Of a DNA stretch of 29,104 nt, positions 1-29,104 are shown piece by piece. Made by a program: the position numbers and the translations under genes. The notes beneath the pieces are model-generated. The model did not search any database. It was not told the DNA's origin and saw only the letters and a program-made list of their open reading frames with translations. How positions within the stretch are numbered: the first letter of the stretch is position 1; every line of letters begins with the position of its first letter. Source of the stretch: a virus; the IMG/VR virus record IMGVR_UViG_3300046777_001363, positions 1 to 29,104 of that record; one strand, 5' to 3'.

Positions 1-749
1 AGTCTAATTGTACCTGGACTAAAAGAATAACGCACCTTTGATATAGAAGAAGGCACCCGCATTGCTTTCTCAAACTGCGATCCAAATATATTCTGAAACC
101 CAGAAGCCTTGATTGAATTAGATACTAATGGACCACTAAAGTATCTACTATATGCAAGATCAAACTGGTTAGTCGATGCTCTACCTCCAGGACTTTTTAC
201 GGTAACAGATTTGCCCTTTGGCATAAATACAACTTCTCCGTCAATTTCAAAAACTAATCTTTCTGCAGACCTTGGTCTTATGATAATTGGCATTCCTTTT
301 TCCATCACAGAAGCCTTTTTGGCAAACACGTACCTGCTTGTCTGCTTTCTATTTTTTGATGGCACAGATGATTTAGATAGCTTTAATTCATAATTAATTT
401 TAAATGATAGGCCAGCTGACTCTAGTCTATTTAGCTTGTAAAGTCTGCTAGTTGCTTGCCCAGTCTTATTCCACTCATAGACATGGTGCAGAGATTTTGG
501 TTTTGTTCTTGCCTGAGAGTCTATAAATAGACCGAAGTCTTTATCTATCTGATTAAATACTGTTGTCTTAAAAAGTCTTTGAAATGCTTTGTTTGAAGTT
601 AGTTTTGCTGCGACATTTGCTTGGTAATATAAGAATGCCGATATCTGAGCTACGTTACTATCTTTTAAAACACCAGCTGCAGCTGAACCAATCATTAATC
701 TTTCTAGTCCAGATGCTGCTTGTAATAATGCTACTCCGTTAGTCTCCAA
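1..749 (-). CDS. Neck or tail-completion-like protein, partial (C-terminus outside window)
   Basis: A reading frame stays open on the minus strand from about 749 to the window edge, about 249 codons. The only plausible start is a TTG at 749-747, which overlaps the stop of the preceding gene by 11 bases and has a GGAG about 10 bases upstream. The first in-frame ATG would lose about 20 residues. The visible protein begins METNGVALLQAASGLERL and continues with a basic, mixed alpha/beta region without signal peptide or membrane segment. I do not recognise the family. Its place after capsid, connector and neck genes suggests a minor virion protein such as a tail-completion or tail-terminator protein. 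That role is inferred only from gene order. Confidence 0.6.
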   Translation of the reverse strand, partial: METNGVALLQAASGLERLMIGSAAAGVLKDSNVAQISAFLYYQANVAAKLTSNKAFQRLFKTTVFNQIDKDFGLFIDSQARTKPKSLHHVYEWNKTGQATSRLYKLNRLESAGLSFKINYELKLSKSSVPSKNRKQTSRYVFAKKASVMEKGMPIIIRPRSAERLVFEIDGEVVFMPKGKSVTVKSPGGRASTNQFDLAYSRYFSGPLVSNSIKASGFQNIFGSQFEKAMRVPSSISKVRYSFSPGTIR

Positions 750-1167
750 TTATCTGATTCTCCGACCTTTTGGCAATTGAGTTATATGCCATAAGTGTTC
801 CAAATGGATCTGTGATTGGTGTTGAGCTTACTATCTCAAATACTGTAGGGGTGTCGTTTGGATAATTTAATTCAAACCAAATTACGTTACCAGCAGAGTC
901 TCTAATGTTTGCTATCTTTTGTCTATACGTGAGTCTTGATTGAGTTCTTATCTCTATTGTTTGCTTATCGGTATACTTAGTTGAAAGTGTCTGGCTATCC
1001 CCGCCTCTTGTGGAAGATGAGTTAGAGATAATACCTTTTGCAAAACATGGAATAGTCTTTGAGTAGATCCAAGATTTTTTTATGGCACCAGTATTTTGGT
1101 CCTGATAATCTTCTTGCAGATATACATCTACCTTCATATTGAAAATAGAATCGACTAAGTTGTTCAT
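739..1167 (-). CDS. Head-tail joining / head-closure protein
   Basis: A 142-residue soluble protein that starts one base after the stop of the preceding connector gene. Its size, beta-rich composition, the segment with RLTYRQKIANIRDSAG, and the Pro/Thr-rich C-terminal strand resemble head-closure or stopper proteins (SPP1 gp16, HK97 gp9-like), which cap the connector and meet the tail. Position directly after a gp6-like adaptor and before another small structural gene is the normal place for such a protein. I see no catalytic motif. The assignment rests mainly on synteny and length. A tail-terminator role is the main alternative. Confidence 0.5.
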   Translation of the reverse strand: MNNLVDSIFNMKVDVYLQEDYQDQNTGAIKKSWIYSKTIPCFAKGIISNSSSTRGGDSQTLSTKYTDKQTIEIRTQSRLTYRQKIANIRDSAGNVIWFELNYPNDTPTVFEIVSSTPITDPFGTLMAYNSIAKRSENQIIGD

Positions 1168-1168
1168 G

Positions 1169-2149
1169 TTAGATAACTACCATTTTGTTTGTGACGTATG
1201 TGAGTAATAGCTGGTCAGCATAGTTATTGCCTGTGCCGCTAAATGCTGAAGTATCATACTGGAACTGCCAGTCAAATGTCTGAATGCTCTTGATATACTT
1301 ATTTCGCCATTCTTTGTCTTTAGAGAAAAAATCTCTCATAAGCTCAATACATGCTAGCTCTACTTCATCTGGGACATATTCCCATCCATATCTTCCAGCG
1401 ACTCTATATGTCCCGCCATTTATAAATATACCTCTGCCGCTATCATTAATGCTTGGAGGTATCATGCCATTAGCATAATAAACTACATTGTCTAAAGCAT
1501 TTGATCTATCTACTCTTAATCCAAATCCACTCTCTGATACTGAAACTGGCATATTTAAATTATTAATGTCATTTAATGTATCTACAAGAAGCATGTCATT
1601 TAAGTAAAGCTCGTGAAGCTGATTTAATTTATGTGGGAGCGGCAGTATGTTTGATCCAGTAGAGTAAACAACATTTACGTCATCATATAAATGGAATTGC
1701 TGACCAGTATAATTTTCAATTAACTTTCTTGCATATCTTTCTGCTGCGACTAAATCTGCAAATGTTCTGTAGTTAGGGTCTGATTGATCAAAGCCAAATC
1801 CTAATGCATCTGCTGCTTGCGTTAAATCTGTATATGGTTTAACAACAAATAGCTTGTGCTCTTTGGTTACTGGTTCGCCTTCAACTTCATACTCCCAAAC
1901 AAGCTTTAAAGATCTTGGTCTATCTGTAAGAGACAATGGTGGGTATACGCTATAGACCCCAAAGTCTGTATCCATCTCTTCAGCTTCTTGGGTTTCTAAA
2001 ACAACTCCTGGATTTATAGAAGGAGCAATTGCTGGGTCTTCTGTTATGTCGTAAAACTTAACGATTGGTGAGGAATCAGCCTTAGCTATTCCGCCCTTCC
2101 AAAAGACTCTTTGCTTTACTGGAGCATTTGTTCCTACTATAATTTCCAT
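1169..2149 (-). CDS. Head-tail connector (adaptor) with N-terminal beta domain
   Basis: A 326-residue protein. The first ~110 residues look like a beta-sandwich domain similar in character to BppU/Ig-like phage domains, ending in a linker near VVKPYTDL. Residues ~120-320 begin with an alpha-helical segment (FADLVAAERYARKLIENYTG) and end with AGRYGWEYVPDEVELACIEL. Both patterns are typical of gp6/gp15-type connector adaptors that sit under the portal. The start ATG lies 15 bases after the stop of the previous gene and has no clear Shine-Dalgarno sequence. An adaptor carrying an extra N-terminal domain is larger than the usual ~100-200 residues of this family. The role is inferred from fold-like motifs and gene order. 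Confidence 0.6.
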   Translation of the reverse strand: MEIIVGTNAPVKQRVFWKGGIAKADSSPIVKFYDITEDPAIAPSINPGVVLETQEAEEMDTDFGVYSVYPPLSLTDRPRSLKLVWEYEVEGEPVTKEHKLFVVKPYTDLTQAADALGFGFDQSDPNYRTFADLVAAERYARKLIENYTGQQFHLYDDVNVVYSTGSNILPLPHKLNQLHELYLNDMLLVDTLNDINNLNMPVSVSESGFGLRVDRSNALDNVVYYANGMIPPSINDSGRGIFINGGTYRVAGRYGWEYVPDEVELACIELMRDFFSKDKEWRNKYIKSIQTFDWQFQYDTSAFSGTGNNYADQLLLTYVTNKMVVI

Positions 2150-2164
2150 GTTGTGTGATTAAGC

Positions 2165-2560
2165 TTAGCCGTAATAATCCTGAACTTCTTTTGGTGTGGC
2201 TAAACGAAACCCCTCCTCTTTATCAAAAATTTGCTGAGCTGCATCTTTATGCATTGCTACAAATGGGTGGTCCTGGGTGAACGTATGACCCATAATGTCA
2301 TATCTAAAGTTGGCTCTTGTCATCATGACCAATACTGTATCTTCTGTGCGCTCTGCCTTTGGATCAAATACTGGAAGGACTTCAATTTCTTCTTTTGCAT
2401 CTTCTAAATCTTTAAGTGTCTTAGCGTATACTGCGTAAGTCACTCCTTCTTCTGCTAGTGCTGCAATTACATCCTGCTTATTTTTAAGACCTGCTGTATC
2501 AACCGCAAACTCTTCTGCAATTGCCTTTAGCTCTCCGACCTTTAATGTGTCAAAAGACAT
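2165..2560 (-). CDS. Small head-associated protein with SAP/Rho-N-like N-terminus
   Basis: A 131-residue protein. Residues 1-45 (DTLKVGELKAIAEEFAVD, then KNKQDVIAALAEEG) match the helix-extended-helix pattern of Rho-N/SAP-like domains, which often occur in small phage genes next to the capsid gene. An acidic linker follows (residues ~55-75), then a domain with MMTRANFRYDIMGHTF and a C-terminal helix. It is the first gene after the major capsid protein and has its own promoter plus a good AAGGAG ribosome-binding site. It may be a head-decoration, head-fibre or connector-associated protein. I cannot choose between these from sequence alone. Confidence 0.55.
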   Translation of the reverse strand: MSFDTLKVGELKAIAEEFAVDTAGLKNKQDVIAALAEEGVTYAVYAKTLKDLEDAKEEIEVLPVFDPKAERTEDTVLVMMTRANFRYDIMGHTFTQDHPFVAMHKDAAQQIFDKEEGFRLATPKEVQDYYG

Positions 2561-2587
2561 TTAATACTCCTTTTTCTAGGTAAAACC

Positions 2588-2616
2588 ATTATAGCATTGT
2601 ATAATTAAAATGAAAA
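2588..2616 (-). promoter_or_regulatory. Extended -10 promoter downstream of the capsid gene
   Basis: Minus-strand TATAAT (2593-2588) is preceded by TGC (2596-2594), giving an extended -10. TTTTCA lies 17 bases upstream (2616-2611) and matches the TTGACA -35 at four of six positions. The predicted start leaves a leader of about 20 bases with AAAAAGGAG before the ATG at 2560. The -35 abuts the stem of the capsid-gene terminator, so termination and re-initiation are packed into about 50 bases. Confidence 0.65.
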
Positions 2617-2638
2617 GCCCCCAAAATTAATTGGGGGC
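2607..2638 (-). terminator. Rho-independent terminator after the major capsid gene
   Basis: A perfect 8-bp GC-rich stem (2617-2624 paired with 2631-2638) encloses a 6-base AT loop. On the minus strand it is followed by TTTTCATTTT. It lies about 20 bases after the capsid stop codon. The hairpin is symmetric, but the U-rich tail is best on the minus strand, matching the direction of the genes. Confidence 0.8.
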
Positions 2639-2659
2639 CTTTCTGAGATTAATTCCTAA

Positions 2660-3709
2660 TTAGGAAGCAACCTTAACGTTCTTTACAACTACCCAAGCGT
2701 CTGCCTGCTCGATCTGAACGCCAACACGAGTATACATTGTGTACTCGATTGAGTCCTTACGTGGCCAGAAGAAGCGGTAGACTGTTACGTCACGCTTTAC
2801 ACCAATAACAACGTTATTAGGGAATGTCAAGTGGACGTCACCGTGTGAGCCAGTTGCATTTGCGTAATCACCAGTCTGTGTTTCTGGAAGAAGTGGAACT
2901 TCAACGATTGGAATACCGAATGCGTATGGGGCTACGTAGCCTGCTGGACCTGAAACAGGTGCAACTTCACCACGGATGATGCCTGAAGCAATATCCTGTG
3001 GGTTAACATTCTGGATGTTCTGTGATGTTGAGTATAAGTAATCCTGGATCAAGTTTGAACCTGATAGGAAGCGAAGGTCTGTACGACGTTGCTTGTACTT
3101 ACGTGGAAGTGCCTTAAGTGCTGAGTTAAATACAGCACGAGAAAGTCCAGCACCAGCTGCGTCAACTACGTGACCGTTAGCCTTAGACTTCTTTACTACA
3201 CCATCAAATGCCTTGTAAAGAGCATCTGATGAAAGTGACTCGTTACCGTTAAGAAGAACATCTTCGATGTCGTTTCCAGCCTGAGTTGCCATCATACGTG
3301 CGATGTGGTCTTCTAGATCTGGACCTTCGATGTTATCTTCTAGTGACTCTGTTGAGAGCTCCCAGTCGAGACGAAGCTTCTTTGTTGTGAGAGAGATCTT
3401 TGAGAATGTAACAGCTGCGTTTGATGCAGTGTTGTCACCTTCTGTTGCGAGCTTCATAAGCTTCTCGCCTACGCCGACTCTGTCGATTTCTGTTGTGTCT
3501 GACTTCATTCTGACAGTACGTGCGACCTTACCAATTACGGTTGCGTCGAACATATAGTCTAGGAAGCGAGCTGATTGTTCTGGATTAAGAAGACCACCGT
3601 TGCCGTTTTCAGACGCAGTGTGAATGCCTTCTCCACCAGTTGTTGATGCGAAAGTACCTGTAGCTGTTGTTCCAGCTGCTATTGCTTTCTCTAATGTTTC
3701 ATTGCTCAT
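2660..3709 (-). CDS. Major capsid protein, HK97 fold
   Basis: A 349-residue protein with the organisation of XkdG/HK97-like capsid proteins. A flexible Gly/Thr-rich N-arm (residues 1-45) precedes LLNPEQSARFLDYMFDATVI. A central region holds TKKLRLDWELSTESLEDN and a helix with DHIARMMATQAGNDIEDVLL (spine-helix-like). The C-terminal part carries GIPIVEVPLLPE, then a strand with VIGVKRDVTVYRFFWPRKDS. It follows the protease-scaffold gene with a 16-base gap containing AGGTG, and is closed by a strong terminator. By eye its codons are more GC-rich than those of the fibre genes, which fits selection for high expression. No other gene here fits this role. Confidence 0.88.
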   Translation of the reverse strand: MSNETLEKAIAAGTTATGTFASTTGGEGIHTASENGNGGLLNPEQSARFLDYMFDATVIGKVARTVRMKSDTTEIDRVGVGEKLMKLATEGDNTASNAAVTFSKISLTTKKLRLDWELSTESLEDNIEGPDLEDHIARMMATQAGNDIEDVLLNGNESLSSDALYKAFDGVVKKSKANGHVVDAAGAGLSRAVFNSALKALPRKYKQRRTDLRFLSGSNLIQDYLYSTSQNIQNVNPQDIASGIIRGEVAPVSGPAGYVAPYAFGIPIVEVPLLPETQTGDYANATGSHGDVHLTFPNNVVIGVKRDVTVYRFFWPRKDSIEYTMYTRVGVQIEQADAWVVVKNVKVAS

Positions 3710-3725
3710 TATAATTTCACCTACC

Positions 3726-5099
3726 CTAGTTAAATATTTCGTTTACGGAACCGAGGAAAGAACCGTTCCATTTTGATTTGTTTGTTGCTAATACCGCAGA
3801 CCCGCCAAGGTCTGAGGACTTCTTAATTGCTGTATCGCCTTCTACGGCATCTACACGCTTCTGAACACCATCAATGGTGCCCTTTATTTCTGTTACAGCT
3901 GCACTGAGTGCGCTGTGCTTTTCTGCTAACTCTGTAATCTGAGCATTTACGCCCTTGCTAAAAGTCTCTACAGTTTCTTTAATTTCTGAAACCTGTACTG
4001 CATTTGCCTCTGTAGCCTTGCTAAGAGTATCTGCAAAGAATCCCTTTAGGTCTACTAACATTTTTGCAAAATCAGGCTCTTCAACTTCTACTGCAGCATC
4101 TGCTTGAGGAGCATCAACCGACTTAAAGACATCTACAGAAGCAGAGTCTGCATCTTCTGCTGAATCAGCAGCTGGTGCATCTTCGACAACAGGAGCATCA
4201 GATGCTACTACGGTCTCTTCAACGATTGGTGCTTCTACTGCTGGTGCTTCTGCAACTGGTGTTGCTTCTACAACTGCTGTATCTTCAGCTTTTACGTTTA
4301 GTTTTTCCACTTCATTACCTCCTTGTACGTTTGCCTGTTTTGCTATTGTTTGTGTTGCAGGCAACGGAACTCTTGACTTCTTGAATGAAGCAAGAATCTT
4401 GTCTATCTCTTTTGATTTGTTTATGTCTGAGCTTTCAACCCAGCCAATTAGCGTAGCTTCTTTTCCAGTAACTGGAGAAGAGTATGTCTTGTCTGTCGAG
4501 ATAAAAACAGAGTCGCTTTCTTCGCAATAAAAAATATTTTCTGTAACTACATCTGCTGCCATGCCCTTAAATATAAGCTGACCATTCATTTTCTCAATTG
4601 AAACGATGTTGCACATTTCGTTTGCTGGAGAATCTACAATTGATAATTCTACAAGATCATATTCCTTGATGAATCTTACTGCTTCTCCTGTTGCTTTATT
4701 AACTTCGTTGTCTGAATCTTTAATCTTTCCGCCAATTGAAAAACCAGAAAGAGTGCCATCAAGAACTTTTTCCCAAGTATCCTGTGCACCCTTTGAAATG
4801 TATGATGTTACGTAAACGCCATTGTAAAAAGTTTGAGACTTTTGATCGTAGTATGTTTCTGGCTTAAATGAAACAACTTTGCCAACAGCTAAGGGCTGAT
4901 GCATCTCTCTTAAGTTTCCTCGGAAACTTTCAAATGCTTTTATGCTTGCTTCTGCAGTGACTACGTCTCCTGTTTGATCTACATTGTCTAATGTAGCAAA
5001 GCCAGAAACAGTTCTATTCTCTCTGTTCACCTTTGTGAATGGAACAGATAAATGAATGTTTTGGCCGTCGGAGGACCACTGGGCTTTTTCAATGTTCAT
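3726..5099 (-). CDS. XkdF-like prohead protease fused to a C-terminal scaffold
   Basis: A 457-residue protein with two parts. Residues ~15-175 resemble phage maturation serine proteases (XkdF/HK97 gp4-like). They include SGFATLDNVDQTGDVV, a candidate catalytic His at 67 in REMHQPLAVGKV, a candidate Ser at 118 or 121 in GTLSGFSIGGKI, and the family-typical ELSIVDSPAN at 151-160. Residues ~265-340 are a low-complexity Ala/Val/Glu/Pro/Asp stretch. Residues ~345-430 are a predicted coiled coil (VQSEIKET-like heptads). This fits a protease fused to a scaffolding delta-domain that is degraded during capsid maturation. It sits between portal and capsid genes. The ATG at 5099 has no Shine-Dalgarno sequence but lies close behind a -10-like sequence. 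Confidence 0.8.
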   Translation of the reverse strand: MNIEKAQWSSDGQNIHLSVPFTKVNRENRTVSGFATLDNVDQTGDVVTAEASIKAFESFRGNLREMHQPLAVGKVVSFKPETYYDQKSQTFYNGVYVTSYISKGAQDTWEKVLDGTLSGFSIGGKIKDSDNEVNKATGEAVRFIKEYDLVELSIVDSPANEMCNIVSIEKMNGQLIFKGMAADVVTENIFYCEESDSVFISTDKTYSSPVTGKEATLIGWVESSDINKSKEIDKILASFKKSRVPLPATQTIAKQANVQGGNEVEKLNVKAEDTAVVEATPVAEAPAVEAPIVEETVVASDAPVVEDAPAADSAEDADSASVDVFKSVDAPQADAAVEVEEPDFAKMLVDLKGFFADTLSKATEANAVQVSEIKETVETFSKGVNAQITELAEKHSALSAAVTEIKGTIDGVQKRVDAVEGDTAIKKSSDLGGSAVLATNKSKWNGSFLGSVNEIFN

Positions 5100-5106
5100 A
5101 TGCTTA

Positions 5107-5129
5107 ATTTTATACGTGTCTATCTAAAA
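5107..5129 (-). promoter_or_regulatory. Possible promoter before the protease-scaffold gene
   Basis: On the minus strand TATAAAAT occupies 5114-5107. Taking TAAAAT (5112-5107) as the -10, it ends seven bases before the ATG at 5099. TTGCAT lies 17 bases upstream. No purine-rich ribosome-binding site precedes the ATG, so a leaderless or near-leaderless transcript is possible. The -35 match is weak. Confidence 0.4.
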
Positions 5130-5152
5130 ATGCAAATAGCAGTTGATTAGGT

Positions 5153-6736
5153 TTAGTCAACCTTTTTGCCGTCGCCCTTTGCATTTCTGCCTTCTCCGAC
5201 TTTATCGGAAGAGGCGGCAGATCTTTCTGAATCCCTGGCTCTGGTTTTCCCAGCAGTTGCTTTTTGATCAGCTGCCTGCTGTGGCTTTAATTCTACCATT
5301 TCGTCTCCGCCTTCGACTGGGATCATGCCCTTTTTAATTCTAACTTCATTTGGAGTAATTACCTGCATTCTTAGATATCTCTCGTCTATTTGTGACTGAG
5401 TATCTTCGTCTGTTAATGTAAGCTCCTCGAACTTAATTTTTAAAGCGTCTGTCTTTTCTTCAATTATAGAATTGACTCTTTTTTCTAGTCTCATTTGTGC
5501 TGGACGGCAAACTTGCTCTTTAAATGTTTTATCTGCATCTCTAGCATTTGCCAAAGATACGCCCTCTGGAACTCCAATTTTATTAATTGGGACTCTGTGT
5601 GCCAAAAGTATTTCGTCTCTATTTGACTGTCTGTAAATATTAAATGATGATTCCTGTGCGCCTGCTTCGACTGGCTCCATCTTAAATTCAACTTTATTGT
5701 CTGGGGTGTCTGCTGGCAATGGGATATAGAGTGATCTGTGGTTCTTTCCTTTTAGACCAACCTGGAAAAACTCAAGCAATTTTCTTTCTGACTCTGGTGA
5801 AAGCTTTGCTCCCTTTACTGTAATAATATATCTTGGGACCGCCTTATTTTCAAAGTAGTCTAAGTTGTATCTTCCAGCAAACTCATTTCCAGCCAGTGCC
5901 ATTTGAGCGGCAACGATATCTGGAATTCCATAATAGTTGTTCATTGGGGTATACTTCTTCAAATGTATAATTTCATTTGGTCTATCTTCTGCATCACCAA
6001 TTGGATTAATGGTTTCTGTATCCCCAAAGTTTCTAAAGAATACTGCCTTGCCATAAAGCAATTGCATGAATCCGTCACGCAATCTTCTGACTCTCATTGT
6101 CTTAGATGGGATATGACCAATGTATCCAATATCTCCGCCTGTTGTTCTTCCAATTTCTATGTAGCCGTTTCCTGTAGCTTCTAAATCTGTGTAGACTTTA
6201 ATTAAAGTTTCTGTAAATGTGTCTTCATCATTTGTAGAGTCAAGCCAGTCTTGTAGATCCTGCTTTAGTTTGTTTAGCTTTCTACGTGCTCTCTCAAGCT
6301 GCTTGTCATCTGTAATTGCATCAATGGCATCGTTAGTTTTTCTGGTCTCCATGAAAGAGTATCCAAGCCCAACGATGTTAGCAACTTTTGCATTAATAGC
6401 TGCATAGTTATATGTTGATACTTCATAAATTTGCGAAAGATACTCTAAGTTGTATATTGGCTGGACAAGGTCAAACATGGCATAGCCAGTGACTGCTTGC
6501 TGAAGAAGATTCTGTTGTGTTCCTGATCCATCTTTGCCAGTAAATGATTTTGCAAAATCTCTATTTGCTTTTCTTTTAAAATTAGTTCCTAGGCCCCTAA
6601 CCTTTTTAAGGTCTTCAATGCCTATTGCGAATGGATCTACGTGCTCTTTTTCTTTTTTAAATGAAAATAAATCTGAGCTATTCTTTACTGATACTTCATA
6701 TGTATCGTCTGGTCCGTCTTCTAAGAACTGTGTCAT
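5153..6736 (-). CDS. Portal protein, PBSX/HK97-like
   Basis: A 527-residue protein of usual portal length. Residues ~85-130 (MFDLVQPIYNLEYLSQIYEV and following) and ~170-215 (DLEATGNGYIEIGRTTGG) match the portal N-terminal wing. The stem/crown region contains the family-typical FNIYRQSNRDEILLAHRVP at about residues 370-390, followed by GVSLANARDADKTFKEQV. The C-terminal ~45 residues are basic and low-complexity (rich in Ala, Asp, Lys, Gly), as often seen in portals facing the capsid interior. The ATG overlaps the stop of the preceding small gene as ATGA. The protein forms the dodecameric DNA-entry ring. The PBSX-type assignment is from recalled family motifs. Confidence 0.85.
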   Translation of the reverse strand: MTQFLEDGPDDTYEVSVKNSSDLFSFKKEKEHVDPFAIGIEDLKKVRGLGTNFKRKANRDFAKSFTGKDGSGTQQNLLQQAVTGYAMFDLVQPIYNLEYLSQIYEVSTYNYAAINAKVANIVGLGYSFMETRKTNDAIDAITDDKQLERARRKLNKLKQDLQDWLDSTNDEDTFTETLIKVYTDLEATGNGYIEIGRTTGGDIGYIGHIPSKTMRVRRLRDGFMQLLYGKAVFFRNFGDTETINPIGDAEDRPNEIIHLKKYTPMNNYYGIPDIVAAQMALAGNEFAGRYNLDYFENKAVPRYIITVKGAKLSPESERKLLEFFQVGLKGKNHRSLYIPLPADTPDNKVEFKMEPVEAGAQESSFNIYRQSNRDEILLAHRVPINKIGVPEGVSLANARDADKTFKEQVCRPAQMRLEKRVNSIIEEKTDALKIKFEELTLTDEDTQSQIDERYLRMQVITPNEVRIKKGMIPVEGGDEMVELKPQQAADQKATAGKTRARDSERSAASSDKVGEGRNAKGDGKKVD

Positions 6737-7071
6737 TTTACAGCTCCCCCTCTTAATACTGAATCTTTATACTCGCCAATGTCTAGAGGGTCTGGTGTAA
6801 GACCCCACTTAAGTCTTTGATTTTGATATTCAAACTCTTCGTCATCAATTTTTCTTCTTCCAGATAAAAACTTTGGTTGTCCTTCAGATATGCCATAATG
6901 TCTTACTGCATCTGCAAGTGCCGCCATTCTAGAACGATTTCCTTTTTTAGAAGTTATCGATAAGAAGTTTCCATCGTCATCGCCAATCCATCTTCCATCT
7001 GGCATTTCCCAGACGTATATTCCGAGTGTAGTTTCCTCGATGATTTGGCTTTTTTGATTTAAGATGTCCAT
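6733..7071 (-). CDS. Small conserved phage protein preceding the portal gene, function unknown
   Basis: A 112-residue acidic protein without signal peptide or membrane helix. Visible blocks are GIYVWEMPDGRWIGDDDGNFLSI (residues ~18-40, shown here as a recognisable block split by the motif MPDG-W-DDDGNFL), AALADAVRHYGI near 50-62, and KFLSGRRKIDDEEFE near 67-81. I recall similar small genes lying beside portal genes in other environmental phages, but none with a known role to my knowledge. The ATGA overlap with the portal implies translational coupling and so a job in head assembly or packaging. That job is inference. Confidence 0.6.
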   Translation of the reverse strand: MDILNQKSQIIEETTLGIYVWEMPDGRWIGDDDGNFLSITSKKGNRSRMAALADAVRHYGISEGQPKFLSGRRKIDDEEFEYQNQRLKWGLTPDPLDIGEYKDSVLRGGAVK

Positions 7072-7080
7072 ATGTTAAAT

Positions 7081-7109
7081 AGTTTACCATTATTCCTAAT
7101 AAAAGTCCA
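7081..7109 (-). promoter_or_regulatory. Possible extended -10 promoter for the head module
   Basis: The 84-base gap before the head genes holds TGG-TAAACT on the minus strand, a weak extended -10 ending nine bases before the ATG at 7071. TGGACT lies 17 bases upstream and matches four of six -35 positions. No clear Shine-Dalgarno sequence precedes the ATG. No terminator hairpin was seen in the same gap. Confidence 0.35.
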
Positions 7110-7155
7110 GCTTGTGTACACTGGAATGACAATATTTGTTAAATTTTGTACGCTA

Positions 7156-8958
7156 TTAGTCAAAAGATCTGACGAAGTACGCTGTGCTGTCAACTCCAGA
7201 TACACTTTCTTGGACTGTGACTCCTGGATCTATTACAACCGATGAGTTATCTGAGCAGTAAAGCTTATAATTTTTATTGGCTTCTGCTAATGTAAAGGCA
7301 TTTTCGTAGAAGGCTATATTGCTATAAGTATTAGAGCCTCCGTAAATAAGACCGTCTTGGCTTTGATTAAACTTAATATCTGTGGCTGGGGCGTATAGAG
7401 TAAAGATTATATGATGAGATACATTGTCAAGTAAGAAAGCTGAGGTATTTGTCTGATTTGATACATTTACCCCATTTACGTAGAATGAGCTAATTCCGCT
7501 TTTTGTTATATCCCCATTGACTGCCCACTTTATTTCTGCAGAATCTGAAGAGAATAAAACATTTGCTCCGTCCCTTGGAGTAAAAAACATCTCTATTGTT
7601 TTTGGCTCAATGGGTAGATCTACAGAGAAGCCATGTCCATTGATCATAGATAGCCCGTTATATTGATTTTGTATTCTTACTGGATAATTAAAGTATCCAA
7701 GAGAGTAGTCGTAGTCTGAATATATCCTTGCTCCAGAGTTGTCTGAATAGCAATCTTTATTAGAATACATATCTATATCTAGTCCGCTAAAACCTGGAAG
7801 ATCAAATGACGAGTCGTCTGTAGTCATTGTGATTCTTATGTCCAGTATAGAACTATTTAAATTTTGATTTTTGTTGTAGTATGGAAGTGGAGAATTGTTT
7901 TTGCATTCGGCCCAAATTTCTCCTGGCACTGAAACTTCTACTAAAATGTTTTTTACGTCTTGCCCATATGATATTCTAGAAGAAACAATAGACTCTGGAT
8001 TTGTAACGTATATTCTATCCTCAAAGACAAATGACTTTGTCTCTGATAAGTCAGTTTTAGGAAACTCTATTCTGTTGTACTCTGGATTATAATATGCGTC
8101 TCCAGAAGCCATTTCCGCTAATGATTTTATGCCAGGATATCTGTAGGATATATCTGGCTTTATTGAGAATGAGTTTAATGAAAACAATATTCCTTCTTTA
8201 GAGTAAACAATCTGAGAATACTTTGTTTCTTTATATCCAGCAATGTAATGCCTTAATACTTTAGCAGACTCTATTTCATAATTATATACTGCGGCAGAAT
8301 CTACTATAAATTTTTTACCTGTATTTGCTGGCCCCAATGCAATTCTCATAGACTCATTTGTGAATTTAAATCCAGCAGTAATAAATTTCTCATCCACCAA
8401 AAAGCCGTTAACGTATAATGAAATTTTGTCTTTAGAAAATATTCCCACTACATGCATAGCTTTATTTTTAGATATTTTGTGCGATACATAGTCTTCAGAA
8501 CTACATTTAAAAACTATGTTCTCATTATTAAAGAATATACCTATGTTATTTACAGAGTCTCCCATAACTAAGTATTCTTGTAAATCGGAGTAATCTGGAC
8601 TAAACCATATCTCAAATGCAAAGGGGCTGTCTGGATTTTTATTTGTTCCAATACCTAATGCTTTTAGTTCTACTTGAGATATATCATTTATTTCAGTTCC
8701 TCTTACCCCCGCCCCAATAATAGGAAGAACTTCCATGTCAGAAGTCTCAATTGCATAGCCTTCCATTGAGTTTCCAGAATAATCAACTATAGGCAAACCG
8801 CTTACAGCAGCGTATGAAATTCCGTTGTCTTTTAAATCTTGATACGTAGAATAAAGTGTAAGTAGGTTATTGTATGTGCCTGCTTCGCCAGAACGAACCT
8901 CGTCTAATAAGAAAAAGGAAAGTGGGTTATCTTGCAAGACAGTATATTTATATGACAT
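7156..8958 (-). CDS. LamG/concanavalin-like virion protein
   Basis: A 600-residue protein with no signal peptide. Residues ~105-245 form a LamG/concanavalin-A-like lectin domain: PFAFEIWFSPDYSD, KAMHVVGIFSKDKISLYVNG and IDSAAVYNYE-type strands in the order expected for that fold. A second, more divergent copy lies at ~450-580 (IEMFFTPRDGANVLFSS, SFYVNGVNVS, SNIAFYENAFTLAEANKNYK). The region between (~260-440) is beta-rich and unassigned. Such proteins are usually glycan-binding fibre or spike components. The gene begins three bases after the collagen-like fibre gene, so the two are probably co-expressed and may form one appendage. Binding of a sugar receptor is inferred. Confidence 0.65.
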   Translation of the reverse strand: MSYKYTVLQDNPLSFFLLDEVRSGEAGTYNNLLTLYSTYQDLKDNGISYAAVSGLPIVDYSGNSMEGYAIETSDMEVLPIIGAGVRGTEINDISQVELKALGIGTNKNPDSPFAFEIWFSPDYSDLQEYLVMGDSVNNIGIFFNNENIVFKCSSEDYVSHKISKNKAMHVVGIFSKDKISLYVNGFLVDEKFITAGFKFTNESMRIALGPANTGKKFIVDSAAVYNYEIESAKVLRHYIAGYKETKYSQIVYSKEGILFSLNSFSIKPDISYRYPGIKSLAEMASGDAYYNPEYNRIEFPKTDLSETKSFVFEDRIYVTNPESIVSSRISYGQDVKNILVEVSVPGEIWAECKNNSPLPYYNKNQNLNSSILDIRITMTTDDSSFDLPGFSGLDIDMYSNKDCYSDNSGARIYSDYDYSLGYFNYPVRIQNQYNGLSMINGHGFSVDLPIEPKTIEMFFTPRDGANVLFSSDSAEIKWAVNGDITKSGISSFYVNGVNVSNQTNTSAFLLDNVSHHIIFTLYAPATDIKFNQSQDGLIYGGSNTYSNIAFYENAFTLAEANKNYKLYCSDNSSVVIDPGVTVQESVSGVDSTAYFVRSFD

Positions 8959-8961
8959 GTC

Positions 8962-10074
8962 TTACTGCTCTTCTAGTGCTTTAACTCTCGCTGTAAGCTC
9001 TTGGACTGCTTTAATTAATGGAGCAATAAACTGATCGTATCTAAGACCCTGCATTGAGTCTTCTTCTGACATATCCATTTTAACCCAGCCAGCAAAATCT
9101 TCTACGCCAGCCTCATCTAATACTTCTTTTACTTCTTGTGCGATAAGGCCATAGTGTGTTCTTGAGCCAGGAATAGAAACAACGTCTCCATCAACTACTG
9201 CTTTTCCGCCTTCAATAAATTTATATTTTACTGGATTTAAATCATTTATAAAATCTAGTCCTAGGTCTGAGTTTATTATGTCTGTTTTTAATCTTTGATC
9301 TGACGTGTTAATTGTTCCCGTATTAGAGTATATTGTTTTCCAAAATCTATTAGACGTAACACCGCTGCCAGCATCTGTTGGCTGACCAATAGAGTATAGG
9401 TTATTTGCAAGTGGGTACCAATTTGAATTTACTCCATAACCAGTAGTTGTTGGAATGTTTAAAGATATTGTTGTAGGAACTGGATCTATTGTTGCGCTTG
9501 ATCCAGGTATTCCTTGCGGGCCAGCTGGCCCAGTTGCTCCAGTTGCGCCTCTTGGAATTGTAAATGAAAAAATTGCGTTTGTTGAGGTTCCAGTATTTGT
9601 TACAGAAGCATTAGTGCCAGCAGCTCCTGTTGTTGTGGTACCAACTGATAAGGTTGTAGGTCCAGCTGGACCCTGCGGACCTTCAGGACCCATTGGGCCC
9701 TGTGGTAAAACTAAGTTTAATACTTGTTCTGGGCTTGTTCCTGTAATTGTTGCAGACGCTGATCCTCCTTCTACAACTGTTCCAATTGAAAGAATGTTTG
9801 AGGGTCCTGGGCCACCAATAATACCATCAATCCCTCTTGGTAATGTTAAGTTTAATATTGCATTTTCTGTTGTACCAACATTAACAACTGAAGCTGGTGT
9901 AGATGCACTAACAGTAGTCACAGTGCCTATGGATAAGGTCCCTGAAGGGCCCTGTGGGCCTGGATTAGCCTCTATGAAGGCTGCTATGTCATCGCCAAGG
10001 TTGCCAAGGTCTCTAGGGACGTCTGGCGTGTCTGTATAGTCTGGAAATCTCCAGCCATTTACTCCTGTGCTCAT
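8962..10074 (-). CDS. Collagen-like tail fibre with C-terminal S74 intramolecular chaperone
   Basis: A 370-residue protein. Short Gly-X-Y runs occur at residues ~39-45, 80-92, 125-139 (GPMGPEGPQGPAGP) and 175-192 (GATGATGPAGPQGIPG). Between them are three repeats of a ~35-residue beta module of the form LS(I/V)GT...ILNL.LP(R/Q)G. Residues 258-370 are a peptidase S74 chaperone domain: SDQRLKTDI at 258-266 supplies the Ser/Lys expected for self-cleavage, followed by HYGLIAQEVKEVL and a terminal coiled coil. The family trimerises fibres and then cleaves itself off. The gene follows the oxygenase array by 20 bases and has its own -10 six bases before the ATG. Most collagen prolines are in the X position, and GIP is the clearest Y-position proline. 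Confidence 0.88.
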   Translation of the reverse strand: MSTGVNGWRFPDYTDTPDVPRDLGNLGDDIAAFIEANPGPQGPSGTLSIGTVTTVSASTPASVVNVGTTENAILNLTLPRGIDGIIGGPGPSNILSIGTVVEGGSASATITGTSPEQVLNLVLPQGPMGPEGPQGPAGPTTLSVGTTTTGAAGTNASVTNTGTSTNAIFSFTIPRGATGATGPAGPQGIPGSSATIDPVPTTISLNIPTTTGYGVNSNWYPLANNLYSIGQPTDAGSGVTSNRFWKTIYSNTGTINTSDQRLKTDIINSDLGLDFINDLNPVKYKFIEGGKAVVDGDVVSIPGSRTHYGLIAQEVKEVLDEAGVEDFAGWVKMDMSEEDSMQGLRYDQFIAPLIKAVQELTARVKALEEQ

Positions 10075-10080
10075 TTTTTT

Positions 10081-10089
10081 ATTATACCA
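10081..10089 (-). promoter_or_regulatory. Leaderless-type extended -10 promoter for the collagen-like fibre
   Basis: TGG-TATAAT on the minus strand (10089-10081) is followed by six A residues and then the ATG at 10074. A start seven bases after the -10 would fall on the initiation codon. There is no Shine-Dalgarno sequence in the gap and no convincing -35. The same geometry occurs at two other genes in this window. Confidence 0.6.
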
Positions 10090-10094
10090 CCTAT

Positions 10095-10745
10095 TTACTT
10101 AATATATACATGTGCTGGGCTCATGTATCTAATGCCAGATGTAATTGGCTTGACTTCATGAATATACGGTTCTTGAGAAGGGAACATTATTAAGCTTCCA
10201 GCCTTTGGCTTTATTGTAATGTTGTGATTTGGAAAACTAATTTCTCCACCTTCGTAGTCGTCGTTTACATATGCAACAAGAGAAAATGCTAAGTCTGCGT
10301 TTCCGTCTTGTCCGTCAAAATGCGGACCCATAGACTGGCCTTGATTCCATGCTTTAATTGTTACGCTATCTAAGTTTAAATTGTAATTGTCTTTATCTAA
10401 ACCGTGTCTAGCTAAATATTTATCAGAACACATTTGAAAAGCCATTAAAAAGCTGTTTGCTATGTATAGTGTTCTTTTGTCTACAATATCTGAGCCAGTA
10501 GTTGTTTTTAAATTTGCTTTATTTATAGTTTTTGTTTTACCATAAATTAAATTTGAGTCATTACTTGCGGTCCAGTTTTCCCATTTAGATATTCTAGAAT
10601 AAGACTCTGGATACGTATCTATTTCATCAATGAATCTTTTTAGATCCTCTGGAAAGCTTAAAGCGTTCTCCCAATAGTATATGTCTGGACCTAGCATCTG
10701 AAGGTCAAACATTGTAAATTGCTTAAACTCTGCGTTGTTTTGCAT
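10095..10745 (-). CDS. 2-oxoglutarate/Fe(II) oxygenase, prolyl-4-hydroxylase type (copy 1)
   Basis: A 216-residue soluble enzyme. The double-stranded beta-helix core carries the iron ligands H142 and D144 (PHFDG) and H196 (YIHEV), with R206 (SGIRY) placed to bind the 2-oxoglutarate carboxylate. The linker NDDYEGGEISFP (161-172) is typical of the P4H/2OG-FeII_Oxy_3 family. Such enzymes couple decarboxylation of 2-oxoglutarate to hydroxylation of a substrate, usually a protein side chain. It is the last gene of the six-gene array. The ATG follows the previous stop by one base, with GGAAGGA upstream. The substrate is unknown. The adjacent fibre proteins are candidates. Confidence 0.85.
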   Translation of the reverse strand: MQNNAEFKQFTMFDLQMLGPDIYYWENALSFPEDLKRFIDEIDTYPESYSRISKWENWTASNDSNLIYGKTKTINKANLKTTTGSDIVDKRTLYIANSFLMAFQMCSDKYLARHGLDKDNYNLNLDSVTIKAWNQGQSMGPHFDGQDGNADLAFSLVAYVNDDYEGGEISFPNHNITIKPKAGSLIMFPSQEPYIHEVKPITSGIRYMSPAHVYIK

Positions 10746-10746
10746 T

Positions 10747-11499
10747 TTATCCTTCCACTTCAGAAGCTGGGTATTGTTCTCCTTGTGGGGTTATTCTTAC
10801 TCCCCTATTTCTATAATCTTCCCATTCTGCTGCCTCATCTTTTTGAATTGCTCTGACTTTTGCAAGTTCTTCCGCCCAAGCATCTCTTACTTCTTGTGGG
10901 TAATCGCTTTCTTCTCTATCGTCCCAAAATGAACCAAGGGTGTATCGAATAGACTTTTTGACAGTTGTAACCTCATGCATGTTGTGGAATCCTCCAGCAA
11001 AAGTTACAAGGGTTCCAGTCTTAGGAACAATTGTAAGCCCGTGCTTAAAGTTTAAAACTCCATCTTCAAAGTCGTCATTTAAATAAAGGAATGTTGCATA
11101 TCTGCTTCTAGTAAATGCACCAGAGACGCCATCATTAGATGTATTATCAGAATGCATATTTGCAAATGCACCTGGTGCCCATCTTTGAGAGTGCCAGCTT
11201 ATTTGAGACATCTGTTCTGGAGATTTACCAGACATGTCTGCAGTCGCATTAATTACTCTTTGTCTAAGGTCTTGAAAAAAATCTCCTGGTAAACCGCAAG
11301 CAATTGTGTCTGGATCATTTAGCTCTGGAGTTCCTGATGAGTATGACTCGTAAAATGAAATTGGCATCCATCTTAGCTGATCCTTTTCCATCTTAATGGC
11401 CAAAACATCTATGATAGCCTTACACTCTTCTGGAGTTAAAAAATTATCATATTGTACAATATCTGGCTTGTGTCTGGTTATAACCATATTTCTTTCCAT
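10747..11499 (-). CDS. 2-oxoglutarate/Fe(II) oxygenase (copy 2)
   Basis: A 250-residue paralogue of the neighbouring oxygenases. Iron ligands are H116 and D118 (NMHSDN) and H175 (NMHEV), and R185 (SIRYT) is the predicted 2-oxoglutarate anchor. The shared block is slightly altered to LNDDFEDGVLNF (140-151). The N-terminus reads HKPDIVQYDNFLTPEECKAI, a classic P4H-family opening. The C-terminal ~55 residues (from about 195) are a charged, mostly helical extension absent from copies 1 and 4. A second ATG four codons in (M5) has an equally good GGAAAG upstream, so the start is not certain. It lies one base after copy 3. Confidence 0.83.
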   Translation of the reverse strand: MERNMVITRHKPDIVQYDNFLTPEECKAIIDVLAIKMEKDQLRWMPISFYESYSSGTPELNDPDTIACGLPGDFFQDLRQRVINATADMSGKSPEQMSQISWHSQRWAPGAFANMHSDNTSNDGVSGAFTRSRYATFLYLNDDFEDGVLNFKHGLTIVPKTGTLVTFAGGFHNMHEVTTVKKSIRYTLGSFWDDREESDYPQEVRDAWAEELAKVRAIQKDEAAEWEDYRNRGVRITPQGEQYPASEVEG

Positions 11500-11500
11500 G

Positions 11501-12319
11501 TTATTTACCTTGCCCCTTTTTGTTGCTCATATAATCTTCATATGAAACTTCTACGCCATCTTGGAAATAAACCATATTTCTTTTGTCGTCATGATCTATT
11601 CTTTCCTGCTCCATTTTTGCCCATCTGTAAGCGCCAAATCTTCTTTGGTTTTCAAGCCATTCTTCTGTGCCATTGTGTGGTGTCATGATAAAGTTTCTAA
11701 CAAAAAACTTTTCATTTGTGTTAATTGTTTTTACTCCATGATAGTATGGCTCTGTAGATGGGAAAACAAGAATGTCTCCCGCTTGAGGCTTATGGTTAAT
11801 AAGGTTGCCTCCAACATAAAATTCGATGTCTCCGCCTTCGTAGTCGTCGTTAATGTACATTGTGCATGTTATAAAAAACTTATCTCCAGGCATATCTTTT
11901 TGAGAAGTTATGTGGTCTGTATGATATTGCATAGTCATGCTATTGTCTAGCGTATCAATATTTGCATGATATTTAGAGTAAGAGCATCCGCTAAAATGCC
12001 AGCCTTCTGGCAACTCAATACCGTGTCTTTCTACGTAATCCATGATTACTTTGTTGTAGGCCTCTTCAACCTCTTCAACAAATTTCTTTTCTTTAATAAA
12101 CATTTCTTCTTTTTGAACTTCATCGGAGACTTCTCTTGGATCTTTCTTTTGCGAATAAGTTCCAAAATGTGCCCACGGATCCCAGGTCTTTAAAAAGTAT
12201 TTGCCCTCTGATGTCTTTTCAGATTCATTCATCACTTCATATAGCTGCTTTGGATCCTTTAAAACATTTCGATAGATATCTACTTTTGGATAAAGCTCTA
12301 CATAATCTAATTTACTCAT
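11501..12319 (-). CDS. 2-oxoglutarate/Fe(II) oxygenase (copy 3)
   Basis: A 272-residue protein if translation starts at the ATG at 12319. That start overlaps the preceding stop as ATGA and has AGGAGA about ten bases upstream. A longer frame from 12355 overlaps the neighbour by 40 bases and is less likely. Iron ligands are H133 and D135 (YHTDH) and H194 (YYHGV), with R208 (FFVRNF) as the 2-oxoglutarate anchor. The shared block is INDDYEGGDIEF (156-167). The N-terminal ~100 residues are longer and more charged than in the other copies. The C-terminus (~215-272) is a Trp/Arg/Glu-rich helical tail. Function beyond oxygenase chemistry is unknown. Confidence 0.85.
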   Translation of the reverse strand: MSKLDYVELYPKVDIYRNVLKDPKQLYEVMNESEKTSEGKYFLKTWDPWAHFGTYSQKKDPREVSDEVQKEEMFIKEKKFVEEVEEAYNKVIMDYVERHGIELPEGWHFSGCSYSKYHANIDTLDNSMTMQYHTDHITSQKDMPGDKFFITCTMYINDDYEGGDIEFYVGGNLINHKPQAGDILVFPSTEPYYHGVKTINTNEKFFVRNFIMTPHNGTEEWLENQRRFGAYRWAKMEQERIDHDDKRNMVYFQDGVEVSYEDYMSNKKGQGK

Positions 12320-12990
12320 GGCTGTTTTTCTCCTGTATGTTTTTTTATCGTCCAAAAAAATGGGGATGTAAATCTATTTCCAGCAGTAACTGGACGTACA
12401 CCATGCGTATAATTCATATCGCCTGGGAAAAAATATGCTGCTCCAGCAACTGGCTGGAATTCAATTCCGTGTTGTGGGAAATACAATTCTCCACCTTCAT
12501 AGTCATCATTAAAATAAAATAGTCCAGCAAGATCATACCAAGGGAAATCGTTTGCCCTTCCTTTTTCTGGACCAGAATGAAATTCTTTATCTGCGTGTGG
12601 CTCTTGTCTAGCGCCTACTGGCCACCTAACAATTGCTGGACCAGTTTCTTTTGCATCTACGCTAAAGAATGCGTCTACTTCTACTTTAAGTCTATCTATC
12701 ATGCTATAGATTAATTCTAGTATAGATGGATCTGATGCCATCAAAGAGTTATACGTGCATACTCTATCTTCCCAAATTGTGTGATCGTATAAAACTAGTC
12801 CATCTGCATCTCTATGTGTTTCTGTTACGTCCCAAATTTTATTGTTTAGCGCAAAATCCATAAGGCGTTTACGTTCATCTAAAGAAAGAAAATCTCTTAT
12901 CTCAACGATATTATCAATTGAGTTCCCAAAAAATCCTGAAGGGGTTATTGATTTTGGTGGCTCATGCGACCAGCTATTTTCTAGTTTCAT
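12316..12990 (-). CDS. 2-oxoglutarate/Fe(II) oxygenase (copy 4)
   Basis: A 224-residue enzyme with H132 and D134 (PHADK) and H196 (YTHGV) as iron ligands and R206 (GNRFT) as 2-oxoglutarate anchor. The shared block FNDDYEGGELYFP lies at 160-172. IVEIRDFLSLDERKRLMDFA near the N-terminus is the usual P4H-family helix. Four bases overlap at both ends with its neighbours. Although inside a polycistronic array, its ATG is preceded, six bases away, by an extended -10 located in the end of the upstream gene, so it may also be expressed from its own leaderless transcript. Confidence 0.86.
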   Translation of the reverse strand: MKLENSWSHEPPKSITPSGFFGNSIDNIVEIRDFLSLDERKRLMDFALNNKIWDVTETHRDADGLVLYDHTIWEDRVCTYNSLMASDPSILELIYSMIDRLKVEVDAFFSVDAKETGPAIVRWPVGARQEPHADKEFHSGPEKGRANDFPWYDLAGLFYFNDDYEGGELYFPQHGIEFQPVAGAAYFFPGDMNYTHGVRPVTAGNRFTSPFFWTIKKHTGEKQP

Positions 12991-13715
12991 ATATCCATTA
13001 TATCATTTCTATTTTTTAGGCTGTTATTTACCTTTAATCTAACTGCTTTTATTTGGTGTGAACCAATTTTTCTTTTTAAATGATCTACTGCGTCCCTATA
13101 AAAATTTGACCAAGTTGCAGTTCTATTCAATTCATATATAACATTAGAATACTCTGTGGAATCAAAGCTAGGCTCTGGTAAAGATGAGAGGTCTTTAAAT
13201 TCTATCTCAGAGTTATTTATTGCAGATAAATCTATTGGCATTACTGATATTATAGGGGTGCCCGCTTTAATTGTTATAACCTCATTTGCCTTTGTTATCA
13301 TCCAGGCGGCTGGCAGTTCTCCTCTATAAAAAGATGTACTAATTAATGTGGTAAAAGGTGTTGCACCATCAATAAAAAGATTTGGAACTGGCATAGACAT
13401 TAATGTTGAGTTTTCATCAGTCTTAAACATTATTCCAGTATTAAAGCTTATTGTTGCATTTGCTCTGCCAGGGTATGCATATTTTTCTCCAGATAATATC
13501 TTTACATGGTCGGGAGTGCTATCTGTAATGCCATCCCAAATGAAAGATATGTCTTCTGGGAAAGATATTCCCCAGCCAAGCTGATTTGTCAGGCTTACTG
13601 GAAAACATTTATATGCGTGAGCCTCAAAGGTTTGATCCATCCATTCTCTTTTTACAGACAATGGGTGGACTTCGCCAAACCCTTCTCTAACAAAATAAGC
13701 TTCTATGTTATGCAT
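12987..13715 (-). CDS. DUF6065-like protein, function unknown
   Basis: A 242-residue soluble protein with no HxD motif, so it is not a further oxygenase. It opens with a beta strand, then HPLSVKREWMDQTFEAHAYKC (residues ~17-37), SLTNQLGWGISFPED (~41-55), a central FNTGIMFKTDENSTLMSMPVPN (~100-121), and IKAGTPIISVMPI (~169-181). This order of a WM motif, an early Cys, N-x-x-GW, an N-TGI strand and a P-VPN turn matches my recollection of DUF6065, a family with no assigned function. Eight bases overlap the upstream oxygenase and four overlap the downstream one. It may supply a partner or substrate-handling role for the oxygenases, which is inference. Confidence 0.6.
   Translation of the reverse strand: MHNIEAYFVREGFGEVHPLSVKREWMDQTFEAHAYKCFPVSLTNQLGWGISFPEDISFIWDGITDSTPDHVKILSGEKYAYPGRANATISFNTGIMFKTDENSTLMSMPVPNLFIDGATPFTTLISTSFYRGELPAAWMITKANEVITIKAGTPIISVMPIDLSAINNSEIEFKDLSSLPEPSFDSTEYSNVIYELNRTATWSNFYRDAVDHLKRKIGSHQIKAVRLKVNNSLKNRNDIMDI
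12997..13005 (-). promoter_or_regulatory. Leaderless-type extended -10 promoter inside the oxygenase array
   Basis: TGA-TATAAT on the minus strand is followed by exactly six bases (GGATAT) and the ATG at 12990. The motif lies within the last codons of the DUF6065-like gene. Its sequence from AAATGATA to ATATATGA closely matches the one before the first oxygenase at 14421. No Shine-Dalgarno sequence is present beyond a GG dinucleotide. Confidence 0.5.
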
Positions 13716-14421
13716 TTTGATTTTTACCAGATTTAGAATCTTCCTCTAGCCATCTTGATCTCATCTGCATAAACTCTGGTCTATGTGCATGATCGTTATA
13801 GTCTAGCATTGTAACTACTGAAACCTTCATTCCAGACTCAACTGGCATTGCCCTGTGAGAAAATAGATATGTTGAAGGGAAAATATAAAGGTCTCCTGCT
13901 CTTGGCTTAATGTCTAGGTTAAGCTTAGGGAAATAAAGGTTCCCGCCTTCGTAATCATCATTAATGTATGCAACTAATGATACTGTGGCGCTATAAGAAA
14001 ATCCATGATCTGCATGTTCTTGAAAATGCTGCCCTTTCCCATATCGAATGCAATTCATAACTTCCCAATAATTCATTCTTACGTTATACATACTGCAGTA
14101 ATCTTCAACTGCTGGAGATTGCGACTTTTTTAAATCTGACCATAGGCTAGATACTAATGTTTCAGTTTTTGATATAGGGTTTTTAATTTCTCCCACTTTA
14201 ATATCTTCACAGTCTCTATAAGATGGCCTTTTTTCGCTGTATCCAACAAAACCAAAGGTCCAGGCGTACCTTGTATCATTTTCGCTAACAGCTGACTCGC
14301 CGATTTGATTTAATCTATTTATAACATCAATATCATTTTTAATAGCATTTCTATATACCCAAACTCCTGGGAAAAGCTGTTCTTTAGAAGAAAAGCTATG
14401 GGGCTCATTTAAATTTGTCAT
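13708..14421 (-). CDS. 2-oxoglutarate/Fe(II) oxygenase (copy 5, first gene of the array)
   Basis: A 237-residue enzyme, the promoter-proximal member of the array. Iron ligands are H136 and D138 (EHADHG) and H189 (FSHRAMPV). At the position where the other four copies have Arg it has K199 (SGMKVSVV). Lys serves as the 2-oxoglutarate anchor in animal collagen prolyl-4-hydroxylase, so activity is still expected. The shared block INDDYEGGNLYFP is at 163-175. EQLFPGVWVYRNAI near the N-terminus and a charged C-terminal tail are specific to this copy. The gene has no Shine-Dalgarno sequence and begins six bases after an extended -10. Its last eight bases overlap the DUF6065-like gene. Confidence 0.85.
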   Translation of the reverse strand: MTNLNEPHSFSSKEQLFPGVWVYRNAIKNDIDVINRLNQIGESAVSENDTRYAWTFGFVGYSEKRPSYRDCEDIKVGEIKNPISKTETLVSSLWSDLKKSQSPAVEDYCSMYNVRMNYWEVMNCIRYGKGQHFQEHADHGFSYSATVSLVAYINDDYEGGNLYFPKLNLDIKPRAGDLYIFPSTYLFSHRAMPVESGMKVSVVTMLDYNDHAHRPEFMQMRSRWLEEDSKSGKNQNA

Positions 14422-14427
14422 ATATGA

Positions 14428-14436
14428 ATTGTATCA
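14428..14436 (-). promoter_or_regulatory. Leaderless-type extended -10 promoter of the oxygenase array
   Basis: TGA-TACAAT on the minus strand (14436-14428), six bases, then the ATG at 14421. TTGTGC lies 17 bases upstream, within the end of the strong hairpin, and gives a weak -35. With initiation about seven bases after the -10, the transcript would begin at the start codon. This would be the main promoter of the six-gene array. Confidence 0.6.
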
Positions 14437-14451
14437 TTTATGTTTATATAG

Positions 14452-14483
14452 CACAATAGCAAGGGTTGCCCCTTGCTATTGTG
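14452..14483 (-). terminator. Very strong GCAA-tetraloop hairpin between fibre gene and oxygenase array
   Basis: A perfect 14-bp inverted repeat (14452-14465 with 14470-14483) encloses four bases. On the minus strand the loop reads GCAA, a GNRA tetraloop, closed by three G-C pairs, so the RNA hairpin should be extremely stable. It lies ten bases after the stop codon of the 277-residue FN3 protein. The expected U-tract is missing: the bases after the stem are CTATATAAAC. It may be a terminator, an RNA 3'-end protector or a processing site. Confidence 0.6.
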
Positions 14484-14492
14484 TGTTATATA

Positions 14493-15326
14493 TTAGTAAG
14501 CTCTGATAAATCGTGAGCCAAAGGTAGGTGGTGCAAAGAACCCTGGCGGTGCGAAGAACACTGGTGGTGCAAAGAAGCTTGGTGGCGCAAAGAATACTGG
14601 TGGCGCAAAGAAGCTTGGCGGTGCGAAGAACACTGGTGGTGCGAAGAATCCTGGTGGTGCGAAGAATCCTGGTGGTGCGAAGAAGCTTGGTGGGAAGAAC
14701 GGTGGGAAGAACGGTGGCGCAAAGAAGGTAGGCGACAACGTAGTAACCGTATTTGTATTATTGGATGCTGTTGATCTTCCATTAGCATTATCTGCATATA
14801 CGTTATAGTACTGAGATGTACCAGCAGTATCTGCAATTGATACAGACAAGCTGGTTGAGTTTCCAGTCGTTGCATCGTTTCCAACAATATAGTAATTAGT
14901 TATTGCAGTTCCACCATCTGCTGGAGCTGACCATTGAACTGTATTTGCGTTAACTCCAGCTGTTGCAGAAGCGCTTGTTGGAGCGCTTGGAACAGTAGTA
15001 GCCGTAGCAGTTGCAGTATTAGAATCTGTTGAGGTTCCATATGCATCTACTGCTTTCACAGTATAAGAATAAAGTGTTGCTGATGTTAATCCAGTGTTTG
15101 AAAAAGTAACAGTTGGTGCATTAACTGTTGCAATTTCTGTACCCCCTCTAAACACCTTATATGATGTTGGGGCATTTCCTGCTGCTGGGGCTACCCAGGC
15201 TAGGTCTATGCGTCCATCACCGAATGGTCTATTGGCGCCAACATTTGTTGCTGTTAAACCAGTAGGAGGATTTGGACCGATAAAGTTATCTTGAGCTGAT
15301 GCTCTTCTACCTATATTTTTTGACAT
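14493..15326 (-). CDS. Two-FN3 protein with (FFAPPx)n C-terminal tail
   Basis: A 277-residue protein. Residues ~18-110 and ~112-197 are two fibronectin type III domains (PPTGLTATNVG, then DLAWVAPAAG, SYKVFRGG; and PSAPTSASAT, QWSAPADGGT, YYNVYADNANGRS). Residues 201-267 are a Phe/Pro array with ten FFAPP units and two FFPP units, the spacer residue being mostly V, S or G. The last ten residues, TFGSRFIRAY, are identical to those of the 785-residue protein. FN3 domains on phage virions commonly aid surface attachment. The tail has no known function that I can name. AGGAATAGGA precedes the start. It is the last fibre gene before the oxygenase array. Confidence 0.82.
   Translation of the reverse strand: MSKNIGRRASAQDNFIGPNPPTGLTATNVGANRPFGDGRIDLAWVAPAAGNAPTSYKVFRGGTEIATVNAPTVTFSNTGLTSATLYSYTVKAVDAYGTSTDSNTATATATTVPSAPTSASATAGVNANTVQWSAPADGGTAITNYYIVGNDATTGNSTSLSVSIADTAGTSQYYNVYADNANGRSTASNNTNTVTTLSPTFFAPPFFPPFFPPSFFAPPGFFAPPGFFAPPVFFAPPSFFAPPVFFAPPSFFAPPVFFAPPGFFAPPTFGSRFIRAY
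14526..14726 (-). repeat. 18-bp-unit repeat array encoding FFAPPx, degenerate copy
   Basis: In-frame imperfect 18-bp units encode the Phe-Phe-Ala-Pro-Pro-x tail of the FN3 protein. Units differ by synonymous changes (GCA/GCG, CCA/CCG, TTC/TTT) and by the spacer codon (V, S, G). Two units near the upstream end are shortened to FFPP. The degeneracy suggests this array is older than the one at 20631. Confidence 0.9.
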
Positions 15327-15350
15327 ATTATTTTCCTATTCCTTTTCCTG

Positions 15351-17876
15351 TTACGCCTTTAGGTCTCCAGCAAGTAACCATGTGTCTGTTGCGACCTTGG
15401 TTATTGTTGCTGATGAGCTAGTTGTTCTTAACTTTAGTCCTGGAGTTCTCAAAATTGTAACTCCAGCTGCTTCCACAAAGTTTGCATCTGTTCCAGCTGA
15501 CTGGTAGAAGCTTATTGAAGTTCCTACTGGATAAGCTGTAGTTGCATTTGTAGGCACTGTAATTGCATGTGCTCCAGAAACTGGAATCAATTGATCTCTT
15601 AGAGCAAGACCACCTGTTGATAGGTTATATGCTCCAGAAATTGCTGTTCCAATTGTTGTTAGAGAAGGAACACCTTGCTTTGTTTGTGTGCCGTCTGAGA
15701 AGACTACACCAGATGAAGGAGTTACAGTTGTTGCTTCAAATGCACCTACCTTAAGATCATCAAGCGATCCTTGTGTAAAGTCTACTGTTGTTGAAGGCTC
15801 TGTTGTTACACCCTTAAACAACTTCCATTTAGCATCAGATACGTCTCTTACAAGACCCGCATGCTTTGCCGCTCCATCATTGTATCCAACTATAATACCA
15901 AGGTCAACTGTGTTTGCTGCATTTTGGTGAGCAAGTTGAACCATGTTATCTTCAATTGTGATAGATGTTGCTGATGCTGAGAAGTTATTTCCATTTACAG
16001 TTAGGTCACCGTCTACTACTAGGTTGCCATCAACTTCAACATTTCCTGTAAATGTTGCTCCTGCAAGGGAAGCCTTTGCATCAAGTGCTGTCTGTGTAGC
16101 AGTTGATACTGGCTTATTTGCATCTGAAGTATTATCAACATTTGCAAGGCCTACTGAAGACTTTGTAAGTGCTGCTACTGCTGCTGCAACCTTAGAGTCT
16201 GCTGCTGTACCTGCTGCTGTAATTGCATCTGCTTCTGCTGTATCAGCATATTCCTTTGTTGCCAAAAGTGCTGTGTCTGCAATTCCATGTATACCTGTAG
16301 TATCTGATTCGTGGCTTGAAAGAGCTGTTGCAGCTGAAGCAAACTGTGTCTGAATACCTGATGTAACTCCATTTAGATAACCAATTTCAGTTGCGTCAAC
16401 TGAGCCAATTGCTGTTGTTGATGGAAGAACTACTGCTCCAGTGAATGTTGGAGAATCAATTGGTGACTTTGTATCTAAAGCCTCGTCTAATCCAGCAATC
16501 TTTGACATTGCTATTTCTGCTGCCTCAGATATCTTAGCGTCTGTAATTGCTAAGTCTGCAAGCTTTAGGGTAGTTACTGCAGAATCTGCAATTTTGTCAG
16601 TTATTACTGCTGATGCAGCTAACTTTTCAGCAAGCACTGCGCTGTCTATAATCTTTGCTGTGGTTACTGCACCATTTACAATTTTAATTGTGCTAACTGC
16701 ATCATCTGCAATTTTTGCTGTTACAACTGATGAGTCTGCTATTTTTCCTGATGTTACCGCATTCACGGCAATCTTTGCTTCAGTTACAGCTCCGTCTGCT
16801 ATTTTTTCTGTAGCAACTGCAGCGTCTGCAATCTTTGAAGAAACTACTGCATCTGCAGAAAGCTTAAGAGTTCCAACGGAATCGTCAGGAATTCCTTCTA
16901 ATTTTGTGTTAAGCTGTGTTTGAATTGGACCATTTACGCCTGCTAGGTGTTGAATTTCTGGGTTAGTAACCGCTCCAATTCTTGCTGAATCTGCGTATAA
17001 ATGTCCAATCTCTAAATCTTCTTTTGTGTAATTTGTAAAGTCTACTGTTGCGCCAGGCTCAGTTGTTACACCTGCGAACAACTTCCAAATTCCATTATCT
17101 GAAGCATCACGAACAAGACCAGCATGCTGGTATGTTCCATCGTTAAATGCTGTTACGATACCAAGATCTAATACATTGGACTGATTTCCATCACCCATGT
17201 AAATTAGTGGATCTTCATATGAAACGTTTGTTGAGCTTACTGTTGTTGTTGTTCCAGTAACTGTTAGGTTTCCGCTTATATTTACATTGTTTGCAGTTAG
17301 CGTGTCAGCTGAAGTTACATTGTCTGCTGTTACTGTTCCTGCAGAAACTGTTCCTGATGTATTAATGTTTGTTGTTAAAACGTTTAATGGAAGTTGGTCT
17401 TGAGGAACCTTAGCATTTGCATCAAGTGAGGCAACACCGTTCATTACTCCTCTATCAGCCACTTCTATATAATCACCTAAAGAGTTATTTACTCCGCTGA
17501 TTGCTATATCTGTGTATGACTCTGCTGCTGCAATAGCTGCTGCTTCTGCTGCAGATGCTTCTGCTGAAGCAAAAGCCTTTGTAGATATTACGTCTGTATT
17601 TACAGTTATTGTGATGGTGTTTGCTCCATCATCATAAGTTTTTGTTAACCCAGCTCCCATTGAAAGAGCTTGATCAATAGCGTCTTGGGAAATTTCACCA
17701 ATTGCTGCTGTATCTGCTGCGGCATATGAAAGAGCGGTCCATGTAGATGAACCATTACCGAATTTAAACTTATTTGTGTTTGTTTCAACACCCATTTCAC
17801 CTGCAGCTAAAATTGGATTTGCTGAGGTCCATTCAGAGGATGTACCTCTTCGTACTTGGATTCTTACTGTTGACAT
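15351..17876 (-). CDS. Long modular tail fibre with Mtd-like N-terminus
   Basis: An 841-residue fibre. Residues 1-50 (TVRIQVRRGTSSEW, ILAAGEMGVETNTNKFKFG, STWTAL) match the virion-attachment N-terminal domain also seen in major tropism determinant proteins. An Ala-rich helical stretch (~100-125) follows. A ~100-residue beta module with FNDGTYQHAGLVRDAS lies at ~200-300 and recurs at ~615-720. Residues 341-450 are eleven tandem decapeptides of the form DxAVxTxKIA, as in many long tail fibres. Two EI..L.GV..(G/P)IQTQ tail-fibre repeats are present. The C-terminus (~745-841) is a small beta domain. It likely reaches towards the host receptor. Its promoter is an extended -10 with AAAGGGG upstream of the ATG. 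Confidence 0.85.
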   Translation of the reverse strand: MSTVRIQVRRGTSSEWTSANPILAAGEMGVETNTNKFKFGNGSSTWTALSYAAADTAAIGEISQDAIDQALSMGAGLTKTYDDGANTITITVNTDVISTKAFASAEASAAEAAAIAAAESYTDIAISGVNNSLGDYIEVADRGVMNGVASLDANAKVPQDQLPLNVLTTNINTSGTVSAGTVTADNVTSADTLTANNVNISGNLTVTGTTTTVSSTNVSYEDPLIYMGDGNQSNVLDLGIVTAFNDGTYQHAGLVRDASDNGIWKLFAGVTTEPGATVDFTNYTKEDLEIGHLYADSARIGAVTNPEIQHLAGVNGPIQTQLNTKLEGIPDDSVGTLKLSADAVVSSKIADAAVATEKIADGAVTEAKIAVNAVTSGKIADSSVVTAKIADDAVSTIKIVNGAVTTAKIIDSAVLAEKLAASAVITDKIADSAVTTLKLADLAITDAKISEAAEIAMSKIAGLDEALDTKSPIDSPTFTGAVVLPSTTAIGSVDATEIGYLNGVTSGIQTQFASAATALSSHESDTTGIHGIADTALLATKEYADTAEADAITAAGTAADSKVAAAVAALTKSSVGLANVDNTSDANKPVSTATQTALDAKASLAGATFTGNVEVDGNLVVDGDLTVNGNNFSASATSITIEDNMVQLAHQNAANTVDLGIIVGYNDGAAKHAGLVRDVSDAKWKLFKGVTTEPSTTVDFTQGSLDDLKVGAFEATTVTPSSGVVFSDGTQTKQGVPSLTTIGTAISGAYNLSTGGLALRDQLIPVSGAHAITVPTNATTAYPVGTSISFYQSAGTDANFVEAAGVTILRTPGLKLRTTSSSATITKVATDTWLLAGDLKA
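16527..16856 (-). repeat. Eleven tandem 30-bp units coding DxAVxTxKIA
   Basis: Within the 841-residue fibre, eleven consecutive 10-residue units keep A-V at positions 3-4 and K-I/L near positions 8-9. At the DNA level the 30-bp units have diverged, so they are old and maintained by protein structure. Such repeats form extended shafts in trimeric fibres. Confidence 0.85.
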
Positions 17877-17906
17877 TATGCCACCCCTTTAATTTGATCT
17901 ATTGAA

Positions 17907-17915
17907 ATTATAGCA
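17907..17915 (-). promoter_or_regulatory. Extended -10 promoter before the 841-residue fibre
   Basis: TGC-TATAAT on the minus strand, 30 bases before the ATG at 17876. It predicts a leader of about 23 bases containing AAAGGGGTGG as ribosome-binding site. No good -35 is visible. The nine-base motif is identical to the extended -10 downstream of the capsid gene. Confidence 0.6.
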
Positions 17916-17937
17916 TTTAAACCATTAAAACTTAGCA

Positions 17938-18300
17938 TCATGCTACTAATGCTCCTGAATCGAAAGTAACACCAAACTCTGAAGTACTTGGATCCCCACC
18001 AGATATGAACTTATTAGTCCCTGATGGAGTTACTCCGTTTGCCTGAATGATATATGTTGGCTGGCCATCATAATCGATTGCCAATCCTACATCCATAAAT
18101 GAAAGCATTGTAGCTTCATTAGGAATTTCTGAGTATAAAGCGATAGGCTGCCAAGTTCCGTCTATCTGAACCTTGAGCCTATTTGTTGTTGTATCAAAAG
18201 ATATTGGGGCTGACCCTAAAACTATGTCTGTATCAAATGTCGCAGTGCCTGCTACATTTAACCCATTCTTTACTTTAAAATTTTTATTTACTGTTGCCAT
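17938..18300 (-). CDS. Small fibre-associated protein
   Basis: A 120-residue protein whose first ~22 residues (MATVNKNFKVKNGLNVAGT) resemble those of the upstream 440-residue fibre (MATVTKNFRIKSGLIVEGT), implying the same virion docking site. The middle reads FDTTTNRLKVQIDGTWQPIAL, a short W-containing beta motif found in other fibre proteins here. The C-terminal ~50 residues are Gly/Ser/Thr-rich. It may be a truncated fibre or a short adaptor. The nearest purine-rich sequence (AGGGG) is about 14 bases from the ATG, further than usual. Confidence 0.65.
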   Translation of the reverse strand: MATVNKNFKVKNGLNVAGTATFDTDIVLGSAPISFDTTTNRLKVQIDGTWQPIALYSEIPNEATMLSFMDVGLAIDYDGQPTYIIQANGVTPSGTNKFISGGDPSTSEFGVTFDSGALVA

Positions 18301-18365
18301 TTAAGTTCACATATCCCCTAATTGTTTTAGTGGGGTTTTGAAAGGACCCCTTACCTTTTATTTAA

Positions 18366-19688
18366 TTATGAATTAAAGACTGTACCAGCTACAGTAATTG
18401 TTGAATCATTTACTGGATTTACTCTGATTCGGCAATGAGTTGCATCTACATCTGCTGTAATTGTTCCTCTTGAACCATTTGTTCCAACGATTGCATATTC
18501 TGTAATTGCTACGTTGTCAGATGAATCTAGTGTTACTAGAATCTCTGAAATTTCATTATGAGTTCCGTTGTCAATTTTAACCAAGAACTTACCTGATTTA
18601 AATGTTGACTTATTGAACTGGTATGCAGTTACTACTACTGAACCAAGTGATGTTGTTCTTGCTGCCACCTGCTTTGCAACATCATTTATATTAAGATCTG
18701 TAAATGGTGTTGTTCCGTCGAGCATGTCGTCTGTGAGACCGTCTGCATATCCTTCAGCTGCAGTCTGTGCTGCTGCTGCAGATCCTGCTGCATCGTAATT
18801 TGACGCTAGGCCATCTGCGTAGCTCTGTGCTGCAGTCTGTGCTGCTGATGCTGCACCTGCTGCATCGTATGCTGCTGATGTTGCAGAAAGTGCTGCTGTA
18901 TTAAAGTCTGAAATATCTGCTGAATCAAGACCAGTTACAGAGATTGTTGATCCTGTAATGTCAATGTTTGAGCCAGCTGTAAGAGTATCTTGCTTTCCTG
19001 CAGCAACATTTTCAAGATCAGCAATTATGTCTGGATTATTTTCAAGAGCTGTTGCCAATTCCTGGATTGTATCTAGAACTGCTGGGGCTGAACCAACAAG
19101 GTTTGCAACTGCTTGAGTAGCAAATCCTTCGGCTGCAGTCTGTGCTGCTGCTGCAGATCCTGCTGGATCATAGTTAACAGCAAGTCCATCTGCGTAGCTC
19201 TGTGCTGCAGTCTGTGCGTTGCCTGCTGCTGTTGTAGCAAATCCTTCAGCTGCAGTCTGTGCTGCTGCTGCAGATCCTGTTGGATCGTAATTTGACGCTA
19301 GGCCATCTGCGTAGCTCTGTGCTGCAGTCTGTGCTGCTGCTGCAGATCCTGCTGCATCGTAATTTGACGCTAAGCTATTTGAATATGACTGTGCGTCTGC
19401 AAGTGCTTGGTTAGCCTTATTTGTTGCATCTGTTGCTGCGGCTGTTTGGGCTGCTGAAGCAGATCCATATGAATCAAATGTATTTGCATTTACTGTGAGA
19501 TTGCCTGCACCATCAACACTAAATACGCCTGAGTCAACAGACTTTACAAGAGTTGCTCCACCAACAAGGTTGAGAATATAGGCATCTCCACCTGTTTCTG
19601 TAAGTATATTTTGGCCACCGATTGTAGCTGTTGTGCCTTCAACGATAAGACCAGATTTAATTCTAAAGTTTTTTGTTACTGTTGCCAT
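18366..19688 (-). CDS. Ala-rich coiled-coil fibre with C-terminal beta domain
   Basis: A 440-residue fibre. The N-terminal 25 residues share the MATV-KNF docking motif with the next gene. Residues ~70-300 are dominated by copies of a block based on YDAAGSAAAAQTAAQSYADGLASN, predicted to form a trimeric coiled-coil shaft. VLDTIQELATALENNPDI near 205-222 is a motif common in phage fibres. The last ~95 residues (SGKFLVKIDNGTHNEISEI, VAITEYAIVGTNGS) form a beta domain of the type found at the tips of marine phage structural proteins. AGAGGAG precedes the ATG at good spacing. A shaft-plus-tip design points to receptor contact. Confidence 0.8.
   Translation of the reverse strand: MATVTKNFRIKSGLIVEGTTATIGGQNILTETGGDAYILNLVGGATLVKSVDSGVFSVDGAGNLTVNANTFDSYGSASAAQTAAATDATNKANQALADAQSYSNSLASNYDAAGSAAAAQTAAQSYADGLASNYDPTGSAAAAQTAAEGFATTAAGNAQTAAQSYADGLAVNYDPAGSAAAAQTAAEGFATQAVANLVGSAPAVLDTIQELATALENNPDIIADLENVAAGKQDTLTAGSNIDITGSTISVTGLDSADISDFNTAALSATSAAYDAAGAASAAQTAAQSYADGLASNYDAAGSAAAAQTAAEGYADGLTDDMLDGTTPFTDLNINDVAKQVAARTTSLGSVVVTAYQFNKSTFKSGKFLVKIDNGTHNEISEILVTLDSSDNVAITEYAIVGTNGSRGTITADVDATHCRIRVNPVNDSTITVAGTVFNS
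18745..19395 (-). repeat. Near-identical tandem blocks coding the Ala-rich shaft
   Basis: Blocks coding the Ala-rich unit recur at about 18745-18870 and 19125-19390, with long stretches identical or nearly so at DNA level (around GCAGTCTGTGCTGCTGCTGC and CATCTGCGTAGCTCTG). The high identity suggests recent duplication or homogenisation and likely length variation between related phages. Confidence 0.8.
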
Positions 19689-19714
19689 GTTTATGACTCC
19701 TCTTGTTGCTTTTT

Positions 19715-20272
19715 TTATGCCTTAAGTGCTGTTCTTACAAATCTTACTGCGATTTCACCAGAAACAGGGGTGATTCTTAAACTAATTATACCTGAAATTT
19801 CTTCAAAAGTATAAGTAAATAAGCTATTGGTTGTGTTTGAAATGATATTTGATTCTGACACCATGATGTCTGTTCCGTCATGTGAAGCAAGTATCTCGGA
19901 TGTATATACATCGCTGCCTCTTGTAACCTGAAGATTATATCTTACTGTTCTCCATGCATTTTTAGCAAACGAGTCTACATTAGTAGCATTCTCAATTCCA
20001 TATACTGTTAAGTCGTTATTGCCTTCTAGTCCTAATAGTACTACGGTTTCGTCTCCGCTATTGTTTACATCGTTAAGAAGTGTTTCAATTGTTGAGACCT
20101 TGTAAGTTAAAGAGTTTGGATTTTCTGAACCTTCAACTCCAACTTTTATCTGAAGTGCTGAAATGGCATCATTTGCATTTGCATGTTGCTCAGAGTGCGA
20201 AGGAGCAGATAATTGATCTGATCCATTTGGGTTTGTAAATTCGTCTAGATTGTTTGGAAAACTGGTGGCCAT
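19715..20272 (-). CDS. Short tail-fibre or tail-tip protein
   Basis: A 185-residue protein. Residues 1-45 (FPNNLDEFTNPNGSDQLSAPSHSEQHANANDAI) are a widespread phage-fibre opening with conserved P-SHSEQHA-AND, followed by a helix with LQIKVGVEG. The C-terminal ~95 residues (RYNLQVTRGSDVYTSEILASHDG, then ISLRITPVSGEIAVRFVRTAL) resemble the tip domain of the 440-residue fibre downstream. It may be the short first element of a fibre complex. It has its own TATAAT and an AAGGGGG ribosome-binding site. Confidence 0.7.
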   Translation of the reverse strand: MATSFPNNLDEFTNPNGSDQLSAPSHSEQHANANDAISALQIKVGVEGSENPNSLTYKVSTIETLLNDVNNSGDETVVLLGLEGNNDLTVYGIENATNVDSFAKNAWRTVRYNLQVTRGSDVYTSEILASHDGTDIMVSESNIISNTTNSLFTYTFEEISGIISLRITPVSGEIAVRFVRTALKA

Positions 20273-20308
20273 TGGCTACCCCCTTGTGTAAGTCTTGTTA
20301 CTTAGATA

Positions 20309-20314
20309 ATTATA
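20309..20314 (-). promoter_or_regulatory. -10 element before the 185-residue fibre gene
   Basis: TATAAT on the minus strand, 36 bases before the ATG at 20272, with AAGGGGG in the predicted leader. No TG extension and no clear -35 are present, so the call rests on the perfect hexamer in a 71-base intergenic gap. Confidence 0.4.
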
Positions 20315-20343
20315 TCCTACAAAACATTACAATACGCCTAATA

Positions 20344-20580
20344 TTACCATTTATTTAATGGACAAGAAGACAATAAGATCTTTGTTTTTAGTTTCATAAA
20401 GCAACCACACTTCTTGCACTGTGTGGTTAGCCCTATAAACTCTGGACATTTTTTACAGATACTGTATCTTTCTTCTTGAACAGATTCTGAAACAAAATCA
20501 GTGCTTGGGCTTAAAAGATCCCATGGCCTTGTTTCGGCTAGTCTTTTTTTGTGTACTTCTACTGGACTCTCTTCTTCCAT
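20344..20580 (-). CDS. Small zinc-ribbon-like protein
   Basis: A ~78-residue protein. The C-terminal half carries two Cys pairs: CKKCPEF at about residues 42-48 and CKKCGCFMKLKT at about 55-66, with a further Cys near the end (SSCPLNKW). This spacing is typical of a zinc ribbon. Similar short proteins ending in a QCK-CGCFM-type motif occur in marine phages near structural genes. The N-terminal half is charged with RPWDLLSPST. A TTG three bases upstream could also start it. It follows the 785-residue protein by about ten bases. It may act in assembly or regulation, but no target is evident. Confidence 0.7.
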   Translation of the reverse strand: MEEESPVEVHKKRLAETRPWDLLSPSTDFVSESVQEERYSICKKCPEFIGLTTQCKKCGCFMKLKTKILLSSCPLNKW

Positions 20581-20593
20581 CAAATATATTCTA

Positions 20594-22951
20594 TCAGTAG
20601 GCTCTTATAAATCTAGATCCGAATGTTGGTGGTGCGAAGAACACTGGTGGTGCGAAGAACACTGGTGGTGCGAAGAACACTGGTGGTGCGAAGAACACTG
20701 GTGGTGCGAAGAACACTGGTGGTGCGAAGAAGCTTGGTGGTGCGAATGTTGGTGTAGCGCAACCTGCTTGTGCTGCTGCAGACAAGGCGGCGGCAGATGT
20801 TGATCTATACTTTAGAACTTCTCTTGCAGATGCTGAGCCAAGAGTTACATCGGCTGGTATAGATGCTGCTGTATATGGACCAGAAACAGATGGTGCAGAT
20901 ATGTAGACTCCAGAGAAATTATTACAATTACTATATCCAGTATAATAAGTTACTTCAGGAGGAGGTGGTGGTGCCTCATAGTTATATCTGTATACAGTTA
21001 TTGTAGGAATTGGAGATGCATCTACTGATGTGCCAGCTGCTGGAGACTGAGAGGCAACTAAACCTTGCTTTGTGTAATCTGTAGTTGCAACCGACGAACC
21101 CTCTGAAACATTATAACTTGATGTGCTAGAAGGATTATATGATCCAACTAAATTTGGTATTGTAAATTGAGCTGGTGCAAAAGCTGGTGGGGCAAATACT
21201 GGAGGTTCGCAAGCTGGTTGTACTGCAGCGGCCAAGGCGGCGGCAGATGTTGATCTATATCTAATTACTACTCTTGCGGTGCTGGGACCAGTTACAACAT
21301 CTGTAGGAATAGATGCAGCACTATATGGCCCAGTTACAGATGGTGCATCTAAATAAGGATATCCATTGTTAGCATTACATTCAGAGTAGCCTATGTAATA
21401 AGTTACTTGAGGTGTGGACTGATATGTATACTTATAAACAGTAATTGTAGGCTTTGGAGATGTGCTTACAGAAGTACCAGCAGCTGGGGACTGAGAAGCA
21501 ACAATTCCTTCTTTAGTGTAGTCTGTAGTTCCAACTGCTGTTCCTACTACAATATCATAATTTGAAGTACTATCAACATTGTAAAGTCCAACTAAGTTTG
21601 GTATTGTATATGTTGTAGGCGGGATTGGAGTTGACTGTACAGAATTACTGCTATATGTTTTGCCTGTTAGCTGTAAATCGGTTGTTAAAACTTGCACTGA
21701 AGATGTGATATTAGTATTATCATATTCTGTAGAGTCACCAAGATCTAAAGTAGCTCCTATTCCCCATGGTATGGTTGTTCCATTAGAATACCACTCGTGT
21801 ATGTAAGAATATATAGAAGATTCATTACTCCATGTTCCATTTGTGGTGGTAAATACTCTTCCTCCACCAGAAACCGTTGGTGCCACTTGGTTAACTGGCA
21901 TTGGAACTGCTGGATATGTTATAGAAAGAGGTGGCGAAGAAGTCCATGAGGTCTGAGTAAATCTAGGAGCTGTTCCATTTACGGTAATTGTAAATGAACC
22001 AAACGTGGTTCCACCTACTCCAATTTCATTAATAGTATAAGATGTTTGTGAAGGATTTCCAGTGAAATAAGAGCTAGTATAAAGCTCTCCATTATTGTGT
22101 ATGATCCATTCTGTAGGCTGAATTAAGTTTAGTGACCAGCTAAAAGTTCCACCAGTAGAGTTTGAAACCATTGTTGTAGTAACAGAAGGCTTATTTGGTT
22201 TTAGATCACCAACTGATGCATTTTTGCCAAGCCCAGTTAATGTCATTCCAGATGCATTTGAATCATTTTTTGGATTAATTAAAATTCCTAAAGTTCCATC
22301 AGCACTACCAGTATCTATTGTTATGGTATCAACATCTCCAAGTGATTGGTTTTCTGTAAATGAAACTTCTGGTCCTTGGTATTGTATATAAAAATTGTTG
22401 GCTCCAATTGGTTTTGTCCAATCAATTTTAACTACTCCGTTTGATATAACAGATGCAGATACATTAGAAAGTTTTTGTGGGGCAATTATAGGGCTAGCAA
22501 TAGTATATATATCGGTTTCATTATCTCCAGCAGAGTTTGTTGCAGTAACCTTACATCTTACTACATACCCAACATACTTAAGGCTTCTTAAAGAATTCCA
22601 TTCGTCTTCATCTAAAAATAAAGTGCTTGATGTTTTGTCCAATATATTAGACCAGTTGTACCCACCTGAGCTATATGGAGACTTTTGCCATTGATATTTA
22701 AATGATGTTGGAGAGTTTTCCCAGACTCCATTAGATACAGATACTGTCTCTTGGGCAGCATAAAGATATACTCCCTCTTGCAAAGACAAGACTGGTAGCT
22801 CTGTATTTTTTGGTTTTAAATCAAGTAGAGATTTCCATTCTGATCCGTCCCAAATATAGGCCGCTTTAGATTCATTCCATGTTGTTCCATCATGAATCTG
22901 TACTTTTTTTAAAGGATTCCAGTTGGAACCGTCAAAAATATTTAGCGGCAT
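20594..22951 (-). CDS. Ig/PASTA-like multidomain tail protein with (FFAPPx)n C-terminus
   Basis: A 785-residue virion protein. Residues 1-45 contain three short DG-x-x-W repeats. Ig-like modules follow (~55-150 and ~355-440, both with G-W/T-W-S/E-N and a Y-W/E-W strand), with an FN3-like domain near 157-250. Residues 450-516 and 598-655 resemble PASTA domains: IPNLVG at the start and ASQSPAAGTSV before the last strand. Each is followed by a ~57-residue Cys-containing module (526-582, 676-733) ending YRSTSAAAL. Residues 735-775 are six FFAPP units, then the tag TFGSRFIRAY. PASTA domains bind peptidoglycan, so attachment to a Gram-positive wall is plausible. AAGGAGA precedes the ATG. Confidence 0.83.
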   Translation of the reverse strand: MPLNIFDGSNWNPLKKVQIHDGTTWNESKAAYIWDGSEWKSLLDLKPKNTELPVLSLQEGVYLYAAQETVSVSNGVWENSPTSFKYQWQKSPYSSGGYNWSNILDKTSSTLFLDEDEWNSLRSLKYVGYVVRCKVTATNSAGDNETDIYTIASPIIAPQKLSNVSASVISNGVVKIDWTKPIGANNFYIQYQGPEVSFTENQSLGDVDTITIDTGSADGTLGILINPKNDSNASGMTLTGLGKNASVGDLKPNKPSVTTTMVSNSTGGTFSWSLNLIQPTEWIIHNNGELYTSSYFTGNPSQTSYTINEIGVGGTTFGSFTITVNGTAPRFTQTSWTSSPPLSITYPAVPMPVNQVAPTVSGGGRVFTTTNGTWSNESSIYSYIHEWYSNGTTIPWGIGATLDLGDSTEYDNTNITSSVQVLTTDLQLTGKTYSSNSVQSTPIPPTTYTIPNLVGLYNVDSTSNYDIVVGTAVGTTDYTKEGIVASQSPAAGTSVSTSPKPTITVYKYTYQSTPQVTYYIGYSECNANNGYPYLDAPSVTGPYSAASIPTDVVTGPSTARVVIRYRSTSAAALAAAVQPACEPPVFAPPAFAPAQFTIPNLVGSYNPSSTSSYNVSEGSSVATTDYTKQGLVASQSPAAGTSVDASPIPTITVYRYNYEAPPPPPEVTYYTGYSNCNNFSGVYISAPSVSGPYTAASIPADVTLGSASAREVLKYRSTSAAALSAAAQAGCATPTFAPPSFFAPPVFFAPPVFFAPPVFFAPPVFFAPPVFFAPPTFGSRFIRAY
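20631..20738 (-). repeat. 18-bp repeat array encoding FFAPPV, homogeneous copy
   Basis: Five consecutive 18-bp units are identical at every base and encode Val-Phe-Phe-Ala-Pro-Pro. A sixth unit differs only in the spacer codon (Ser). Perfect identity points to recent expansion by slippage or recombination, and unit number is likely variable. Confidence 0.92.
20753..21604 (-). repeat. Tandem duplication of PASTA-like plus Cys-module unit
   Basis: Two ~400-bp units lie in the 785-residue protein (about 21604-21206 and 21160-20753). They align along their whole length at protein level. A 27-base stretch around GGCGGCGGCAGATGTTGATC is exactly repeated at about 20783 and 21233. The linker between the units holds a short FAPPAFAP run, a degenerate relative of the C-terminal tail. 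Confidence 0.85.
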
Positions 22952-22960
22952 TTGGTCTCC

Positions 22961-24730
22961 TTAGTATTGAATGTAAATATCTCCAGCAGAATTTCCGCTT
23001 GAAGGTGGCGTAGTGTTTGTGCCATAAGTAATCTTATTAATATTTGAGCCAGACATTCCGTTTGTATATCCAGTAATAACTGTTCCACCAAGAGCTACTG
23101 ATGTTCCATTTATATTAATTGAATTATTTTCAAGCATTGTATTTGATACTACTGGTACAGCAGATGTTAATATTTTACCAGATGAATCTAATCCAGCGTA
23201 ACCATTATTTTGGTTTCTTTCAGAGTCTGGTACATAATCGCCTAAAGAGTTTGATATTGCATTTACAGCAGTATCTGTGTATCCATTGGCTTCTGCAATT
23301 GCATCTGTAACGTCTATGGTAGTTGCATAGCTTGATGTTATTGAGTCTATTTGTGACTGGACTCCAGATGTCAATCCGCTAAGTCTTTGTATTTCTTCGT
23401 TTGTTACTGATCCTATAGACGCAGAAGATGATTCAAAGCTTCCTACCTGAAGATTATCTAGAGAGCCTTGCCCAAAGTTAATGGTTGTTGTTGGCTCGTC
23501 TATTACTCCCTTAAATAGCCTCCATTTATTTTCAGATGCGTCTCTTACTAATCCTGAATGCTGATATGTTCCATCATTAAACGAAGAAACAAATCCTAAG
23601 TCTATTGTATTTGCTGAGTTTCCTTCTCCAAGATATATGAGTGCGTCTGCTGTAGAAAAGTTTGCTGTATCAACTGTTGTTGTAGTTCCATTAATTGTTA
23701 GGTTTCCATCAACAATTAAATTATTTTCTACTGTAACGTCTCCAGAAAAAACTGGTGAGCTTGTTCTGGCTATTGAAGAAGATATTGCGCTGTCTGATAT
23801 TTTACCAGATGAATCTAATCCAGCAACACCATTTAAAACATTAACCTCAGAAAATGGAATATAGTTTGTTAAATCTGTTTGAATTTCTGTTCTTAAGTCA
23901 TCTACGGCAGACAATGCAGATAGCAATATATTTGTTCTGGCAGTATTTGTTGCAGAAATTGCTCTAGCATTAGTAAAGTATAAATTTGCGCCTTCTGGTA
24001 CATCTGAAGTAGATCCTATATTAGAAGATGGAGGCTCAAATGCTGCAAGTGCTGTATCTGTATAGGTCTTAGCTCCAGCAACTTCTTGATCTACATACCC
24101 TCTGGTCTCTGATATCAATGGGCCAACTATATTATTTACTCTTGTGTCAGTAAAGTATAGTCTTGAACCCTCTTCTATCTCAGAAGTTGTTAGAGAGTTA
24201 ATTGCTGTATTAGTGAATAATTCTGAATTTGCTTGCGCTGTTAAAAGAGCTGCATCTACTTTAGATGTTGCATCAGATGATGCTGTAGATACTGCTTGAT
24301 TCGCTTTATTGGTTGCATCTATTTTTGCCGCATCTAATGCATCTTCTGCAGATCCTGCTACATCAAAGAGGCCGCCTACAGCATTTATTGCTCTAGTATT
24401 TGTAAAATAAAGATTGCTTCCTTCTGTTATGTCAGAAGTGTCTATTTGGCCTAGTGCATTTTGAATAGCTAGTAATGCTTCTGCGTCTAGTGAAACTTGA
24501 TCTGGTAATTGTTCTAAAGGTATTTTGCCGTCTGAATTTAAACTTGCAACGCCATTAGGTAGGCCAGGCCTAAATGCATATGAAGATATGCTATTCCATC
24601 TTTGTGTGCCGTTACCTATTTTAAATTTAAGAGTGTCTGTTTCTATTCCTATTTCGCCGTTTAGAAGCAGTGGGTTATTTAGGGCCCAGTTTGCTGCGAT
24701 GTCTCTTCTTAATTGAATTTTATATGCCAT
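22961..24730 (-). CDS. Long modular tail fibre with Mtd-like N-terminus (second)
   Basis: A 589-residue fibre. Residues 1-52 (YKIQLRRDIAANWALNNP, GEIGIETDTLKFKIGNGTQRW) match the same attachment domain as the 841-residue fibre. Three copies of EGxNLYFT(N/D)xR occur near 103, 186 and 246, a tail-fibre motif, separated by Ala-rich helices. The shared beta module with FNDGTYQHSGLVRDAS is at about 335-445, followed by NEEIQRLSGLTSGVQSQ. The C-terminus ends in a short Gly/Ser/Thr-rich strand. Its ATG overlaps the previous stop as TAATG. The shared docking domain suggests that this fibre and the 841-residue one occupy equivalent sites or alternate. Confidence 0.82.
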   Translation of the reverse strand: MAYKIQLRRDIAANWALNNPLLLNGEIGIETDTLKFKIGNGTQRWNSISSYAFRPGLPNGVASLNSDGKIPLEQLPDQVSLDAEALLAIQNALGQIDTSDITEGSNLYFTNTRAINAVGGLFDVAGSAEDALDAAKIDATNKANQAVSTASSDATSKVDAALLTAQANSELFTNTAINSLTTSEIEEGSRLYFTDTRVNNIVGPLISETRGYVDQEVAGAKTYTDTALAAFEPPSSNIGSTSDVPEGANLYFTNARAISATNTARTNILLSALSAVDDLRTEIQTDLTNYIPFSEVNVLNGVAGLDSSGKISDSAISSSIARTSSPVFSGDVTVENNLIVDGNLTINGTTTTVDTANFSTADALIYLGEGNSANTIDLGFVSSFNDGTYQHSGLVRDASENKWRLFKGVIDEPTTTINFGQGSLDNLQVGSFESSSASIGSVTNEEIQRLSGLTSGVQSQIDSITSSYATTIDVTDAIAEANGYTDTAVNAISNSLGDYVPDSERNQNNGYAGLDSSGKILTSAVPVVSNTMLENNSININGTSVALGGTVITGYTNGMSGSNINKITYGTNTTPPSSGNSAGDIYIQY

Positions 24731-25185
24731 TATGAATTTCCTCCGTCAAGTGATGGTGCTTCAAAGTCTTCTGAGCCTCCGCCTCCCAAAACTTCTTCTT
24801 GTATTTCCTGCGTTCCGTCAAAAAGGCCAGCATCAAATAAGCTTTCTTCAACGAATGAGGGGTTATTAAGATTGCTTCCTGGTAATCCTCCATCATACCC
24901 AATTATCTCAGGCAAAACAAGTCCAGGAGTGTTAGGGTTATCAAGATTCTTAAAGTCAATTTGATTCTGTATATCTATTGTATGTACATCTCCGTCAAAC
25001 GTATGGGTGTGCATATAGAATGGAGTTGGATCGGTGCTTGGTGGAGTAAGCTCTATCCAAGTAGTTCCATTATGTACACGCAAGTTTTTTGTAGTAGTAT
25101 TTATATATACTTCTCCTACTTGCCCAAATGCTGGGTCTGTTGACAAGGCTAATAGCCTTAAGGGTACCAGCATCTGTCTAGACAT
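24730..25185 (-). CDS. Small structural protein with HxH motif
   Basis: A 151-residue protein. Residues ~15-50 (FGQVGEVYINTTTKNLRVHNGTTWIEL) are a short beta motif shared with several fibre proteins here. Residues 59-67 hold HTHTFDGDVH, a His-rich cluster that could bind a metal ion, as HxH motifs do in some tail-spike tips. The C-terminal third is acidic and Gly/Ser-rich. It lies between two long fibre genes and is coupled to the next one by a TAATG overlap. A role as a fibre adaptor is likely from position, not from a recognised family. Confidence 0.6.
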   Translation of the reverse strand: MSRQMLVPLRLLALSTDPAFGQVGEVYINTTTKNLRVHNGTTWIELTPPSTDPTPFYMHTHTFDGDVHTIDIQNQIDFKNLDNPNTPGLVLPEIIGYDGGLPGSNLNNPSFVEESLFDAGLFDGTQEIQEEVLGGGGSEDFEAPSLDGGNS

Positions 25186-25187
25186 GT

Positions 25188-26159
25188 TTAACCTACTACA
25201 ACTACTCTGTATTCTCCAGCTGATGGAGCGGATGCAAAATTGATAGTTACTGAGTTAACGTTAGGTCTAAGGACATCTGCCTCAACCTGTGCAAACGGAG
25301 TTGCAGCTTCAAATATCTGCACAGTAACGTCTGTTGTACCCAAGTTGTGTGTTATTGTGTAAGATGTTGAAGATGTGCCTAAAGTTTCAGCATGCTTTCT
25401 AGCAATTGCATGATAGTTTGTTCCATTATTTGTTAATGTCCACTTGTCTGATGTTTCATTCCATAGAATCTCTACATCTGTTTCTGTTCCACGTTCAACT
25501 GTTATTCCAGCATCAGCAGTTGGTGATCCAGTAAAATTGCTATTAAGTTTTACCTTATTATCTTCTATGTTAATCTGTGTGGTATTTACAGAATTAACTG
25601 TTCCAATAACATTTAAGTTTCCGCCAACTTGCAAGTTGCCAGTAATTTCAACATCGTCTGGCAAGCCAATTGTTACTGCAGCATTGTGTCCGCTGTTTGG
25701 AGAAACAGTAACTTCATTTGCTGTTCCAACAATTGTTGCTACATAGTCACCAGTTGTTTGCTCGTCTAGAGGTATAATTAAATCTACTTCTCCAGCATTT
25801 GTTAATCTACCTTGTGCATCAACTGTAAATGTAGGAACCTTTGTGTCGGAACCATAATTACCAGCAGTAACTGCTGTATTATCTAAATCTATTGTTGTGG
25901 TGCCAGTTGTGTCGTTATAAGACTTTGTTAAACCAACTCCGCCTTCTACATATGAACCAATAGCATCTTGAATAACTTCTAGTGAGCCAGATGTAGAAAT
26001 CCACTCTGTACCATTCCAGAAGTACATAATGTTATCTTGTGAATTGTAATAAATCTGACCAGATACTGGACTCGATGGTGCCGCACCTAGGTTTTGAATT
26101 CTAGCATTTAATAATTCATTTTTGTTTAGGTCAATGCTAACTAAAAATTTTCTTGCCAT
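25188..26159 (-). CDS. Tail fibre with shared beta module and tip domain
   Basis: A 323-residue fibre. The start (FLVSIDLNKNELLNARIQNL) and the segment GQIYYNSQDNIMYFWNGTEW are common fibre openings. Residues ~80-145 include VDAQGRLTNAGEVDLIIP, a repeat found in many environmental phage fibres. A module related to the one in the two longer fibres (NLQVGGNLNVIGTVNSV, then INIEDNKVKLNS) is at about 170-245. The last ~75 residues (SYTITHNLGTTDVTVQIFEA, VTINFASAPSAGEYRVVVVG) form a beta tip. AAAAAGGAGA precedes the ATG. No enzymatic motif is visible. Confidence 0.78.
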   Translation of the reverse strand: MARKFLVSIDLNKNELLNARIQNLGAAPSSPVSGQIYYNSQDNIMYFWNGTEWISTSGSLEVIQDAIGSYVEGGVGLTKSYNDTTGTTTIDLDNTAVTAGNYGSDTKVPTFTVDAQGRLTNAGEVDLIIPLDEQTTGDYVATIVGTANEVTVSPNSGHNAAVTIGLPDDVEITGNLQVGGNLNVIGTVNSVNTTQINIEDNKVKLNSNFTGSPTADAGITVERGTETDVEILWNETSDKWTLTNNGTNYHAIARKHAETLGTSSTSYTITHNLGTTDVTVQIFEAATPFAQVEADVLRPNVNSVTINFASAPSAGEYRVVVVG

Positions 26160-26173
26160 CTTTTATCTCCTTT

Positions 26174-26611
26174 TTAGGACAGGTATGCTGTCCCCGAAAA
26201 TGGCTGGGCCATTGTCAATGTTATTTGGTTAATACTATTATAGTCTATTCCAGTTTCTAACAAGTCTCCAGAGCTGGACTTTACCGACACGTTTGGGTGG
26301 AACTGCAAATTATGGGTTATAGCTACAGAATATATTCCATTTACTGGACCAGTAATTTGGCTCATTTCCCAAGAGTACATATATGATATTTGCTTATCAA
26401 GGATAAAGCTATCTTCAACATTCCATGAATCCAAAGCCAAAGATTTTGGTCCCCAGAATCTTGTGGTAAGTGTGTCAAAATAGAAGTCGCCTGGTACGCC
26501 TAATGAATTTGCTGGATTTCCTTCTCCACTTATTATTGTTCTTCCAGGTGCGCCAGAAGCTCTTACTACTACTAAAGGATTATTTTCCGTAACAATTAGG
26601 CGGGTTGCCAT
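26174..26611 (-). CDS. Small fibre/baseplate protein
   Basis: A 145-residue protein. NSLGVPGDFYFDTLTTRFWGPK (residues ~32-53) is the G-x-x-GD-Y-D--T--W-GP pattern seen in phage fibre docking segments. The C-terminal ~55 residues (ITHNLQFHPNVSVKSSSGDLL, ITLTMAQPFSGTAYLS) are a beta domain that closely resembles the tip of the 323-residue fibre. The ATG overlaps the stop of the previous gene by one base as TAATG. It is probably a short fibre or the base of a longer one. Confidence 0.65.
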   Translation of the reverse strand: MATRLIVTENNPLVVVRASGAPGRTIISGEGNPANSLGVPGDFYFDTLTTRFWGPKSLALDSWNVEDSFILDKQISYMYSWEMSQITGPVNGIYSVAITHNLQFHPNVSVKSSSGDLLETGIDYNSINQITLTMAQPFSGTAYLS

Positions 26612-26955
26612 TATAGTGTCACCGCCCTATTTAATGTAAGATATCCTTCTAACAATCTAGTAACATTTACGCTTGGATCGATTACGACTAAATCATATGC
26701 TGATTTTGGGTAAAATAGTTTTTTAGTTCTTTCGGCTGAAACAGAAATTGAAAGTTTGCCTAATGAGGGTGTTATTGTAATTCCGTCTGTATGATCTAAT
26801 GTAAATGCTAGCTTTTTGCCACCTTGTGTATCTCTAACTTGCATTTTTGCTGTGTGGTGGTTTAATTGAATTGGTTCATTGTCTTCGTCAAGGTATTGTA
26901 CTTCAAAAGTAAACGTTGCGTTCTCGTCTACCTGAAAATTTTTTTGAGCTGCCAT
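26611..26955 (-). CDS. BppU-like baseplate/fibre adaptor
   Basis: A 114-residue all-beta protein: FQVDENATFTFEVQYLDEDNEPIQL, then TAKMQVRDTQGGKKLAFTL, ITITPSLGKLSISVSAERT and YDLVVIDPSVNVTRLLEGYLTLNRAVT. This matches the N-terminal domain of baseplate upper proteins and related Ig-like phage adaptors. It is the first gene of the fibre locus and so a candidate anchor for the fibres encoded after it. A terminator hairpin and promoter lie just upstream, with TAGGGG as ribosome-binding site. Confidence 0.7.
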   Translation of the reverse strand: MAAQKNFQVDENATFTFEVQYLDEDNEPIQLNHHTAKMQVRDTQGGKKLAFTLDHTDGITITPSLGKLSISVSAERTKKLFYPKSAYDLVVIDPSVNVTRLLEGYLTLNRAVTL

Positions 26956-26966
26956 TTTTTACCCCT

Positions 26967-27005
26967 AAAAAGAAAATACCCTTACACTATTTTAGCATAA
27001 GGGCA
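26967..27005 (-). terminator. Hairpin terminator after the holin-like gene
   Basis: An 8-bp stem (26977-26984 with 26998-27005, one G-U pair on the minus strand) encloses a 13-base loop, followed on the minus strand by TTTTCTTTTT. It ends the RNR/holin-like unit. The loop contains TGC-TAAAAT, so a promoter and terminator overlap here. Confidence 0.72.
26989..26997 (-). promoter_or_regulatory. Extended -10 inside the terminator loop
   Basis: TGC-TAAAAT on the minus strand occupies the loop of the preceding hairpin, 33 bases before the ATG at 26955. It resembles the TGCTATAAT elements elsewhere in the window. No good -35 is seen. It could start the fibre-locus transcript with a leader of about 26 bases. 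Confidence 0.4.
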
Positions 27006-27023
27006 TTCCTAATTGACTAATAA

Positions 27024-27266
27024 TTACTTGTTGGTAAATCCAAATTCTTTATTGCTTGGGCTTAAAGCCTTCAAGATCACTGGGGCTACTGCTGCGACTC
27101 CAGCTGCAATTAAATCTTTAGGATTCGTATTGCCAGTCATATATAGAGCAGTTGCTGCTGCGAGAAATGCTCTTCCGTAGGTTCCAATTGCTGCTAAAAT
27201 TTGTTCTTGCATTGTTACTTTCCCATCTTTATTTAAATCAGCTTTATCAAATTTTTTGATAGCCAT
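27024..27266 (-). CDS. Holin-like small membrane protein with an EF-hand loop
   Basis: An 80-residue protein. Residues ~10-21 (DLNKDGKVTMQE) fit the canonical EF-hand loop with Asp, Asn, Asp, Gly and a final Glu in place. Two hydrophobic segments follow: ILAAIGTYGRAFLAAATALYM (about 23-43) and LIAAGVAAVAPVILKAL (about 51-67). The tail is polar with SNKEFGF. Two short membrane helices in about 80 residues fit a class II holin or related phage membrane protein, but no endolysin gene is next to it in this window. GAGGAGATGATAAA precedes the ATG. A short GC-rich hairpin (TGGGC/GCCCA) lies just before the ribosome-binding site. Confidence 0.6.
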   Translation of the reverse strand: MAIKKFDKADLNKDGKVTMQEQILAAIGTYGRAFLAAATALYMTGNTNPKDLIAAGVAAVAPVILKALSPSNKEFGFTNK

Positions 27267-27332
27267 TTTATCATCTCCTCGTGGGCGGGTTGCCCATGAA
27301 TTTTGGTTTTACCCAATACTATAATTCTACCA

Positions 27333-29104
27333 TTAGGCGGATATATCTACAAGCTCACAATTTCCATCTGAGCTGCAGGCAAGCGTGGCGTTTGTGGAAG
27401 TTCCGTCTTCTGTCTCATAAAAAGAAAGATCTTCCCATCGAATATTGGAAGGCATTTTTGAAAGTAGCTCCTCATATTCTTCTTTAGATACTTCTTGATA
27501 AGGGGCTTGCTTATATGTGTGCTCTGAATGAGGTAGGAATGAAATTCCAGAAACATCATCAAAGTTTTTATAAACCCATGCTCCAACTTCCATCCACTCA
27601 TCTTCTTTTACAGATACAGTAATTGAAGGCTTGTGCTCACACCATGCTCGCTGATAAACTAGCCAAATGTTTAGGTGCTCAATAGCAGTTAAATCATTTC
27701 TAACAATTGCACCTTCTGGAGCTTTTACTGGAAATGAAAAAACGTAAGTCTCATTTGGCTTCATAACATCGTCTTCTACTGGAATACCAACTTCTTTTAA
27801 GAAAGTAGAAATTGGGTCACCCTTAGATCCACGAACTGTACGAATGTAATATGGTGAATGCCATGGATGCATTCCTGAAGATACCCCGACCAATTGGGAA
27901 ACTGTACCAGAAGGCTTTACGCATGTAATTGCTGCAGACTCAGGAATCCCAATTTTCCCAGACTCTTCTTTATTTACTGCTCTTGCTTTTTCACGCAATG
28001 TCATAAGAAATGCTTCAAGTGCTACTAGGTCATTCTTACCAGACATAAATTTGTGTCCAAACTGACCAGTTAAAGAAACTCCTAACAGTCTTTCTTCTTC
28101 TGTATTATCTTTCCAAATTTTGCGGATATATTTAAAGTCTGTCAGAGTAGATTGCCATGTTCCAAGGATAGTTGCCAGCTCTACTTTTCTCTCAATTTGT
28201 TCTTTGCTATCGTTTTCACGTAATACAACTTCTGAAAGATTGCAGAACTGATAAGGACGTAGAATAATTTCCGAACAAGGGTTTGTTCCGTAATGGATCT
28301 CTGGATCTCTGCGACCATATTTAGCTGCTTGCGCCTGCGCTGCTGCAACATTATAGATTCCACGCTCTCCAGACTTTGAGTCATACAAAGACTTCCATTC
28401 TGCAATAAATTGTTCCATTTCTGGTTTCCGAGAATAAGCAACAGAGTTATTTGATAGTGCTCTTTGTGGACTTGCTTCCCACCAGTTTCCTGCTTTAGCT
28501 TGTGCCATTTCAATGTCGTTAATGTTTGAAAGCGAAATCATTGCAGAGCGTCTAACTCCACCGACCACTACTACTTCACCAATCTTGCACATTATGTCAT
28601 GGCATTCAATTGGCTTGAGATTTCGTCCAGCTGCACTCTTAAACTTTGCAATTGTAAAATCAAAAAGATTAACAAGTGGTTGTGGACCAGATGATCTTCC
28701 ACCCATTGTTTTAAGTCTTGCGCCAGCAGGACGAACTTTCGAAACATCAATTGCAGGGATGTGTCCTGTCCAAAGCAGCGCAAGTAGTTCACGATAAGCC
28801 TTTGCCCAACCTTGTTTTGAATCTTCTACTACAATAACAGTATCAGATTTTTCAAGTTTTTCTGGGACGGCAGGAAGCTTATTGATGTATTTGTATTCTA
28901 CTGAGAATCCAACACCAGTTCCGCACATAAGAATATACATTGTTTCGTCAAATGTTCTAGGAGAATCAACTGGTACAAATGCACAGTTATATCCAGCTAC
29001 ATTATCTCTTTCAAGTGCAGCTCCAGATGTCATAACAGATCTCATTGATGGCATAACGTTTCGTTCAAAGACAAACTCTTTTAATTCCGCTACTAGCTTC
29101 TCAT
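27333..29104 (-). CDS. nrdJ: Class II (B12-dependent) ribonucleotide reductase, partial (N-terminus outside window)
   Basis: About 590 C-terminal codons are visible and the frame is open to the right edge. Counting from the first internal Met (29054), C24 in GYNCAFVPVD and C271 in QFCNLSEVV are the expected redox pair. N258-C260-E262 in NPCSEIIL is the active-site triad with the thiyl cysteine. PSGTVSQLVGVSSGMHPWHSPYY and MPSMRSVMTSG are also conserved. The terminal CSSDGNC gives the mobile redox cysteines. The sequence is most like monomeric adenosylcobalamin-dependent triphosphate reductases, which make deoxynucleotides without oxygen or a second subunit. No intein or frameshift is visible. 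It precedes the holin-like gene by about 66 bases. Confidence 0.85.
   Translation of the reverse strand, partial: EKLVAELKEFVFERNVMPSMRSVMTSGAALERDNVAGYNCAFVPVDSPRTFDETMYILMCGTGVGFSVEYKYINKLPAVPEKLEKSDTVIVVEDSKQGWAKAYRELLALLWTGHIPAIDVSKVRPAGARLKTMGGRSSGPQPLVNLFDFTIAKFKSAAGRNLKPIECHDIMCKIGEVVVVGGVRRSAMISLSNINDIEMAQAKAGNWWEASPQRALSNNSVAYSRKPEMEQFIAEWKSLYDSKSGERGIYNVAAAQAQAAKYGRRDPEIHYGTNPCSEIILRPYQFCNLSEVVLRENDSKEQIERKVELATILGTWQSTLTDFKYIRKIWKDNTEEERLLGVSLTGQFGHKFMSGKNDLVALEAFLMTLREKARAVNKEESGKIGIPESAAITCVKPSGTVSQLVGVSSGMHPWHSPYYIRTVRGSKGDPISTFLKEVGIPVEDDVMKPNETYVFSFPVKAPEGAIVRNDLTAIEHLNIWLVYQRAWCEHKPSITVSVKEDEWMEVGAWVYKNFDDVSGISFLPHSEHTYKQAPYQEVSKEEYEELLSKMPSNIRWEDLSFYETEDGTSTNATLACSSDGNCELVDISA

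Follow-up and report, generated by a model that had tools for sequence, protein, structure and literature searches.

A phage array of five 2-oxoglutarate oxygenases is genetically linked to FFxPP-repeat proteins, its probable substrates

The 29,104-nucleotide stretch of viral DNA analysed here (the window) encodes five 2-oxoglutarate (2OG)-Fe(II) oxygenases which, together with a DUF6065 protein, probably constitute a dedicated module for the post-translational modification of virion proteins, acting on tails built of Phe-Phe-(x)-Pro-Pro (FF(x)PP) units. Among the candidate substrates, the FFxPP-tailed protein encoded directly upstream of the array is the best supported, and its role as substrate would explain why repeat genes, DUF6065 and array travel together in related phages. 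The genes of the array are as follows.

13708-14421, minus strand: 2OG-Fe(II) oxygenase copy 1, 237 aa, opening the array (PF13640, E 2.3e-13)
12987-13715, minus strand: DUF6065 protein, 242 aa, between copies 1 and 2 (PF19541, E 3.8e-28)
12316-12990, minus strand: 2OG-Fe(II) oxygenase copy 2, 224 aa (PF13640, E 8.5e-8)
11501-12319, minus strand: 2OG-Fe(II) oxygenase copy 3, 272 aa counted from the ATG, with a 4-base overlap with copy 2 (PF13640, E 2e-8)
10747-11499, minus strand: 2OG-Fe(II) oxygenase copy 4, 250 aa (PF13640, E 1.4e-7)
10095-10745, minus strand: 2OG-Fe(II) oxygenase copy 5, 216 aa (PF13640, E 1.1e-11)

Each of the five oxygenases matches PF13640 (2OG-FeII_Oxy_3) above the curated Pfam threshold, with E between 1e-7 and 2e-13, and retains the HxD...H iron site, a basic 2OG anchor and an NDD(Y/F)E(G/D)G block. 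The catalytic residues are H136/D138/H189/K199 in copy 1 (with an HADH motif), H132/D134/H196/R206 in copy 2, H133/D135/H194/R208 in copy 3 (read from the translation, with K204 as an alternative anchor), H116/D118/H175/R185 in copy 4 and H142/D144/H196/R206 in copy 5. Pairwise identity among the copies is 24-43% and lies largely within the catalytic core. The original prediction, which had proposed five such genes with HxD...H, an R/R/R/R/K anchor series and the shared block, is thus confirmed in each of these points; its statement that the genes overlap or nearly touch holds once DUF6065 is counted and fails for the five oxygenases alone, since DUF6065 splits copies 1 and 2. Both the DUF6065 gene and the repeat-bearing upstream neighbour of the array had been overlooked.

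The array is flanked by fibre genes on the same strand, two of which share the same C-terminal module.

20594-22951, minus strand: PASTA-domain fibre with the shared C-terminal module, 785 aa (PASTA, E 3.6e-6), proposed second substrate
20597-20731, minus strand: FFAPPV repeat tail of the 785-aa fibre, six FFAPP units
15351-17876, minus strand: Mtd_N-type fibre, upstream of the FN3 gene in transcription order
14493-15326, minus strand: FN3-domain protein with a C-terminal (FFAPPx)n tail, 277 aa (fn3, E 3.9e-9), proposed main substrate
14496-14726, minus strand: FF(x)PP repeat tail of the FN3 protein, ending in TFGSRFIRAY
8962-10074, minus strand: collagen-like fibre with an S74 chaperone domain, downstream of the array (PF13884, E 4.8e-15), 11 Gly-X-Y triplets
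7156-8958, minus strand: laminin-G fibre, following the S74 fibre in transcription order

The FN3 gene lies directly upstream of the array and its product carries 12 Phe-Phe-(x)-Pro-Pro units, starting at residue 201; its TFGSRFIRAY end recurs identically in the 785-aa PASTA fibre. Beyond the laminin-G fibre, transcription on the minus strand would continue through a small gene to the portal, protease and major capsid protein genes. The repeat proteins are presumably virion components themselves. In relatives, the gene upstream of the array encodes FFAPPx, FFPPFFPP or YFPPFFP tails, and many of these variants have an intein/Hint-like domain in addition.

The enzymes are old and have been kept apart for a long time. 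In a tree of 187 representative oxygenases and three cyanophage outgroup sequences, each window copy falls into a separate ortholog clade, with SH-like support of 0.998 for copy 3, 0.994 for copy 4 and 0.949 for copy 5 and moderate support for clades 1 and 2. The HxD...H residues are conserved at 90% or more in each of the five ortholog groups, while conservation of the anchor residue in group 5 is below 90%, and comparison with near relatives gives dN/dS values of 0.02-0.12 for the oxygenases, indicating strong purifying selection. Ancient separate clades, conserved iron sites and low dN/dS together imply that five non-redundant enzymes have been maintained, and on these sequence grounds the array is a genuine and ancient one whose catalytic function is kept by selection. 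Recent local gene amplification is ruled out, as every copy sits in its own clade common to distant phages. Likewise, direct descent from the tested cyanophage 2OG genes finds no support, those genes being very distant and placed in other contexts.

Dozens of homologous IMG/VR contigs share the succession FN3-FFxPP protein, copy 1, DUF6065, copies 2, 3, 4 and 5, fibres and portal, and arrays in relatives hold between five and eight oxygenases. The earlier suggestion of a dedicated modification pathway is therefore supported as a virion-associated one, the position between fibre genes being kept in dozens of phages; arrays lying away from fibre genes, which would have spoken against it, were sought in relatives and for the most part not found.

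Two putative transcription signals, recognised by comparison of relatives, separate the FN3 gene from the array.

about 14452-14483, minus strand: strong terminator-like hairpin with a 14-base-pair stem, between the FN3 gene and the array
14428-14456, minus strand: promoter-like TTGTGC-17-TACAAT (-35 at 14456-14451, -10 at 14433-14428), a consensus match only

Most relatives with directly neighbouring FN3 and copy 1 genes have a hairpin of differing sequence at the equivalent spot, and TTGACA/TGnTATAAT-like (TGnTAyAaT-like) elements are found at the position equivalent to the promoter-like site. The latter lies about 7 bases from the start of copy 1, a placement that would give a nearly leaderless start. 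A simple promoter and terminator scan of the window missed this site and returned promoters at a level not above shuffled sequence. The array thus appears to form its own transcription unit, and the arrangement, as read from the sequence, suggests separate transcription of virion protein and enzymes, which would fit a relation of substrate to catalyst.

Evidence for this relation comes from the linkage between repeat and oxygenase genes. In order to avoid ascertainment on the oxygenases, IMG/VR was scanned with DNA of FFxPPxFFxPP only, considering genes followed by 2 kb or more of sequence and setting aside the class of the 785-aa PASTA fibre, since it is located further upstream. Among the matches listed, which as in the other scans are samples that include related contigs, so that Fisher values overstate independence, 75 of 79 FFxPP genes are followed within 2 kb by a 2OG gene on the same strand, often after a gap of 24-90 bases. 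A second IMG/VR scan with FFPPFFPP showed a looser association, placing an oxygenase within 2.5 kb in 52 of 66 cases among the matches listed, with 5 more in the locus and 3 more elsewhere on the contig (60/66 in all); the 6 without an oxygenase all come from contigs no longer than about 38 kb. None of the 37 FFxPP matches listed from cellular genomes has an oxygenase within 2 kb downstream, and cellular homes for the repeats were discarded, as these matches look like chance or unrelated occurrences. The reverse test gave the same picture: every one of the 33 distinct arrays whose upstream sequence extends for 3 kb or more is preceded by a repeat gene. Against the linkage, at one locus (L420) the repeat protein is encoded directly beside the fibre and portal genes, with no array between them.

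DUF6065 belongs to the same linkage group: 112 of 121 distinct arrays contain it, and a second family that is its distant relative (D2) occurs in 42 of the 121. The AlphaFold2 (AF2) model of DUF6065 has a pLDDT of 93.2 and a weak similarity to a dUTPase-like beta fold (E about 2e-4); our literature search for the family returned nothing. We infer that the protein plays a part in the module, and as a guess it could be a substrate-binding or scaffolding partner of the oxygenases.

To compare phages with and without the array on a common background, we used 58 distinct portal relatives, each with at least 8 kb upstream. Array, repeats and DUF6065 occur together in 43 of them and all three are missing from 10, leaving 5 in which the array is accompanied by fewer than four repeats; four of these loci (L035, L042, L119 and L216) appear to begin too close to judge, and the fifth (L125) has three repeats. 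The portal tree implies three changes in presence or absence, and the repeats shift in the same direction every time and never in the opposite one, a number of events too small for a significant sign test.

The association also extends beyond this lineage. In a 204,904-base contractile-tailed phage, homologs of copy 1, copy 2 (on the opposite strand) and DUF6065 adjoin the gene for a short (FFxPP)n protein of PASTA-like type, and a copy-3 homolog lies further away. PHROGs identified the sheath of this phage, its portal (phrog_9232) and its head protein (phrog_9206), all unlike those of the window. Given its unrelated virion genes, the association spans unrelated virions and scaffold domains (FN3, PASTA-like and S74). 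Regarding the host, the window portal is 57% identical to that of Stanwilliamsviridae Streptomyces phages and most of the larger related contigs carry WhiB genes, which makes an actinobacterial host very probable; WhiB genes are present in the 204,904-base phage as well. Streptomyces phage BillNye has neither PF13640 genes nor FFxPP repeats, and our search found no nearby cultured relative. Freshwater actinophages have reportedly been isolated on Planktophila-type hosts (PMC10202952). Judging from the relatives, the habitat is probably fresh (lake) water.

As regards the chemistry, the double-stranded beta-helix fold was compared for copy 1. Its AF2 model (pLDDT 92.9) has 2jig, 5l9b, 3gze and 5c5t as top Foldseek matches, and its nearest folds are peptidyl-proline hydroxylases: the Chlamydomonas prolyl 4-hydroxylase (P4H) CrP4H-I, PHD2, the Dictyostelium PHD and the chlorovirus enzyme vCPH. 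Sequence-profile searches agree with an affinity to prolyl hydroxylases. Proline hydroxylation by the array is likely, with C4 of peptidyl-proline a possible site; Phe or the variable repeat residue could be the target instead. The five hydroxylases, with DUF6065, would modify the tail of the FN3 protein and, in the window, that of the 785-aa PASTA fibre. Most likely it is the prolines that would be hydroxylated, with separate enzymes serving separate positions or carbons, and the very hydrophobic Phe/Pro-rich tail may in this way be turned into a more polar, extended rod of the polyproline type, from which the phage would presumably draw a benefit. In some relatives the rod might be decorated further with sugar or sulfate.

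The decoration step is suggested by accessory genes of the relatives. Sulfotransferase homologs occur in 13 of 121 arrays, with one clear PF03567 match, the Asp/Asn-hydroxylase family PF05118 also in 13 of 121, and the GlcNAc-transferase family PF11397, which includes the Skp1 hydroxyproline GlcNAc-transferase, in 6 of 121. No such accessory transferases were seen in the window itself, and PF11397 was absent among the window proteins scanned. Their presence in relatives fits hydroxylation followed by decoration. A wider proposal, which we hold tentatively and as somewhat doubtful, is that of a phage-encoded multi-enzyme assembly line. Several 2OG hydroxylases and DUF6065, joined in some cases by a sulfotransferase or a hydroxyproline GlcNAc-transferase, would produce virion rods of FFxPP repeats rich in hydroxyproline, and possibly bearing sugar or sulfate, in actinobacterial viruses, and this gene set would have passed from one tailed-phage lineage to another, unrelated one.

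Four other explanations were weighed against modification of FFxPP tails. The original prediction suggested that every enzyme might serve its own site or fibre of the virion, and a related version has one enzyme per target among several fibre or baseplate proteins, with FFxPP merely one of them. Five ancient, non-redundant paralogs among several fibre genes, and additional 2OG genes elsewhere in the genomes of relatives, would fit such a division of labour. However, laminin-G and collagen-like fibre types persist in relatives without the array and the repeat class alone tracks it, which leaves the prediction unsupported as stated and this explanation unlikely.

The enzymes might instead hydroxylate collagen-like Gly-X-Pro repeats in neighbouring tail fibres, the proline substrate that first comes to mind, in line with the short GPxGPx runs of the downstream fibre (8962-10074), the collagen hydroxylases among the profile matches and a literature guess for viral P4H genes (PMC9301287). 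The longest collagen repeats are, however, found in close relatives without the array, 7 of 10 of which have 70-89 collagen-like triplets in one gene, as against 0-35, and in many cases 0, in array-bearing portal relatives. Furthermore, only 4 of 56 collagen-like IMG/VR genes have a 2OG gene within 2 kb downstream, among the matches listed. By this indirect test, the presence of the array does not track Gly-X-Pro repeats as would be expected of a collagen prolyl hydroxylase. The portal-matched contrast and the IMG/VR control led us to reject collagen-like fibres, the downstream one included, as the main substrate; they argue against collagen as the target in this phage group and make the explanation improbable.

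Pseudomonas P4H is known to modify EF-Tu, and the fold matches of copy 1 include Pseudomonas P4H/EF-Tu structures, which could point to a metabolic or regulatory role through modification of host proteins such as EF-Tu. Drawdown of 2-oxoglutarate would be another role of this kind, as suggested for cyanophage 2OG genes (PMC3037559). Either version leaves unexplained the joint gain and loss of FFxPP genes, DUF6065 and array in different phage lineages and gives no account of the need for five separately conserved catalytic clades, and we regard this explanation, too, as improbable. Oxidation of nucleic acids, glycans or lipids (DNA hypermodification or surface sugar modification) is improbable as well: such chemistry is known in other 2OG enzyme families and DNA endonuclease and ferrochelatase appear among the labels of the PHROG matches, but the nearest folds of copy 1 are protein-prolyl hydroxylases rather than AlkB, TET or phytanoyl types, and the array lies in a structural region, whereas the 2OG genes of S-SSM5 and P-RSM1 are surrounded by DNA genes.

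A module acting on FFxPP tails has partial parallels in known systems. The P4Hs of Chlamydomonas and plants, which act on hydroxyproline-rich cell-wall proteins, share with the array the fold (2jig, 3gze), the HxD...H site, a likely proline-rich substrate and possible later glycosylation, but they are single secreted enzymes acting on Ser-Pro or poly-Pro, whereas here five phage enzymes are encoded together, along with DUF6065 and an FFxPP repeat. The vCPH of chlorovirus PBCV-1 and giant-virus enzymes are likewise virus-encoded with a 2OG prolyl hydroxylase fold (5c5t); vCPH, however, is one enzyme of a eukaryotic virus, while the array belongs to bacterial phages in which collagen-like repeats do not track it. 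Cyanophage 2OG oxygenases (T4-like Kyanoviridae) are of the same Pfam family, occur several per genome and are about 25-30% identical to copy 1, but the examined genes are situated between uvsX and gp41 or else close to glycosyltransferase or tail genes, and FFxPP had no match in the three cyanophage genomes tested. The few relatives that pair oxygenases with PF11397 resemble the Dictyostelium Skp1 pathway, in which a P4H is followed by the hydroxyproline GlcNAc-transferase; the rarity of PF11397 in the arrays and its absence from the window set them apart.

Published guesses for phage 2OG genes comprise collagen modification, 2-oxoglutarate drawdown and DNA repair (PMC9301287, PMC3037559), and a search that left most subscription journals outside its reach found nothing on the FFxPP repeat or the module. 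2OG oxygenases are common in aquatic phages, and the linkage described here offers a specific, testable substrate, the FFxPP tails of named virion proteins; if the reading is true, phages of freshwater actinobacteria would possess an elaborate protein-hydroxylation system. It also opens a way to study the conserved DUF6065 family. For a repeat assay, the peptide FFAPPGFFAPPV is proposed alongside FFPPFFPP, (GPP)n and scrambled versions.

Two otherwise unrelated fibre-type proteins in the window share a C-terminal module, FFAPPx repeats followed by an identical TFGSRFIRAY end, which on sequence looks as if it had been exchanged or kept alike between them:

14496-14726, repeat tail of the FN3-FFxPP protein encoded upstream of the oxygenase array
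20597-20731, repeat tail of the 785-aa PASTA fibre

In many relatives, the FN3-FFxPP protein carries an additional C-terminal intein/Hint-like domain (L011:953-2233, L060:705-2267 and L222:7873-9171, among others), suggesting that the repeat protein may undergo self-cleavage or splicing in these phages. The profile matches to PF14890 (E 5e-5 in L011 and 2e-4 in L222) both lie below that profile's cut-off. In L420, whose contig ends upstream of the gene for such an FFPP-Hint protein (3-785), laminin-G, g112 and portal genes follow directly, with no oxygenase array between, a layout that on this truncated contig could reflect either loss of the array or its relocation. A further phage type (L396, L423 and L436) has very large fibres of up to 1080 aa bearing FFPP repeats, and 5-6 oxygenases located elsewhere on the contig.

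Additional genes accompany some of the 121 distinct arrays compared. A sulfotransferase-like gene and an Asp/Asn-hydroxylase-like gene lie between the repeat gene and the first oxygenase gene in 13 of them, and 42 contain D2, a second family distantly related to DUF6065. Among public phages, D2 is best matched, at ~30% identity, by hypothetical proteins encoded near tail-fibre genes in haloarchaeal tailed viruses.

L264:4350-5072, L155:1214-1921, L203:4782-5369, sulfotransferase-like and Asp/Asn-hydroxylase-like genes
L237:9616-10356, L214:11342-12082, L229:6536-7279, D2 genes

The window also encodes a partial ribonucleotide reductase with a class II-type insertion domain (27333-29104), which reaches the window end.
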